This document shows positions 1 through 64,000 of a stretch of 64,000 bases of DNA, in pieces. Location of the stretch: NCBI GenBank assembly GCA_937146725.1, contig CAKZRU010000164.1, positions 103,133-167,132 of the forward strand. Direction: 5' to 3'. The position numbers and the translations under genes were made by a program. The notes beneath the pieces were generated by a model. That model searched no databases. It saw only the letters and a program-made list of their open reading frames with translations, and was not told the DNA's origin. This DNA is from an uncultured Myxococcales bacterium (GTDB taxonomy: Bacteria; Myxococcota_A; Bradymonadia; UBA7976; VGTA01). Each line of letters starts with the position of its first letter. Position 1 is the stretch's first letter.

Positions 1-1124
1 TTCTGAGTGTCTGAAAGAGATTTACTGAGCTCAAAACATTGACATAAAAGCCACATATACTCGATATTAAATGGCTCTTTTTGCTGTGTTTTCTGTAATA
101 TGGGGATTAAGTCCTCAACCAACTCAAACTCTAATGAGTATTGGGTAAAAGCCACCAAGCGACGCTCACTTGGACTCAAAGCACAAGCCTCCTTAAATAA
201 ATCGAGAGCGGCCTGTTTTTGAATGCTGTCTTCACTTTTATATAATGAGTCAGCTTCCTGCCAAAGCTTGGATGCTCTGTCTTCAGCAACCTTTGCTTCT
301 ATACGTTTCAATGCCTCAATATACTTTTGTTCTTTAGGCATATACTCCACACAGAGCTTAAAATGGTTTAAGGCCCGACTCACTTGACCTCGTGCCTCGG
401 CTTGCTCTCCAGCCATAAAAAAGGTTTTTGCTTGGGATTTAAGATCAGCGCTTTGTTTAGATTGCTCGTGGGCCTGTCGCCGACCTTGATTTTGGGCTAA
501 ACGTTCCCTTAATAAGGATTTACGCTCATCAATTTCGGCCTGAGACCGTTGATTTTGTGGCAGTGGGGTTGGTGTGGCTCCGACCCGCATACTTTTAGGA
601 GGCTTAATCCCTTTTGATCGTGCTTCGGCTACTTTTTGATGCTGTCGTTCTCTTTCGGCCTGTAACTTTGAATGATAGGCTAAATCCCTTGCCTTGGTGA
701 CTCTAGCGTAGGCGTCTTTGAAGGCTTGATCATCCAATAGAAGATCACGCGCTTGCTGTCCATATTCAAAAACTAAGCGAACATGTTCAGCAAATGGACC
801 TAAATTAAGTTCTCGGACAGCATCCGGATGAAAGCGCTTAGAAAATCGAAAAAAGGCCTTTTTTATATCACGCTCATTCGCATCAGCTGTTAATTCAAAG
901 AATTCAAAATGATCAATTTTATGAAAATAATCAGCCAAAAAGACTAATTCTCGTCTTTGAGCGATGGTCAGATCATTTTTTTGTAAGAGTAAATAGCGAT
1001 CAAACTGATAACGACCATAGCGACCTAAACCCGGTAAGCAAACCGGAATCGCAGGCACACCTCCCCAAACTCCATATTGAGCAAGATAGTTGAGGTCATC
1101 CGGACTCGCTTGATCAAACCACAT
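1..1124 (-). CDS. J-domain (DnaJ-like) protein with TPR-like C-terminal region, truncated by the window edge
   Basis: My own translation from ATG at 1124 (absent from the ORF track): MWFDQASPDDLNYLAQYG...FELTADANERDIKKAFFRFSKRFHPDAVREL; the HPD motif of a J-domain is present; open to position 1. Confidence 0.75.
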   Translation of the reverse strand, partial: MWFDQASPDDLNYLAQYGVWGGVPAIPVCLPGLGRYGRYQFDRYLLLQKNDLTIAQRRELVFLADYFHKIDHFEFFELTADANERDIKKAFFRFSKRFHPDAVRELNLGPFAEHVRLVFEYGQQARDLLLDDQAFKDAYARVTKARDLAYHSKLQAERERQHQKVAEARSKGIKPPKSMRVGATPTPLPQNQRSQAEIDERKSLLRERLAQNQGRRQAHEQSKQSADLKSQAKTFFMAGEQAEARGQVSRALNHFKLCVEYMPKEQKYIEALKRIEAKVAEDRASKLWQEADSLYKSEDSIQKQAALDLFKEACALSPSERRLVAFTQYSLEFELVEDLIPILQKTQQKEPFNIEYMWLLCQCFELSKSLSDTQ

Positions 1125-1287
1125 ATAAAACCGTTAAGTGACAGGGAAAAAAGGCAGGGTTAAAGAAAGACAAAGTTTAGTCAATAATGTTTAGTAATAT
1201 ACAGCAAGAAACTTAGACTTCAATCACCATTCAACGCTTTCTTTACTCAAGCAAACTGAAAGACTGATTTCCTTTGATTCTGAGGGG

Positions 1288-1710
1288 TCAATCAGTAGTC
1301 AATAAGTTTAAATCTGCAGTAATCTCTACCTTTGGGCTAAGCATATGCGCAACAGAGCAATAGCGTTCCAAGGATAAGTCTATTGCCCTTTGTGCTGTTT
1401 TTTCAGTCAAACCCTCTCCACCTAACTCAAAACTTAGATGAATACGTTCAAAAACAGCAGGGATGCTCTGTGCTCTCTCGGCTTTAGCCGTAATCTTTGC
1501 CTGAGCAAGTTCGGCTCTAGCTTTACGAATAATATGTAAAACATCCATTGCCATACAGCCAGCCAAGCCAAAAAGTACCATTTCCATAGGTCGAGGGCCT
1601 TTGCCTTGGCCACCTAAGTCAGGAGAACCATCCAAGATGAGTTCATTCCCCTCGGCATTGTGTGCCGTAAATGCAGCCCCCTCCCCTGTATAAACCAATT
1701 GAATATCCAT
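1288..1710 (-). CDS. OsmC family protein
   Basis: OsmC-type Cys contexts LFGLAGCMAMDV and ERYCSVAHML. Confidence 0.85.
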   Translation of the reverse strand: MDIQLVYTGEGAAFTAHNAEGNELILDGSPDLGGQGKGPRPMEMVLFGLAGCMAMDVLHIIRKARAELAQAKITAKAERAQSIPAVFERIHLSFELGGEGLTEKTAQRAIDLSLERYCSVAHMLSPKVEITADLNLLTTD

Positions 1711-1768
1711 ATCTATTCTCCCCTCCGCAGTAATGAAATCAATACGTTGTTGATACCTAAGCCACTCC

Positions 1769-2506
1769 TTAGAGTATATTTTGGCGACCTTTTTCCATCG
1801 CTTTTAAAAAATCGGTAACCGCTTGATCTAATCCTCTTAGCATGGCTCGAGCACTTAAACTTTGATCTACATGAACCTCAGAAACCTGAGCGACTCGACA
1901 TAGTTGCTCGGCAGCGCTAAGATTAATGCCACCATTAACCGCTACTTTTAGACCAAAGCGGTTAGCCAGAACTACACTATCCATCAATTGGCTGAAATGT
2001 GCTCTTCGTGCATCTCCGGCACTACTTGCAGTCAAAGCATGCGTAGAGAAAATGACCGTATCCACATCTAATCTTTGTAAGCGCTTAATAAGATCCGTTT
2101 TCGGTTCAACTTGCACAGCAACTTCTATATCGGCCTCGCGTAATTGAGATATGGTTGTTCTGAGTTGATCGGTCAAGTGGTAGGCATCTAAGCCACCCAT
2201 AACAGTGGGCCCAACCCAACGAGGCGGAATCAACGTGACTCGATCTAGCTTGAGCTCATAGCTTAGCCTTCTCAAGTCTGCATCTGGTGTTACTCTTAGG
2301 CTGACTTTAAGATTAAGTTCCTCTGACCAACGTTTTACGGTTGCCAAGGCGGTTTCGTGCCAATCCTCTCTTGAACTCAGTGAAAGCCCATTTACCCCAG
2401 CCCATTCGGCTACTAAACCTAAGGCACTTAAACTTGGCTCTGTGGCAGCATGCTGTACTTTAAAGGCAAGAATACTATCAAAGCCCATGTGTAAGTCTAC
2501 GTTCAT
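1769..2506 (-). CDS. pdxJ: PdxJ-like pyridoxine 5'-phosphate synthase homologue (divergent)
   Basis: Whole-length resemblance to PdxJ (LVAEWAGVNGLSLSSRED, GGLDAYHLTDQL, LGLKVAVNGG-like) and glmM adjacency; catalytic positions look substituted. Confidence 0.7.
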   Translation of the reverse strand: MNVDLHMGFDSILAFKVQHAATEPSLSALGLVAEWAGVNGLSLSSREDWHETALATVKRWSEELNLKVSLRVTPDADLRRLSYELKLDRVTLIPPRWVGPTVMGGLDAYHLTDQLRTTISQLREADIEVAVQVEPKTDLIKRLQRLDVDTVIFSTHALTASSAGDARRAHFSQLMDSVVLANRFGLKVAVNGGINLSAAEQLCRVAQVSEVHVDQSLSARAMLRGLDQAVTDFLKAMEKGRQNIL

Positions 2507-2550
2507 CGCTCATTCCCTTTCTTGGTTTATGCTCATTGGTTGAAGTTAGT

Positions 2551-4020
2551 TTACAGACTGATCGTCTCAATCTCATTGAGCATTTGCTGGCTAATCTCTT
2601 GTACAAGTTGATTGACTTGGGTCACATCTTGTCCTTCAACCATGACTCGCGCCATTTGCTGTGTTCCGGAATAGCGTACTAAAACACGACCTTGATCGAC
2701 CAAGTCAGCTTCTACCTGCTTAATCAATGTGCTGGTTTTTGGTAAAGCACTTAACGGAGGTTTAGCTTTGACTGTAAAACTTTTCAAAGCTTGGGGAAAA
2801 TGCTGCATTTCTGCGCCGAGCTCACTCAATTTTTTGTGTTCTTGTACCATGACTCCTAGCACTGATAATGCGGTCACTAAGCCATCTCCGGTTGTGGCGA
2901 TATCTCTCAAAATTGTATGACCGGACTGCTCCCCACCTAAATTAGAATTAAGTTCTCGCATTTTGGCGACCACATAGCGATCGCCAACCTGTACGCGCTC
3001 AACCTTTATCCCATGTGGTTTTAAGGCAGCTTCTAAACCTAGATTACTCATGACAGTCGTTACCACACATGAGCCTTTCAAAGTGCCTTTTTGCTGCATA
3101 AATCGGCCAAGAATCGCTAAAATCTGATCACCATCTAGAACTTGTTGACGCTCATCGACTAAAATACAACGGTCAGCATCACCATCAAGAGCAATGCCCA
3201 AGTCCGCCTGTTCAATCCCAACTCGCGCGACTAAGGCATCTGTATGTGTAGCTCCGCAATGGTCATTGATATTAGTGCCATTTGGTTCCACGCCAATACT
3301 AATCACTTCTGCACCCAACTCTTGCAAAACCTGTGGCGCAACCTTGTAAGCAGCGCCATGAGCACAGTCGATCACGACTTTTAGACCACTCAAGGACACA
3401 GAACTGTTTAAGGCCTGCTTAGCCATCACATTATATCGCCCAATCGCATCAGAAATACGAGCGGCTCTACCAATCTCATTGCCAATAGGACGATGCTGAT
3501 TAAGCTCTATACTTCCATGCCAGTGGTGTGGTCTAATTTGTTCTAGGTGACTTTCTCCAAAAGCTTCACAACCCTGTCCATGCATCAAAGACTCGATCAT
3601 CAGTTCTTCTTCATCGGGAAGCTTGTATCCATCTCGGGAGAAGATCTTAACGCCATTATCCTCATAGGGATTATGTGATGCAGAGATCATTAAACCAGCA
3701 TCAGCGCGTCGGCTTTGAGTCAGCAAGGCGACCCCCGGAGTAGGGAGTGGGCCGGCTAAAAAGACATCCACGCCTGAGGAGCACAAGCCTGCCACTAAAG
3801 CGTTTTCAATGAGATAGCCGGACACTCGGGTATCTTTCCCAATCACTACTTGCGGTCGAGGTCGACCGATTTGTGCACCTTTTTTATACAGCAAGTAACC
3901 TACGGCTCTACCAAGTTGCAAAGCGACTTCGGCGCTCATTGCACCTTCATTAGCACGACCTCTCATACCATCGGTACCAAAAAGCTGTCGACTGATTTCT
4001 TGCTGCTCTTTTTTGGACAT
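2551..4020 (-). CDS. glmM: Phosphoglucosamine mutase
   Basis: LFGTDGMRGRAN N-terminus, MISASHNPYEDNGVKIFS phosphoserine loop, ALDGDADRCILVD metal loop, RYSGTQQMARVMVEG C-terminus. Confidence 0.97.
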   Translation of the reverse strand: MSKKEQQEISRQLFGTDGMRGRANEGAMSAEVALQLGRAVGYLLYKKGAQIGRPRPQVVIGKDTRVSGYLIENALVAGLCSSGVDVFLAGPLPTPGVALLTQSRRADAGLMISASHNPYEDNGVKIFSRDGYKLPDEEELMIESLMHGQGCEAFGESHLEQIRPHHWHGSIELNQHRPIGNEIGRAARISDAIGRYNVMAKQALNSSVSLSGLKVVIDCAHGAAYKVAPQVLQELGAEVISIGVEPNGTNINDHCGATHTDALVARVGIEQADLGIALDGDADRCILVDERQQVLDGDQILAILGRFMQQKGTLKGSCVVTTVMSNLGLEAALKPHGIKVERVQVGDRYVVAKMRELNSNLGGEQSGHTILRDIATTGDGLVTALSVLGVMVQEHKKLSELGAEMQHFPQALKSFTVKAKPPLSALPKTSTLIKQVEADLVDQGRVLVRYSGTQQMARVMVEGQDVTQVNQLVQEISQQMLNEIETISL

Positions 4021-4082
4021 TTTTTTTGCCTATTAATGATGTAAATCTGTATACTTAACTAAAACTATAACCATAAGTATCT

Positions 4083-4115
4083 TAAAGCTTATGATCATGT
4101 GGATCACAAGCTTTA
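4083..4115 (-). promoter_or_regulatory. Inverted repeat / hairpin between the dioxygenase gene and glmM
   Basis: taaagctt-at-gatc...gatc-ac-aagcttta; on the minus-strand RNA the a:c position becomes a G-U wobble, giving a ~14-bp stem with a 5-nt loop; no U-tract follows. Confidence 0.35.
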
Positions 4116-4125
4116 GCCTAATCTC

Positions 4126-4184
4126 ATGTGGTTAGATGATGTGGTTAGATGTTGATGCATAGTCGCTCAAGCATAGTCGCTCAA
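4126..4184. repeat. Two adjacent short tandem duplications
   Basis: atgtggttagat x2 (4126-4137, 4139-4150) and gcatagtcgctcaa x2 (4157-4170, 4171-4184). Confidence 0.8.
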
Positions 4185-4188
4185 GCAA

Positions 4189-5157
4189 CTAAATCAGTCC
4201 ATTTTCTGCAAGTCTACGATCTAGGAATGCTTGAGCGGTCAAGCCTTGACCTTCAATCGTTTGCTCACTGTCAATCAGTGAACTCAGTACAGCATCAGGA
4301 CGGGGATGCATGAAAAAGGGCATTGATAAACGAGCTCCTTGACTTGCGCCTTGTGGATTAATCACTCGGTGTGTGGTCGCCGGTAAAGCACCACCGGTGA
4401 CAGCCGTCATCATATCACCCGTATCTAAGATGATCGCTCCGGCAGGTGGCGCAATATCTAGCCACTCACCTTCTGGAGTTAAAAGCTGTAAGCCCGGCTG
4501 TGTAGCTGCCGGTAATAGCGTCAACAAGTTAATATCCTCATGCGCTGCCGCTCTTACACTTTCTTGAGCTTCTGTACCAAACATTTCCATTTCTGGATAA
4601 TGAAGCACTCTAAGCACACTGTTGCCATGTTGAGCCAACCCACTTAAAGCACCTTGATTAATCCCCAAATAGTGCTCAATCACTCCAAGCATTTGATGAG
4701 CGAGCTGGTCCATTGACTCATAGACTTCACGCATCACAATTTCAAACTCGGGTACTTCATTTGGATAAAGATTATCCCGCATAAGGTTTGATAAGCGATG
4801 AGGATGGTCATGAGTGAGATGACGACCTATGTGCCAAAACTCTTTTAGATCTCCTCTATTTTGTCCCTTGGCTTTTTCTTTAAGTAATGGGGTATAACCG
4901 CGCTGTCGGCCACCGGCGGCATCTTCATAAGCAAGTTTATCTGTTTCTGATAAGGCAAAGGTCTGCTGTGCCACCTTGTAGGCACGATCAAGTAAGCTTG
5001 TGCTCAATCCATGTCCCGACAAGCTAACAAAGCCCCACTTTCTGAGTGAGTCACCAATTTCCTTAATCATTCTAGCACCATTTACAGCTGATTGATCACC
5101 AGCTAAGTACTGATTTAAGGACGCATCAATTTCTACTAAAGGGACCTCTATTTTCAT
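4189..5157 (-). CDS. Isopenicillin-N-synthase-like 2OG-Fe(II) dioxygenase
   Basis: AHEDINLLTLL (HxD), ATTHRVINP (distal His), RLSMPFF (RxS) motifs. Confidence 0.9.
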   Translation of the reverse strand: MKIEVPLVEIDASLNQYLAGDQSAVNGARMIKEIGDSLRKWGFVSLSGHGLSTSLLDRAYKVAQQTFALSETDKLAYEDAAGGRQRGYTPLLKEKAKGQNRGDLKEFWHIGRHLTHDHPHRLSNLMRDNLYPNEVPEFEIVMREVYESMDQLAHQMLGVIEHYLGINQGALSGLAQHGNSVLRVLHYPEMEMFGTEAQESVRAAAHEDINLLTLLPAATQPGLQLLTPEGEWLDIAPPAGAIILDTGDMMTAVTGGALPATTHRVINPQGASQGARLSMPFFMHPRPDAVLSSLIDSEQTIEGQGLTAQAFLDRRLAENGLI

Positions 5158-5234
5158 GATCCAAACTCCTCACAAATGATTGATTCTTGTTAACGTGAGA
5201 AGGGCAATCATGCAAGAAAAACGAAGATGAAGCA

Positions 5235-6773
5235 CTAAAAGAGTTCAGCTTGCTGAGCGGTCGCATAGCGCTTGAGATAGTTTTTGGCCTTGAGCTTACG
5301 CATGGTGCTATCTGAACTCATGTAACGCAACTTACCAAAAATCGGTCTTTCAGGACCCCAAGCACGATCAAAACGCCCCAAGCACCAAAATATCCCAGAA
5401 TAGCTGTTGGGATCACGTCCATCCAAAGCATATTTATTGTTTAATTCGATCATAATTTCTAAAGCTGTCTCAGGGCTAGCACTCCACTCATAGATCTTTT
5501 TGCCCCACAACATACGCACATAATTGTGAATACGCCCCTCTCGAATAAGCTGTCGTTGAGCCGCATTCCATAATTCATCGTGAGTTTCCGCCTTTTCAAA
5601 GCTCTCCAAAGTATAGATATAGGGTTTAGGATCATCACGATGCTCGGCAATTGTTTTTAAAGCCCAATCCGGTAAGGAACTTAATTGGTCATAATCATCA
5701 AGCCTATGAAAACCAAAGGTAAAACCTATTTCGCGCCATGTCACTAACTCATCAATAAAGGCTTCAACTGCACTTGATGCACCCCACCACCCTTCTCTAG
5801 AACCATTAGGTTTGCTCGCCACTTTCTGCGGATGCCAATCACAATACTCAAAAGCTCTTTGAGCAATTTCATGCACAGAAATATGACCAAAGTGAATATG
5901 TGCGGATAGCTCACTTGCCGAACCGGACTCTAAGGCATTTCGATCACTATGATAGCGCCATAAGCGCTCGTCAATAAAACGCTCTAGCAAGCGCTGAGCT
6001 GCTTGAAATCCTCCTTGACCGGTTTCTAAATCCACCACCTTGACTTCATGATCAATAGGCAAGGTTTGTATACCACCATTGAGTAAATGATTGAGGTCAG
6101 CTTGAGGCCAATTCTCTAATATCTGTTCAGAAACTTGAGCCTTTTCAAGATCTTTTACCGCCGCCAAAGGCTCTCTCATTGGAAAATGTTCAGAGGCAAA
6201 AAAAGGAAGAAGCGTTTTTTGCAAATGTCGTCTAAAACTTGCGGCTGTTGTGAAAACTCGACCAGAGGCCCGTAGGGGCAAAAGCCCGTTGCTGTCTACC
6301 TGTTCCATAAGCATGGGGCAATGTTGGGCTGCAGCTTTCACCATACGGGGAATAAAATAGCATGGGTATTCATCTGTCACAATCATACAAGCCGAGTGTG
6401 CTAACTGTGCTAATAGACCTTTGCCCGCACCTTGTTTTGGCTCTACATATGGATAATAAGTAATCCCATATTCTTCGCACAAGGCTTGATTATCTTTCAT
6501 GCCCTGAATCACAAAAGTATGTAAACGATCGCTCGCCCATTTATACCCGATCCGAAGAGGCTCAAAGATAAGTACAGGCTTTTTTAGTCGTTCTCCCCAT
6601 TCCAAGGCTCTTTGTAAGCCAAAATTCCAAGAGACACGACGCTGAGCAACCATCCAATACAGAATATACTGTCCTTGCTCATTCACCTTACCTTGATTCA
6701 ATGCCGATACTCTAATCGCGGGCACTGGATTGATTGCTGTTGTTACTTTTTGCTCTGTTGAAAGACTCATCAT
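5235..6773 (-). CDS. Deoxyribodipyrimidine photo-lyase, class II-like
   Basis: VRMLWGKKIYEWSASPETALEIMIELNNKYALDGRDPNSYSGIFWCLGRFDRAWGPERPIFGKLRYM is typical of class II photolyase C-termini. Confidence 0.9.
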   Translation of the reverse strand: MMSLSTEQKVTTAINPVPAIRVSALNQGKVNEQGQYILYWMVAQRRVSWNFGLQRALEWGERLKKPVLIFEPLRIGYKWASDRLHTFVIQGMKDNQALCEEYGITYYPYVEPKQGAGKGLLAQLAHSACMIVTDEYPCYFIPRMVKAAAQHCPMLMEQVDSNGLLPLRASGRVFTTAASFRRHLQKTLLPFFASEHFPMREPLAAVKDLEKAQVSEQILENWPQADLNHLLNGGIQTLPIDHEVKVVDLETGQGGFQAAQRLLERFIDERLWRYHSDRNALESGSASELSAHIHFGHISVHEIAQRAFEYCDWHPQKVASKPNGSREGWWGASSAVEAFIDELVTWREIGFTFGFHRLDDYDQLSSLPDWALKTIAEHRDDPKPYIYTLESFEKAETHDELWNAAQRQLIREGRIHNYVRMLWGKKIYEWSASPETALEIMIELNNKYALDGRDPNSYSGIFWCLGRFDRAWGPERPIFGKLRYMSSDSTMRKLKAKNYLKRYATAQQAELF

Positions 6774-7077
6774 ATCCCTAATCTTAACTTCTATTTAAAT
6801 GGACTCTTGTTCATCAAGGCTAAGTTACGATTGAACCACCTTAACTGTCCCTTATCTCTGTTTAGATACTTCGGTTAAGATTATGTTTCATCTTCTCAAC
6901 TTCGGGGCGCAAATCAATGATCCTTTAAGAGTACTCATAAATAAAGCTTAAATCCTAGTTTAAAGCCTAAAAAGCCTTGCTCACTGTCAAAACTCTGTTC
7001 AGAATAAGTAGCAATTTTATGTTCTTAGTTTCTTATTAGCTAAGCAAAACTCGAGTTAAAAACCAAAGTGATAAAAC

Positions 7078-8652
7078 ATGACCCAAGCACCATCTGATGA
7101 TTACCTTTTGAACCTAATCAACCCTCGAACTCTGACCACGGAATCATTTACAGCTCATACAACAGCACAAGTCAAAGACTTGGTTGATCGTGCCCGAAAT
7201 GCCAGTCTTTCTTGGTCAAAGCTAAGTTTTAAAGAACGGAGTCAAAAGATCAAAACATTGGCACAGGCGATCACGCAAGGTCGCGCTGAAGGCAGTGCGA
7301 TGTTAGTGCAAGAAACCGGTAGAGCTCAAAGCATGTTGGCCTTATCTGAGTTTAACAATGTGATCACCTTTGCTGATACCTGTATCAGAGAAGCTAAGAT
7401 TGCATTACAAACAACAAAAATTAAGTTATCTCCCTTAGATTGGCCGGGTAAATCAGCTTATGTTGAGCAATTACCTAGAGGTGTGGTTGGTATTATTGCG
7501 CCATGGAATTATCCCTTAAGTAATTTCTATAAATCCCTTTTCCCCGCCTTACTTTCAGGTAATACGGTCGTCATTAAACCTTCTGAATACACGCCAAAAA
7601 TAGGGCAATGGCTCACTGATTTATCCCAATCCATTCTTGGCCAAGATGTTATTGTCTGCGCTCAAGGTGGTGCAGCTATTGGTAATGCTTTGATCTCGTC
7701 AGGCATTAATGCCCTTGTATTTACAGGTTCGGTTAAGACTGGTAAAATAGTTGCTGGCCAAGCCGCCCAACAACTGATCCCTTGTTCGCTTGAATTGGGT
7801 GGAAAAGATGCCGCTTTAGTTTTAGAGGATGCTGACTTAGAACGTTCGGCTTTAGGCATTGCTCAATGGTCAATGTTTAATAGTGGCCAAGACTGCTCCA
7901 GTATAGAAAGAGTGTATGTACTTGACAGCATCGCTGATCAATTCTTGACTAAGCTTACCACTACTGTTTCTAAGCTGACATATCATGGCGATGGTTCACT
8001 TGCAGATGACCAAGAAGCTGATGTTGGTCCATTGCAAAATCAACAACAATTACAAATTATTGAAGCTCAAGTTCAAGATGCTCTTAGCAAAGGAGCCCAA
8101 GTTCTATGTGGTGGGAAAACAAGTGGGCAAGGCTATGGATATGCCCCAACAGTTTTAGATCACTGTAATCAGCAAATGTCAGTCGTCACCGAAGAAAGCT
8201 TTGGCCCAATCATCGCTGTCATCAGAGTGCCTAATAGCAGTGAAGCGATCAAACAAATCAATGCTTCGCAATATGGTCTTAACGGCAGTATTTGGACGAA
8301 AGATCTTAAAAAAGGAGCCGAACTTGCACAGCAACTTGAAGTGGGCGTGGCCTTGGTTAATAACCACTCATTCACCGGTTCTATGCCACAATTCCCTTGG
8401 ACCGGAGTTAAAAACACCGGCTATGGCATTGCATCATCACGCTGGGGCTATCATAATTTTGTACGCCCTCACACTGTAGTCATTGATAAAAATAAGGATC
8501 CCGATCCATTTTGGTTACCGGTAGATCAAAGTTACCAGCAGTTTGCAGAAGCCATTGCGCAAAAAAACTTAGGTGCTGGGCTCGGGCTTATTTTTAAACT
8601 CTTAGGCTTATTAAAACAGCGAATAAACGTAACTCGGAATCTCTTAAAGTAG
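7078..8652 (+). CDS. Aldehyde dehydrogenase family protein
   Basis: GIIAPWNYPLSN, FTGSVKTGKIV, LELGGKDAALV, NSGQDCSSIERV (catalytic Cys). Confidence 0.95.
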   Translation: MTQAPSDDYLLNLINPRTLTTESFTAHTTAQVKDLVDRARNASLSWSKLSFKERSQKIKTLAQAITQGRAEGSAMLVQETGRAQSMLALSEFNNVITFADTCIREAKIALQTTKIKLSPLDWPGKSAYVEQLPRGVVGIIAPWNYPLSNFYKSLFPALLSGNTVVIKPSEYTPKIGQWLTDLSQSILGQDVIVCAQGGAAIGNALISSGINALVFTGSVKTGKIVAGQAAQQLIPCSLELGGKDAALVLEDADLERSALGIAQWSMFNSGQDCSSIERVYVLDSIADQFLTKLTTTVSKLTYHGDGSLADDQEADVGPLQNQQQLQIIEAQVQDALSKGAQVLCGGKTSGQGYGYAPTVLDHCNQQMSVVTEESFGPIIAVIRVPNSSEAIKQINASQYGLNGSIWTKDLKKGAELAQQLEVGVALVNNHSFTGSMPQFPWTGVKNTGYGIASSRWGYHNFVRPHTVVIDKNKDPDPFWLPVDQSYQQFAEAIAQKNLGAGLGLIFKLLGLLKQRINVTRNLLK

Positions 8653-8672
8653 GTGATTGGTTATATCACCTA
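8650..8672. terminator. Hairpin between convergent genes (possible bidirectional terminator)
   Basis: taggtgat-tggttat-atcaccta: 8-bp perfect stem, 7-nt loop, overlapping the ALDH stop codon; weak T-rich tract follows. Confidence 0.5.
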
Positions 8673-8694
8673 ATGTTTAATCATTTTATACCGA

Positions 8695-9792
8695 TTATTG
8701 ATGAGATACACAGGCTAACAATTCTTCTTCACAGTTCGAGGTGAGGCAAGATACATTGGTATTGCACATAAATCTTTGCCGACAGCCATAAAAGTCGCTC
8801 GCTAACATAGCTGCATCTTGGGTTGCATCATTTAAACAGTCAGTTTCACACATGGCATCTCCATTGGGACAGGCAAGCAAACAGGAGTTAACTTCTAAGC
8901 AAGTCGTCAAACTAGGTGGCGGTGGTGGTTCTGGTAAAGGCATATCAGCAGCACAGGCATCAAGTTCTGCACGGCAAGCAGTTTCTAAACAGGGCTGAAA
9001 AATTGTACACATATTGGCTTGAGCGCAAGTAAAAACACTACTCAGTAATTGAGCCGCTTCGGGGCTGGCTTGTGTATAACAGTCTGTGACGCAGTTAATA
9101 GAAGCATTACAGGTCTGCAAGCAATTCAATAGTCCCATACATTCACTTGGGTTCACAACTGGCATACCGGCCATCGGCATACCGGCCATAGGTACACCGG
9201 CCATCGGTTCACCGGCCATCGGTTCACCGGCCATCGGTTCACCGGCCATCGGTTCACCGGCCATCGGCATACCGGCCATCGGCATACCGGCCATAGGTAC
9301 ACCTGCCATCGGTTCACCGGCCATCGGTTCACCGGCCATGGGCATACCGGCCATGGGCTCACCCGCCATGGGCATACCTGCCATGGGATCACCCGCCATG
9401 GGCATACCGGCCATGGGCATACCGGCCATGGGCTCACCCGCTATGGGCTCACCCGCTATAGGCATACCCGCCATAGCTTCACCCGCTATGGGCATACCGG
9501 CTAGATGATCAGCTTCTTGTCCCCCTAGCTTAGACCCCAGCATACTTTGATTGGCTTCACCTGTACTCCCATCATCAAGATTGACGACCTCTACACAAGC
9601 AGAGGCTATGATGATCACGCAAATATAAACAAAATACTGAAAAAGAGTAACAGTGTTTAGTTCTCTAAGTACAAAGTTTAAATAAGTAGACTGAAGCATA
9701 CTAACTATCCAAAGTATCTTGAGTTTCGTTTTTATCATACTTACATTAAAACATTTTCTTGCTATGCATAATATAAAAGTATTCAAAGACAA
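8695..9792 (-). CDS. Putative secreted lipoprotein with pentapeptide (xPMAG) repeats and two Cys-rich domains
   Basis: Hydrophobic segment ending IIIASAC (lipobox-like), ~22 xPMAG/xPIAG repeats, then a duplicated Cys-rich ~65-aa module; the real start may be the internal ATG at 9699. Confidence 0.75.
9161..9500 (-). repeat. 15-bp coding tandem repeat, ~22 copies
   Basis: Units such as accggccatcggttc / acccgccatgggctc encoding [15 protein letters not shown]. Confidence 0.95.
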
Positions 9793-9828
9793 ACTCGATC
9801 AGCTATTTTTAATAGGGCCAAGTTCTCA

Positions 9829-10224
9829 TTAAAAATACAGTGAGCCTGCTAAAGCAATCGCAATAAACCACAGTATTGAACGCAAGCTTGCCTTGTCACT
9901 TATGTAAGCCCATCCATAGGCTAAGCGAAAGCATATGTAGGCTAAGCAGATGATATTTAAGCTCATAAACGAGCCGTCAGTTGGTAGGTTTTGATGAGCA
10001 ACAAGCACACCAACCGCAAAAAAAGGAAAGGCTTCAAAGCTGTTCATTTGTGCGTTATTAGCACGTCGATGTCGGCCTTCAGCTTTTTCTAAAAAGGCTC
10101 TGGGGTCATGATTATTATATGGTCGTCCAGTGCCAAACTTGGCTAAACCGGTAAACATGTAGGGCAGTAGTCCTGCGACAAATACAACATAATAGCTTAG
10201 ATCGTGATTTGAAAGTGCATCCAT
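9829..10224 (-). CDS. MAPEG family membrane protein
   Basis: FGTGRPYNNHDPRAFLEKAEGRHRRANNAQMNSFEAFPFFAVGVLVAHQ is characteristic of MAPEG proteins. Confidence 0.85.
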   Translation of the reverse strand: MDALSNHDLSYYVVFVAGLLPYMFTGLAKFGTGRPYNNHDPRAFLEKAEGRHRRANNAQMNSFEAFPFFAVGVLVAHQNLPTDGSFMSLNIICLAYICFRLAYGWAYISDKASLRSILWFIAIALAGSLYF

Positions 10225-10328
10225 AACATTACTTTCTTGGAGTAAAATATACAGTTCAGACTATGTAAGCGGTGAAAAGCCTTCATTAGACAGTTCGTCT
10301 TATAAAACAGGTTTATTGATAGATAAGA

Positions 10329-12626
10329 TTACGCAGTCTGCTTTGATGTTTCACGTTTTTGAAAAAGAACAACGCCTTCTAAGCAGGTCAAAATAAAGAG
10401 CCCAAATAATGCTAAATGCCACAACTCTTTTTGCTCTTCTAAAAGCATGGTCTCGCTCACCTGGTCTTGCTCTGTATTCTCTTGCTTACTTTGCTTCACA
10501 GCGACTTTACTTAATCGGCTTCCTCGATGATCAAGCGAGACTACAAATCGACGCAAAATATGCTCGCTTTGCTCTGTGTTTGTTGTTTCAAGATCGGTTT
10601 GACCAAGGATTTGATGATGGCCTAAGCGCTTAGCTGAACTCACTAACCACCCACGATCTCGTTGGTTAAGTTTGGTTTGCTGATTACTCGCCCTACTTAA
10701 ACCTTCTCGTTCGCCTTGTGGAGATAAGCTAAAGAAAGGTCCATCCCCATTCAGTTCCAACTTTAAGCTAGAGCCAAGCTGAGTACTGAGTTGACCACCA
10801 TTGATATCGCGACTCAAAAAGCGAACCGTCTCTGATGCCAAAGGCACAAAGTCAGGCCGAATCACCAGGTCATTCCACTCTCTATCCAAAGGGCCAGCAA
10901 ACATCACTACCCGACCTTGAGCCACCTGACGAGTCATAAGGAAGGGGCTGCCCTCGTTGAGCTTTATAATCACTGCACTTTGTGGGGTTGGCTTGGGGTC
11001 AAAAAGAATATACTTTTCAATTTCGGCCAAAGCTAAACTACTTCTTTGTGGTGCTTCAAAGGGCCTAAGCAAAGAGTGATCTATATCAAACTCATTTAGG
11101 CGGGCAACGCCCCGACTTTGTACAGATGCTGCATCTCCTGCTCGTCTCATTCCTCGTAAAGGTCTTGGTAAAAAGTCACCTAAGGCTCTATTCCAAGTGT
11201 CGATCTCTGTTCTAGCACCCGGTGCCAACCAAAGTCCACCACCGGCCTCCAAATGAGACTTGATTTGGCGCGCCAAGGTCAAACTAGGCCTTGGCACATT
11301 GGCTAAAAGAATAATATCAACACCTTCTAACTGCTCATCTTTAAGATCGGCACCTAGCATCAGTCTACTTTGAATTTGAACCTTTTGTGCCCCTCCTAAA
11401 ACTTGAGGCGCTAAGGCTCTTTCCAAATAAAAAAGTTCATCTTCATGTGGTGTGGGTCTTGGATCACCGTTCAAAGCCAAAAGCTTAGTGGGCTTTTTAG
11501 CTTCGATCCAAAAGGGCCATTGATCATCAATAGGTAAGGGATCATTCGCTAGCTTTATCCATCCTTTTTTGGCCTGCATACTTGTGATCTTTGTTTGATC
11601 TGTCTCCTGTTGTGAACTTAAGTCTACTTTCGCCTTAAAGTAGAGTCGTTTCATCCCACTTTCATAAGGTGCTAAGGTCACAAAGCCTCTCACTAAAACC
11701 TCTCCCTCAAGCTCTACCCAAATGGGCCATAAGTTCATTGGCTCTGGGCTATAATTGGCGATTTCTACCTCGGCTCTCCACTGATCTTCTCCTCGTTGTG
11801 GAGCAGAGGAAAGAGTCAGACGAGTAATAGCATGATTCGCTAGTTTTTTCCGTGCTTGAAGACTGATTTTAGGCAGATCTAATGCTGAATCTAGTTTTTG
11901 AGAACTAAGATCTACTCTTGTGGTTAAATCAACTTGACTTAAACGGACTTTTCCAAGCTCTGGCGGAGGTGAGCTTGCAGAGTCAAAGCTTCGGTTTGGT
12001 GTACTGAGTAAGGTAATCTGCTTAGCTTCTACTTTGGGTCGATCACGAAGTAATTGATAGGCAAGACTTAAAGCCTCATCGAGTTGTCCATAACTTTGAC
12101 TGACCTTAAGTTCTTTTAGGCCCGAGGATAAAAGTTGATGGTCAGCGGTTAAACTTTGGCTCAAGCTTTTGGTCTCTGCCCCAAAAGTAATCACGGCCGC
12201 CGGTCCACTACTTTCCGCTAAGACTCTAAGAGCATGCGATCGAGCTAAATCAAACAGTCGACGCCCTTCCTTTTCATCAAGCAGATAATCCATGGCATAG
12301 CTTTGATCAAAAAGAATCACTTGTGTGCCTTCTAATTCGCCTAAATGATCTGAGCCACTCAGCAAGGGATTGACTTGCGGTGACCACATTGGCTTAGAGA
12401 GCGCCAAAGCCAAAAAAGCAAAAAGAAGCATACGCAAGGCCAACAAAAGCCATTGTTTCATTTTAAGACGACGGGCCGTTTTACGATATGCTCGTCTTAA
12501 AAACTCCATCGCCGGAAATACTTGTGGCTTAGCTTCTTTACGATTTAAAAGATGCAAAATGGGCGGAATCGCAATGGCCAATAAACCAAAGAGCATAAGC
12601 GGTGCTAGAAAATTCATATCAAGCAC
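10329..12626 (-). CDS. BatA-type membrane protein (aerotolerance / N-terminal double-TM, VWA-like)
   Basis: N-terminus FLAPLMLFGLLAIAIPPILHLLNRKEAKPQVFPAMEFLRRAYRKTARRLKMKQWLLLALRMLLF; sits downstream of DUF58 and MoxR genes. Confidence 0.85.
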   Translation of the reverse strand: MLDMNFLAPLMLFGLLAIAIPPILHLLNRKEAKPQVFPAMEFLRRAYRKTARRLKMKQWLLLALRMLLFAFLALALSKPMWSPQVNPLLSGSDHLGELEGTQVILFDQSYAMDYLLDEKEGRRLFDLARSHALRVLAESSGPAAVITFGAETKSLSQSLTADHQLLSSGLKELKVSQSYGQLDEALSLAYQLLRDRPKVEAKQITLLSTPNRSFDSASSPPPELGKVRLSQVDLTTRVDLSSQKLDSALDLPKISLQARKKLANHAITRLTLSSAPQRGEDQWRAEVEIANYSPEPMNLWPIWVELEGEVLVRGFVTLAPYESGMKRLYFKAKVDLSSQQETDQTKITSMQAKKGWIKLANDPLPIDDQWPFWIEAKKPTKLLALNGDPRPTPHEDELFYLERALAPQVLGGAQKVQIQSRLMLGADLKDEQLEGVDIILLANVPRPSLTLARQIKSHLEAGGGLWLAPGARTEIDTWNRALGDFLPRPLRGMRRAGDAASVQSRGVARLNEFDIDHSLLRPFEAPQRSSLALAEIEKYILFDPKPTPQSAVIIKLNEGSPFLMTRQVAQGRVVMFAGPLDREWNDLVIRPDFVPLASETVRFLSRDINGGQLSTQLGSSLKLELNGDGPFFSLSPQGEREGLSRASNQQTKLNQRDRGWLVSSAKRLGHHQILGQTDLETTNTEQSEHILRRFVVSLDHRGSRLSKVAVKQSKQENTEQDQVSETMLLEEQKELWHLALFGLFILTCLEGVVLFQKRETSKQTA

Positions 12627-13540
12627 TCCAATAACTGCAAGAGGTTATCTTTTAAATCTAAACCTGTGGAACATAAGCAATACTTTGCCCCAACCGCTCG
12701 AGCTTCTTTTTCCAAAGACGCCCTAAAGGCATTCAATTCAGCTAAATAAGCAGCTTTAACTCCATTTGGATCAATTTTAATCGGATCTTCCCCCTCAAGA
12801 CCTTCAAATAAAGAGAGTTCATCAAAGGGAAACTCAAGTTCACTAGGATCAAGGATATGGAGCAAAATAACTTGGTAGCCTCGTTTTTTGATACTACCCA
12901 CTAATTCCGCAAAATAACCTGAGCTAGAGTTTTCATCCAGATCAAAGGCGTCAGTGAGCAAAAAAATCACGCCCTTTGGAGGTAGACGACTTCCTAAAGC
13001 AAGCAAGGTTTCTTTGGCGTTCGTATCAGCTTGCCAAGGTGTATTTTCAATCGTACGTATGATGTGGCCTAACTGCTCACCTTGGCTTCTAGCAGGCAAA
13101 TATTGGCTAATTTGACTACCAAAGCACACCAAACCTACCGCTTCAGACTGCTTAAGTAAGGCACAGGTCAGTACTGCTGCGAGTTGCGCAGCATAACTGC
13201 CTTTTTTGCACAGTCCAGTGCCCTGATAGTTCATCGACATCGAAGTATCTAAGACCATAAAGGCACGTAGATTGGTTTCCTCGATATATTGCTTAACTAC
13301 ATAGCGATCGCTTTTGGCATAGGCTCGCCAATCTAGGTGCTTAAGATCATCACCCGGCACATAATCACGATGTTGGGCAAAGTCTTGACTAATTCCTTGT
13401 CGGGGGCTTTTGTGTTGACCGCTCAAGTTTCCTTCGACGATACCGCTTAAATGCAGGCGTCCCTTAAGCACTTGAGCCAAGTGCTGTAACTCATGAACTT
13501 CCATTCCAAGGGAAAGGGTCGGCGTGCTGTCTTTAGCCAC
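12614..13540 (-). CDS. DUF58 domain-containing protein
   Basis: GQHKSPRQGISQDFAQHRDYVPGDDLKHLDWRAYAKSDRYVVKQYIEETNL is the DUF58 core; overlaps both neighbours by a few bp. Confidence 0.93.
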   Translation of the reverse strand: MAKDSTPTLSLGMEVHELQHLAQVLKGRLHLSGIVEGNLSGQHKSPRQGISQDFAQHRDYVPGDDLKHLDWRAYAKSDRYVVKQYIEETNLRAFMVLDTSMSMNYQGTGLCKKGSYAAQLAAVLTCALLKQSEAVGLVCFGSQISQYLPARSQGEQLGHIIRTIENTPWQADTNAKETLLALGSRLPPKGVIFLLTDAFDLDENSSSGYFAELVGSIKKRGYQVILLHILDPSELEFPFDELSLFEGLEGEDPIKIDPNGVKAAYLAELNAFRASLEKEARAVGAKYCLCSTGLDLKDNLLQLLECLI

Positions 13541-14534
13541 GCTTTAGCTCCTCAAGTAAGTGGTTAACAATATCTTGAGCACTTACTCCTTCGGCTTCGG
13601 CTTGATAATTGGTCAAAACACGATGCGTTAATACAGCAGGCGCAAGTGCTTTTACATCATCACGACTAGCATGAAGTCTACCATTTAATAAGGCTCTTGC
13701 TTTAGCGGCTAGAATCAAGCTTTGTCCCGCTCGTGGTCCAGCGCCCCAGCGCACAAGTCTTTTAACCTTTTCGGTGGCTAAAGGATCATCGGGTCGGGTG
13801 GCTCGAGTAAGACGAACCGCATAAGAAACAACTTCATCAGCAGCCGGTAATTCTCTGACTAAAGCTTGATAAGCGATTAAATCTTCTTGGGTAAGTGCGG
13901 GCTTAATCTCAACATTCTGTGGGCGAGTGGTGCGTTTAACCACTTCCAGCTCTTCCTCCAGACTTGGATAGCCCACTTGAATCATGAGCATAAAGCGGTC
14001 GAGTTGGGCTTCCGGTAATTGATAAGTCCCTTCTTGCTCAACCGGATTTTGGGTCGCAAACACCAAAAAGGGTTGAGCCAATTTATAGGTTCGTCCCGAT
14101 GCGGTCACCTCACGCTCTTGCATAGCTTGTAAAAGGGCAGCTTGCGTTTTAGGCGGGGTACGGTTTAACTCATCAGCAAGAAGAAGATTCGTAAAAATTG
14201 GACCTTCCAAGAACTCAAAACGACGAGCACCGGTTTCAGGATCCTCTCTTAAGATATCGGTTCCGGTAATATCACTGGGCATTAAATCCGGTGTAAATTG
14301 AATGCGATTAAAATCAAGTCCCAGAGCTTGGGCAGTTGTACTGACTAACAAAGTTTTGGCCAAACCGGGTACACCAACAAAAATGCAGTGACCTTGGGCA
14401 AAAAGTGCAATCAAACTTTGCTCTACCACCTGCTCTTGACCAACAATCACTTGGGCCACCTGTGAGGTGATGCTTTGGTATGCGGCAGCCGCTTTTTTGG
14501 CTAAGTCTGTTTTAGATAAACTGTGTTCACTCAT
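13533..14534 (-). CDS. MoxR family AAA+ ATPase
   Basis: GVPGLAKT Walker A, LLADELNRTPPKTQAALLQAMQEREVT, FATQNPVEQEGTYQLPEAQLDRF. Confidence 0.97.
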   Translation of the reverse strand: MSEHSLSKTDLAKKAAAAYQSITSQVAQVIVGQEQVVEQSLIALFAQGHCIFVGVPGLAKTLLVSTTAQALGLDFNRIQFTPDLMPSDITGTDILREDPETGARRFEFLEGPIFTNLLLADELNRTPPKTQAALLQAMQEREVTASGRTYKLAQPFLVFATQNPVEQEGTYQLPEAQLDRFMLMIQVGYPSLEEELEVVKRTTRPQNVEIKPALTQEDLIAYQALVRELPAADEVVSYAVRLTRATRPDDPLATEKVKRLVRWGAGPRAGQSLILAAKARALLNGRLHASRDDVKALAPAVLTHRVLTNYQAEAEGVSAQDIVNHLLEELKRG

Positions 14535-14631
14535 AAATGATCTGACCTATCTTTATTTAAAATCTACAACAAGCTCTATAACCATAAAGAGCTTGTACTA
14601 ACTAACAAAAATTAAACTAAATGAAATGGGC

Positions 14632-16209
14632 TTAGCGAGCCCCTAACAGCTTTAAGGCTGTTTTAGAACGTTCCGCTTTGCTCTTTTGGCCAAGTTGCTT
14701 GTAAAGGGTATACAAGGCTTTGTGGGCGATGGGGTGAAAGGGGTTAATCCCCACGGCTTCCTCAAAGGCCAACACTGCTCTTTCTGGTTCATTCAAGGCC
14801 ATAAAGGCTTGTCCAAGATTTAGATGAGTGTTTAAGTGGGTGGGATAATAATCGCGAACTCTTTGCAATACTGCTGGGATTTCAACAGCTTGGTCTAATT
14901 CTAGTAAGCTTTTCGCAATCCCATTTTGCACAACCAAGTGCCCATCGCCTCCTTTTTTCTCGGCCTTACGATACTCTCTTAGCGCAGCATAATAACGACC
15001 TCGAGCTCTAAGTAACTCACCCAAATGTGCCCAATCCTTAACTTCTTTTTCTTCTATGCTGTCATATTCGGCTTCCGGCTCTCCATCTTCACCGGGTCGC
15101 TTAAACTTAAGAGAACGTTGCACAAGGCCTGGGTAACGTTTAAAGCCTTCCGCCTTCATTGCCTGTAACCAAGTGGCCCAAATTCCATCTAAATCAAGAC
15201 CATAGGCCTCCATCAAAGCCATATCCATATCTAAACCTTTTTTAAGGTTTTGCAGTAGGACTCTCAGCTTTTCATAACCACCACGTTTATATAAAAACTC
15301 GATCACTAAATGAACTTCCGCAAATGCTAAACTCGCTGCATCTTGACTGGGCAATTTTGCCATAGAAGGGTGCATTTGGTCAAACGTGATCAATTGACCT
15401 GTCTCTAAAGATCGCGCTAATAAGTCTTCTTGTGGTGGTGCTAAATGTCGCATGGGCTGACTGCGCCAACGGATTTCCTGAAACTTAGCGATCCCTTCAT
15501 GCAGCCAAATGGGTACAGTGTTAGCGCTATATTTAGTTACGTAATAGTGAACAAACTCATGAGCCACAGTATCTCGCCAGCCATAGCCTCTCACTAGGCC
15601 GCGAGGGCTGGTAAACATCAAGCGATTGTATTTACACAAAGCGATGGTACCACTGGTTTCGATATCTTCTTCAGTAAGCGTACTCACCTTGGCTAAATAA
15701 TCGGCACTTGGATAAATCTCAACCACCACTCGACCCGCAGGCTTATACTGAAAGTCATCACTTAGGGCTTGATCTGTGGCCTGTAAAACCTCAAGAAGAT
15801 AGGGCATCAACAGGCGATCTTCCTCAAAAAAGCGAAGTAAGAAACGGCCATCCTCAGAGCGAATCTCATTCATTTGCGAGAGCTCATTATGTGTATTACG
15901 AGCGGTTGTAATCACTCCGGCAGAAGCCATTTCTAGGCTTGAGTCTTGCGCAAGTGCTTGATCAAATAAGCGCACTGCCTCTGCATATTCACCCAACATA
16001 AAGGCCAAACGACCTTGGGTAAACTCATAGACTGCTTGTGAGGATGCATTAGGGCTAATCTCAGCAAGAACCGACTTGGCTTCCTCGGTTTGCCATGCAC
16101 TAATCAAGCGATGAACTTCATTGAGGTTTTTAGCAAAAACGGCGTTGCTAAGACTCACCACTAATAATAGAGAGAGACTCCATCTTTTAAGTATACTTGT
16201 TTTGTTCAT
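14632..16209 (-). CDS. Secreted TPR protein with gluzincin (peptidase MA-like) domain
   Basis: Signal peptide MNKTSILKRWSLSLLLVVSLSNAVFA from ATG at 16209 (ORF track extends to 16266); HEFVHYYV (HExxH) plus WLHEGIAKF; C-terminal TPRs. Confidence 0.82.
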   Translation of the reverse strand: MNKTSILKRWSLSLLLVVSLSNAVFAKNLNEVHRLISAWQTEEAKSVLAEISPNASSQAVYEFTQGRLAFMLGEYAEAVRLFDQALAQDSSLEMASAGVITTARNTHNELSQMNEIRSEDGRFLLRFFEEDRLLMPYLLEVLQATDQALSDDFQYKPAGRVVVEIYPSADYLAKVSTLTEEDIETSGTIALCKYNRLMFTSPRGLVRGYGWRDTVAHEFVHYYVTKYSANTVPIWLHEGIAKFQEIRWRSQPMRHLAPPQEDLLARSLETGQLITFDQMHPSMAKLPSQDAASLAFAEVHLVIEFLYKRGGYEKLRVLLQNLKKGLDMDMALMEAYGLDLDGIWATWLQAMKAEGFKRYPGLVQRSLKFKRPGEDGEPEAEYDSIEEKEVKDWAHLGELLRARGRYYAALREYRKAEKKGGDGHLVVQNGIAKSLLELDQAVEIPAVLQRVRDYYPTHLNTHLNLGQAFMALNEPERAVLAFEEAVGINPFHPIAHKALYTLYKQLGQKSKAERSKTALKLLGAR

Positions 16210-16222
16210 AACGACCTTCAAC

Positions 16223-19200
16223 CTACTTAACCAAAGAATCATAATAAGCTTTAACTTGATCATCATAACCTTGCGCTGACTTAGACTTCATCGCATCTAG
16301 TAACTTTTTACGCATGGCATCTGGGCCACGTCCATCTTGCTTAGGTACTTCTACCCGCTTTGTTGAAGGCCCACCATGCTGTCCTGACTGTTTTTGACCA
16401 CCTTGTTGCTGATCTTGACCGGGTTGCTGTCCTTTTTGGGGCTTTTTAGACTGTTGTAAGCCTTGCATCACCTGCTTGAGAGCCTCACTGACTTGTTGCT
16501 GGCCTTCTACACCTCTACCCGGATTACCTTGTCCTAACTGCTTGGCCGCTTCTTGAGAGCCTTTTTGAGCCTGCTCAAAAGGTTCGCTTGGTCCTTGATT
16601 TAAGCTCGGGATTTTTTGCTGTCTTTCTTTGAGTCTAGATTGAAGCTTTTGTAAGCGCTTTGAAATCCCAGATTGTCGCTCGGCAAGTCCCTGCCCCTGA
16701 CTTGGCTGACCCTGACTTGGCTGACCCTGACTTGGTTGACCCTGACTTGGTTGACCCTGACTTGGTTGACCCTGACTTGGTTGACCCTGACTTGGCTGAC
16801 CCTGACTTGGCTGACCCTGACTTGGCTGACCCTGACTTGGCTGACTCGCTTGTGCCTGTTGAGCTTCTTTTTCGGCTTGTTCTTGGCGTTTTTTTCGAGC
16901 TTCTTCCTGTTTTTGGACTTCTAGTTCTTGAGCATTGGATGCTTGTATTTCTAAACTTTGCTTGAGTTCCTCAAGTTCTTCGGCAACTTCTGCACTTAGA
17001 CGAGAGGCTTCATTCAATTCTTGCTCCACCGGCGAAGGACCGGCCTGCTTACGGCGTCGATATGGGTTACTTTCAATACGCTTAAGGTTATCAAACTCTC
17101 TTTCACTTCGGAGAGCTGCACCCACGCCTTCTTCAAACATGATTTGCTCGATCGCTCGTTCTAGATCATTCACGGCCTTTTGCGCATCCGCTCTGAGACG
17201 ATCGATATATCGACCTTGGCGAGTCAGTTTTAACTTGGACTCAATGCTTTTAATCCGTTGAACCTTGGCTTTGATTGCCTCAAGTTTTTTGTCAGCTTTC
17301 TTAAGACCTTCTTCAACCGCTTTATCCATGGCTGCTTGCTGAGCTTGTGTATCTTTTTTGAGCTCTTCTTGTGACTTCATTAGATCTCGAGTGCTATCCA
17401 TGAGTTCGCTCAAAGCTTTTTCAAGTTCTGGATTACTTTGTCGATGAAGTTCTTCTACATCTTCCTGTAATTGTTGAGACATCTCTTCAAGAGAATTAGA
17501 GAGTTCGTCTAAGGCCTTGAGCGCTTCATCGATTTTGCCATCTTCCAAAAGTTGTTCAATCGAACTAACTTGAGTTTCACTTTCTTTCAGGCTGTCTACC
17601 ACTTCATCATTTTTCATTCCATCAAGATTTAAGAATTCCTCGGGAAGCTTTTGCTTAAGGCGTTTCATGAGCTCTCTCATGGCCTTCATCTTCTGCTTAA
17701 AACGTTGTAGTTCCCTTCGAATTCTATCCTTGAGAGAATCGCTAGGATTCTCTTTATACATATTCATCAGCTCTTTAATATTGGCCCTAGATTGCTTAAG
17801 TTCATCTGCCAACTGCGACATTTGTTCTAAGGCCATTCGGGCGACCATAGCTTCAATAATAATAATTACGCCTTCATGCGCTTCTTCTACCGCAGAGCTT
17901 TTTAATTGAATCGACTGTATTTGAGCCTTTAAAGGTGCTTTATTTTGTCGGCTCATCGTTTGATTCATAACCCTTTCCTCAGTTGCCATGCTGTCTTCAA
18001 GCTTCATAAGGTGATTGGTTAAGGTTAAGTAGATTTCTTTTGGGGTTAAGGGGTCTTCGGCCACTAACTTAAGTAAGGCCTCAAAACCTTCTTGAGCGCT
18101 TTGGGATTTTTGACGTGCTTCGATCCAATTACTCAGCACTTTTGAAACGGTTAAAGTGTCGGCATTGGACTCTTGATAGGCAAGCTCTAAGCGACTGGCT
18201 AAGGCTTCGATTTGAACTTCAAGATGCTCTCGTAATTGATCTAAAAGCTTGCGATGTGCCCATTCCGGAGAGTCTACTTCCAAGTAAATCACTTCTGAGC
18301 TTGCGTGTTGCGGACCACCTTCGTCGTGGCTCTGATCATAAACCTCTGCCCAAAGAGCAATCCGGTCACCTCCCTGTGCTTGGACAACTCTTAAGTCAAC
18401 CAGATCATCGACCTGCCATTTTTTCCCTTTGACTCCATTTAGGGGGAGCTCTTCTGGATGCTCCATATCGGCAGCAAGCGCTACAAAAATACTTGCTGAC
18501 TTTAGGCCAAAGTCATCCTTTGCTTCTAGGCTTACTTTTAAGTCTTTAGCGGGATCGACCCGCTCTCCAGAGATGGGATTCACAATTTTAATGCTTGGTG
18601 CTTGATCAAACTTAAGACGTACATTGCGCTCTACGGCTTCTCGCCACACGGTTCCTTTTTGATCAACAAGCGAAACATTCCATTTAAGATGATCATTGAG
18701 TACAAACTTGGCTTCCACACGTCTTTGCTCAAGCTTGAAATCCAAAACCTTTGTTGTTTGGGATTGTTTTTTAGGACTTTTAGGTTCTGCCACAGGGGCG
18801 AGTCCGTCTTGAACCTGATCATCTTGCAGTTTGTGCTCAACAGCTTGGTTTTGCTCGGAGATCTCAGGATATTTAAACCATAATTGCGCTTTTTGAGCTT
18901 CACGACTTAAGATCGCTTCCAAGATCACTTCACTGCCCTTTAAGGCTTCAAACTCCCCATTCCCCCCCTCAATAAATCTTGGTCCTAAACCTGTATATTT
19001 AGGTGGAATAATTGTGAGTTTAATGTCTCCAATCAACGGCGTGTAAGCTAAGCGCTGAGTTAATTGTTCTGGTTCTTCCTGCAAAAGTTTAAAAACTTTT
19101 AAAACAGCACCACCATCTTGGTAATAGCTTATTCCGGTTATAGTAATGGAGAGTAACAATACATAAACTGCTTTTTGTAGCTGTCTTAAAGAAACCGGTT

Positions 19201-19609
19201 TGCTAAAGTTAGGATCCTCAAGCTTTTTTGCCACATCTTCTTGTAGCGCCTCAATCACCTCTATCGAACCTAAGCTTGGGTCTTTTTCTGCACTGATGAC
19301 AGTGAGCAAGGCATCATTTAATGCAGGCGTTTTCTGTTCAATAAATTGAGCAATGTAATGATGGTTCGCAAGCTTGATCCCTTGGTAAATCATATAAACT
19401 AATGGTAGTACTATAGTCGTGACACCAAGCGCCATAAAAAGCCAAAGAACAGTATCGCCACGCCAACCATTAAGAACTAAATAAGCGAGGAAAAGAGTGC
19501 ATAGCCAAGCCAAGCTCAGCACCCATAAACTCAAACTCGAGCTTCGTACGATCCAAAGGCCTAAGGCAACTCTGCTTAATCTTCGATGTATACGATGTAT
19601 TTTAGACAT
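16223..19609 (-). CDS. DUF4175-like large membrane/coiled-coil protein
   Basis: Two N-terminal TM segments, long coiled coil, Q/S/G/P-rich repeats; adjacent to the MoxR/DUF58/BatA genes. Confidence 0.7.
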   Translation of the reverse strand: MSKIHRIHRRLSRVALGLWIVRSSSLSLWVLSLAWLCTLFLAYLVLNGWRGDTVLWLFMALGVTTIVLPLVYMIYQGIKLANHHYIAQFIEQKTPALNDALLTVISAEKDPSLGSIEVIEALQEDVAKKLEDPNFSKPVSLRQLQKAVYVLLLSITITGISYYQDGGAVLKVFKLLQEEPEQLTQRLAYTPLIGDIKLTIIPPKYTGLGPRFIEGGNGEFEALKGSEVILEAILSREAQKAQLWFKYPEISEQNQAVEHKLQDDQVQDGLAPVAEPKSPKKQSQTTKVLDFKLEQRRVEAKFVLNDHLKWNVSLVDQKGTVWREAVERNVRLKFDQAPSIKIVNPISGERVDPAKDLKVSLEAKDDFGLKSASIFVALAADMEHPEELPLNGVKGKKWQVDDLVDLRVVQAQGGDRIALWAEVYDQSHDEGGPQHASSEVIYLEVDSPEWAHRKLLDQLREHLEVQIEALASRLELAYQESNADTLTVSKVLSNWIEARQKSQSAQEGFEALLKLVAEDPLTPKEIYLTLTNHLMKLEDSMATEERVMNQTMSRQNKAPLKAQIQSIQLKSSAVEEAHEGVIIIIEAMVARMALEQMSQLADELKQSRANIKELMNMYKENPSDSLKDRIRRELQRFKQKMKAMRELMKRLKQKLPEEFLNLDGMKNDEVVDSLKESETQVSSIEQLLEDGKIDEALKALDELSNSLEEMSQQLQEDVEELHRQSNPELEKALSELMDSTRDLMKSQEELKKDTQAQQAAMDKAVEEGLKKADKKLEAIKAKVQRIKSIESKLKLTRQGRYIDRLRADAQKAVNDLERAIEQIMFEEGVGAALRSEREFDNLKRIESNPYRRRKQAGPSPVEQELNEASRLSAEVAEELEELKQSLEIQASNAQELEVQKQEEARKKRQEQAEKEAQQAQASQPSQGQPSQGQPSQGQPSQGQPSQGQPSQGQPSQGQPSQGQPSQGQPSQGQGLAERQSGISKRLQKLQSRLKERQQKIPSLNQGPSEPFEQAQKGSQEAAKQLGQGNPGRGVEGQQQVSEALKQVMQGLQQSKKPQKGQQPGQDQQQGGQKQSGQHGGPSTKRVEVPKQDGRGPDAMRKKLLDAMKSKSAQGYDDQVKAYYDSLVK
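16696..16845 (-). repeat. 15-bp coding tandem repeat, ~10 copies (PSQGQ)
   Basis: cctgacttgg[c/t]tgac repeated in register; units differ mainly by one c/t transition. Confidence 0.95.
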
Positions 19610-19815
19610 GATCTCCCTAAAGGTTTAGCACCGTGTGAACTCGTTTTGATCAAAAACTATGACCTAATCTGAGTTCTTTATCATATTTTTATTGTGACAA
19701 GTTTGACATCATCCTAGATTTTGTCGTTCTTTATTAGAAACGATCTACATAAACATACTTGAGTTCCCAAAGTCTTCCCAAAAAAATTTTATTCATGAGG
19801 TGAAATCAAAAATCT

Positions 19816-20535
19816 ATGACAACAAGACGCAGAAAAAGAGTGCAAAGTAACGATGATCAAAATGAACATGATCACAAGGCTATTGAACGATGTCTAGCCG
19901 GTGATCAAAGTGCTTTTCAAGAACTTATTGAGCGTTATCAAAAACGTGGAATTAGTATTGCACTTGGCTATGTAAATCGGAATTTTAGCGATGCTCAAGA
20001 TATGGTACAGGAAGCTTTTTTAAGGGCTTATAAAGGATTAGATCGCTTTATTCCTGGAAGCTCTTTTTCGGCTTGGTTTAGTAGAATTGTGGTCAATGTT
20101 TGTATCGATCATTACCGAAAACAAAAAAAACGAAGTTCGGTTGAATACGATGATAGTTACAAACGAAGGGATGTAAGCGATGAGCATTCCTTTGTTGGAA
20201 ATACTCGCGACCTTGAACCCCATCATAGAAGTGAACAAGCTGAACTTCGCCAAGCGCTTGAAGTGGCCATGAATAAGCTATCAGAGAAACATCGAACAAT
20301 TATTATACTGCGAGAAATTGAAAATCGTAGTTATGAGGAAATTGCCGATATCTTAGAATGTAGTATTGGAACGGTGATGAGCCGTTTACATCATGCTCGC
20401 AAGAATTATCAAGAAGCGCTCAGGCCTTATTTAAAGTCAATCGGTGAATTCGAGCTTGCTGCTTTAGCCGGTGAGGGTGTGGGGACTAAACGAAGCATAA
20501 AAAATGATCCACAAAATCCCGATATGGAGAACTAA
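19816..20535 (+). CDS. ECF RNA polymerase sigma factor (RpoE-like)
   Basis: DAQDMVQEAFLRAYKGLDRF (region 2) and LSEKHRTIIILREIENRSYEEIADILECSIGTVMSRLHHARK (region 4). Confidence 0.95.
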   Translation: MTTRRRKRVQSNDDQNEHDHKAIERCLAGDQSAFQELIERYQKRGISIALGYVNRNFSDAQDMVQEAFLRAYKGLDRFIPGSSFSAWFSRIVVNVCIDHYRKQKKRSSVEYDDSYKRRDVSDEHSFVGNTRDLEPHHRSEQAELRQALEVAMNKLSEKHRTIIILREIENRSYEEIADILECSIGTVMSRLHHARKNYQEALRPYLKSIGEFELAALAGEGVGTKRSIKNDPQNPDMEN

Positions 20536-20536
20536 G

Positions 20537-21082
20537 ATGAGTGAGCAAACCAAATATAATTATGATGAAGTGACCTTTGCCCTATATTATGATTATGAGC
20601 TAGATACTGATGAATGTACTCAGTTTGAGCATGCACTTGAGCAAGATCCAACACTTCTTAAAGCTTATGAAGACTGGGTGAGTGCCTTTGAACTTTTAAG
20701 TCAAAACTTTGAGGCAATAGAAGATGACTATGATCTCAAAGATTTTAGTCAAAAAGTGATGAATAGCTTACCCAATGACCCTTGGCCCAAAACACAGCCT
20801 GCTGAAAAGATTCAGGTCAAAGATACTGTCGAATCTGAACCTTGGTGGGCAGGCTGGTTTAAGCCCATTTTGATTGGAACTCTGGCCGCTGCCGCTGTTT
20901 TAATTGTTGCTCGCTCTATTCAAACCACCGCGCCAACTAATCAGCGCTCAACGGTATTGATCAATTATCCTGATCAAACAAGCAATCAAGAAGAAGCACC
21001 TGTTATTTGGCTTCTTGATGAAGAAGAAAGCATTGAAGATCTTGAACCTAGTAATGATAAAGATGATGAGGAAGATATTTAA
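20537..21082 (+). CDS. Putative membrane-bound anti-sigma factor
   Basis: Immediately downstream of the ECF sigma gene; acidic N-terminus, single TM (FKPILIGTLAAAAVLIVARSI); likely start MSEQTKYNYDEV at 20537. Confidence 0.65.
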   Translation: MSEQTKYNYDEVTFALYYDYELDTDECTQFEHALEQDPTLLKAYEDWVSAFELLSQNFEAIEDDYDLKDFSQKVMNSLPNDPWPKTQPAEKIQVKDTVESEPWWAGWFKPILIGTLAAAAVLIVARSIQTTAPTNQRSTVLINYPDQTSNQEEAPVIWLLDEEESIEDLEPSNDKDDEEDI

Positions 21083-21562
21083 ATGTGGCTCTTAGGTCAA
21101 AAAAAACAAGTTTTTACAAGTTTTGTGAGCCGGCTGGGCAAAACAATGCTTCTTTCGATGCTAATATTTGGAGCCTTAGGCCTATCCACAAGTTGGGCTT
21201 CTCCCAAGATAAACATCAGTATTATTGAGGCTAGTCAGCAAGCGAATGCGTTTAACTCTTCTGGGTTAAATGAGATGAAAAGTACTTTAAAGGCAAGTTT
21301 TAAGCAGTTTAATCATTTCAAACTCATCAATCAGCTTAGCTTAAACTTGAAAAGAAATATGGTGGAAACGATTAAGGTAAGCTCTGACTTTAAGTTTAAG
21401 CTGGGATTTAAAGCTTTAATCAAAAATGGACTAAGGGTTGAAATCGACTTTCCGCAAAAGGCTAGCAAACATACGGTGAATGCTAAGTTTAACAAATTGT
21501 TTTTTGAGGGGTTCAAATGGCAAGGAAAAACATATCTTATTTCCTTTAGGCCACATGAATAG
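21083..21562 (+). CDS. Hypothetical secreted/membrane protein in the sigma-factor operon
   Basis: Starts directly after the preceding stop codon; hydrophobic N-terminal segment MLLSMLIFGALGLSTSWA. Confidence 0.6.
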   Translation: MWLLGQKKQVFTSFVSRLGKTMLLSMLIFGALGLSTSWASPKINISIIEASQQANAFNSSGLNEMKSTLKASFKQFNHFKLINQLSLNLKRNMVETIKVSSDFKFKLGFKALIKNGLRVEIDFPQKASKHTVNAKFNKLFFEGFKWQGKTYLISFRPHE

Positions 21563-21708
21563 CAGCAGGTAAAATAAAGCTTTCTTGTTTTTTGACCTTT
21601 TATCAGACGTAATTTATACTCACTATCTATAATCTTCGTGACTTTGTACGCTTTTTCTTACAGTGTAAGCGATGAGTACACTTTGATTTTTATTAAGTGA
21701 GATGAGCC

Positions 21709-22029
21709 ATGTTAGCACGAATCCAAGAGAGGCGCTTTGCATTACTGTTTATCATAATCGCTACGGTGGTGATCGGAAAGATCTCCATCCGGAATCTTCT
21801 AGTGACCGGTCAAGAGCTTGGTCAACAAGTTCAAGCGCGTGAGATGAAGATTCAAAGACTTATAGCTGAAGATATTATGCTTTCAGCTCAAATTGGTGCT
21901 TTGGAAACTGAAATTGATAGATTGCAACGCGACTCAGAAGAAACCTCATTAGTGGCAAGAACCTTACTTGGTATGGTGTCTAGTGATGAAGTGATTTATC
22001 AACTGAATAATCAAAGAGTAGAGGAATAG
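21709..22029 (+). CDS. FtsB/DivIC-like septum-formation protein
   Basis: Short protein with one N-terminal TM followed by a coiled coil (LIAEDIMLSAQIGALETEIDRLQRD). Confidence 0.6.
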   Translation: MLARIQERRFALLFIIIATVVIGKISIRNLLVTGQELGQQVQAREMKIQRLIAEDIMLSAQIGALETEIDRLQRDSEETSLVARTLLGMVSSDEVIYQLNNQRVEE

Positions 22030-22031
22030 CC

Positions 22032-24785
22032 TTGTCACAAAAAGCCCAAGAAACACCAAGTCATCATCAACAAAAATCTCAGAGTACACTTAAAAGTACC
22101 ACACGGATTGGGGCGGCTCTTAGTTGGGTTCAATATGTGACCAAAGGTGGCTTTCCACTCATTTTGAGCTTAATTGGGTCAGGTGTATTTATCTTTGATC
22201 TCATTGATAACGAGCTCATCAATATCCTTCTTCTGATTATCTTTAGTTATACCCTTTATCTGTATACTGCCCCTATTGTTAGAAGACCAAAAGATCCAGT
22301 CCCCGAAGTTCTTAAACTGACTTTGCCTTTATTGTGGATTACTTTTCTTTGGCTCATTGCAGCTATTTTTTCTGAAGCCATAGCGGGGTTCACTCTCTTA
22401 TCTGCCTTAAGTTTTGGGATCCTTTTGGCCCTTGCCCCTAGCTACTTTATTCCCATTTTTTTATTGATCGCTTCTTGCTATGAGCTTGCCCTGATCTTTC
22501 ACTATAAACCTAGTTTGTATGTATCCCTTTTCCACAGTCTTACTCATCTGATCGCCGCACTGAACATACCTAGAATGATCGATTCGAAGTGGGTTATTCG
22601 TTCAATTTACCCACGAATACTTGATATTGAAGAACTAGAGTTTAGAAGACGCTATTTTGATCCAAATAAGTTTACCCATTCTCATGAAGTAAATCCTATC
22701 GTAAATACCGGTCATGAGCTTTCAAATGCTAAGATCCTTAAAAATGAAAGTGATTTTGAGGACAACAATGCTTGGGACTCTAGCCCGCTCCAATCGCCAA
22801 AAGAACAATTCTCAACCGGCTCTCAAAGACATCATAGTGCCTCGTCTGATCTGATCAGTGGTCTCAATACAATTGCGGATGACCAATCAAAGCCAAACCA
22901 TATCGTGGCTCAACCTAAACACGGTCAAGAGCGCTTAACCAAAGTCACAAGTTTGATCAAAGGTTATTCTCCAATCCAAAGTGAAGTTGAAATCAAAGAA
23001 GCCGTACGGGCTCATAACAACCAAGCGATTGAGTTTATAAACCGCTCTCTCACTGTGCATCTTGCACTTCTACGACAACAGCTACATGTCGAAACAGCCG
23101 TTTTATTATGGCAACGCTCTGGCTGTCAGCAATTAGAGATTAGAGCTGTTGACAGCTTACGAGATGAATGGATTAACAGCACCCAATTTGATACCGATTA
23201 TGGTATACTTGAAGAAGCTTTGCATGAACCCTTAATCTTTAATGATCCGATTGAAGCTCATATTTTAGTGCCATACTATGACCAGAGTTTAACCATTGGT
23301 GGATTATTGAGTATGCCGGTTTATCTATCGGGCCAAGACCAAGCAAGTGGTGTATTGGTGGTTGACCGTGGATCTAATGAAACTTGGGATCAAAGCGATA
23401 GCTCTACTCTTAGAATCATTGCAGAAAAGATTGCGCTCGATATAGAAACCAGTCGACTGATTCGACAAGTTTCATATGACAGTGGCCAAGTTGAAAGGTT
23501 ATGCTTTAGCTTAAGACAGCTGAATGAGGCATTTAACCTTAATGAAGTCGCTCAGTGCGCCGTTATGGGCGTTGGTAGCTATGATGGTTTTGAGTCTGCA
23601 ACTTTTTTTGAAGTTCACGACAATGTAGGGTTAAAAGTATCTGCTCGTTGGCTAAGTTCACCGATGCAACAACGCTATTTAAGAGGTCAACGCTTGGATG
23701 TCGGTGATTTTATTGCATGGGACCACAGTCCTATTTTTCAAGTCATCAGCGAAAATCTAACTTTGTCGACTCTTGATGAACCCATTACTCCAGCTCATTA
23801 CTTACCGGTTGATGACTATCCACTTGCGAGCGCGGCCTGTGCTAAAGTCATTGAACTTTGTGACCCACTCACCCAAAACACTCTTGGTTTATTGTTACTC
23901 ACCGGCCATGATGAGGAGGTGATCCAAGCCAAAAATATGAGTGCCCTTGAAATCTTATTTGAACAGGTTGAAGTGAAACTTTCATCAATTACGGCGCATG
24001 AACGATTAAAGGGTATGGCTTTACGAGATGGTTTGACCGGTTTAAAAAATCACATGACTTTCCAATCGGAATCCACTGATATGCTCAAAAGAGCTGAAAG
24101 AGATCAAGCGCCTTTAACTTTTGCCTTGATTGATATTGATCATTTTAAATCTGTCAATGATACCTACGGTCATCCCTTTGGTGATCTCGTCTTACAAGAA
24201 GTGGCCAAAACACTGCAACAGCAGGTTCGAGATGTTGATTTGGTTGCCCGCTATGGTGGGGAAGAGTTTGCTATGGTACTGCATGGGACCGAGCTTGAGC
24301 AGGCCTTTGTGAGTGTGGAAAGAGTTCGGCAAAGCATTGAAGAACTGTCCTTTGACCACAAGGGAGAACCTGTTAAGGTCAGTATTTCTGTAGGTTTAGC
24401 ATGCTATCCCATCGATTCTCGAGATAAAGAACGTTTGATTGAGCGAGCGGACAAGGCTTTATACCAATCAAAGCGTAATGGTCGAAACCAATTGACGGCT
24501 TGGCGATCAATCGCACCTGAAGAACGTGATTCTTCTGTCGGATGGACACGCCACCCCATTGCTTTTATGCCTCATGATCCACAAGAAGACCAAGCGATTT
24601 CCTCAGTTGTGATTCCACCGCTACAAGCATCATCTTTAGAGCCCGTTTTTGATTTTGATCAAATGATCCCTGAAGCTCATGATAACCATAATGACCACAA
24701 TGAGTCTAATCTAGTAAAATCTCAAGATGGAGCCACAAGAGAAGACTTAGCATTGCATTCCTCATTTGATCACAACTATGATTAA
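22032..24785 (+). CDS. Membrane GAF-GGDEF diguanylate cyclase
   Basis: N-terminal TM block, GAF-like middle, RYGGEEFAMVL active site with RDVD five residues upstream (I-site); apparent TTG start. Confidence 0.9.
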   Translation: MSQKAQETPSHHQQKSQSTLKSTTRIGAALSWVQYVTKGGFPLILSLIGSGVFIFDLIDNELINILLLIIFSYTLYLYTAPIVRRPKDPVPEVLKLTLPLLWITFLWLIAAIFSEAIAGFTLLSALSFGILLALAPSYFIPIFLLIASCYELALIFHYKPSLYVSLFHSLTHLIAALNIPRMIDSKWVIRSIYPRILDIEELEFRRRYFDPNKFTHSHEVNPIVNTGHELSNAKILKNESDFEDNNAWDSSPLQSPKEQFSTGSQRHHSASSDLISGLNTIADDQSKPNHIVAQPKHGQERLTKVTSLIKGYSPIQSEVEIKEAVRAHNNQAIEFINRSLTVHLALLRQQLHVETAVLLWQRSGCQQLEIRAVDSLRDEWINSTQFDTDYGILEEALHEPLIFNDPIEAHILVPYYDQSLTIGGLLSMPVYLSGQDQASGVLVVDRGSNETWDQSDSSTLRIIAEKIALDIETSRLIRQVSYDSGQVERLCFSLRQLNEAFNLNEVAQCAVMGVGSYDGFESATFFEVHDNVGLKVSARWLSSPMQQRYLRGQRLDVGDFIAWDHSPIFQVISENLTLSTLDEPITPAHYLPVDDYPLASAACAKVIELCDPLTQNTLGLLLLTGHDEEVIQAKNMSALEILFEQVEVKLSSITAHERLKGMALRDGLTGLKNHMTFQSESTDMLKRAERDQAPLTFALIDIDHFKSVNDTYGHPFGDLVLQEVAKTLQQQVRDVDLVARYGGEEFAMVLHGTELEQAFVSVERVRQSIEELSFDHKGEPVKVSISVGLACYPIDSRDKERLIERADKALYQSKRNGRNQLTAWRSIAPEERDSSVGWTRHPIAFMPHDPQEDQAISSVVIPPLQASSLEPVFDFDQMIPEAHDNHNDHNESNLVKSQDGATREDLALHSSFDHNYD

Positions 24786-24846
24786 ACTACTCACTACATA
24801 CTTTACGAACAGAACATAATTTACATAAAGTGATGGGGGAACACTG

Positions 24847-25848
24847 ATGAAGCAAGTCGTAATTGGTGGAGGATCTTGGGGCACTGCACTTGCCTCTGTT
24901 TTAGCACAAAATACAGATGCTCTGATTTGGGCCCGTGACCATGCTGTTGTAGAAAGCATTAATAAAGAACATCGCAACTCTAAGTATCAAAGCGATTTGA
25001 TCTTACCTGAACACCTTCGAGCAACAAGTTCCCTGCAAGAGGCGGTTAGTGATGCCGACCTGATTATTCTAGTTGTTCCAAGTCATGTTATGCGTATGAT
25101 TGTGAGCCAATGTGTTGAATGGCTCAAACCAGGCGCCATTATCGTGAGTGCTTCTAAAGGGATCGAAAATGAGAGTCTTATGACCATGGAAGAGGTTCTG
25201 AGTGAAACCTTGCCACGCTCATTTAGAGGAGATTTAGCTTTTTTGTCCGGTCCAAGTTTTGCTCGTGAAACCATAGAGAGACAAGCGACAGCAGTGACGG
25301 TTGCAGCTCGTTTTTTAGATGTTGCTTCAGAAGTACAACAAATAATGAACCGGTCTTATTTTCGAATTTATACAAGTGAGGATGTTACCGGTGTTGAGCT
25401 TGGTGGCGCCTTAAAAAATGTTATTGCCATCGCATCAGGTGTGGCCGATGGTCTAGGACTTGGACATAACTCAAGAGCGGCCTTGATTACGAGAGGTGTT
25501 GCCGAGATTACTCGCTTGGCAGTGAAGATGGGCGCAAATCCATTAACTCTATCCGGTTTAGCCGGCATGGGAGATCTAATTTTAACCTGTACCGGTGGTT
25601 TATCAAGAAATCGACGAGTAGGCGTTGAACTAGGTAAAGGCCGAAGCTTAGAGGAAATTATTGGTGAAATGAATGAAGTCGCCGAAGGAGTAAAAACAAC
25701 AAAAAGTGTGTACGATCTATCGCTGCGCGAACAAGTCGAAATGCCCATTACTCACGAGGTCTACAAGATGCTCTATCAAGGTAAATCACCAATACATACA
25801 CTGAAAGATTTGATGGGTAGAGACCCTAAAGGTGAGCGGGACTACTAA
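24847..25848 (+). CDS. gpsA: Glycerol-3-phosphate dehydrogenase [NAD(P)+]
   Basis: GGGSWGTALASVLAQN, VSASKGIE, FLSGPSFARE, GALKNVIAIASGVADGLGLGHNSRAALITRG. Confidence 0.97.
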   Translation: MKQVVIGGGSWGTALASVLAQNTDALIWARDHAVVESINKEHRNSKYQSDLILPEHLRATSSLQEAVSDADLIILVVPSHVMRMIVSQCVEWLKPGAIIVSASKGIENESLMTMEEVLSETLPRSFRGDLAFLSGPSFARETIERQATAVTVAARFLDVASEVQQIMNRSYFRIYTSEDVTGVELGGALKNVIAIASGVADGLGLGHNSRAALITRGVAEITRLAVKMGANPLTLSGLAGMGDLILTCTGGLSRNRRVGVELGKGRSLEEIIGEMNEVAEGVKTTKSVYDLSLREQVEMPITHEVYKMLYQGKSPIHTLKDLMGRDPKGERDY

Positions 25849-26513
25849 TGCTTAAACAGAGTACACAATTTGTTTATTCACACCGCAAATCCGGAAAACA
25901 ATTTTTTCAACAGATAGCGGTCTGTTTGCTTCTATCAAGCTTCAGTCACATCACTTGGGCGCAAAAAGTCAGATATATTGATCAAGATAAAGCATTTCCA
26001 AGTGCTTATGATTTATATGCGGGAGATGATCCTTGGCGTGACTTAAAACTTGCCGCCGAAGAAGAAATGGGCCTATTTTTGGTAGAGCCGCCCCGAAGGC
26101 ATGCTTCCGAAATCACTGAGTTTAGCAATCAACATCTTCATTTTCATATTTGGCGACCCATTGCTGAAGGTAAAACGGCAATGTGGTCTAGAGGTCTTCA
26201 ATGGCTCATTTTTGGACGTATAAAGTACTCAAAAGGTGCTCAACAGCTTTTTTCAGATCTTCCCGACCTTAAACGTATCACAATCTCTTTTCATGAGGTG
26301 ATTCGTCCTGAAAGAAAAGGGCGCAGACGTTCTAAAAAACCGGACAAAGTATATACTTACCTGACTTTAAGTATTAAGCGAGATGACTTTGAAAGACTTG
26401 ATTTAGAGTCTATTAAACACTGTAGTCGCAACCTAGATTGCGATACTAATATCCGTTCTATGATCAGTTTAGTTAAATTTAATGCGCGCTATGTAAAACG
26501 GAGATTAAGGTGA
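25848..26513 (+). CDS. Hypothetical secreted protein
   Basis: Overlaps the gpsA stop; hydrophobic signal FFQQIAVCLLLSSFSHITWA. Confidence 0.65.
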   Translation: MLKQSTQFVYSHRKSGKQFFQQIAVCLLLSSFSHITWAQKVRYIDQDKAFPSAYDLYAGDDPWRDLKLAAEEEMGLFLVEPPRRHASEITEFSNQHLHFHIWRPIAEGKTAMWSRGLQWLIFGRIKYSKGAQQLFSDLPDLKRITISFHEVIRPERKGRRRSKKPDKVYTYLTLSIKRDDFERLDLESIKHCSRNLDCDTNIRSMISLVKFNARYVKRRLR

Positions 26514-29182
26514 TTGATCCTAAAACTAGCCAAGAGATTGACCAATTAAAACAAGCTCAACGTTGGACCGAACTTGATCAGCTTTATACTCGCCTTGCCG
26601 AACAAGCTCCCGATTTGGAAAAACGTTTATTTTTGGATTGGGAAAGAGCAACCCTGCTCGCTACTGAATTAAATAACCCAGCTGGTGCCATCACTGTTTT
26701 AGAACATGCTGTGCACTTAGGTGGCCCATTAGAAGTCATGGCGCCTCAAATCGAAGCGATCCGTACTGCAGCCCTAGAGGACTTCAATACTCAAAGTCAA
26801 GCACGGACCTCGTATCAAAGCTTATTGAAAGCAGCACCACTTTCACGAATTACAGTTGACCTAAAACAATGGCTTACACTCTGTAATGAGCAATTAAATC
26901 GTTTTGCCCAACATAGTGAAATACCAGAACAAGATGATTCGGTACTTGACTCGCTTGATATTGTTGCCGAAGAGTTTATTTCTGATGTCGAAGATCTATT
27001 ACCAGCTCAAGCAACGGCTGTGGACCCAATCTCAAAGCAACGCAGTGTAGGCCATCAAACTGATCACGCTTTGGCTTTACAGCGTTTTAGCGAAAAGTTT
27101 GCGCAAGAAAACCCATTAAACTTTATTAAGGAATTACCTCTTGCCCTCAAACAGTGTATCCTCGACAAGTATTTTTTAAGCGATCAACAAGAAGAAAAAC
27201 TAGAAGCACTACTATGGAAGGCGGCTTCAAGTAGTCAACAATGGCGCTTATGGTCTCAAAGTTATGAACAAAGCTTTCTGAGTGGTCCTGATGAGAAAGG
27301 AAAACATGCTGATCGCACCTTTAAACTCGCATCCATTCTAGAAGTTGAGCTACAAGATTTAGATCGAGCAGTTGAACTTTACTCATTAGTTCTCAAATAT
27401 GATGCTCAACATGATGAAGCTTTTGACCGCTTACGCAGTCTGCTTAAAGCAACATCCAAGTGGGACTTACTTGGCAAACTACTACTTGAGTTTTCAAAGC
27501 AATCTAAGAACCGTTGGTCTATCGAAGATCGCTTTGAAATGTGCCTTGAAGCTGGTGATTACTACTTTCAACACTTAAATAATAGCGCCAAGGCGATTAC
27601 TGCATGGTTTCAAGCTCTGGAACTCAATTCTGAAAGCAAGCAGATTTTTGTTCGTCTAGTAGAGATTTATCAAAAAAATAATAAGTGGGCTGCCTGTATA
27701 AAGGTGCTTCGTAAGCTTTCAACTTTAGAAGAAGATCAAACCAAGGCGGCCTTTCATCTTTACAGTATTGGTCTGCTCCAAAAAGATCAGCTTAAAGATA
27801 ATTATTTGGCGGTTAGAAGCTTTGATGAAGCCTTGGACTTGGATCCAAAGTTTATGAAGGCTTTCCAAGCGATAGACGACACCTTAGATGCGGAAGAACA
27901 AAGCCTTGCTGTGGTTGAACGACGCGATCGTTATTATCGTAAAATGTTGATTAGAGCAGTGGAAAATCACTTTGAAGATTCCATGATTGCTGAGCTAGCT
28001 TTGCAAGTTGGCAAGCTGAATGGCTCTATATTGGGTCGGTGGCAAGAGGCTTTGCAAGCTTATGAACTCGTTTTAGATTATGAACCGATGAGGGATGAGG
28101 CCCACTTAGGTTTAATTGAGTCAAGCGCACATGTATCCGGTCCAATAGAAAGTATGCATAGTGCTTTTACTTGGGTGAGGCGCCGTCCTCAACAAGCCAT
28201 TGCTTACCTTGCCTTATTTGAAAGAGCAATGCAGGCTCAACATTGGGATCAAGCATGGTGTACAGCCATTACTTTGGATGCGATGGGCCATACAAATATA
28301 GATGTTAAACGCCATCTTGAAGCCGGTAAAGAACTGTTGGGCTCTCAACTTCAAAGAGTGATCAATGCCAACGAATGGCGCTTACTCGAGTGGTCGAGCT
28401 TTGAATGGGGAAGTACCGGTGATGAATGGGGAAGCTTAGCGGCCTTGCTTGGTCATGAGTTCTTAAGTATGGATGCTAAATCTGCTCGTGCGATTGGTTT
28501 AAATATAAAAAAAGATCTTGTTCCTTCCGATGACTCCACGATTGTCGGTAGAGTCGCTCATTATATTTGTCAGCATTTAAATCTGACCCGTCCTATGATT
28601 TGGCTCAACCAACCCAGTGATGGTAGTTTAATCACTCCGGTTTGCTTAAGTGAAGGCTACTTTGGCTTAGCACTGAATCGCGATATTTGCGCTAAACTGT
28701 CTGTTGAAGAATTAGCGTGTACCCTAACTGTTGGACTGATGCTTACTCAAACCAACTCGATGCTGGCTCTCTTACCGCATCGAAACCAGCTTATTTGTGA
28801 CTTACAGCACGCGCTTATACAGACTGGATTCAAAAGGCAATTTGAGTCATCAAGTCTGATCAACTCAAGCCAAGTAAACCTTAAAGCAAGCCAAAATATA
28901 CAAAGCCTCATTCAGAGTATTGCCCAAGAAAATGGGCCTGAGCTTCAAAGACTTTGTCAAACATTAGGCTCTATTGACTCATGGCTAGTCGCCGTTGAAC
29001 AGACAGCCTTTAGAGCAAGTTTATTGATTGGCTCTGATCCTCGTTTGATTCAGCTTCTCATGCAAGGCCTTAAGCCGATTAGCTCTGACCAAGAAGTCGA
29101 AAGGCGATCCAAGCTCTTACTCTTTAGTGTATCTCCACCCTATATCAAGTTGAGATCGCAGCTTCAGCTGGCTTGGGCATAA
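26510..29182 (+). CDS. Large TPR-repeat protein
   Basis: GTG start overlapping the upstream stop; repeated helical units such as DRAVELYSLVLKYDAQHDEAFDRL and AITAWFQALELNSESKQIFVRL. Confidence 0.75.
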   Translation: MIDPKTSQEIDQLKQAQRWTELDQLYTRLAEQAPDLEKRLFLDWERATLLATELNNPAGAITVLEHAVHLGGPLEVMAPQIEAIRTAALEDFNTQSQARTSYQSLLKAAPLSRITVDLKQWLTLCNEQLNRFAQHSEIPEQDDSVLDSLDIVAEEFISDVEDLLPAQATAVDPISKQRSVGHQTDHALALQRFSEKFAQENPLNFIKELPLALKQCILDKYFLSDQQEEKLEALLWKAASSSQQWRLWSQSYEQSFLSGPDEKGKHADRTFKLASILEVELQDLDRAVELYSLVLKYDAQHDEAFDRLRSLLKATSKWDLLGKLLLEFSKQSKNRWSIEDRFEMCLEAGDYYFQHLNNSAKAITAWFQALELNSESKQIFVRLVEIYQKNNKWAACIKVLRKLSTLEEDQTKAAFHLYSIGLLQKDQLKDNYLAVRSFDEALDLDPKFMKAFQAIDDTLDAEEQSLAVVERRDRYYRKMLIRAVENHFEDSMIAELALQVGKLNGSILGRWQEALQAYELVLDYEPMRDEAHLGLIESSAHVSGPIESMHSAFTWVRRRPQQAIAYLALFERAMQAQHWDQAWCTAITLDAMGHTNIDVKRHLEAGKELLGSQLQRVINANEWRLLEWSSFEWGSTGDEWGSLAALLGHEFLSMDAKSARAIGLNIKKDLVPSDDSTIVGRVAHYICQHLNLTRPMIWLNQPSDGSLITPVCLSEGYFGLALNRDICAKLSVEELACTLTVGLMLTQTNSMLALLPHRNQLICDLQHALIQTGFKRQFESSSLINSSQVNLKASQNIQSLIQSIAQENGPELQRLCQTLGSIDSWLVAVEQTAFRASLLIGSDPRLIQLLMQGLKPISSDQEVERRSKLLLFSVSPPYIKLRSQLQLAWA

Positions 29183-29183
29183 T

Positions 29184-29204
29184 TGATCAATCTCTTGTTG
29201 ATCA
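29184..29204. terminator. Bidirectional hairpin filling the gap between two convergent stop codons
   Basis: tgatcaa-tctcttg-ttgatca (7-bp stem, 7-nt loop); ttttt follows on the + strand. Confidence 0.5.
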
Positions 29205-30755
29205 CTAAGGCTTTTTCAGTACAATAAAACGAGAGTTACGATCTCCGTCTGTGATGTGTAATAGCAAAGCGCCATTTGACTTTTGCACAACCCTTTTAAA
29301 GCTTTGCACACTTCTTACTCGCTTTTGATTAACACTCAAGATGATTTGTCCTGCTCTTAAACCTGCTTCTTCAGCCACACTGTTAGGCTTAACTTGGGAG
29401 ATCAGTATGCCCTTGCGTTTACTTAACCGTAACTGAGCTCTTAAATCAGCTGTGAGCTCCTGTACTTCTAAACCATATTCATCATGTTTAGCTTGTTTAC
29501 TACTTTCAAGTTCTGAATCTTGACGTGTTTCTAGATCGAGCGCATCAAGCTTTACCTTAATTTGTTTTTCACGGCCTTTACGGATAATCGTTAATTTGAC
29601 TGAACTATTTGGTGTGGTTAAGGAAATACGATTTCTAAACATGGCCGCTGAGTGTATGTCCATCTCATTTAAGCGAATCACAACATCTCCTGCTTCAAGC
29701 TTAGCTCGGGAAGCCGGAGAATCTGGTACAATATCTGAAATCAGTACGCCCTTGGCTTGATCAAGGCCAAATTGAGTAGCAACCTCCGGAGTAAGCTCCT
29801 GAATATAAGCCCCGATTCTTCCTCGGCGAACTTCACCATATTTAATAAGCTGCTCCTTAATCTTAAGTGCCATATTAATCGGGATTGCAAAGCCAATGCC
29901 CATGTAACCACCACTACGACTATAAATCGCAGTATTAATACCAACAACTTCACCATTGATATTAAGTAAGGGTCCTCCGGAGTTTCCGGGATTAATCGCT
30001 GCATCGGTTTGGATAAACTCTTCATAATCGGTAATGCCCATGCCGGCTCTACCGGTCGCACTTACGACACCCACTGTCAATGTCGCTGATAGTCCAAAAG
30101 GATTACCCACGGCCATGACCCATTCACCAATCTCTAAATCACTGGAATTAGCAATGCTTAGAGTTGGTAATTCGGATTCATTAACCTTAATGACTGCAAC
30201 ATCTGATTTATCATCGGCCCCTACTAACTTGGCCTTTAATGATCGCCCATCTGCCATTTGAACATTGATTTCATCAGCACCACCAACCACATGATTATTA
30301 GTCAAAATATAACCATCATCACTGATGATAAAGCCTGAACCTTGACCCTGTTGTTCACCTCCATGCCGACGTCCTGGAGTACGTTTACCTTGTCCTCTAG
30401 GAAAGCCACGTCCAAAAAAATGTCTTAGGAATTCTTCTTCAAACCCACTCATTTCAGGAAGCTTTGTGCGCTTAATCACTTGGATTGAAACCACAGCAGG
30501 CATCGCTTTTTTAGCAGCCTTGGTAAAGTTGCTCGGCGCTGCATAAGCCTCATAATGGCTTAAACCTACTAGAGACAAAAAGTCTGATGAGGCAACAGAT
30601 AATAACAATACAGGCATAAGGGATACACTCAAAAATGCCGTTAAACTCAAAGCATAAAACTTACGCTTAGAAAAAGATCTTTTGGACGTTCCAAATAACC
30701 CCGTCTCAAATGACGGAGTGTATTGAGTACTTATTGTTTGATTCAACATAAACAA
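29205..30755 (-). CDS. DegP/HtrA-family periplasmic serine protease with two PDZ domains
   Basis: LTNNHVVGGADE (His), KSDVAVIKV (Asp), INPGNSGGPLLN (Ser), two C-terminal PDZ-like repeats. Confidence 0.96.
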   Translation of the reverse strand: MFMLNQTISTQYTPSFETGLFGTSKRSFSKRKFYALSLTAFLSVSLMPVLLLSVASSDFLSLVGLSHYEAYAAPSNFTKAAKKAMPAVVSIQVIKRTKLPEMSGFEEEFLRHFFGRGFPRGQGKRTPGRRHGGEQQGQGSGFIISDDGYILTNNHVVGGADEINVQMADGRSLKAKLVGADDKSDVAVIKVNESELPTLSIANSSDLEIGEWVMAVGNPFGLSATLTVGVVSATGRAGMGITDYEEFIQTDAAINPGNSGGPLLNINGEVVGINTAIYSRSGGYMGIGFAIPINMALKIKEQLIKYGEVRRGRIGAYIQELTPEVATQFGLDQAKGVLISDIVPDSPASRAKLEAGDVVIRLNEMDIHSAAMFRNRISLTTPNSSVKLTIIRKGREKQIKVKLDALDLETRQDSELESSKQAKHDEYGLEVQELTADLRAQLRLSKRKGILISQVKPNSVAEEAGLRAGQIILSVNQKRVRSVQSFKRVVQKSNGALLLHITDGDRNSRFIVLKKP

Positions 30756-30788
30756 TCCTCCGAATAAAGTAATGAAATGAAAAAATAC

Positions 30789-30807
30789 GATCTAAGTGAC
30801 CTAGATC
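30789..30807. promoter_or_regulatory. Inverted repeat upstream of the htrA-like gene (candidate operator)
   Basis: gatcta-agtgacc-tagatc located ~34-52 bp upstream of the start codon. Confidence 0.25.
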
Positions 30808-30863
30808 ATCTCCTTCTAATCAGAATCACTCAGCTTGTATTCCATACCTATCTAAAGATAAGT

Positions 30864-30903
30864 CAAAAAAGTCTTTGGTGGCAAAAACTATGAATTTGGC
30901 CAC
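30864..30903 (-). terminator. Candidate rho-independent terminator after the porin-like gene
   Basis: Minus strand: GTGGCCAAATTCATAGTTTTTGCCAC (stem with one bulge), then CAAAGACTTTTTT. Confidence 0.4.
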
Positions 30904-30909
30904 TTAAAA

Positions 30910-31827
30910 CTACATATTCAAATAGGTACTTAAGCTAAAACCAAAAAAGAATGCATCTGAATCTAAGGGCTGAGTGTAAGAAAAACTGAGTTGTCCATCA
31001 CCACCACCAAGACCAATCATAGCCACCCCTGCACTCCATTGACTGCTCGTAAAACGATAGCGACTGACCAAGTTTGCAACCTCGAGTGTATTATTGGTAA
31101 CCTCTTGATCTTGATTATGTAAGTAGCCCGCTCTTATGGCAAAGCCATCGCTAATCATTGCTTCAGCACCTATCCTATATTGATTTTGAGCGAGTTCAAC
31201 CTGCCTAAGATAGTCCAAGTTTATAGAAAGTTGACGGCTTGTAATCCCTAAGCCCGCTCCAAAGCTTCTATCACCGGCTTCTAAAAGATCATAACCCACC
31301 GCACCAATACTGATAAAGCTCGAAGCCTGAAGCATGAGTCCAGCATTAAGATTAAAGCCATCACGTCCGGTACTTTGATCATAAATATATCGACCCGACA
31401 CACCACCTAATAGCAAGGTTGTTCCTATTTTTGAGACCGCTTTTGAAAGTCCTAAAAGAACATCATGCCCGGACGTGTCACCACTTTTTAATTGAGTTTG
31501 ATAACCAATCCCAACCGCAACTCGATCTTTGGTATATCGCAACTGCGAGTCAACAATATTAATCCCAATCAGGTTAGCCTCTTCTGAACTGCGGAAATAA
31601 TTGGCATCGATGGCATAAAAAGAGCCTGCGCTCATACCTGCTGGGTTTAAAACTAGGGCTGAATTTGCTAAAGCACAGCCAATTCCCGCCTGTCCCATTG
31701 CTGTAACTCTTGGGGTAGTGACACCAAGCTTGTCAGCGCTTGCCGGCTCTTGTAAACAGATAGACAGCAGTAAAAAGATACTCAGGCTTAAACCTAAGGT
31801 GATCGCTGTCATTGATGTCTTGATCAT
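30910..31827 (-). CDS. Outer-membrane beta-barrel protein (PorV/UPF0164-like)
   Basis: Signal peptide, 'GCALANSALVLNPAGMSAG' motif, alternating amphipathic strands, 'GFAIRAGYLHNQ'. Confidence 0.65.
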   Translation of the reverse strand: MIKTSMTAITLGLSLSIFLLLSICLQEPASADKLGVTTPRVTAMGQAGIGCALANSALVLNPAGMSAGSFYAIDANYFRSSEEANLIGINIVDSQLRYTKDRVAVGIGYQTQLKSGDTSGHDVLLGLSKAVSKIGTTLLLGGVSGRYIYDQSTGRDGFNLNAGLMLQASSFISIGAVGYDLLEAGDRSFGAGLGITSRQLSINLDYLRQVELAQNQYRIGAEAMISDGFAIRAGYLHNQDQEVTNNTLEVANLVSRYRFTSSQWSAGVAMIGLGGGDGQLSFSYTQPLDSDAFFFGFSLSTYLNM

Positions 31828-31848
31828 GAGGCACTCCTAATTTTATAG

Positions 31849-34800
31849 ATGGGTCATGGGCACGAGATACTATGCATATTTTATTTTTTAAACAATGGCA
31901 GAAAAATTTTGAGACGACTCAATAGAACAATTTACATTCATGATGAGGTAAACGAACAGCTAGAACGAGATCGCAAAGATCTTGCGCCTCGCTTTGCTAT
32001 GCTCTGTCGACAGCTTGGAGTAAGCGAATGGGTTCGTTTTAAGCCAACCAAAGGCGATAATGCGGGTTGGCGCCGAAGCCCTTTAGGAGGTAATAATGGT
32101 AGTCACTATTATATGTGGTGGCTCATTGCCGGTGCCGGTCCGGGAAAGCAATTAGAGCTTGAACAACAAGATATTGCCATTCGTGCCATTCGACACCATG
32201 ACTTAACCGACAAAAAACTTCATCATGGAGATTTGGATGACTATTGGGAATTTAAGTTTGCTGAAGAGCTAGATGATGAGCAAGTTTTAGAACAGCCATG
32301 GACGGAAGATCAGCAAGCCTACATAGAGCAAAAAGATGATTGCCAAGTCCTTATTGGGCCACCAGGCTCAGGAAAAACCTCAAGTCTATGGCGTGCGTTA
32401 GAGCTTGCTTTATTAGAAACACGTACTTTGAGTACACAAGATCAGCAAGCACGAGCCTTGTATATTACTTGGTCCACCCGTCTTGCTGAAAGTGCCGAAC
32501 AGTATTTTTCCATTATGGCGCCAGGTGAAGTGCAAGTTTATGACCTAACAAGCTTGCTTGCTAAGGCACTTTCAAGCGACCTTGAACGCTTGGGTATACA
32601 AAGTTCTCGACTACGTTTTCAAAGCTTAATCGAAAATATGAAAAGCAAGTACGCCCTTAAGAAAAAGGCCTTAGAGCGTATTGATCATTATTATGATTTG
32701 ATTCGGGCTTGGGTATTTGGACGCTCTGTATGGCAAATGAAACGCGTTGGCGATGTTAAGTCCAATGATGAACAAGATCGTCTCATACAAGATGAACTCA
32801 AAGATGCTGTACGTTTATATGAAGCCTTAAACTTAAGTGATGAGCAAATTAAGTATGTTTTTCCGGAACTACAGGCTGCCAAGCAAGTTGCTGAACTAGA
32901 GCAGGATTTAGCTTTTCCTTCCGAAACCCTTAGTTCTAAATATGCCTTTGTTGTTGTTGATGAAGTTCAAGACCTAACCCCTCTTGAATTAAAAGCTTCT
33001 TTAGATATTGCTCAAGCTTTGTCTCAGGCACATCCTCGGCTGTTTTTGGCGGGTGATGAAGGCCAAGTGGTTCGGCCAACCTTTTTTCAGTTTGCTGAAC
33101 TCAATGACCAACTTTTTGAACGTGGTTATCATCCACAAAGCACCACCTTGGCCTCCAACCTACGCTGTCCAAAAGTAATCGCGGATACTGTGATTAGAGC
33201 TAAGGCCTTCAACAAGCTACTCCCCACCAAATACCGTCCTTCTGATCAAGCGGTTCGAGCCTCTAGTTATGAAACAGAAGCCTTAGTCGCTTTAGCACAC
33301 TTTAAAGAGCAAAGTGAATGTAAGCGTCTTATCGAAACATTAGCACTTAATCCAAACGTCTATTTTATTGAGCTATTTGAAGACGAAACACGGCTAGAAA
33401 AAGATCTTGGGCATCTGGGTGAACTCAGAAAGGTCTTTAATACCTCTGAAACTGTGAAGGGCTTAGAGTTCGCAAGTGTCTGTATTGTAGGTGCTTCAGC
33501 GCTGATCCGCTCATTAAATTCAGAAAGAGCCAAGCAAGATCCTATTGCCTTTCGCCTGGATGTCAATCGCCTAAGAGTTGCGATGAGTCGTGCAGTTGAG
33601 CACTTGATCTTTATTGAACCTTTTTCAATGGTCAGCGAAGCTCTTCGTGAGCTTATTGGCGGACAGGCCTTAAGTGATACATGGCAGCAAGCTCTAAGCT
33701 ACAATGAAATGATACAGAGTGATTTATCACAGGGGCTATGCGTAAAGTTATCGGCTCTTAATGAACTTCTGAGTGCCCAAGATTTAAGTGTTGATGAGCG
33801 AGTACAGGGCTTTATCAAACGAGTCGAGCGTCTCTTTTTTGATGAATATAGAGCAAATGAAGCCTATGAAGATCTCTTACTTGCCCTTGAGCTAAGTGAA
33901 GATAGTGGTGAACTTAGTGATGACTTACAAAAGACTTTGAATGAACTCGCAGCTAGAATTGCTTTAAGTGAAGCGTTTCAAGTCCCTAAATTAAGAGTTC
34001 TCAAGCAACAACAACTCAATCACCCCTTACTTCGAGCAAGCTTAAGGTTAGTCGGAGATGATTCCTTACTCCGCTTAATGGATACAATGTGGCTTTGGTC
34101 CGGTAAAGATCATTCTAGTGAAGATCATTCTAGCGAGCCCGCTTTTCCAAGTATAACAAACTCTGATTTTGAAATACTACAAACCCTTTATACTTTATTC
34201 TGTGAGCCCAAGCTTAGCTCTTTATCATGGCTCTCAAAAATCATAAATATTTATAAGTGGCGCTTATTTGAGGCACTATTAAATGTCAGTTCGGTTGAAG
34301 TTCTTCAGCTTGAAAACATTGAGAATATTCTTCAATTTATGGGCTTTGATGAGGAAGAAAGTCTACCTTTAGCACTTAAGTTTAGGCGTATGTCCTTTGA
34401 TGCACTCATTGGGCATCAACATCAGCGAGCAGCTTCTATTTGGCAAGATGTAGTGAGTCAAGCTACAGAAGATCAGCTCAGAACGGCTCAGCTATTTATG
34501 GCCCAAGCCGAGTTTTATAGAGCGGCGAAGTTATATGAGTCACTCAATCGGCTTGATGAAGCTTTTAAGGCTTATCGACAGGCTGGAGCCTTTGATGAAG
34601 CCGGTCGACTGATTGAAAGTCATTCTTTAGAGCAGTTAGAGCAAAGCTCTATTACTAGTTTAGAGTTGATCACTGTGCTTAGTCGCTATCTTAAACGATA
34701 TCCCTTAAGCGAAGAAGAAAAAAGCCACTTTTACCATTTTGGTGATCAAGAAATCGCCCTAATTAGAGAGGAACTAGAAAGCCAAAAACAGCAACTTACT

Positions 34801-36867
34801 CATCGCATTGAGCAAGTCAATGAAGATCATGAAACTCTCAAGCTAGAGCAAAAAAAATTGTCGCTTGCTTCGGAGGAGTTGCAGCAAGCTCAATATCGAA
34901 TTGAAGCCAAAGAAAATGAACTTAAGCGCCAACATAAAAGCTTGGGAAGAGGCCTCAAAGAAATCACGACGCAACTGAGTGGAGCGTATCCACAACTCGA
35001 TGAAGGCGCTCATGTTGCACAACCGATAAATAAGCCGAATGAGATCGCTAAAACTCAACTCCCAACTGATCAAGCTCAACAAGTTGAGTCAACACCAATA
35101 GCCTTAGCCGATTTGGTGTCACTCACAGAAACTTTGGATGCTTTGCCGGCGCTTGGGCAACAGCAGATTTACCAAGCTGAGTTACAAGCAAAGGAGCAAG
35201 AACTAATTCAAAGGGCTCAAGAACTCTCACATAAAGAGCTAGGAATTAGACGACAGCGTAACCGTTTAGAGCTTGTAAAAGAACGTTTAGATCAAACTCA
35301 AGCTAAATTAGAGCAAGAGCAACAGAGCTTACAAAGATTGCAAGCTCAATTACAGGAGCAAACGCTTGGGCTAGCTGTCCGTGAAGAACAGGTTAAAGAG
35401 CAGGAAAATAAACAAAAACAAGCACAAAATGAACTAAAAGAACACCAAGTATTTCAGCAGCAGCAAGAACATAAGCTTCGAGCTACTTTAAGCCAAATCA
35501 CTCTAGAACAAGAGCGCCTTGAGTCCACAATCTCCAAATCAGAAAAAGCCGAGCAAAAAGCATATGAAGCGCAGCAGAAAAATGAACGATATGCTGAAGA
35601 ACTTAGCTTACGAGAAGAACGTTTAGAGCGTAAAACTAAGGAATTAGAAGCCCGACTTAAGGACTTTGAAAACCGAGAAGCGCGTTGGGAAGAAGAAGCG
35701 CATGCCTTAAGTGCCTTCTATCCTGCAGTGGGGGCCCTTGAGCAAAGTAATGAGCAAAGCTCTTTGGCTTCAGAGGAGTTTGAGCAGGCATCGGCTTTGT
35801 CAACTCATCCTTCTTCTCCGGAAAGTCTGCCTCCTTCTGCCCTATCTGATGGTGATGATTGGTTGCCTCGCTATACATCGACTGCCATCAAGGTTGTACC
35901 GGCTCAAATGAGTTCTATGCCTGTTCCTATACCTCCGGTGAGCGAACTCTCAAATGATGAATCCCTCACCGAGCAAAGTGCCAAGCAAAGTAATGAATAT
36001 GAGCCCAACGAACAACAGGACACGGAAGTCGATCTTAAGCCTATTGTGGACGAAGCTCACTTACCATTGCCCAAGTGGTTTGAAAAGCAGACTGATCAAA
36101 GTTTAACAATACTGCAAGCGGGTACAGTCATTGTCGATCAAATCGAGTCCTTAGCAATAAACTTAGTCTATTGTCCAAGTGGTCTATTCACGATGGGATC
36201 TGAGCGTGGAGAACCCTCAGAAAGCCCATGTCATGAAGTTCAAATCAGCCGAGCTTTACTGATGGGACAAAGCTTGGTCACTCAACGTTTATGGGCTTTA
36301 GTAATGGGCTTTTCACCAAGTCGCTTTATTGATCCTGAAAGACCAGTGGAACGGGTTACTTGGCATGAAGCGGTTCAATTTTGTAATCGTCTAAGTACCC
36401 TAGGTGGATATAAACCCTGCTATCAAGTTCAAGTGAATGGCCATGCCATCCTTAATCTTGAGGCTAATGGATATCGCTTACCAAGTGAGGCCGAATGGGA
36501 ATATAGTGCTAAAGCTGGTGAGAGCGATCTATTTGCCGGCAGTCAAAGAGCGCTTGATGTGGCATGGAGTTCAAGAAGCGCTCGAGGTGAAAGCAAGGTG
36601 GTTATGCAAAAAGCACCTAATGCTTGGGGACTATATGATATGTGTGGAAATGTTGCCGAATGGTGTACCGATGTAGCGAGTACATATGAGCATCGTCCCA
36701 AACGATCACTCGATCCCTTCTTTGATGCTGAACAAGGGGATCGAATCATCAGAGGCGGCGCTTGGTCATGCTCAGCCTATTTATGCCGAGTAAGTAGCCG
36801 AGGAAGCGCGCCAAGTACAGCTCGTGGCCCTGATATTGGCCTACGTATCTGTCGACAGGCAACTTAA
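31849..36867 (+). CDS. Superfamily 1 (UvrD-like) helicase fused via coiled coil to a C-terminal FGE/SUMF1-like domain
   Basis: GPPGSGKTSS (motif I), VVVDEVQDLT (II), LAGDEGQ (III), ETVKGLEF (V), NRLRVAMSRAVEHLIFIE (VI); C-terminal GLFTMGSERGEPSESPCHEV...GLYDMCGNVAEWCTD...RIIRGGAWSCSAYLCRVSSRGSAP...IGLRICR. True start may be a later TTG near 31909. Confidence 0.85.
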   Translation: MGHGHEILCIFYFLNNGRKILRRLNRTIYIHDEVNEQLERDRKDLAPRFAMLCRQLGVSEWVRFKPTKGDNAGWRRSPLGGNNGSHYYMWWLIAGAGPGKQLELEQQDIAIRAIRHHDLTDKKLHHGDLDDYWEFKFAEELDDEQVLEQPWTEDQQAYIEQKDDCQVLIGPPGSGKTSSLWRALELALLETRTLSTQDQQARALYITWSTRLAESAEQYFSIMAPGEVQVYDLTSLLAKALSSDLERLGIQSSRLRFQSLIENMKSKYALKKKALERIDHYYDLIRAWVFGRSVWQMKRVGDVKSNDEQDRLIQDELKDAVRLYEALNLSDEQIKYVFPELQAAKQVAELEQDLAFPSETLSSKYAFVVVDEVQDLTPLELKASLDIAQALSQAHPRLFLAGDEGQVVRPTFFQFAELNDQLFERGYHPQSTTLASNLRCPKVIADTVIRAKAFNKLLPTKYRPSDQAVRASSYETEALVALAHFKEQSECKRLIETLALNPNVYFIELFEDETRLEKDLGHLGELRKVFNTSETVKGLEFASVCIVGASALIRSLNSERAKQDPIAFRLDVNRLRVAMSRAVEHLIFIEPFSMVSEALRELIGGQALSDTWQQALSYNEMIQSDLSQGLCVKLSALNELLSAQDLSVDERVQGFIKRVERLFFDEYRANEAYEDLLLALELSEDSGELSDDLQKTLNELAARIALSEAFQVPKLRVLKQQQLNHPLLRASLRLVGDDSLLRLMDTMWLWSGKDHSSEDHSSEPAFPSITNSDFEILQTLYTLFCEPKLSSLSWLSKIINIYKWRLFEALLNVSSVEVLQLENIENILQFMGFDEEESLPLALKFRRMSFDALIGHQHQRAASIWQDVVSQATEDQLRTAQLFMAQAEFYRAAKLYESLNRLDEAFKAYRQAGAFDEAGRLIESHSLEQLEQSSITSLELITVLSRYLKRYPLSEEEKSHFYHFGDQEIALIREELESQKQQLTHRIEQVNEDHETLKLEQKKLSLASEELQQAQYRIEAKENELKRQHKSLGRGLKEITTQLSGAYPQLDEGAHVAQPINKPNEIAKTQLPTDQAQQVESTPIALADLVSLTETLDALPALGQQQIYQAELQAKEQELIQRAQELSHKELGIRRQRNRLELVKERLDQTQAKLEQEQQSLQRLQAQLQEQTLGLAVREEQVKEQENKQKQAQNELKEHQVFQQQQEHKLRATLSQITLEQERLESTISKSEKAEQKAYEAQQKNERYAEELSLREERLERKTKELEARLKDFENREARWEEEAHALSAFYPAVGALEQSNEQSSLASEEFEQASALSTHPSSPESLPPSALSDGDDWLPRYTSTAIKVVPAQMSSMPVPIPPVSELSNDESLTEQSAKQSNEYEPNEQQDTEVDLKPIVDEAHLPLPKWFEKQTDQSLTILQAGTVIVDQIESLAINLVYCPSGLFTMGSERGEPSESPCHEVQISRALLMGQSLVTQRLWALVMGFSPSRFIDPERPVERVTWHEAVQFCNRLSTLGGYKPCYQVQVNGHAILNLEANGYRLPSEAEWEYSAKAGESDLFAGSQRALDVAWSSRSARGESKVVMQKAPNAWGLYDMCGNVAEWCTDVASTYEHRPKRSLDPFFDAEQGDRIIRGGAWSCSAYLCRVSSRGSAPSTARGPDIGLRICRQAT

Positions 36868-36868
36868 C

Positions 36869-39800
36869 TCATGGGGCCTTTCGTTGTCTGGTTGAAACGA
36901 CTGCGATAAGCAATAATAACCAAGCTAAGGAAAGAGGAGCTTGTTGACTTTGTTCACACCCTGAAACAGATTCGGCGACCTCGGTCATTTCAGCATTAGG
37001 ATCTTCAATCGGTGGAATATCTTGCACAAACTCGTTTTCAGGGTCGGGGTCGCCTGTGTTCATTTCTTCACCAGCCGACATTTCTTCACCAGCAGTGACT
37101 TCCGGCTCATTCATTGGTGGCTCAGTCCAAGCACCGACACATTGTGCCTTACCTTCTGCATCAAGTTCACATGCTTCACCAGCAGGGCACTCGACAGCTA
37201 AGCAAGCGTCAAAGCGACATTCGCCATAAACACATACAAAGCCTTCATCACAGCTTACATCACCACAGAGTTCGGCAATGCATGAGCCATTCACACACTC
37301 ATCACCAGCCCCACAAACAACATCAGTACATGGATCATCAATACAGCGACCATCCATACAATATTGGTCACCCGGACAGCTAATCACACCACAGCTATCA
37401 ACACAAACGCCATCACGACAGAACGCATTGTCTTCACAACTTACACCAAAGCAGGGGTTAACTTCGCAGCCATTTGGACCACAACGCTGTCCGTCTGGAC
37501 AAGGAATCTCTAAGCAAGACTCAATTTTACATTCACCTAAATAGCAGGCTTCACCCTCATTACAGCTGACTCCATCACAAGGATCAACACAGCGACCGGT
37601 TTCACAGACTTGACCATAGGCGCAATCAACATTGTGACATAGATCCACACAGAAACCATCTACACAAATACTATCTCCAAAGCATTCATTAGAATTACAA
37701 CGATCTACACATTCACCTTCAAAGCAGGTCGCTCCATTTGTACAAGTCGCTTCTTCATCGATTTGTCCATCGCAATCCTCATCAATACCATCACAGGTTT
37801 CAGCAGGAACATCACCGCATAAGCCACAGCTATTTCTAGTGCCTTCATCGATTAAGCCATCACAGTCACTATCAATCAAATCACAAACTTCGCTGGAAGC
37901 TGTATTTTCAGCATTACACTGCAGTTCACCGGCCACACAAACACTAGTACCCACCGAACACTGACCGGGCAAGTCGGTGAAGCAGGTCTGTCCCTCATCA
38001 ACCACCTGCTCATCGGTTTGACCATCACAGTCATCATCTAAGCCATTACATAGTTCTTCTTGAGCTGTGGTTAGAGGCTCACATATAACCTGCCCATTGT
38101 CACAGACTGGTACACCGATGCCACATGAGCCCCCACCAGGGACTTCACAGCGAGGAGAAAGAATAGGGTTTTCATCAATGACATTATCGCAGTCATTATC
38201 GATGCCATCGCAGATTTCAGGACCCACTACACCCACACAAGAGTCACAGGCATCTCCTAAACCATCACGATCATCATCGATTTGATCAGGATTAGGTACT
38301 AAAAGGCAGTTATCACAAGCATCACCAACACCATCACTATCCAAGTCCTCTTGGTTTGGATTAGGCAAGGCAACGCAGATATCACAAAGATCGCCCACGC
38401 CGTCTTGATCTCGATCAGCCTGATCAGGATTGAATAAGTCTACGCATACATCACAAGCATCACCAATGTTATCACCGTCATCATCGATTTGATCAGGATT
38501 AGCAACCGCCGGACAAGAGTCACACAGGTCACCAAGACCATCATCATCACTGTCAAGTTGATCAGGATTTGATACATTAGGACAGCTATCACATACATCA
38601 CCAAACCCATCTTGGTCTAAATCAAATTGTTCTGGATTAGCAGCATTTGGACAAGAGTCACACAAGTCACCTATACCATCACCATCAGCATCGATTTGAT
38701 CAGGGTTTGGTAGACTTGGACAATTATCTTCTGCATCACAAGCCTCATCACCATCAGAATCTACACAGCCACCACCTACAGAACGCTCTAACACTAATAA
38801 GGCGTATGAGTGTGCGGCAATTGCATTCCACTGGCCAAGGTTTGAGCTAATTTGTCCGGTTGATTCATTTTGTAAGCCCATCAAGGTGTAAGCATAGTCA
38901 TAATACCAACGAGGTTGTTCATGAATACTGTTATAATAACCTGCTCCACCAGCGCCACGTTGTGCGACACGTACATCAGTGGTAGGATCTCTTCTCATTA
39001 AACGACCGGATTCAGTAGGCGCCAAATTACTTGGTAAAGTCCCCAGAACACTTGTATCAAGATTACCAACATTAGCGATCGCACCGGAATCTTCCAAAAA
39101 GGTATAGGCTTTAGCAGAAGACCACATATAGTAAAGGTGAGCATTGATCCACGAGTTACGATAGCGAGCAATTGTTTGATAGTTATAACGAAGATAAAGC
39201 CAGCGCAAGTACTGTTGTACGGAAGGTGAGTTTAAGTCATAGCCACCAATAATTTGTGACCAAAGTCCGGAAGCGGTTTGCTGATAACTTGGTGAGTGGC
39301 CAGGACTATATCCAAAACCAGAGCCATCATTAGCTAGATTACCGACCCTTCCATTATTGGCATAAGCATTTGCAGCATTAGTGACCAATGTATTTAACTG
39401 TCCTAACCGAATCGGATCAGAAAAGCGAGGATCACTGAACACAGCTTTAGCACCTGCTAAACCTGCAACAACTAACTGAGTTGTTGAGGAGTCATTCCCC
39501 GGACCGCGATAGTGCCAAAAACCATATCCGCCTTGATTACTATTGATCCGATCAAAAATGCGATTAATCGCTGTAATTGCAGCTGCTGTATTTGGACCTC
39601 CGGTTCTCACATAAAGGGAGATTGCCATCAAATCTGCGCCATCGCGATAGGCATAAAATGAGGCTCCGGTCGCTCTATTAATGATATAAGTCATCAGCGT
39701 TTGGATTTTTTGTTGATCAGCCGGAGTAGCGTTTTCATAGCCGCTTGGAGAGGCATTTTGATCAGCACTCACTCTACGTTCTAGCATTGCTAAAGCAGCA

Positions 39801-40042
39801 AGACCTATTGCATTTTGATAGCCACCACTAAGACCGGCAGGATTGCTAAATACATTTTGGCTATCGAGCCAATCGATTCCATCATCAATCGCTGAAGCAA
39901 CATCACGACTAAAGTTTGTTTCTTCTGCCAAACTAGAGCTGGCTCCAAAAGAAGAAAAAACAAGGAAAAAACAAACGAACAAAGCAAGGCCTAACGGCGG
40001 CTTAGCTTGTTGCTGTTGCTGCAAATCACTTTTAGAATGCAT
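36869..40042 (-). CDS. Modular Cys-rich surface protein: prenyltransferase-like alpha-toroid, thrombospondin type-3, MopE-type and EGF-like repeats, MYXO-CTERM-like tail
   Basis: Repeats NPDQxDxDxDGxGDxCDxC, CDGIDxDCDGxxDE and C-x4-C-x5-C-x4-C; tail SGCEQSQQAPLSLAWLLLLIAVVSTRQRKAP; start MHSKSD preceded by GAGG (ORF track begins at 40069). Confidence 0.85.
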   Translation of the reverse strand: MHSKSDLQQQQQAKPPLGLALFVCFFLVFSSFGASSSLAEETNFSRDVASAIDDGIDWLDSQNVFSNPAGLSGGYQNAIGLAALAMLERRVSADQNASPSGYENATPADQQKIQTLMTYIINRATGASFYAYRDGADLMAISLYVRTGGPNTAAAITAINRIFDRINSNQGGYGFWHYRGPGNDSSTTQLVVAGLAGAKAVFSDPRFSDPIRLGQLNTLVTNAANAYANNGRVGNLANDGSGFGYSPGHSPSYQQTASGLWSQIIGGYDLNSPSVQQYLRWLYLRYNYQTIARYRNSWINAHLYYMWSSAKAYTFLEDSGAIANVGNLDTSVLGTLPSNLAPTESGRLMRRDPTTDVRVAQRGAGGAGYYNSIHEQPRWYYDYAYTLMGLQNESTGQISSNLGQWNAIAAHSYALLVLERSVGGGCVDSDGDEACDAEDNCPSLPNPDQIDADGDGIGDLCDSCPNAANPEQFDLDQDGFGDVCDSCPNVSNPDQLDSDDDGLGDLCDSCPAVANPDQIDDDGDNIGDACDVCVDLFNPDQADRDQDGVGDLCDICVALPNPNQEDLDSDGVGDACDNCLLVPNPDQIDDDRDGLGDACDSCVGVVGPEICDGIDNDCDNVIDENPILSPRCEVPGGGSCGIGVPVCDNGQVICEPLTTAQEELCNGLDDDCDGQTDEQVVDEGQTCFTDLPGQCSVGTSVCVAGELQCNAENTASSEVCDLIDSDCDGLIDEGTRNSCGLCGDVPAETCDGIDEDCDGQIDEEATCTNGATCFEGECVDRCNSNECFGDSICVDGFCVDLCHNVDCAYGQVCETGRCVDPCDGVSCNEGEACYLGECKIESCLEIPCPDGQRCGPNGCEVNPCFGVSCEDNAFCRDGVCVDSCGVISCPGDQYCMDGRCIDDPCTDVVCGAGDECVNGSCIAELCGDVSCDEGFVCVYGECRFDACLAVECPAGEACELDAEGKAQCVGAWTEPPMNEPEVTAGEEMSAGEEMNTGDPDPENEFVQDIPPIEDPNAEMTEVAESVSGCEQSQQAPLSLAWLLLLIAVVSTRQRKAP

Positions 40043-40146
40043 AACATCAACCTCAGTATCTAACATCAAAGTAAATAGGTAAATATACCCTCTTCTTAGT
40101 TTATACTGATTTATAAAAGACTTAGCTAAAGCTATTTTGCTTTATA

Positions 40147-41046
40147 TTATTTTATTCCACTCACCACTCTAGGGTTGCCACCATAGTCTTTACGAGTTTT
40201 AACCTGTTTAAATAAATACTCTTTGAAGAGTTGTTCGGTCTTCTCGGTTTGGTCAAAGCCCACTTCAATAAACAAGGCGCCCTTTGGAGGTAAAATATTA
40301 GTCGCCTGTTGTATCAAGCGCCGCGTTAAATCTAGGCCATCTTTAGCCTCATCAAATAAGGCTAAGTCAGGATCAAAAAACTTCACTTCTGGCATCAAAG
40401 ACTCTTGTATAGCTCGTTTAACATAGGGCGGATTACTCACGATTACTTGTGGTCTTGGTAATTGCTGATCATCATAAATTGACAATAAGTCAGAGTGGGC
40501 AAAGCAAATCTGAGTGTGCTTGGCAAGCTCATGCTTTTGATATAAGTTCCTTGTGTTTTCCTGAGCGATTAACAAGGCCTGTTCACTGATATCAAGAAGT
40601 TGATAACTCAGGTCTTTTTTCTCACTTGCGAGTGCTAAGGCTATGCAGCCTGTACCCGTGCCTACATCACATAACCAAAAGTCTTGGGCTTTATGATCGA
40701 TATTAACTGTTTCTAAATAAGTTAAAACTTCCTCAACCAAGACTTCAGTGTCAGCCCTAGGGATTAAGGTATCAGGGCTTACCTTAAAGTCTAAGCCCCA
40801 AAAGGACCACTCTCCCAAGATATGAGCAAGTGGCTCTCTTTGACAACGTCTGCTCACCATATTTTCAAGCTGTTGTAATTGGCTAGGCTCTATCCCTTGC
40901 TGTGGATAAAGCATTTGTTGACTTCGGTTTAAGCCCATTACGGCCTCTATGATAAAAGTGATCTCTAAGCGAGTTTCACTTACTTCAATACCTGCTTTTT
41001 TAAAACGCTCAAAAGCAGAACTACGCCATTGCTCAATCTTCATCAA
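40147..41046 (-). CDS. prmC: Peptide chain release factor N5-glutamine methyltransferase
   Basis: DVGTGTGCIALALA (SAM site), VSNPPYVK (NPPY), RADTEVLVEEVL. Confidence 0.93.
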   Translation of the reverse strand: MMKIEQWRSSAFERFKKAGIEVSETRLEITFIIEAVMGLNRSQQMLYPQQGIEPSQLQQLENMVSRRCQREPLAHILGEWSFWGLDFKVSPDTLIPRADTEVLVEEVLTYLETVNIDHKAQDFWLCDVGTGTGCIALALASEKKDLSYQLLDISEQALLIAQENTRNLYQKHELAKHTQICFAHSDLLSIYDDQQLPRPQVIVSNPPYVKRAIQESLMPEVKFFDPDLALFDEAKDGLDLTRRLIQQATNILPPKGALFIEVGFDQTEKTEQLFKEYLFKQVKTRKDYGGNPRVVSGIK

Positions 41047-41112
41047 GTTGATTTATTCCAAATGTACAAGCCGGCTTGGCTTTAAAAGCTAAAGTCATTG
41101 AAAGCTTAATCT

Positions 41113-44100
41113 TCATTGCTCTAAGGGTTCAAGTTCTATGACCCAAATCATACTTTTCTTTTTTTGGAGCTCCGGTGGTGTGAGATATAAGTCTTTATAT
41201 CCTTGGCTCTTAATCACGATGACCTCATTGGCTGGTACAATACAAAAAGCAAGATCATTGCAGAGGATACTTTGCTCTGAATGCTTGATAAAAGTAGCCT
41301 TGGGTGCATTCACCTTAACCGTGACCATGTCATTGGCACTGATGTCAGCACTAATGTCTGACTTTGACGCAGGCTCAACGCTTGCTCTTTTTATGTTTGA
41401 TAAGCTAGATTGCTTTGTCTGCCCTTCATAACCAGTTTGATTTGAACGCTCAGAACTAGGCACAGTTCTTTTTACAGCTAACCATTGCGTTACGGGTGCT
41501 CTGAGTAAAACCAAGCAACTCACAAAAACCAAAAATAATGCTATGTTTAATAACCATGAGTTTTGCGTATTTATTGGCGTTTGAGTTGAAGTAATCCGAG
41601 CATTATTTCGCTTAATCGGTGCCCTCTCTTGATTCACATAGGCTTGCCTATTGTAATAGGCTTGATTTTGCTGATGAGGCTGATCTGTATGCGGTGCATT
41701 TGGGCTAGAATTGATATACTCAGGCTCGGGCCCTCTTTTATTGAGAGTAATAGGTTCATGTCGGTTTGGATTATTGCTTGTTTTAACCAAAGGATAGGCA
41801 GAATGATTATTCACCGTTGAATTGGTTTGAGCGACTGTGGAAGATGAAAGTGGAGGATCGGGAATCTTCTCTAAGTTTTCATGTTGAGGAAGATAAGGAG
41901 CTGAATCCTTTGAATATTTAGGGATTGGTGGCGGATTGATTGAAGGGATTTGGATTTGTGGTTCAACTTCAACATAAGGCACCGAGCTTTCCAAAATAGC
42001 TTTAGGAGGATCGGTGGGGGCCTGCGAATCCAACTCCATTCGCTCATTTGGTCTTTGCGATAAGCTTTCCAAAGGCTTTGATGATCGAGAACGTAGATAG
42101 TCTTGAGTATCAGGTGGGATTGGAGAGCTTGACCAATTGGCATTTAAAATCGGTGCGGACTCAGAATATGCAGGGGTTTGTAGCTGTTTAGGTAAGTCAC
42201 TAATTGAGCTTGGCTCTATGTCATGATCTGAACCATAGTAAGTTTGATGATGAGCATAAGGAATCGAAGAAATATCTTGATAGGATTCCGGTAAGTCTTG
42301 ATATGACTGTTCAGGCTCGGCCGCTTGATATGCATGAGAGGGCTCTTGATATGCATGAGAGGGCTCTTGATATGCATGAGAGGACTCTTGATATGCATGA
42401 GAGGACTCTTGATATGCATGAGGCGGGTTGGAAAGAAAATCTTCGGCCTGGTGGTTTGTCTTATTCTGATCATTGTGATCAAGTGAATGTACATGGTTGT
42501 CAGTTCTTTCGACTCGCTGGCTTCTTAGCTCATTTGCTTGTCTTTCTTGATAATTATCCCAAACACCACTTTTTTGTATTGGCCGCGAATGACTCACTGT
42601 TCGCTGTTCAATACTATTTTCTGAGCGTTGTTGCTTGGCATCGTTTTTGAGCACAGAGCTCTTTTTTACATTCACATGTTCAAAGGACTGCTGATCATAT
42701 GGATTAGCTTCTACTTCCCCTAGTAGCTCTGGCGTGAGCGCCGGTACTTCAGCAGTCATCATCCAAGGTAAAGCTTGAGGAGAGGCATAGTCATGATCAA
42801 ACTCATCATAGGAGGGTATGTATTCAGTAATCGAACGTTCCGAGATCACATCGATGATCAGTAAAAGCTTTTGTTGATTTTTTATCCCGACGACATAGGG
42901 ATGGATGACCACATCTTGAGCTCTACCTTCATTACTTTCATTGCTTAAATGCAGGGTGTGACTAGGCTCAGTATGTGCAACTTGTCTAAGGATTTGAAAG
43001 AGAGGCGTGATCGGTTGAAACCCGCCAAGAATATCGAAAAGTTTTCTGCCGGTTAAACCGGATTTTTCATCTCCAGATAAAGCAGCTCTCAGTTGGGGAT
43101 GAGTATTGATCGCAATCCCAGCCATAGTACAAAATAACGGGGTTTCAGATCCCAAGGAAAATAGGCGGTACAGAGCGTTATTGTTTTCATCGATTCGCTT
43201 TTTATTAACCAAGGTAATAAATTGACGTCGGAATGAAAAGATCATCTCATCAATTTGCTTTAGCCATGATTCTTTTTGCCGTAATGCGCTTTGCTCAAGC
43301 TTTAATTCTTCAAGTAAACTGACCACAGTACGTCTAAATAAAGAGCAAGTAATCATTGGAATCAACTCGAGAGGTGGATGCGTAAAGCTAAGTTGAGCAA
43401 GTTCTTCAAAAAAAGAATTAAAAGCACTTGCCGGACGTCCGGCGGCTTGGGCGATAAACATATCAATGTAATCTCTTACTTTACGCTTCAGATTATGAGA
43501 CTGCAGTCTTGATTGTTCTGGTCTTTCAGTAATCGCTTGGGTCCACTTTTGGATGATTTGAGTTTGATAGGCTTGGAAGAATGAGGCTAAAGAATCAATC
43601 GCAGAAGAACTGAACTCTGGTTGATTTTCATATGGGCTCAAACTTTTATGCTGTGGTTTAGTAGAGGATAAATTAGAGTGATTTGGAGCGAGTGATGCTG
43701 TTTGTTGAATGGCAGCATTTGACCAAGTTGCTTGGCGCTGATTGGGTGCTAAACTAAACACATCCTCTTGTTGAGCTCTTCGTTTAATTGTGCTTAGGAT
43801 CTGCTCTAAGGCTCTTCGTAAAACATCAGCATTTTCGGGACGCTCTGTGGGCCCAATCGCTAAACATCTTTGAATGATTAAATCTAATTTAACGGGAGCC
43901 TTAACCTGTGGATGCTTATCTTTTAGCTTGGGTGCTGCTTGCTTAAAATGTGCAAAGCTCTTATCTCCGGCACTAGGCTCGCGTGGCGGATGCCCAGTTA
44001 AAAGCGCATACAGTGTTGCACCCACAGCATACAGATCAGTTTGAGCTGTAATGGCTCCACGCTCAGCTTGTTCGGGAGCCATGTAGTAATAAGTGCCAAC

Positions 44101-44655
44101 CAATGATCGATCTCGAGGTTCTATCTGTGAGTGATTATGCTGGGTTGCCAAGCCAAAATCTAATATTTTGACCTGAGCATTATCTACAGATTGAGCTTGC
44201 TTAAACAGGTTACTTGGTTTGATATCTCGGTGTATAATCCCTTGCTGATGAGCTTCACTAAGTGCCTTAAGAACTTCAATCATGATTTCTAGGCCTTCAA
44301 TCAGTGAAAATGGCCCATCTCGATCTAGCTTAGTTTGTAAGTCATGCCCCTCAAGCAGTTCCATGATGATGTAAGGGACTCGCTCAGGAGTAAGAGCATA
44401 TTTCAAAACTTTTAAAGTTTGAGCACTGTTGAGTAGGCCGGTTAGTTCTGCTTCTCGTCTAAAACGTTCACGAGCCTGAGTAGACTTTAGGAATTCTTGC
44501 CTTAAAATCTTTACGGCCACTCGACTACGATCACGAGTATTAATGCCCTGCCAGATGTCTCCCATTCCACCACGCCCAATGAGTAATTCTAGCTTAACTG
44601 AGTCAATCATGGCACCTGGTCCGATTCCTAAACTCATGACGCTTCTATACTCCAT
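41113..44655 (-). CDS. Ser/Thr protein kinase with RsbRD_N/PAS-like middle region, repeat-rich linker, C-terminal TM and small PEGA-like tail
   Basis: GRGGMGDIWQG, VAVKIL, IIHRDIKPSNLF, ILDFGLA, YYMAPEQAERG; TM LLNIALFLVFVSCLVLL. Confidence 0.9.
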   Translation of the reverse strand: MEYRSVMSLGIGPGAMIDSVKLELLIGRGGMGDIWQGINTRDRSRVAVKILRQEFLKSTQARERFRREAELTGLLNSAQTLKVLKYALTPERVPYIIMELLEGHDLQTKLDRDGPFSLIEGLEIMIEVLKALSEAHQQGIIHRDIKPSNLFKQAQSVDNAQVKILDFGLATQHNHSQIEPRDRSLVGTYYYMAPEQAERGAITAQTDLYAVGATLYALLTGHPPREPSAGDKSFAHFKQAAPKLKDKHPQVKAPVKLDLIIQRCLAIGPTERPENADVLRRALEQILSTIKRRAQQEDVFSLAPNQRQATWSNAAIQQTASLAPNHSNLSSTKPQHKSLSPYENQPEFSSSAIDSLASFFQAYQTQIIQKWTQAITERPEQSRLQSHNLKRKVRDYIDMFIAQAAGRPASAFNSFFEELAQLSFTHPPLELIPMITCSLFRRTVVSLLEELKLEQSALRQKESWLKQIDEMIFSFRRQFITLVNKKRIDENNNALYRLFSLGSETPLFCTMAGIAINTHPQLRAALSGDEKSGLTGRKLFDILGGFQPITPLFQILRQVAHTEPSHTLHLSNESNEGRAQDVVIHPYVVGIKNQQKLLLIIDVISERSITEYIPSYDEFDHDYASPQALPWMMTAEVPALTPELLGEVEANPYDQQSFEHVNVKKSSVLKNDAKQQRSENSIEQRTVSHSRPIQKSGVWDNYQERQANELRSQRVERTDNHVHSLDHNDQNKTNHQAEDFLSNPPHAYQESSHAYQESSHAYQEPSHAYQEPSHAYQAAEPEQSYQDLPESYQDISSIPYAHHQTYYGSDHDIEPSSISDLPKQLQTPAYSESAPILNANWSSSPIPPDTQDYLRSRSSKPLESLSQRPNERMELDSQAPTDPPKAILESSVPYVEVEPQIQIPSINPPPIPKYSKDSAPYLPQHENLEKIPDPPLSSSTVAQTNSTVNNHSAYPLVKTSNNPNRHEPITLNKRGPEPEYINSSPNAPHTDQPHQQNQAYYNRQAYVNQERAPIKRNNARITSTQTPINTQNSWLLNIALFLVFVSCLVLLRAPVTQWLAVKRTVPSSERSNQTGYEGQTKQSSLSNIKRASVEPASKSDISADISANDMVTVKVNAPKATFIKHSEQSILCNDLAFCIVPANEVIVIKSQGYKDLYLTPPELQKKKSMIWVIELEPLEQ
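42324..42422 (-). repeat. 21-bp coding tandem repeat, ~4.7 copies (HAYQE[P/S]S)
   Basis: cttgatatgcatgagagg[g/a]ct repeated in register. Confidence 0.95.
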
Positions 44656-44845
44656 CTAAGCAATATTAAAGAATGATAACTCGACTTAACACTAAACAAT
44701 AGGATAAGAGAATCACATATAACCGGCTGAGATCACATACACGTGAACCTATATCGAATTAACATAAAACAAAACTCTGCTTTTTATTACAAGATTTAAA
44801 TAAGAAATTACAAAGATTTTCTACATTTGCCTTTAAGTTAGAGGC

Positions 44846-46657
44846 TTATTTCAAGGCATCCGGTACATCCACATGCACCTCTAATAAAACGCCTTGTTGT
44901 GTAAAGTATAGTTCTAGCGATCTAAATAATTGCTCCGAGCTTTTTAGAAGAGGCTTCTTGGCAAGCGAAGGACTTACCTTACTTTGGTACGCATCTAATT
45001 TATCTTTTAACCATGACGAAAACATGGGTGGTAAAGCAAACTGAAGAAAAGGGTTCAATGCCGGTTGCTCATGATGCTTTTCTTCTTTATTTTGCAACAT
45101 GCTTTGATGCTTTCTTTCTCCCCACTTCCCAAGGCTAAACATTAGCTTTTGTTCACTGAGTGATAGTTTGGCCTCCTTTAATCGCTCACCTAAAAAACCT
45201 AAGGTCTTAAGTTGACCATCAAGGTGGTAGTAATCGCTAGGTAACTTGGGAAGCTGTAGTAAGCTCATTGTCATATTGAGTAATAATTGTGGAGAGCTGT
45301 GTAAAATCTCAGCCCAAAGTTCAAAGTTAGGCTGAGCTAAGGTACTCATTGTTTGCTGTTTTTGGTTGGATTTAAGTGGAGTTTTTGTGTTTTGACTTTT
45401 GTGTACAACAACGCTTAAGCCCTTTAGCTCACTTAAAAAACCACTGAGCATCATAAACTCAGGAGTGCTCAACATTTGAGGCCAAGCATTCAAGGATGAG
45501 AATAATGAACAAGTCCAAGGCTTGCTTTGCCAAAACTCTAGGGTTTGTCTGATAAAGGTAAGCAATGCTCCTGTATTTAAACGAAGTGATAATGAACCTG
45601 AGTCAAGACTACGTTTTTGTAGATTTGTAGGCATCAAGTTTTTAAAACTTGGGGCAAGCTGAGATTGTAGCTTTGTCTCTAAGTGTATTTGGGTCAAAAT
45701 ATTTAGTTGCTGTTGAGTTGTCTTTTTGAGCCCAAAACTTAATGTCTGAAACGTTGTAGCAAAGCGTCGAAAGTCTGGGGCACAGGCATCAAGAATCGGC
45801 ATGGGTAGACCCAAGGCTGTTCCGCTATGTTTAAGGAGTGGTTTTTGTGAACCAAAAATCATATTTATCAGGTGATTCACTTTAATCAACCCAGAGCCTC
45901 GTGCTCCCTTGGGCAACCCTTTAAAAGATTCCATTAATTCAGAGCTTAAAGACTCAGCTTGACGATTGCGTAAAAAGTATGAGAGCAAAATAGGTTCGCT
46001 GCGTTTAGGAAGCAATGACATATGCAGAATATTTTCATGTAAACGAACTAAAAGTACCCATCTTTTCATTTCTCTGCGCCAGTAATTACCCTGATGATGA
46101 TGCACCTCTTTAAAGCCATGGTTAATGGATTGAAGGTTTTTACTGGCCCATGTTTTTAGTTTTTGAGGATCGGTAATCTCTACCACCAAAGCTGGAATCA
46201 TGCCCAAGCCATAAACCCAAAAAGCACTTGAGCTACGTATTCCCAACTCTCCTAATTCTGCTTCAGTCTGTGGAAAGGGTAGACTTGAAATAGTAGTCCA
46301 TGCTTGTTTTTCTTCCTCTGTCCAATTTGGATATGCTCTTTCTACTTTAGCATGTATCTCTTGGCTCACCTTTTTAACCAAAGTCCAATCACTGGTTCCC
46401 TCAGAGTTAGAGTCATCCCAACGGGGTTCATAACCAAAGGCAAACACCGTATTTTTAGGGATACGATCACTCAAAAAACTCTTTTTTGCTTCAGTCAACG
46501 GTGTGCTTTTCACACTGAAGGGTTTTGACTGATCAACAAAACCAACTGAATTGGATTGGGGCTGTGCATGAACTATGTTTAGACACACACTCATGCACAG
46601 AGCAAAGCCACTTACTAAGAAAAAATGGATTAAAATCTGTTTTAGGGAATAGTTCAC
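44846..46657 (-). CDS. Hypothetical exported protein
   Basis: GTG start at 46657 preceded by GGAGAG (6-nt spacing) gives a clean signal peptide MNYSLKQILIHFFLVSGFALCMSVCLNIVHAQ; ORF track extends to 46699. Confidence 0.65.
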   Translation of the reverse strand: MNYSLKQILIHFFLVSGFALCMSVCLNIVHAQPQSNSVGFVDQSKPFSVKSTPLTEAKKSFLSDRIPKNTVFAFGYEPRWDDSNSEGTSDWTLVKKVSQEIHAKVERAYPNWTEEEKQAWTTISSLPFPQTEAELGELGIRSSSAFWVYGLGMIPALVVEITDPQKLKTWASKNLQSINHGFKEVHHHQGNYWRREMKRWVLLVRLHENILHMSLLPKRSEPILLSYFLRNRQAESLSSELMESFKGLPKGARGSGLIKVNHLINMIFGSQKPLLKHSGTALGLPMPILDACAPDFRRFATTFQTLSFGLKKTTQQQLNILTQIHLETKLQSQLAPSFKNLMPTNLQKRSLDSGSLSLRLNTGALLTFIRQTLEFWQSKPWTCSLFSSLNAWPQMLSTPEFMMLSGFLSELKGLSVVVHKSQNTKTPLKSNQKQQTMSTLAQPNFELWAEILHSSPQLLLNMTMSLLQLPKLPSDYYHLDGQLKTLGFLGERLKEAKLSLSEQKLMFSLGKWGERKHQSMLQNKEEKHHEQPALNPFLQFALPPMFSSWLKDKLDAYQSKVSPSLAKKPLLKSSEQLFRSLELYFTQQGVLLEVHVDVPDALK

Positions 46658-46725
46658 GCTATGCTCTCCGTTCTTAAACAAATAACGATTATTGATCAAT
46701 CATGAGAAATACTTTTGAGGTGTAT

Positions 46726-47379
46726 ATGTCAAGTGACCGCCGTCGAGAGAGGAAAAGACTTGCTTCCCAAGCGGTCGATCTCACTCAGTTTGAACAGTTT
46801 TATAAACAATACTATAGGTTCCTAAAATCAAATGCTTTAAAAAGTTGTCATGATGCGCCTACAGCCGAGTTACTCACTCATGAGGCCTTTGCGCGGGCAT
46901 CAAGAGCCTTTCATCGCTTTGATCACCAATATCCAAAAGCGTGGTTAAAACAAATTTTACGAAATGTAGTCATAGACTATTACAACAAAAAGAAAAGAGA
47001 GCAGGCTTTGTTTGCTCAAACCGACTTTGATCTTGTTGAAAAAATTCATCAGCACGAAGAAAGCCAACAACAAGATGTTAAGGATTATGAAATCCTTGAA
47101 AAAGTGATTAAGAACCAAGGAAACAAAGAGCAAGTCGAACAATCCAAGGCTCTCTTTGATACTTGGGGACAAAAGTATTTACCGGCTGATATGAAGGCTA
47201 GTTTAGAAGCCCTTTCTGAAGCTCATCGGAATATCATCTTAGCGAGAGAGGTTCTTGGCTATAACTATTCTGATATTAGCGTTACCTTTGAGATCAAAGA
47301 AGGCACCGTTATGAGTCGTCTAAGCCGTGCTCGTAAAGCACTTAAAGATCAACTTGATGAATACAAATCAAATCAATAA
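46726..47379 (+). CDS. ECF RNA polymerase sigma factor
   Basis: Region 2-like HEAFARASRAFHRFDHQYPKAWLKQILRNVVIDYY and region 4-like LSEAHRNIILAREVLGYNYSDISVTFEIKEGTVMSRLSRARKAL; gagg upstream of ATG 46726 (ORF track starts at 46702). Confidence 0.85.
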   Translation: MSSDRRRERKRLASQAVDLTQFEQFYKQYYRFLKSNALKSCHDAPTAELLTHEAFARASRAFHRFDHQYPKAWLKQILRNVVIDYYNKKKREQALFAQTDFDLVEKIHQHEESQQQDVKDYEILEKVIKNQGNKEQVEQSKALFDTWGQKYLPADMKASLEALSEAHRNIILAREVLGYNYSDISVTFEIKEGTVMSRLSRARKALKDQLDEYKSNQ

Positions 47380-47453
47380 ATCCTACTGATATTAAATATT
47401 CTTATAACTAAACTTACCTAGCTAGACTTCCCTCAACAAGATGGGAGATAATC

Positions 47454-48512
47454 ATGAAGCCAAATACAATTCCACTTAATCCTTATTCTCCTCTATTTCC
47501 ACACGGTCCAGCCCTTGCTACTTCACGCTTGGATTGGCAAGAGTTGGAACTGCTCTTTGAAGATTTTCCTTATGAGCTCTGCAAACGATTTGAATTAGTT
47601 GCCTCATTCTATGATGATGGAGCTTGCTCAGAGAAAGTAAATCAAGAACTCTTAATGCATTTAGAAACTTGTTCTCAGTGCCAAACAGAATTAACGACCC
47701 AAAGAGAGATGAGCGAGAGCTTTCTTTCACTTAGAAGTACACTTGCTGGCTCTGAGATTGAAGTAACCGAATCTGAGATTGAAGAGAGCTTTCAAAGTTT
47801 TCTCAATCATTACGGTGATCAGTTAGGTCAACAAGCGCAAGAAGTAGAGCCTAATGAACAGGATAACAGCAGTGTTACTTCTACAACGCATAAGCCTAGA
47901 ATGACTGTTGAATATAGTCCATCCACTAGATTTGCGAGCAAACATAAAGCGCTATTAGGGTTGATTGGTGCCGCTGCCTTACTCTTTGCCTATGGACCAG
48001 CTTTGATTGAAACAGAAATTCAAGAAAGTCCGTTTCCTGAGGTAAATCAACCAGCACAGACTGAACTCATGCAAAAGTCACAGTTAAGTCAAGCTTCACA
48101 GGACGGTCTTCCATTCAGTATAGAGCTCAATACAACAATCCGTTCAAAACTCACGCAAGAGTCTGCTGTTCTTCTGAAGCTTCATCATATTGTGTCTGTT
48201 AATGGACAAAGCTCAGCTCAATATGATTGGCGCTTTAAAAGCCAAACGATCCCTGTGCATTTAACAGTGACTTCGCTTACACCAGCACAGGCTATACAGC
48301 TAACCCAAAAACTAAAGTCAAAGGGTGAGGGTCTCAAGATTTTAAAAGAGAGTAAACAGCAAGAACTATTGATTAACAGTCATCAATCGGAGCAAATGCA
48401 GCATATTGAATATGTACAAGATCATCGGCACTTCCAATGGTCTAGTCAACATTCTAATGCAATCCCCTTGCTACACTTGCTTGCTGAACAACAGGCCGCA
48501 AGTGACGATTAA
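47454..48512 (+). CDS. Zinc-finger (ZAS-type) transmembrane anti-sigma factor
   Basis: HLETCSQC (HxxxCxxC), single TM ALLGLIGAAALLFAYGPAL, directly downstream of the ECF sigma gene. Confidence 0.78.
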   Translation: MKPNTIPLNPYSPLFPHGPALATSRLDWQELELLFEDFPYELCKRFELVASFYDDGACSEKVNQELLMHLETCSQCQTELTTQREMSESFLSLRSTLAGSEIEVTESEIEESFQSFLNHYGDQLGQQAQEVEPNEQDNSSVTSTTHKPRMTVEYSPSTRFASKHKALLGLIGAAALLFAYGPALIETEIQESPFPEVNQPAQTELMQKSQLSQASQDGLPFSIELNTTIRSKLTQESAVLLKLHHIVSVNGQSSAQYDWRFKSQTIPVHLTVTSLTPAQAIQLTQKLKSKGEGLKILKESKQQELLINSHQSEQMQHIEYVQDHRHFQWSSQHSNAIPLLHLLAEQQAASDD

Positions 48513-48518
48513 AACTTT

Positions 48519-49172
48519 CTAGAGATGATGGCGTCTTGGCCACCATGGTCCATTTAAAAGCTCTCCTTGAGCTGATAGGTGCATAACACAAGTTTCAATC
48601 TCACCTGCGTTTTCATTCTTATCTTGATAAGGTAATTGTGAAATTAGCACTGCACTAATTTCTGGGCTAACCGGTACAGAAATCGCTGATATTGGATGAT
48701 GATAACCAGTGACCTGATGATGTGATTCACCATAATGAATTAAAAAAGCATCTGGGGATCCAATCAGTTCGTCATGAAAGCAAAGTTTGATTTGATCAAA
48801 ACTAAATGGCTTTTTTGGAATCGGTAAGAGGTTCATGTTTTGAGTCCATAGAGCGCCTTGGATTGGGTCTCTTAAAAATTGATTTCTTCTTTCTTCATGC
48901 AAGCCTTGCAGTAGACTGGTTTTGTATTGAGGTATCGGCGGGGGACGTTCAAGATTCTCCAATGCTGAACAAAGAACGTTCAGTTCATAGGGATGAGCAA
49001 TAACATTAGAAACGCCAAGTCTTCTTAAAGTCCAAAGTAGATCAGAATACGGTTTTAGCTTTAGCTGTGGACTAGATGTGCTTTCAACTTGATCATTATT
49101 TAAATCAACACTAGTTCTAGTCGTCATACTCACAAGCGCGATAAGAGGTCTACTTTTAGGATGATCTAACAT
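48519..49172 (-). CDS. Hypothetical protein, probably co-transcribed with the DUF692 gene
   Basis: Same strand, 61 bp downstream of the DUF692 gene; no recognised motif. Confidence 0.6.
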   Translation of the reverse strand: MLDHPKSRPLIALVSMTTRTSVDLNNDQVESTSSPQLKLKPYSDLLWTLRRLGVSNVIAHPYELNVLCSALENLERPPPIPQYKTSLLQGLHEERRNQFLRDPIQGALWTQNMNLLPIPKKPFSFDQIKLCFHDELIGSPDAFLIHYGESHHQVTGYHHPISAISVPVSPEISAVLISQLPYQDKNENAGEIETCVMHLSAQGELLNGPWWPRRHHL

Positions 49173-49233
49173 AATTTGGCTTCATGATTTCTACTGGATT
49201 ATTAAGGTTGTTTATGCTCTAAGTGCTCAACAC

Positions 49234-50130
49234 TTATTTACTTCTCCATGCTGAATGAGAAGGTAGGTGCATATCTAGATGTTGCCTTAATTCTAACAGA
49301 GGCGCTTGGCATGACTCAAATGAGTTTCTTTCGCACTCAAAGATCACTGCTCTTAACTCAGTGAGTTGATCTGCAATCATATTAAAAAGCGACCATGTTT
49401 CGGGTAATATGACCGGAGAATGGTCATCGGCAATATAGGCAAGTCCTTGATGCACTTTGTGGCTACCACCCGCCATATGAACTTCGATCACCTTATCTAT
49501 TGGAAAGCCATCTATTCCGGTCTCTAAAGAAAAGCCCATCGCATTTTGATAAATACTCAAATGCGCTAGATCAAGAAGCATACCTGTGTCAGCTCGTTCC
49601 AAAACGATCGCAAAGAAGTCTAAGATATGTAAAGGACCAACATAGATATGTCCGGGCGGATTTTCTGGTAAAACTTCAAGGCCGGTTTCTTCTCTTAACT
49701 TGATAATGCCATCAGCCAAAGCATACGCACTATCCTTAGTCAAGATGGGTGGTAATAACAGCATATGTCCTTCAGAACGAGGACCATGATGCCACAGGCC
49801 GGCATCTCCACATAGCCAAGCTGGTTGAGCAAGTTCAATCAGCGCTCTTACCTGAGCCAACCATTCATCATCAAAGTCGTTTGGGTCATCAAGATTGATA
49901 TCTAAGAAATGATAGGTTGTTGGTTGCTTATCCTTAATCCAATTTAAGGCATCTGTATCAAGGCCTTTAATCACCTCAATGCCTAACTCCAAAACCTCAG
50001 CACACTGAGGTAAGGTTTTTTTTAAACGCTCTAAATCTAATGAACCTTCAGCTTGAAAGGCACCATACTCGGTTGAAATTCCCATACCCAAAGTTGGAAG
50101 AGCTTCTAAACGTTTATAAAATTGACCCAT
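49234..50130 (-). CDS. DUF692 family (MbnB/TglH-like) TIM-barrel protein
   Basis: EVLPENPPGHIYVGPLHILDFFAIVLERADTGMLLDLAHLSIYQ...VIEVHMAGGSHK...DDHSPVILPETW...VIFECERN follows the DUF692 pattern. Confidence 0.8.
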   Translation of the reverse strand: MGQFYKRLEALPTLGMGISTEYGAFQAEGSLDLERLKKTLPQCAEVLELGIEVIKGLDTDALNWIKDKQPTTYHFLDINLDDPNDFDDEWLAQVRALIELAQPAWLCGDAGLWHHGPRSEGHMLLLPPILTKDSAYALADGIIKLREETGLEVLPENPPGHIYVGPLHILDFFAIVLERADTGMLLDLAHLSIYQNAMGFSLETGIDGFPIDKVIEVHMAGGSHKVHQGLAYIADDHSPVILPETWSLFNMIADQLTELRAVIFECERNSFESCQAPLLELRQHLDMHLPSHSAWRSK

Positions 50131-50163
50131 ATTAAAGCCTATTTCATCCTTTTAGAATTTCAT

Positions 50164-51897
50164 TTAGGTAAGTTGACGTCGCCATATCACCATGAAGCAT
50201 AAGAAAATTAAGCTCAACCCAAAAGGTTTTCTTTTGTGGTGACTATCACAGCCAAAGCCATCATCTGCTTTATTGCTTTCCTCATCAATAATGCTGATGC
50301 CCATTTCTGCACCAGCCTCACCAATAATCATAGGGCCATCCATGATTTCAGTAGTACCTGCATTCATTTCATCTCCTGCAGTTTCCATCATTGAAGGCTC
50401 CTCACCACATGTAAGTCCCTCTGGGCAAATCCCAACATCCTCATAATTGCTATTCACACATAACTTTCGGCCATTTTGATCTACGCAGCTTGAGCCTTCC
50501 CGGCATTCTGCATCTGTTTCGCAGCTTCGTGTACAGACATTACTACCACCTATATTTGCACACACGCCACTCGCACAATCTTCTCCTCTAGTACATGCCT
50601 CGCATACCTGACAGGTTCCATCGTCTTGTTGGGGCGTAGGCTGTACTCCTTCTCCTCCACATACATAGCCTTGAGGACAGACACCACTAAAGTAAACATC
50701 TGAATTTAAGCAGTACTTTTCATTATCACTTACATCAATGCAGTCTGTCGTTTCTGGGCACTCAAAATTACCACGACAAGGATAGGAACAGATTCCACCA
50801 CCTTGTAGTTGTAAGCAAACTGCACCTTGTCCACCACATTCTTCATCAGTAACACAACTATTACATACTGGACAGCGCCCACCGCGGTCACCACTGACTA
50901 AGTCATCACAAAGATCGCCAATCCCGTCTTGATCATAATCAGCTTGGCTTGGATTTGCGACCTCAATACAGTTGTCATAACGATCTGGTAAGCCGTCTTC
51001 ATCATTATCAGGAGCAGGGCCATTTTCAGGTCCTGCAACCCATGATGCCGGCTCATAGCCACCACTCACCGCAGCTTGGGTCGCAACATCCCTAATCCAT
51101 TGAGCATAGCGAATGACATCGGTATATACAGGGTAAATACAGCCTTCAGGTCCTCTTGATAGAACACCAATCACCTGCTCATTAACATCTAAAGCGGGTC
51201 CACCACTATCACCTTGGCATGTCCCATCATTGCCTACCCATTCGTTATCATAAATCCCTTGATTATTATCTTGGCAACCATTTTGAAAGCCAGAACAAAT
51301 CACTCTTCGGTCTTCAATTGAACGACGAACTCCTGCACCATCACCTTGTCCAGTATGGCCATATCCTGCCGCCGTAAACCGCTCATTCACAATCACAGGT
51401 TCATCTAAGCGAGGGCGAATTGGGATCGCATCAGAGCTCATCACATTCTGATTAAGTACCAGCAACGCAACATCATTACCACAAACCTCAGCCTCTGCTT
51501 CAGGAACGATAATTTCGCTTACCCCGTAATAACCAAAACGTGGAAACTCTGTTTTGGTGGTGACGTAAATGTCATTTGGACTGTATACTGCCCCAAAAGT
51601 CGAATAACCACAAGCAATCCCCTCTGAGGATGTTGGCGCAATACAATGCTGTGCAGTCAAAACTAAGTTTGGAGCAATTAAACTTCCGGAACAGGCACCA
51701 CCAGCCCAACCTTGTTGAATCACTAAACCCACCACATAGGTTCGATCTTCTTCAGTCACTCCACCTTGTATTTCACTTTGCAGTGATTCAAAAACCGGAC
51801 TCTCTTGCTTTTCATCAAATACCTCTTGATCATTTTGCTTTGCTTGACAGGCAGCCAAGCATAAACCGATCAACGCAACTAACCTTTGATTTACCAT
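50164..51897 (-). CDS. Trypsin-like serine protease lipoprotein with Cys-rich modules and MYXO-CTERM-like tail
   Basis: Start MVNQRLVALIGLCLAAC (lipobox) with upstream AAAGG; VLTAQHCI, NDVALLVL, CQGDSGGPAL triad; tail GCDSHHKRKPFGLSLIFLCFMVIWRRQLT. Confidence 0.88.
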   Translation of the reverse strand: MVNQRLVALIGLCLAACQAKQNDQEVFDEKQESPVFESLQSEIQGGVTEEDRTYVVGLVIQQGWAGGACSGSLIAPNLVLTAQHCIAPTSSEGIACGYSTFGAVYSPNDIYVTTKTEFPRFGYYGVSEIIVPEAEAEVCGNDVALLVLNQNVMSSDAIPIRPRLDEPVIVNERFTAAGYGHTGQGDGAGVRRSIEDRRVICSGFQNGCQDNNQGIYDNEWVGNDGTCQGDSGGPALDVNEQVIGVLSRGPEGCIYPVYTDVIRYAQWIRDVATQAAVSGGYEPASWVAGPENGPAPDNDEDGLPDRYDNCIEVANPSQADYDQDGIGDLCDDLVSGDRGGRCPVCNSCVTDEECGGQGAVCLQLQGGGICSYPCRGNFECPETTDCIDVSDNEKYCLNSDVYFSGVCPQGYVCGGEGVQPTPQQDDGTCQVCEACTRGEDCASGVCANIGGSNVCTRSCETDAECREGSSCVDQNGRKLCVNSNYEDVGICPEGLTCGEEPSMMETAGDEMNAGTTEIMDGPMIIGEAGAEMGISIIDEESNKADDGFGCDSHHKRKPFGLSLIFLCFMVIWRRQLT

Positions 51898-52313
51898 AAT
51901 CTTACCTTTTATATCTGTCTGCACTACAAACACGGTTTAATCAGACCATGAGCAAAGATACGAGAGCGAGTGTAAAATCTGACACCTCACCAATCACAGA
52001 TACCCTTTGGCTTTTAATGAATCAAAAACAGAAAAGAAGTTATGCACTTAGCATCGACGATCTCTATTTTTGCTTACAAAAAAACATAAACTCGATAAAG
52101 AAATCGATCAGTAATAGACCTGTAAAATGAGAATTTCAGTTAACCATAAAGCAGAATAAATCGCTGATAAAAGACTTACATGGTTTTGATATTAACCGAT
52201 TTTAAGCTGAGTAAAGATCAATCACTGTCATGCTTATATTCATATCCTATTGTGGATGAAATATACGGATAGACTAGATCAACCTGATCAACGAATGTTC
52301 GAAAGATTTTGTT

Positions 52314-54218
52314 TTAGAGAGTGTCCGGAGGGGTAACTCGTTTACAATGATCAATCTTCTCTTGAACCAAAGGATGGTCGATAATCCCAGGGTGAATATG
52401 AGATTCTTGCTCTTTCCTAAAGCGAGAACAGGGCATCTTTTGAGACTTAATCATAAAGGTTCCAAGAAGATTTACATTATTCATGAGATCATTAATCCCT
52501 GAATGCCCTTGAGATAAATGTGGTCCAATCGCTTCTCGAACAGCTTTGAGGCGTCCTTGACGATAATCTTTACTCGCACGCTCAAGAAGAAGACTAATCT
52601 TGCGTCTTGATTGTTCTTTTTGCATCAAAATCTCGGTCTCACTTGGAGAAGTCTTTTGATGAGAGTCTGAATCAAACAATGAAGTGCTAGCACTCTTTTT
52701 GTTTTGAGATTCCTTCATGATATCAATCTTCTCATTTTGAGCCGTTGAAGTATCACTTTGGGTCTGCTTAGGGCTAGACTCTGCCGTCTGTTGGGTGAAT
52801 CGATCTGAAGAAGATTGTTCTTGCATCCGTTTTGGCTGTAACCCAATAGAAATCGCAAAAACGATCGCCAAGGTTGTTCCTACTGCAATAATCATATGCT
52901 GAGGATTAAGCTCAATATGGCGATTAAAGTCATGCCACATTGACTTGAGCCACACATTCATACTTTTTGGAGAAACCCCCTTGACCTCAAAATCTTTTCT
53001 TGATGCCTGTGGCTCATCAATCACCAGCTCATTTTTTTTGTGACTTGACTCAAGTTTAGCATCGGCGGTAGCCCTTTGGACTTGCACATCATTGATAATC
53101 ACTGATACTGGTAATTGCTGAGATCGCTGTTGCTCACCTTCTTGAGACAGTTTTGAGTCAACAAGAGCGTTGTGAGTACCGGTTAAACGAGTAAAGTCAG
53201 CCATGGAAGGATTGATGGGTAAATCGATTGAGCTGCCTTGCTGAAGAAGATCTAAGTCACGGGCAGGATGCTGATTAAAGCGAATACGCTCACCTGTTGG
53301 AGTTAAAGCATTAAACTTGGTGGGTGACACTTGATCATACTCACGCTCGGCAACATGCTCAAGCGCTCGAATCAACTCTTCAACGCTCTGAAAACGATCA
53401 TCTGCATTTTTTGCTAAGCAACATTGAAGAAGATCTTCCAAAACTGTTGGGATGGGATAGGTGCTATGATCTGATACCAACGGAATGGGCGTGTAACAGT
53501 GGGCAGACATGACTTTTTGTTTACCGGTCGCTACATAAGGCAAACGGCCGGCAAGCATTTCAAAAAGTAATACACCCAATGAATAAATATCAGATCGAGT
53601 ATCAATATCTAAGCCACGGGCTTGTTCTGGTGACATGTAGTCGGGCGTTCCACATACCGTACCAGCAGCTGTATAGCGCTCACCTTCATGATGTAAGTTT
53701 TTAGCGATCCCAAAATCAAGAAGCTTCACATGATAGTGACGACGGCTCTTAGTGAGCGGACTCAGCATAATATTATCAGGCTTTAGGTCACGATGGATAA
53801 TCGATTTGGCGTGGGCTGCTGATAAACCTTGTGCAATCTGCATGGTGATATCAATGGCAAATAGAGGATGACATTGCCCGGTTCTACGTAAAAAAGTACC
53901 TAAGGTTTCACCTTTGACATACTCTAAAACCATGCGTAGTTCGCCATGCTGAGTTCGTTCAAAATCAAGTAATTTGACTACATTTGGATGATTGACTGAC
54001 GCATAGGTCAAGGCTTCTTGACAAAAGCGTTTAGAGGCGTTTTCACCCGCGGTTCGCGGATTAATTTTAAGGTATTTGATGGCTACCTCTTGTTGAAGAT
54101 CAACATGTTTGCCATAGACAACCTTACCCATTCCACCTTTACCAATCACATGACTTGTCAAATAACGACCAGCAACAAGCTCATGCTGTCCGTATTTTTT
54201 GGATGGCTTGGACGACAT
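52314..54218 (-). CDS. Ser/Thr protein kinase, membrane-anchored
   Basis: GKGGMGKVVYG, VAIKYLK, IIHRDLKPDNIM, LLDFGIAK, GTPDYMSPEQARG; TM MIIAVGTTLAIVFAISIGL. Confidence 0.93.
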   Translation of the reverse strand: MSSKPSKKYGQHELVAGRYLTSHVIGKGGMGKVVYGKHVDLQQEVAIKYLKINPRTAGENASKRFCQEALTYASVNHPNVVKLLDFERTQHGELRMVLEYVKGETLGTFLRRTGQCHPLFAIDITMQIAQGLSAAHAKSIIHRDLKPDNIMLSPLTKSRRHYHVKLLDFGIAKNLHHEGERYTAAGTVCGTPDYMSPEQARGLDIDTRSDIYSLGVLLFEMLAGRLPYVATGKQKVMSAHCYTPIPLVSDHSTYPIPTVLEDLLQCCLAKNADDRFQSVEELIRALEHVAEREYDQVSPTKFNALTPTGERIRFNQHPARDLDLLQQGSSIDLPINPSMADFTRLTGTHNALVDSKLSQEGEQQRSQQLPVSVIINDVQVQRATADAKLESSHKKNELVIDEPQASRKDFEVKGVSPKSMNVWLKSMWHDFNRHIELNPQHMIIAVGTTLAIVFAISIGLQPKRMQEQSSSDRFTQQTAESSPKQTQSDTSTAQNEKIDIMKESQNKKSASTSLFDSDSHQKTSPSETEILMQKEQSRRKISLLLERASKDYRQGRLKAVREAIGPHLSQGHSGINDLMNNVNLLGTFMIKSQKMPCSRFRKEQESHIHPGIIDHPLVQEKIDHCKRVTPPDTL

Positions 54219-54355
54219 AATAAATCACCTCTACACTTCAAAAGATCCAATGTAGGATAAAGTTATACACGATATTTTTTTAAGAGCAATAGCAATTATT
54301 AAAGACTTTTATAATTTATCAAACCAGAGATGCCTCTCTAAATTGCTTGATAAGC

Positions 54356-54384
54356 TTGACAGCCTAAGAGTCTGTCTTTATGAA
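54356..54384 (+). promoter_or_regulatory. Candidate sigma70-type promoter for pheST
   Basis: TTGACA (54356-54361), 17-nt spacer, TATGAA (54379-54384), ~54 bp upstream of the pheS ATG. Confidence 0.5.
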
Positions 54385-54437
54385 GACGCAAACGGTCATT
54401 TTAGGATCAACTTTAGCAGTTAAAGGGCTTATTTTTT

Positions 54438-55487
54438 ATGTCTAGCTTACCCATTGATGAACTCATTGAGCTTAAACAGCTCGCTTTGAACGCGCTTGAA
54501 CAGGCACAAACGCTTGATGCATTGACTGAAGTTGAGCGTGAATATCTTGGCAAAAAGGGCTCAATCCGCAGTCAAATGCGCCGTTTAGGTAAACTTGACC
54601 CAAGCCAACGTCCTATTTTTGGTAAAACCGTTAATGAGGTTGCCCAAGAAGTAGAAAAGATTTTAGAAGCCTCTCGTAGCCAGCTTAAAGAAGCTGAAAG
54701 GGCCGAAGCGCTAAAGGCACCTCATTTTGATCCAACACTTCCTGGAATGAAAGCTCAAAGTGGTGCATTACACCCACTGACTTTGATCGATTGGCGTCTT
54801 GATGAGATCTTCCGTTCAATGGGCTTTTATGTGCTTGATTATCCTGAAGTTGATAGCGAATATTATAATTTTGAAGGCTTAAACATTCCAGCCGATCACC
54901 CGGCAAGAGATATGCAAGACACCTTTTGGCTCACCAACGGCAAGCTTTTGCGAACCCACACAAGTGCTGGCCAAGTTCGTACGATGCAAACCTTTAAACC
55001 ACCTTTTAAGGCTATTTTCCCCGGACGAGTTTTTCGCTACGAGTCTACCGACGCTTCCCATGATCATACCTTCCATCAGGTCGAAGGAATTTATATTGCT
55101 AAAGAAGTCTCGGTTGCTCACTTAATTTCTTCGATGAAAACACTTTTATCCGAAGTATTTGGTCGCGAAGTTAAAGTTAGATTACGTCCCGGCTATTTTC
55201 CCTTTGTTGAACCGGGCTTTGAATTAGATATTTCCTGCTTAGTATGTGGTGGCAGTGGCTGTTCTGTGTGCAAGCAAAGCGGATGGGTAGAGCTTTTGCC
55301 TTGTGGCCTCATACACCCCAATGTTTTGAGAGCCGGTGGCCTAGATCCAGATGAATGGCAGGGTTGGGCCTTTGGTTTAGGAATGTCACGCTTGGTGATG
55401 ATGCGCTATCAAATCGAAGACATCCGACATCTTTTAGGTGGGGATATTCGTTTTTGGTCACAGTTTACAGGTACAGGGCTCGAGTGA
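54438..55487 (+). CDS. pheS: Phenylalanine--tRNA ligase alpha subunit
   Basis: HPLT, FWLTNGKLLRTHTSAGQVRTM, RVFRYESTDASHDHTFHQVEG, GLGMSRLVMMRYQIEDIR. Confidence 0.98.
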   Translation: MSSLPIDELIELKQLALNALEQAQTLDALTEVEREYLGKKGSIRSQMRRLGKLDPSQRPIFGKTVNEVAQEVEKILEASRSQLKEAERAEALKAPHFDPTLPGMKAQSGALHPLTLIDWRLDEIFRSMGFYVLDYPEVDSEYYNFEGLNIPADHPARDMQDTFWLTNGKLLRTHTSAGQVRTMQTFKPPFKAIFPGRVFRYESTDASHDHTFHQVEGIYIAKEVSVAHLISSMKTLLSEVFGREVKVRLRPGYFPFVEPGFELDISCLVCGGSGCSVCKQSGWVELLPCGLIHPNVLRAGGLDPDEWQGWAFGLGMSRLVMMRYQIEDIRHLLGGDIRFWSQFTGTGLE

Positions 55488-55524
55488 GCCATTCTCCTAA
55501 CTCTTTAGATTAAAGGTAAATTAA

Positions 55525-57972
55525 ATGAAATTCTCACTCCAATGGCTCAATCGTTATGTTGATCTTAGCGATGTAAATGTACCAGAGTTAGCCGAGCGTT
55601 TTACTCTTTCAGTAGCCGAACTTGAGGGCTATGAAGAAGTAGGCTCTGAGCTTGATACTGTTGTTGTTGCTCGTATTGAATCCTGTGAGCAACATCCCGA
55701 TGCAGACCGCTTACAGGTTTGTCAAGTGAATGACGGTAGCGCTGACTTGAGAACGATTGTCTGCGGTGCCCCTAATGCTCGTCCCGGCTTAGTGACTGCC
55801 TTAGCCTTACCCGGTTCCAAGTTTAATGGTTTTAAAATTAAAGTCGCTAAGGTCAGAGGTGTGGAAAGCTGTGGTATGCTTTGTGCTCCTGATGAACTTG
55901 GCTTGGGGGAAGGTCATGATGGCATTTGGGAATTACCAAGCGACTTAACGCCTGGCACACCTTTGCATGAAATCATGCCGGTAAAGGACACGATCTTTGA
56001 GCTTGATAACAAGTCTATTACCCATCGCCCTGACCTATGGGGACACTATGGACTCGCTCGTGAAGTTGCTGGTTTACTTGGTAAAAAACTCCGGGAACTC
56101 GATACTGAGGTAAGTTTAGGCAAAGAAGACGCCCCCTTTATTGAGATAACCGATGAGGAAGCCTGCCCCCGCTACATGGCACTTAAGCTCAATAATGTAA
56201 ATGTAGCGCCATCACCACTGTGGATGCAAATACTACTATATCGCTGTGACACTCGAGCGATTAATAATCTTGTTGATGCCACCAACTTTGTCATGCTTGA
56301 ATTGGGTCAACCCTTGCATGCTTTTGATGCACGACAAATCCATGGTTCACACATCATTGTTAGACGTGCCCATCCAAAAGAAAAAGTGATCACGCTCGAT
56401 GGACAAGAAAGAAAACTTGTGGTCGATGACTTACTGATTTGTGACTCACATCGTCCGGTCGCTTTGGCCGGTGTGATGGGTCTACAAAATAGTGAAGTCG
56501 TTGATGACACACATTCCCTATTATTAGAAGCCGCAAACTTTATTCCTGAAGTTGTTCGTAGAACGGCGGTTAGACTGGGTCTAAGAACCGAAGCAAGTGC
56601 TCGTTTTGAGAAATCTTTGGACCCAAGCTTACCTAAGTTAGCCGCTTTACGCTTTGCTAAGCTCATTCAAGAAAGCTGTCCTGAAGCCGTGGTTTCTAGT
56701 CCCTTTGCTGATCACTGGTCAAAACAACCACAGCAAATTACGATCACTACCTCAGTTTCTTACATTAACAATCGCTTAGGTACAGATTTAGCGCCAGAAC
56801 GTGTTCGTGCCTATCTAAGCAGTGTGGAGTTTGAAGTAAAGGATCTTGATGGCGACAAAATGGAAGTCAAAGTTCCTTCATTTAGAGCCACTAAGGATGT
56901 GTCAATCCAAGAGGATCTTGTGGAAGAAGTTGGACGACTCTTTGGCTATGATAACATCATCCCAAGTCAACCCGTTGTCGAAATTGCCAAACCTTATCGT
57001 CATCCTATGCGTACCCTACAACGCAAAGCGAGAACCATTTTAAGCTCAACTCTTGGCTTTTATGAAACGCGTAATTACTCCTTTGATTCAGAGCCCTTAC
57101 TTGAGCGCATTGGACGTCCAACTAAAAACTACTTAGAACTTAAAAATCCCTTAAGCAGTGAGCAACGCTTTTTAAAAAGCTCTTTAATTCCAAATCTTTT
57201 AGCAGCGATCGAACGGTCTGTGGGACATTGTGATGCGCTTAAAGTCTATGAGATTGGTAGAGTTTTTGAGGACTTAAGTGCTGAAGAAAGCCAAGCTGAT
57301 CCCGAGCGCTTGCCACATCAGCCATTTATGCTCGCCGGAGCACTTTGGCGTAAACATAGCCCAAAGCTTTCTGCCAATAGCCTAGGTGCGAATTGGACGA
57401 ATAGTGATCAAGCTTACTTTGAGCTTAAAGGCTTTGCTGAATCTTTGGTGGATCAACTCAATACGCAAGTCAGCTTTAAGCTCAGTGATGGTGGGCAACC
57501 GGTTTGGATGCATCCCGCTCGCTGTGCCTTGGTTTTAAGTGCTCAAGGCGATAAGTTAGGATATTTAGGCGGTCTTCATCCCGATGTTATAGAAAACACC
57601 TCACTTGGCGAGTACTGTGCTTTCTTTGAGTGGAATCTTGAAGTTCTTGAAAGCTTAGGTTTGAGCTATGGTGGCTATTCCGAAATCCCTCGCTATCCTG
57701 CTATCTCTTACGATTTATCAGTGATTGTTCCCGAAACCGTAAGCTATGAGCAAATTAAAACCTTGGTACACCAAGCTCATAAAACTTGGGTCAAAAACGT
57801 GGATTGCGTAAGCATTTACCGTGGAGAGCCTATTCCAGAAGGTCAAAAGAGTGTCACCATTCAAATGCATCTACAAGACCCAAATGCAACCCTTGAAATG
57901 GAAAAGGTGAACAAGATGGTCGATCGCCTAGTGAAGCGCTTTAGCACTGAACTAGGAGGCTGGATTAGATAA
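55525..57972 (+). CDS. pheT: Phenylalanine--tRNA ligase beta subunit
   Basis: MKFSLQWLNRYVDL, tRNA-binding domain HPDADRLQVCQVNDG, FDIS/B3-B4 core, C-terminal anticodon-binding-like domain. Confidence 0.98.
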   Translation: MKFSLQWLNRYVDLSDVNVPELAERFTLSVAELEGYEEVGSELDTVVVARIESCEQHPDADRLQVCQVNDGSADLRTIVCGAPNARPGLVTALALPGSKFNGFKIKVAKVRGVESCGMLCAPDELGLGEGHDGIWELPSDLTPGTPLHEIMPVKDTIFELDNKSITHRPDLWGHYGLAREVAGLLGKKLRELDTEVSLGKEDAPFIEITDEEACPRYMALKLNNVNVAPSPLWMQILLYRCDTRAINNLVDATNFVMLELGQPLHAFDARQIHGSHIIVRRAHPKEKVITLDGQERKLVVDDLLICDSHRPVALAGVMGLQNSEVVDDTHSLLLEAANFIPEVVRRTAVRLGLRTEASARFEKSLDPSLPKLAALRFAKLIQESCPEAVVSSPFADHWSKQPQQITITTSVSYINNRLGTDLAPERVRAYLSSVEFEVKDLDGDKMEVKVPSFRATKDVSIQEDLVEEVGRLFGYDNIIPSQPVVEIAKPYRHPMRTLQRKARTILSSTLGFYETRNYSFDSEPLLERIGRPTKNYLELKNPLSSEQRFLKSSLIPNLLAAIERSVGHCDALKVYEIGRVFEDLSAEESQADPERLPHQPFMLAGALWRKHSPKLSANSLGANWTNSDQAYFELKGFAESLVDQLNTQVSFKLSDGGQPVWMHPARCALVLSAQGDKLGYLGGLHPDVIENTSLGEYCAFFEWNLEVLESLGLSYGGYSEIPRYPAISYDLSVIVPETVSYEQIKTLVHQAHKTWVKNVDCVSIYRGEPIPEGQKSVTIQMHLQDPNATLEMEKVNKMVDRLVKRFSTELGGWIR

Positions 57973-57975
57973 GTT

Positions 57976-60900
57976 TTAGAGCTCGATAAGATGACCGCTC
58001 TGAGCTTTTAAGCCACTGGCACCCGTACCGACTGTATTATTGCTTGAGTTCCCTCCGGTGCCACCGTCACCGGCGGTATCAATCTCACTCGCCAAACTAA
58101 AAATGTTTTGAGTTTGATAGCTTGTAGGCGCTTGGATCGCATTGTTGGTGCTTACCGCAATATCAAAGCTGACCCCACCATTACCACCAGCGCCTGCTCC
58201 CCCGTGTCCTCCTCGTCCTCCGGTCCCACCATCGCCAGCTTGGAAAGAGCAGATCGGATTGAGTACATCACCGGCTAAGCCACCACTGCCTCCACTGCCA
58301 CCGGCGCCACCACCACCACCATTACCACCACGGCCACCCACACCGCCAAAGCCACGCGTAATCGTATTTGAAACAAGGCTTGGCAGTTGACTTGATGAGG
58401 TGATATTTAGGCTAACATAGGTGACAAAGATCCCAAAGGAACCACCGCCCCCCGAGCCTCCCAAACCACCATTACCCGAGCAACCTCCATTACCGCCACT
58501 GCCTCCTGAAGCACCAAAGTCGCTTTGATTGGCTGACCACTCAACAACAATACCCGCTGCGGCGCCACCGCCACCGCCGCCACCACCAGGAATACCGGCT
58601 TCTCCGTCCGCGCCCGTTTCTGCAAGCCAATGTCCTAAGCGAGTTCGGCCTAGTGCTGTACCTCGATTTTGGCCACCCTGACCATCTCCTCCTGCATTAC
58701 CCGCATTTCCTGAGCGAGCATCCGGATTAGTATAGGCTGTACTATCATTGGTAATGGCACAAGTGTTGGGATTGTTTGACTGGAAATGTGTTGCACTTAA
58801 GCCACCAAAACCAGCACCGATACCCTCGCCTCCAGAGCCAGAAGTGTTAGGCTCCATAAAAACAGGGCAGCCGGAATAGCCACCTGCTCCACCACGAGTA
58901 CTTAAGCTTCCACACATTTGACTCGGTGCTTGACCTCCAATCACTCCCGAAAATCCATTACGCGGATCTCCCCCACAGTTCAAAGGGTGATCAATCGTAC
59001 GACTCACCTGTCCGGAAGCTCCCGCTAAACCATCCGCTCCATTTTCACCTGAGTGACCATCAAGTCCGCGCGCACCGTCACCCGCAATCACTCGATTATG
59101 ACTGATCACTAATGCTTGATTACAATCTCGTAAATAAATGCCATAAGCATTGCCTCCCGGTGCTGAGGAACTGCTATAAATTGTAAAGCCACTTAAGGTC
59201 GTGCTTGAGCGTATGCCAATGCCTTTTACTGCATAACTATGTGCCTCGGTTAAGGCAAGAGTTCTTGTATCGATTTGGCTCACATAAATGCTTGGATCAT
59301 GTGTCCAACTCACTCGATCATGGCCACCAATAATACTAATGCCATCAACAAGGTTAACAACCTCATTATACACACCCTCAGAGACCAAAATTCGAGTTTT
59401 GGCGGTCGCTTGCGCTCTGACTAAACCATGACTGATCGAAAAACAAGGCGTGGAAATTGAGCCACAGTTCCCTGCTAAAGAACCTCCATTTTCTTCTGGC
59501 GTTACATAAATCACGTTGGGATCTGCTCTCAGTTCACATCCATTGCCACTTCTTCCATCAGCATCAAGAAAGCCTTCCAAGCACTCAAAACCACAAGAGG
59601 GTCGACCTTGATCATTGTGACAAACAGCTTGTACACCAACACTTGAAGGCTCGGCTCCACCCCAAGCTTGGGTACAATCATTACCACAAGCGCCACAGTG
59701 TGCAACCGAAGTATATTCTTGGTTATCATCAAGAAAGTCCTCATCGGTCAAGCCATCACAGTCATCATCTAAATAATCACAGCGCTCTTGTGAAGCACCT
59801 TCGATTTGCTCGGCATTACATACAGCATTGCTTTGATCTCCTGTGCATGTCACTACACCCGCTCTTTGACAAACGCCTAAACCAAGCACACAACTCTGTC
59901 CTAAATTAGGCCAAGTTTCATCGGTGGAACCATCGCAGTCGTCATCGACTTGGTTGCACAGTTCGTCACTGGATTCACCGGCGACAACCGAACATACAAC
60001 ACCAGCCTGTGTATCATCACAAATGGTGAGTCCACGTCGTTCACATGCCCCTAAGCCCACCTGACAAGCTTGGTTCAATGTTGGAAAGTCTTCGTCAACT
60101 TTATTATCGCAATCATTGTCAACCCGATCACAAAGTTCCGGTTGTGCATTTTGAATGGCTTCTATTTCGCTTACATCACAAGCAACCGCAGTTCCATCAG
60201 CAGTACATGACATAAAGCCCGCCTGTTGACAAAAACCAACTCCAACAACGCAAATGTCATTAAGGCCATCAAAACCATTATCGATTTGCCCATCACAATC
60301 ATTATCAAGGCCATCACAGATTTCAAGTGTTGGCTGAGCTGCACTAACACTACAAACAACGGCTTCCCCAACATCACTACAACGGTTGATCCCCACTCGA
60401 CGACACAGTCCTTGACCGGCCTCACAGACTTCCCCGATACCGGTAAAGCCTTCATCGGTTTCTCCATCACAGTCGTTATCAAGGCCATCACAGATTTCAT
60501 CACTTGCCTCTGCTGGTACCACATTGCATAAGGTATTCTGACCATTTTCAGTACAGTCATAAATGCCAAAGCGCTGACAAACACCTTGCCCAACAGTGCA
60601 GAGTTCGCCTCGATTCGGAAAGCTTTCATCTGTTGAACCATCACAGTCATCATCAAGATAATTACATAGCTCTGCGACTGGTGTTTCTGCAGTACAGACC
60701 GGATCTAATTGTTCGGCTGTACAAATCATTCTACCAACACACATTTGAGTTTCAAGCTCACCTTGTGCTCCTATAATCTCAGCTTCATTCATACATGCTT
60801 CACCAAGCAGGGGCACATCATCGGTCAGACCATTACAATCATCATCAATTTGATTACATATTTCCGGCTGTGGTGCTTGTGCATCACAAGCGCTCCAACC

Positions 60901-61569
60901 TAAGGTTGAGTCACAGCGCTGTCGCCCATAACATGAGCCTAAATCATTGGACTGCTCACAAACACGCTGATTGCCTTCGGTATTTGCATTACAGCTACAA
61001 GAATATGTTTGCGGTACACACTGCCGATTTCCCAAAGAATCAAGCTCGGCGCATAAATAGCTACCTGGACAATCACTATCTTCCTCACAATCCTTACCGC
61101 ACACTGACTGACCATCAATGGAAATACATTGACCCGCTGGGCAGTCGCTATCACTAGCACAAGCCTTGCATAAGCGTGATTGAATCGGACTACATAAATA
61201 TTGAATATCTGGTCCTGTACCGGTGGAGGCAAGACAGCCCCATCCATCTGGACAGCTCGTACCTAAACAAGTCTCTGTACAGACCCCTTCTTCACCGGAA
61301 GTGATGCAATAGCCACTTGTACAATCACTGTGTGTGCTACAACTCTCACCAAAAGCTCGAAGGCTTCTTGATATATCCTGTCCGGCAGGATTTGGTTCTG
61401 CATCAAAGCCTTCAAACTGAGGTCTATACATGTCTTCGACACTTACAGAGATATCGATCGCGATATCATCTTCATCATCACAAGCAGTCAGATAGCCAAG
61501 GTTAGAACAAATAAAAGCATAAATTAGAAGTTTACATTGTAGCACTTGGTAAAAAGGTCTTTGTTTCAT
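57976..61569 (-). CDS. Lipoprotein with MopE-type metal-binding repeats and Gly-rich beta-helix (DUF1565-like) C-terminal region
   Basis: Lipobox LGYLTAC; seven [LIR]C[ND]xxD[DN]DC[DN]xxxD repeats; 'IYVTPEENGGSLAGNCGSISTPCFSISHGLVRAQATAKTRILVSEGVYNE' beta-helix-like start. Confidence 0.85.
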   Translation of the reverse strand: MKQRPFYQVLQCKLLIYAFICSNLGYLTACDDEDDIAIDISVSVEDMYRPQFEGFDAEPNPAGQDISRSLRAFGESCSTHSDCTSGYCITSGEEGVCTETCLGTSCPDGWGCLASTGTGPDIQYLCSPIQSRLCKACASDSDCPAGQCISIDGQSVCGKDCEEDSDCPGSYLCAELDSLGNRQCVPQTYSCSCNANTEGNQRVCEQSNDLGSCYGRQRCDSTLGWSACDAQAPQPEICNQIDDDCNGLTDDVPLLGEACMNEAEIIGAQGELETQMCVGRMICTAEQLDPVCTAETPVAELCNYLDDDCDGSTDESFPNRGELCTVGQGVCQRFGIYDCTENGQNTLCNVVPAEASDEICDGLDNDCDGETDEGFTGIGEVCEAGQGLCRRVGINRCSDVGEAVVCSVSAAQPTLEICDGLDNDCDGQIDNGFDGLNDICVVGVGFCQQAGFMSCTADGTAVACDVSEIEAIQNAQPELCDRVDNDCDNKVDEDFPTLNQACQVGLGACERRGLTICDDTQAGVVCSVVAGESSDELCNQVDDDCDGSTDETWPNLGQSCVLGLGVCQRAGVVTCTGDQSNAVCNAEQIEGASQERCDYLDDDCDGLTDEDFLDDNQEYTSVAHCGACGNDCTQAWGGAEPSSVGVQAVCHNDQGRPSCGFECLEGFLDADGRSGNGCELRADPNVIYVTPEENGGSLAGNCGSISTPCFSISHGLVRAQATAKTRILVSEGVYNEVVNLVDGISIIGGHDRVSWTHDPSIYVSQIDTRTLALTEAHSYAVKGIGIRSSTTLSGFTIYSSSSAPGGNAYGIYLRDCNQALVISHNRVIAGDGARGLDGHSGENGADGLAGASGQVSRTIDHPLNCGGDPRNGFSGVIGGQAPSQMCGSLSTRGGAGGYSGCPVFMEPNTSGSGGEGIGAGFGGLSATHFQSNNPNTCAITNDSTAYTNPDARSGNAGNAGGDGQGGQNRGTALGRTRLGHWLAETGADGEAGIPGGGGGGGGAAAGIVVEWSANQSDFGASGGSGGNGGCSGNGGLGGSGGGGSFGIFVTYVSLNITSSSQLPSLVSNTITRGFGGVGGRGGNGGGGGAGGSGGSGGLAGDVLNPICSFQAGDGGTGGRGGHGGAGAGGNGGVSFDIAVSTNNAIQAPTSYQTQNIFSLASEIDTAGDGGTGGNSSNNTVGTGASGLKAQSGHLIEL

Positions 61570-61695
61570 ATTATACGCCCAAAGAAGTGTTGATCTTAAG
61601 TTTAGAAATCTAAGTCATTTACGGTTAAGTTTAGCTGACTATAAAGGATTCATGATTTAAACTCTAGCAAGCTCATTCAAGAAGAGGATTATCTT

Positions 61696-63048
61696 TTGTT
61701 AATCTTAAAATATTTTAACCTTCGATTTAACCCCAAATACTTATGTTATACGGCGATGATGGGCTGTTTGTGTTTGTCATTTTCAGAGAGTATGGCTAAA
61801 CCCCAGAAAAAACATAAGTATTTAGCTTCGTTGATCAATGACAGCACGAATCACTTTTCTAAGTTATATGATACCTTAAGAATCCTAAAACATCCTCAAG
61901 GTCAAAGAGAAGCTTTAACTTATTTGGATGCCTTATCGTACTCGACTTTAAATAGCTTCAAAGGTGAGCATCTTTTTACCGGCCTTGAAAAAGTGGTTTG
62001 CATTGAACAAAGCACAGAGATCACGCCTCAGCAACTGTGGAACATATTAAAAACAATCAAAATCTTTGGTAAACTAGGTGAAGTCCGATCTTGTATGGCG
62101 CAGATTTGGCTAAGACCTCTGCAGACTCAAGCTCAATCAGCTCGAAAAATATATGGAGACTCTCACCGTGAAATAATCACTCGGGCAGTCGCCTTGCTTG
62201 CACGTCAAACACACCGAATCGATTTATTACAAGGCCTAAGCCGATCTCCTGATCCTATAGTCAGAGTTCATGTTGCCTATTCTGGTGCCGAACCCAATCA
62301 ACTTTGTCATTTACTTAAAGATCCTTGGCCAGAAGTTCAAAGAGCTGCGATTATTGGAATCGAAAAAGTGTCTGCTTCTTCTGGACTCTGCCTACTAGAT
62401 CATCTTAAGAGATTGAATGATAAACTCAAAGAACGGGCGATCCGTACTTTGGGTCGCTTAGGCCAAAGCGAATGGGCTCAAACAAGCCCCAAGCGTGATC
62501 ACTTATATACTGTTCTCACTCAGTTCCTCAGCCATCGTCAAAATAAGCTCAAACTGAGAAAAGCAGCATTGGTCGCTTTGGCAAATTGGAATGATCTCAG
62601 TGCAAGTCGAACAATGATCAAAGAGCATCTTCATAGTGGCTTACTAGAAGAACTCACTCTTGCCGCTTTACAGGCCTTAAATGTTTCTAAACCAAATGAC
62701 TTTTTCTCTATCTTGTGCACACTATTTAACAAAAGCTCAGTGACTCGAGTGAGGTTACATGCCTTATCTTACTTGGAACGTTACCCTTTGATGATCAAAG
62801 AAAGTTTGCATCATGATTCATTTGACTTGGATCGCAGTAAACAGGTGCTAGATTACCTCAATAAGGTGATACAAGACCCTAATCAATATCACATCCATCA
62901 AGGTTCACAACTGTATCAACGATTACTTAATACCTCCGCTCGGCTAAAAAAAGGTCTTACCGAACAAATTCAAGCCACTGCACTAGAAACAGAGCTTATG
63001 GTTGAGAAACAAGTGATCAATGGACAAGTACTTGATGAAGAAAACTAG
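61696..63048 (+). CDS. HEAT-repeat-like secreted/hypothetical protein
   Basis: Repeated helical hairpins (IITRAVALLARQ, PEVQRAAIIGIEKV, LKERAIRTLGRLGQ, KLRKAALVALANW); apparent TTG start. Confidence 0.65.
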   Translation: MLILKYFNLRFNPKYLCYTAMMGCLCLSFSESMAKPQKKHKYLASLINDSTNHFSKLYDTLRILKHPQGQREALTYLDALSYSTLNSFKGEHLFTGLEKVVCIEQSTEITPQQLWNILKTIKIFGKLGEVRSCMAQIWLRPLQTQAQSARKIYGDSHREIITRAVALLARQTHRIDLLQGLSRSPDPIVRVHVAYSGAEPNQLCHLLKDPWPEVQRAAIIGIEKVSASSGLCLLDHLKRLNDKLKERAIRTLGRLGQSEWAQTSPKRDHLYTVLTQFLSHRQNKLKLRKAALVALANWNDLSASRTMIKEHLHSGLLEELTLAALQALNVSKPNDFFSILCTLFNKSSVTRVRLHALSYLERYPLMIKESLHHDSFDLDRSKQVLDYLNKVIQDPNQYHIHQGSQLYQRLLNTSARLKKGLTEQIQATALETELMVEKQVINGQVLDEEN

Positions 63049-63189
63049 ATAATTTTGCTTAAACATAAGAACTTACATGACAAAAGAGTAGAAGATCAGT
63101 ATAAAGCGCTCGCCAACAAGTAAAAGTCTGCTAGATGTGATCAACATCATAGTAACATACAACTTATATACAAGCTGAGTGAGCAGAGC

Positions 63190-64000
63190 ATGAAAGTCCA
63201 ATGTAGTCACTGTGAAAAAAAGTATACCTTACCCCCCGAAAGAGTTGCGGGTAGGATTTTAAAGATCAGATGTCGACAGTGCTCTAATCTTTTCGAAGTT
63301 GATGGCTCTCAAATTACTTTGACGACGATCTCAAATGAAGCTCAGTTGGAATCTGGCTCTAATCAAGGCTCTGATTCGGGTGTAAGTATGCAATTACGCA
63401 CTCAAGAGTTTTCTGCGATCGATCTACCAAATAAGCCACTGCTTGGTACGGCATCAGCGTCTAGCTCAGCCCCCCTTTCTAATCCTAGTTCTCCTTCTGG
63501 TCTAGATACAACTCAAAAGCCTGCTATTGAAGTTCCATCAAGTGTGGACATTAATAAGAACCAAGCGACAGAAAACCAACTCTCAGTTGAAGTATCTCAA
63601 TCGGCACAAGATTGGATGGAATCGGTCATGTCCGATGTAGATCGCCCAATCACCAGAGAAATTAAACTTAATGAGATTACTGGACATAGAACTCTGCCAC
63701 CAGAAACTCGTTCTACAAATTGGATTTGGCTAGCTGCAGTCATGTTGTTATTAGGGCTTGGCTATTTGGTCACACAAATCAATGGTCCAACTCGAGATAC
63801 ACCTAAGGTATTGAGCCTAAAACTTGATGTTCAAAGCGATGCTTCAACCTTAAACAATGCGTCTACCTCTGTTGATCAAACACCCACTGCTGATTTGGAC
63901 ACAGAACCATCGGATTTAAAGCCAAAGGCTCTCGAAGAAGCTGATGTAGTTGAGAACAAAGTCGCTCAAACTAAAGCGACAAACGATAAAAAAGAATCAA
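63190..64000 (+). CDS. MJ0042-type zinc-ribbon protein with central TM, truncated by the window edge
   Basis: My own translation from ATG 63190: MKVQCSHCEKKYTLPPERVAGRILKIRCRQCSNLFEVDG (CxxC...CxxC), later TM WIWLAAVMLLLGLGYLV; open to 64000. Confidence 0.8.
   Translation, partial: MKVQCSHCEKKYTLPPERVAGRILKIRCRQCSNLFEVDGSQITLTTISNEAQLESGSNQGSDSGVSMQLRTQEFSAIDLPNKPLLGTASASSSAPLSNPSSPSGLDTTQKPAIEVPSSVDINKNQATENQLSVEVSQSAQDWMESVMSDVDRPITREIKLNEITGHRTLPPETRSTNWIWLAAVMLLLGLGYLVTQINGPTRDTPKVLSLKLDVQSDASTLNNASTSVDQTPTADLDTEPSDLKPKALEEADVVENKVAQTKATNDKKES

Follow-up and report, generated by a model that had tools for sequence, protein, structure and literature searches.

The window, by which we mean the whole stretch of 64,000 nucleotides analysed here (from an uncultured Myxococcales bacterium), carries at 31849-36867 on its forward strand one intact reading frame with no internal stops, in which we distinguish the following features.

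31849..36867, + strand: whole open reading frame, 1672 codons from the ATG at 31849
31921..32268, + strand: predicted RelE/YoeB-fold N-terminal domain, residues about 25-140 (AF2 and Foldseek)
32296..33663, + strand: UvrD-like SF1 helicase core, residues about 150-605 (Pfam AAA_19 and UvrD-helicase, motifs, Foldseek matches to UvrD/Rep/PcrA)
33721..34728, + strand: alpha-helical, TPR-like repeat region, residues about 625-960 (all-helical in the AF2 model; weak TPR_8 match, E 0.13)
34741..34983, + strand: coiled-coil segment 1, residues about 965-1045 (helix 965-1032 in the model; hydrophobic period of 3.5 residues)
35161..35733, + strand: coiled-coil segment 2, residues about 1105-1295 (composition and 3.5-residue period)
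36157..36858, + strand: FGE-sulfatase (C-type-lectin-type) domain, residues 1437-1670 (Pfam PF03781; cysteine pair C1641/C1646)

The true start of the gene is likely the in-frame TTG at 31909 (residue 21), because homology to the orthologue in a genome of the same genus (G001) begins at that residue. This genome encodes a full-length relative with 52.5-55% identity (55% over residues 21-1670) and an identical domain order, and around it seven genes of the window are found in unchanged order. The initial annotation had allowed for an assembly fusion of two genes; such a joining of separate genes by assembly error or frameshift, for which we found no supporting evidence, is effectively ruled out by a full-length orthologue in another assembly with conserved neighbours. 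At least two species thus encode the RelE-fold domain, SF1 motor, helical repeats, long coil, and FGE domain in this order in a single gene. Identity to the G001 protein varies by domain: 84% in the N-terminal domain, 69% in the helicase, 47% in the helical repeats, about 30% in the coils (31% in segment 2), and 67% in the FGE domain, a pattern indicating that both ends and the motor are under constraint and that the coils behave like spacers.

The N-terminal domain, the most informative part as to function, had been missed in the initial annotation. A domain search of residues 1-150, which had been proposed there, succeeded by structure but not by profile: the AF2 model (pLDDT 83.8, pTM 0.73) has the secondary structure of a RelE-type protein plus one extra short helix, and a Pfam search of residues 25-140 matched no family. 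In a Foldseek comparison with the PDB, ranks 1-14 are all RelE/YoeB/YafQ-type proteins (probability 0.93-1.00), the best being the YoeB/ParE toxin 6n90 (E 2e-3, probability 1.00, TM 0.71 by target length), and rank 15 is Cami1, which we take to be a CRISPR-associated RelE-type ribonuclease. Neither Pfam, PDB profile search, nor hhalign gave a sequence link to RelE, YoeB, or ArmD, and residues 25-140 are accordingly described here as a predicted RelE-fold domain whose membership is by fold only. No other part of the protein is as well conserved, and the domain has changed more slowly than the motor. Across 11 family members from several phyla, H31, K65, G73, R76, G80, G84, Y88, R112, R115, H117, and D118 are invariant, and W74 and H116 nearly so; the invariant H, K, R, Y, R, R, H, and D suggest a putative active site. 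The last main strand retains an HHD motif at its end. In YoeB, GFWSRR and RYHY may be the counterparts of the GWRR stretch and the RHHD strand end, a correspondence based on order and secondary structure, as no sequence method joins these families.

Downstream of this domain, the UvrD-like SF1 motifs, including those quoted in the initial annotation, could be located residue by residue: Walker A GPPGSGKTSS at 170-179, LAGDEGQ at 400-406, NLR at 437-439, ETVKGLEF at 534-541, VAMSRA at 577-582, and Walker B VVVDEVQDLT at 368-377. All are intact, and Walker A and B, motifs III-VI, and the two-RecA-domain core of SF1 UvrD/Rep helicases are all present. Pfam and Foldseek agree with this assignment, with AAA_19 matched at 161-408 (E 1.1e-5), UvrD-helicase also matched when the N-terminal 1003 residues were searched alone (E 5.5e-5), and UvrD, PcrA, and Rep as the best structural matches of an AF2 model of residues 11-1033 (2is4, E 1.9e-10). 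There are also Foldseek matches and a weak profile resemblance of the helicase to the RNA-polymerase recycling motors HelR/HelD. From residue 634 onward the model is all-helical, which bears out the helices previously described as TPR-like, but their assignment to TPR is weak by profile. Likewise, a coiled coil is present, but as two segments of about 80 and 190 residues divided by low-complexity linkers rather than as one of about 450.

The C-terminal FGE-like domain was correctly recognized from the outset: Pfam PF03781 matches at 1439-1668 with E 1.1e-33 and 117.5 bits, against a gathering cut-off of 23.3. Its nearest PDB relative is the Treponema denticola variable protein 1 (TvpA; 2y3c, E 9.5e-38), while true FGEs match at E about 1e-11. 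The genome of the window (G000, 5.7 Mb) holds 73 FGE-sulfatase domain matches, on kinases and on TPR, pentapeptide-repeat, and Cys-rich repeat proteins, and its other C-termini include kinase-coil-FGE (L138), long coil-FGE (L141), and TPR-FGE (L126) arrangements, with coils judged by eye. The earlier remark that FGE-like domains serve as C-terminal modules on kinases and NTPases therefore finds a direct example in the same genome. In addition, a kinase-FGE protein with a coil-like stretch, also by eye, occurs in a related genome (G002, L192). Because coil-FGE and TPR-FGE ends occur on other proteins of the lineage, the FGE tail appears to be a mobile module of this lineage. One reading frame of the genome (C146) carries at least three FGE domains. 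We considered whether the tail might be a DGR target and rejected this, as the last 168 bp match only themselves genome-wide apart from hits of 17-22 bp, with no adenine-directed template repeat. The strongest reverse transcriptase match in the genome (C94:14194-15480, L198) lies close to two FGE genes, and a mismatch-at-A scan of contig C94 found no template/variable repeat. By eye, the start of this reverse transcriptase resembles a group II intron enzyme.

The unit of RelE-fold domain, UvrD helicase, and helical repeats (about 930 residues) constitutes a sparse family. Searches of genome contigs with a single protein query returned no relative, and an alignment query did; with a profile of the N-terminal domain and helicase, members turned up in 17 of the 379 phylum genomes searched. 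Outside the phylum they occur in Acidobacteriota, Dehalococcoidia, Chthoniobacter, and Aminicenantes. Most closed members stop about 850-920 residues past the GW motif, without coil or FGE domain. In the tree, the window protein clusters with G001, G002, and the pair G018/G024 (support 92/94). Coils are present in G000, G001, and G018; in G002 the contig ends within the coil of the homologue, and the G024 sequence is cut before the coil region. The FGE tail on a RelE-helicase protein was seen only in this genus, with the contig of the G002 homologue ending before the tail, and the readable FGE-bearing contigs of G002 encode other proteins, e.g., kinase, TPR, and pentapeptide proteins. The G018 homologue (L022:6529-7008, - strand) has, after its coil, a C-terminal stretch of about 150 residues without a Pfam match instead of an FGE domain. 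The simplest history from these sequences would be that the coil was gained in the clade of the window protein and the FGE domain added in or before this genus. The tree suggests spread by transfer, since members from another taxonomic family of the same order group with those from other phyla, although support for two of the branches there is weak. In some members (L004, L033, L035, L115) an extra stretch, IF2-N-type-like by eye, precedes the RelE-fold domain.

The gene is flanked upstream by a divergent gene of 305 residues, 21 bp away, and downstream by an abutting convergent gene of 1066 residues; neither is small or antitoxin-like, and there is no adjacent cognate antitoxin of the kind that defines type II toxin-antitoxin systems. 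The neighbours read as a serine protease, an outer-membrane-type protein, a Cys-rich repeat protein, a PrmC-like methylase, and a kinase, and no defence genes lie beside the gene within the 64-kb window. The locus, syntenic with G001 and outside any defence island, looks vertically inherited. Abutting the gene at 36869-40069 (- strand) is a large Cys-rich, calcium-repeat-type surface protein, whose orthologue is also the next gene in G001. Elsewhere in the family, the neighbours of two members (L026:1061-5315 and L033:10857-15270) appear by eye to be AAA ATPase, Schlafen/AlbA-type, and winged-helix nuclease-like genes, possibly a conflict-gene context, and two others (L027 and L028) are surrounded by genes that look, by eye, like housekeeping genes.

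The architecture described above is well supported. For the function, our leading interpretation, to which we give somewhat less than an even chance, is that this is a single-chain conflict protein of the ArmD kind, combining sensor (FGE), motor (SF1), and nuclease (RelE), antiphage or anti-plasmid, and working without antitoxin or ARMADA partners. The FGE domain, by analogy a ligand sensor, would bind a partner protein or a signal of invasion or damage. Multimer formation or signal relay would fall to the coils and helical repeats, with the coil as multimer or lever, and the SF1 motor would travel on DNA or RNA. At rest, the RelE-fold domain would be restrained within the chain, which we propose because no antitoxin gene is adjacent. 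Once the motor or sensor was engaged, it would block translation, whether by cutting RNA (by analogy, mRNA on the ribosome) or in another way. In favour of such a conflict role are the RelE/YoeB fold in the most conserved domain, its polar invariants across several phyla, the intact motor motifs, and the GajB profile matches, as well as the requirement for ArmD, a protein of the same plan, in protection (PMC12458937). The patchy distribution (17/379), the interspersion of other-phyla members in the tree, and the lack of a small antitoxin-like neighbour point the same way, and on conflict proteins of the STAND and VMAP types FGE/CLec domains have been proposed to sense invaders (PMC7159879, PMC10907252). 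The main point against it is the syntenic, non-island locus with no defence genes alongside in the window; in addition, RelE membership is by fold only, and the contexts of the relatives are mixed. The sensing or defence role that the initial annotation called plausible but unproven is still no more than plausible; the locus itself lies outside a defence island. A more specific version, which we regard as possible but doubtful, is that a single gene encodes an immune receptor needing no antitoxin, whose C-type-lectin-type FGE sensor would control a RelE-type RNase via the coil and SF1 motor. It would be a stand-alone, sensor-equipped counterpart of ArmD that arose when the lineage's expanded FGE module was added to an old RelE-helicase family.

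Two other explanations are, in our view, unlikely to a similar degree. On one hand, the protein might serve housekeeping quality control, with the RelE-fold domain docking on the ribosomal A site or RNA, the motor clearing stalled complexes (in transcription-translation conflict or mRNA rescue), and the FGE domain acting as a lineage-specific docking module. Its single copy and syntenic chromosomal position in two species, together with the resemblance to HelR/HelD, would fit this role; however, a presence in 17 of 379 genomes is atypically sparse for it, and the invariant polar residues are in keeping with an active site. On the other hand, the protein might be a UvrD-type helicase of DNA repair or recombination, with an inert, nucleic-acid-binding RelE-fold domain and extensions that localise it. 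UvrD/Rep/PcrA are indeed the top structural matches, and ParE-type members of the RelE superfamily function without RNase activity (PMC11980606), but against an inert domain stand the HHD motif that the N-terminal part retains and its slower evolution compared with the motor. It is very unlikely, finally, that the FGE domain works as a copper oxidase of the formylglycine type and modifies a partner, which would make the protein a modifying enzyme on a motor scaffold. C1641 and C1646 are present, align with the cysteine pair of human FGE, and are kept in G001, and among 20 parsed C-termini of G000 just one other has the same CxxxxC; however, three residues found in human FGE are missing just after the pair, and the best PDB match, TvpA, is a DGR variable, binding protein.

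In the open-access literature, the only RelE-helicase fusion with a published role that we found is ArmD, one of the four parts of ARMADA. The window family has the same pairing alone, in several phyla, with C-terminal parts that are interchangeable (helical repeats only, coil, or coil and FGE), and a second helicase family adds ankyrin as a further C-terminal variant. Two questions thereby become testable: whether a RelE-type nuclease is governed by the motor of its own chain in the absence of an antitoxin, and whether FGE/C-type-lectin domains, which are widespread, have a sensor role in proteins without hypermutation.

ArmD of the antiphage system ARMADA type II has an N-terminal RelE-like domain fused to a GajB-like UvrD helicase, a plan that the window protein shares, and its deletion or the Walker A mutation K266A abolishes phage protection (PMC12458937). 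The ArmD compared here (E. coli ATCC 8739 ECOLC_RS20870, WP_000218176.1), found in an annotated island beside a tRNA-Phe gene, has 704 residues versus 1672 and lacks the helical-repeat, coil, and FGE extensions. It is accompanied by ArmA, ArmB, and ArmC, whereas no ArmA helicase, ArmB methyltransferase, or ArmC YprA-like helicase lies near the window gene; with no full-length match to ArmD either, we reject ARMADA membership. By hhalign against the family profile, only 83 helicase columns of ArmD align (97.4%), and its RelE-like domain has no sequence match to the family N-terminal domain (0.3%). The Gabija helicase GajB is likewise a UvrD-like SF1 motor, and GajB profiles of PADLOC match the family helicases weakly (best 3e-9); however, no GajA-type nuclease gene adjoins the window gene, and to our knowledge GajB has no RelE-like, coil, or FGE domain.

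Also similar in plan is a family of helicase-ankyrin proteins of about 885-1026 residues (L037-L099 among others, e.g., L076:7626-10595) from many proteobacteria, Bacteroidota, Nitrospirae, and others, which combine an N-terminal domain of RelE-like pattern, a UvrD-like core, and variable C-terminal repeats, with ankyrin repeats where the window family has TPR-like helices. The UvrD-like cores are homologous over 400 columns (hhalign E 3e-29), supporting common descent of the motors. The N-terminal domains of the two families do not match each other by profile, and that of the helicase-ankyrin family has no Pfam entry, one member only touching YoeB_toxin (E 0.055). At the other end of the protein, nSTAND1-EAD8-FGE and VMAP-FGS proteins also carry a C-terminal FGE-type C-type-lectin domain on an NTPase (PMC10907252, PMC7159879), but the window locus has neither the DGR repeat nor the STAND, MoxR, or vWA partner of such conflict and DGR systems. 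The kinase-coiled coil-FGE proteins L138 and L192 share the coil-then-FGE C-terminal plan and differ in having an N-terminal protein kinase in place of the RelE-helicase. The initial annotation knew of no standard family with this domain order, and we did not find the whole order either, nor, in the open-access literature, a stand-alone multi-phylum RelE-helicase family or its coil-FGE extension; its front half, however, is already published in kind as ArmD (PMC12458937). With the RelE-helicase pairing already known, what appears new is the FGE tail.
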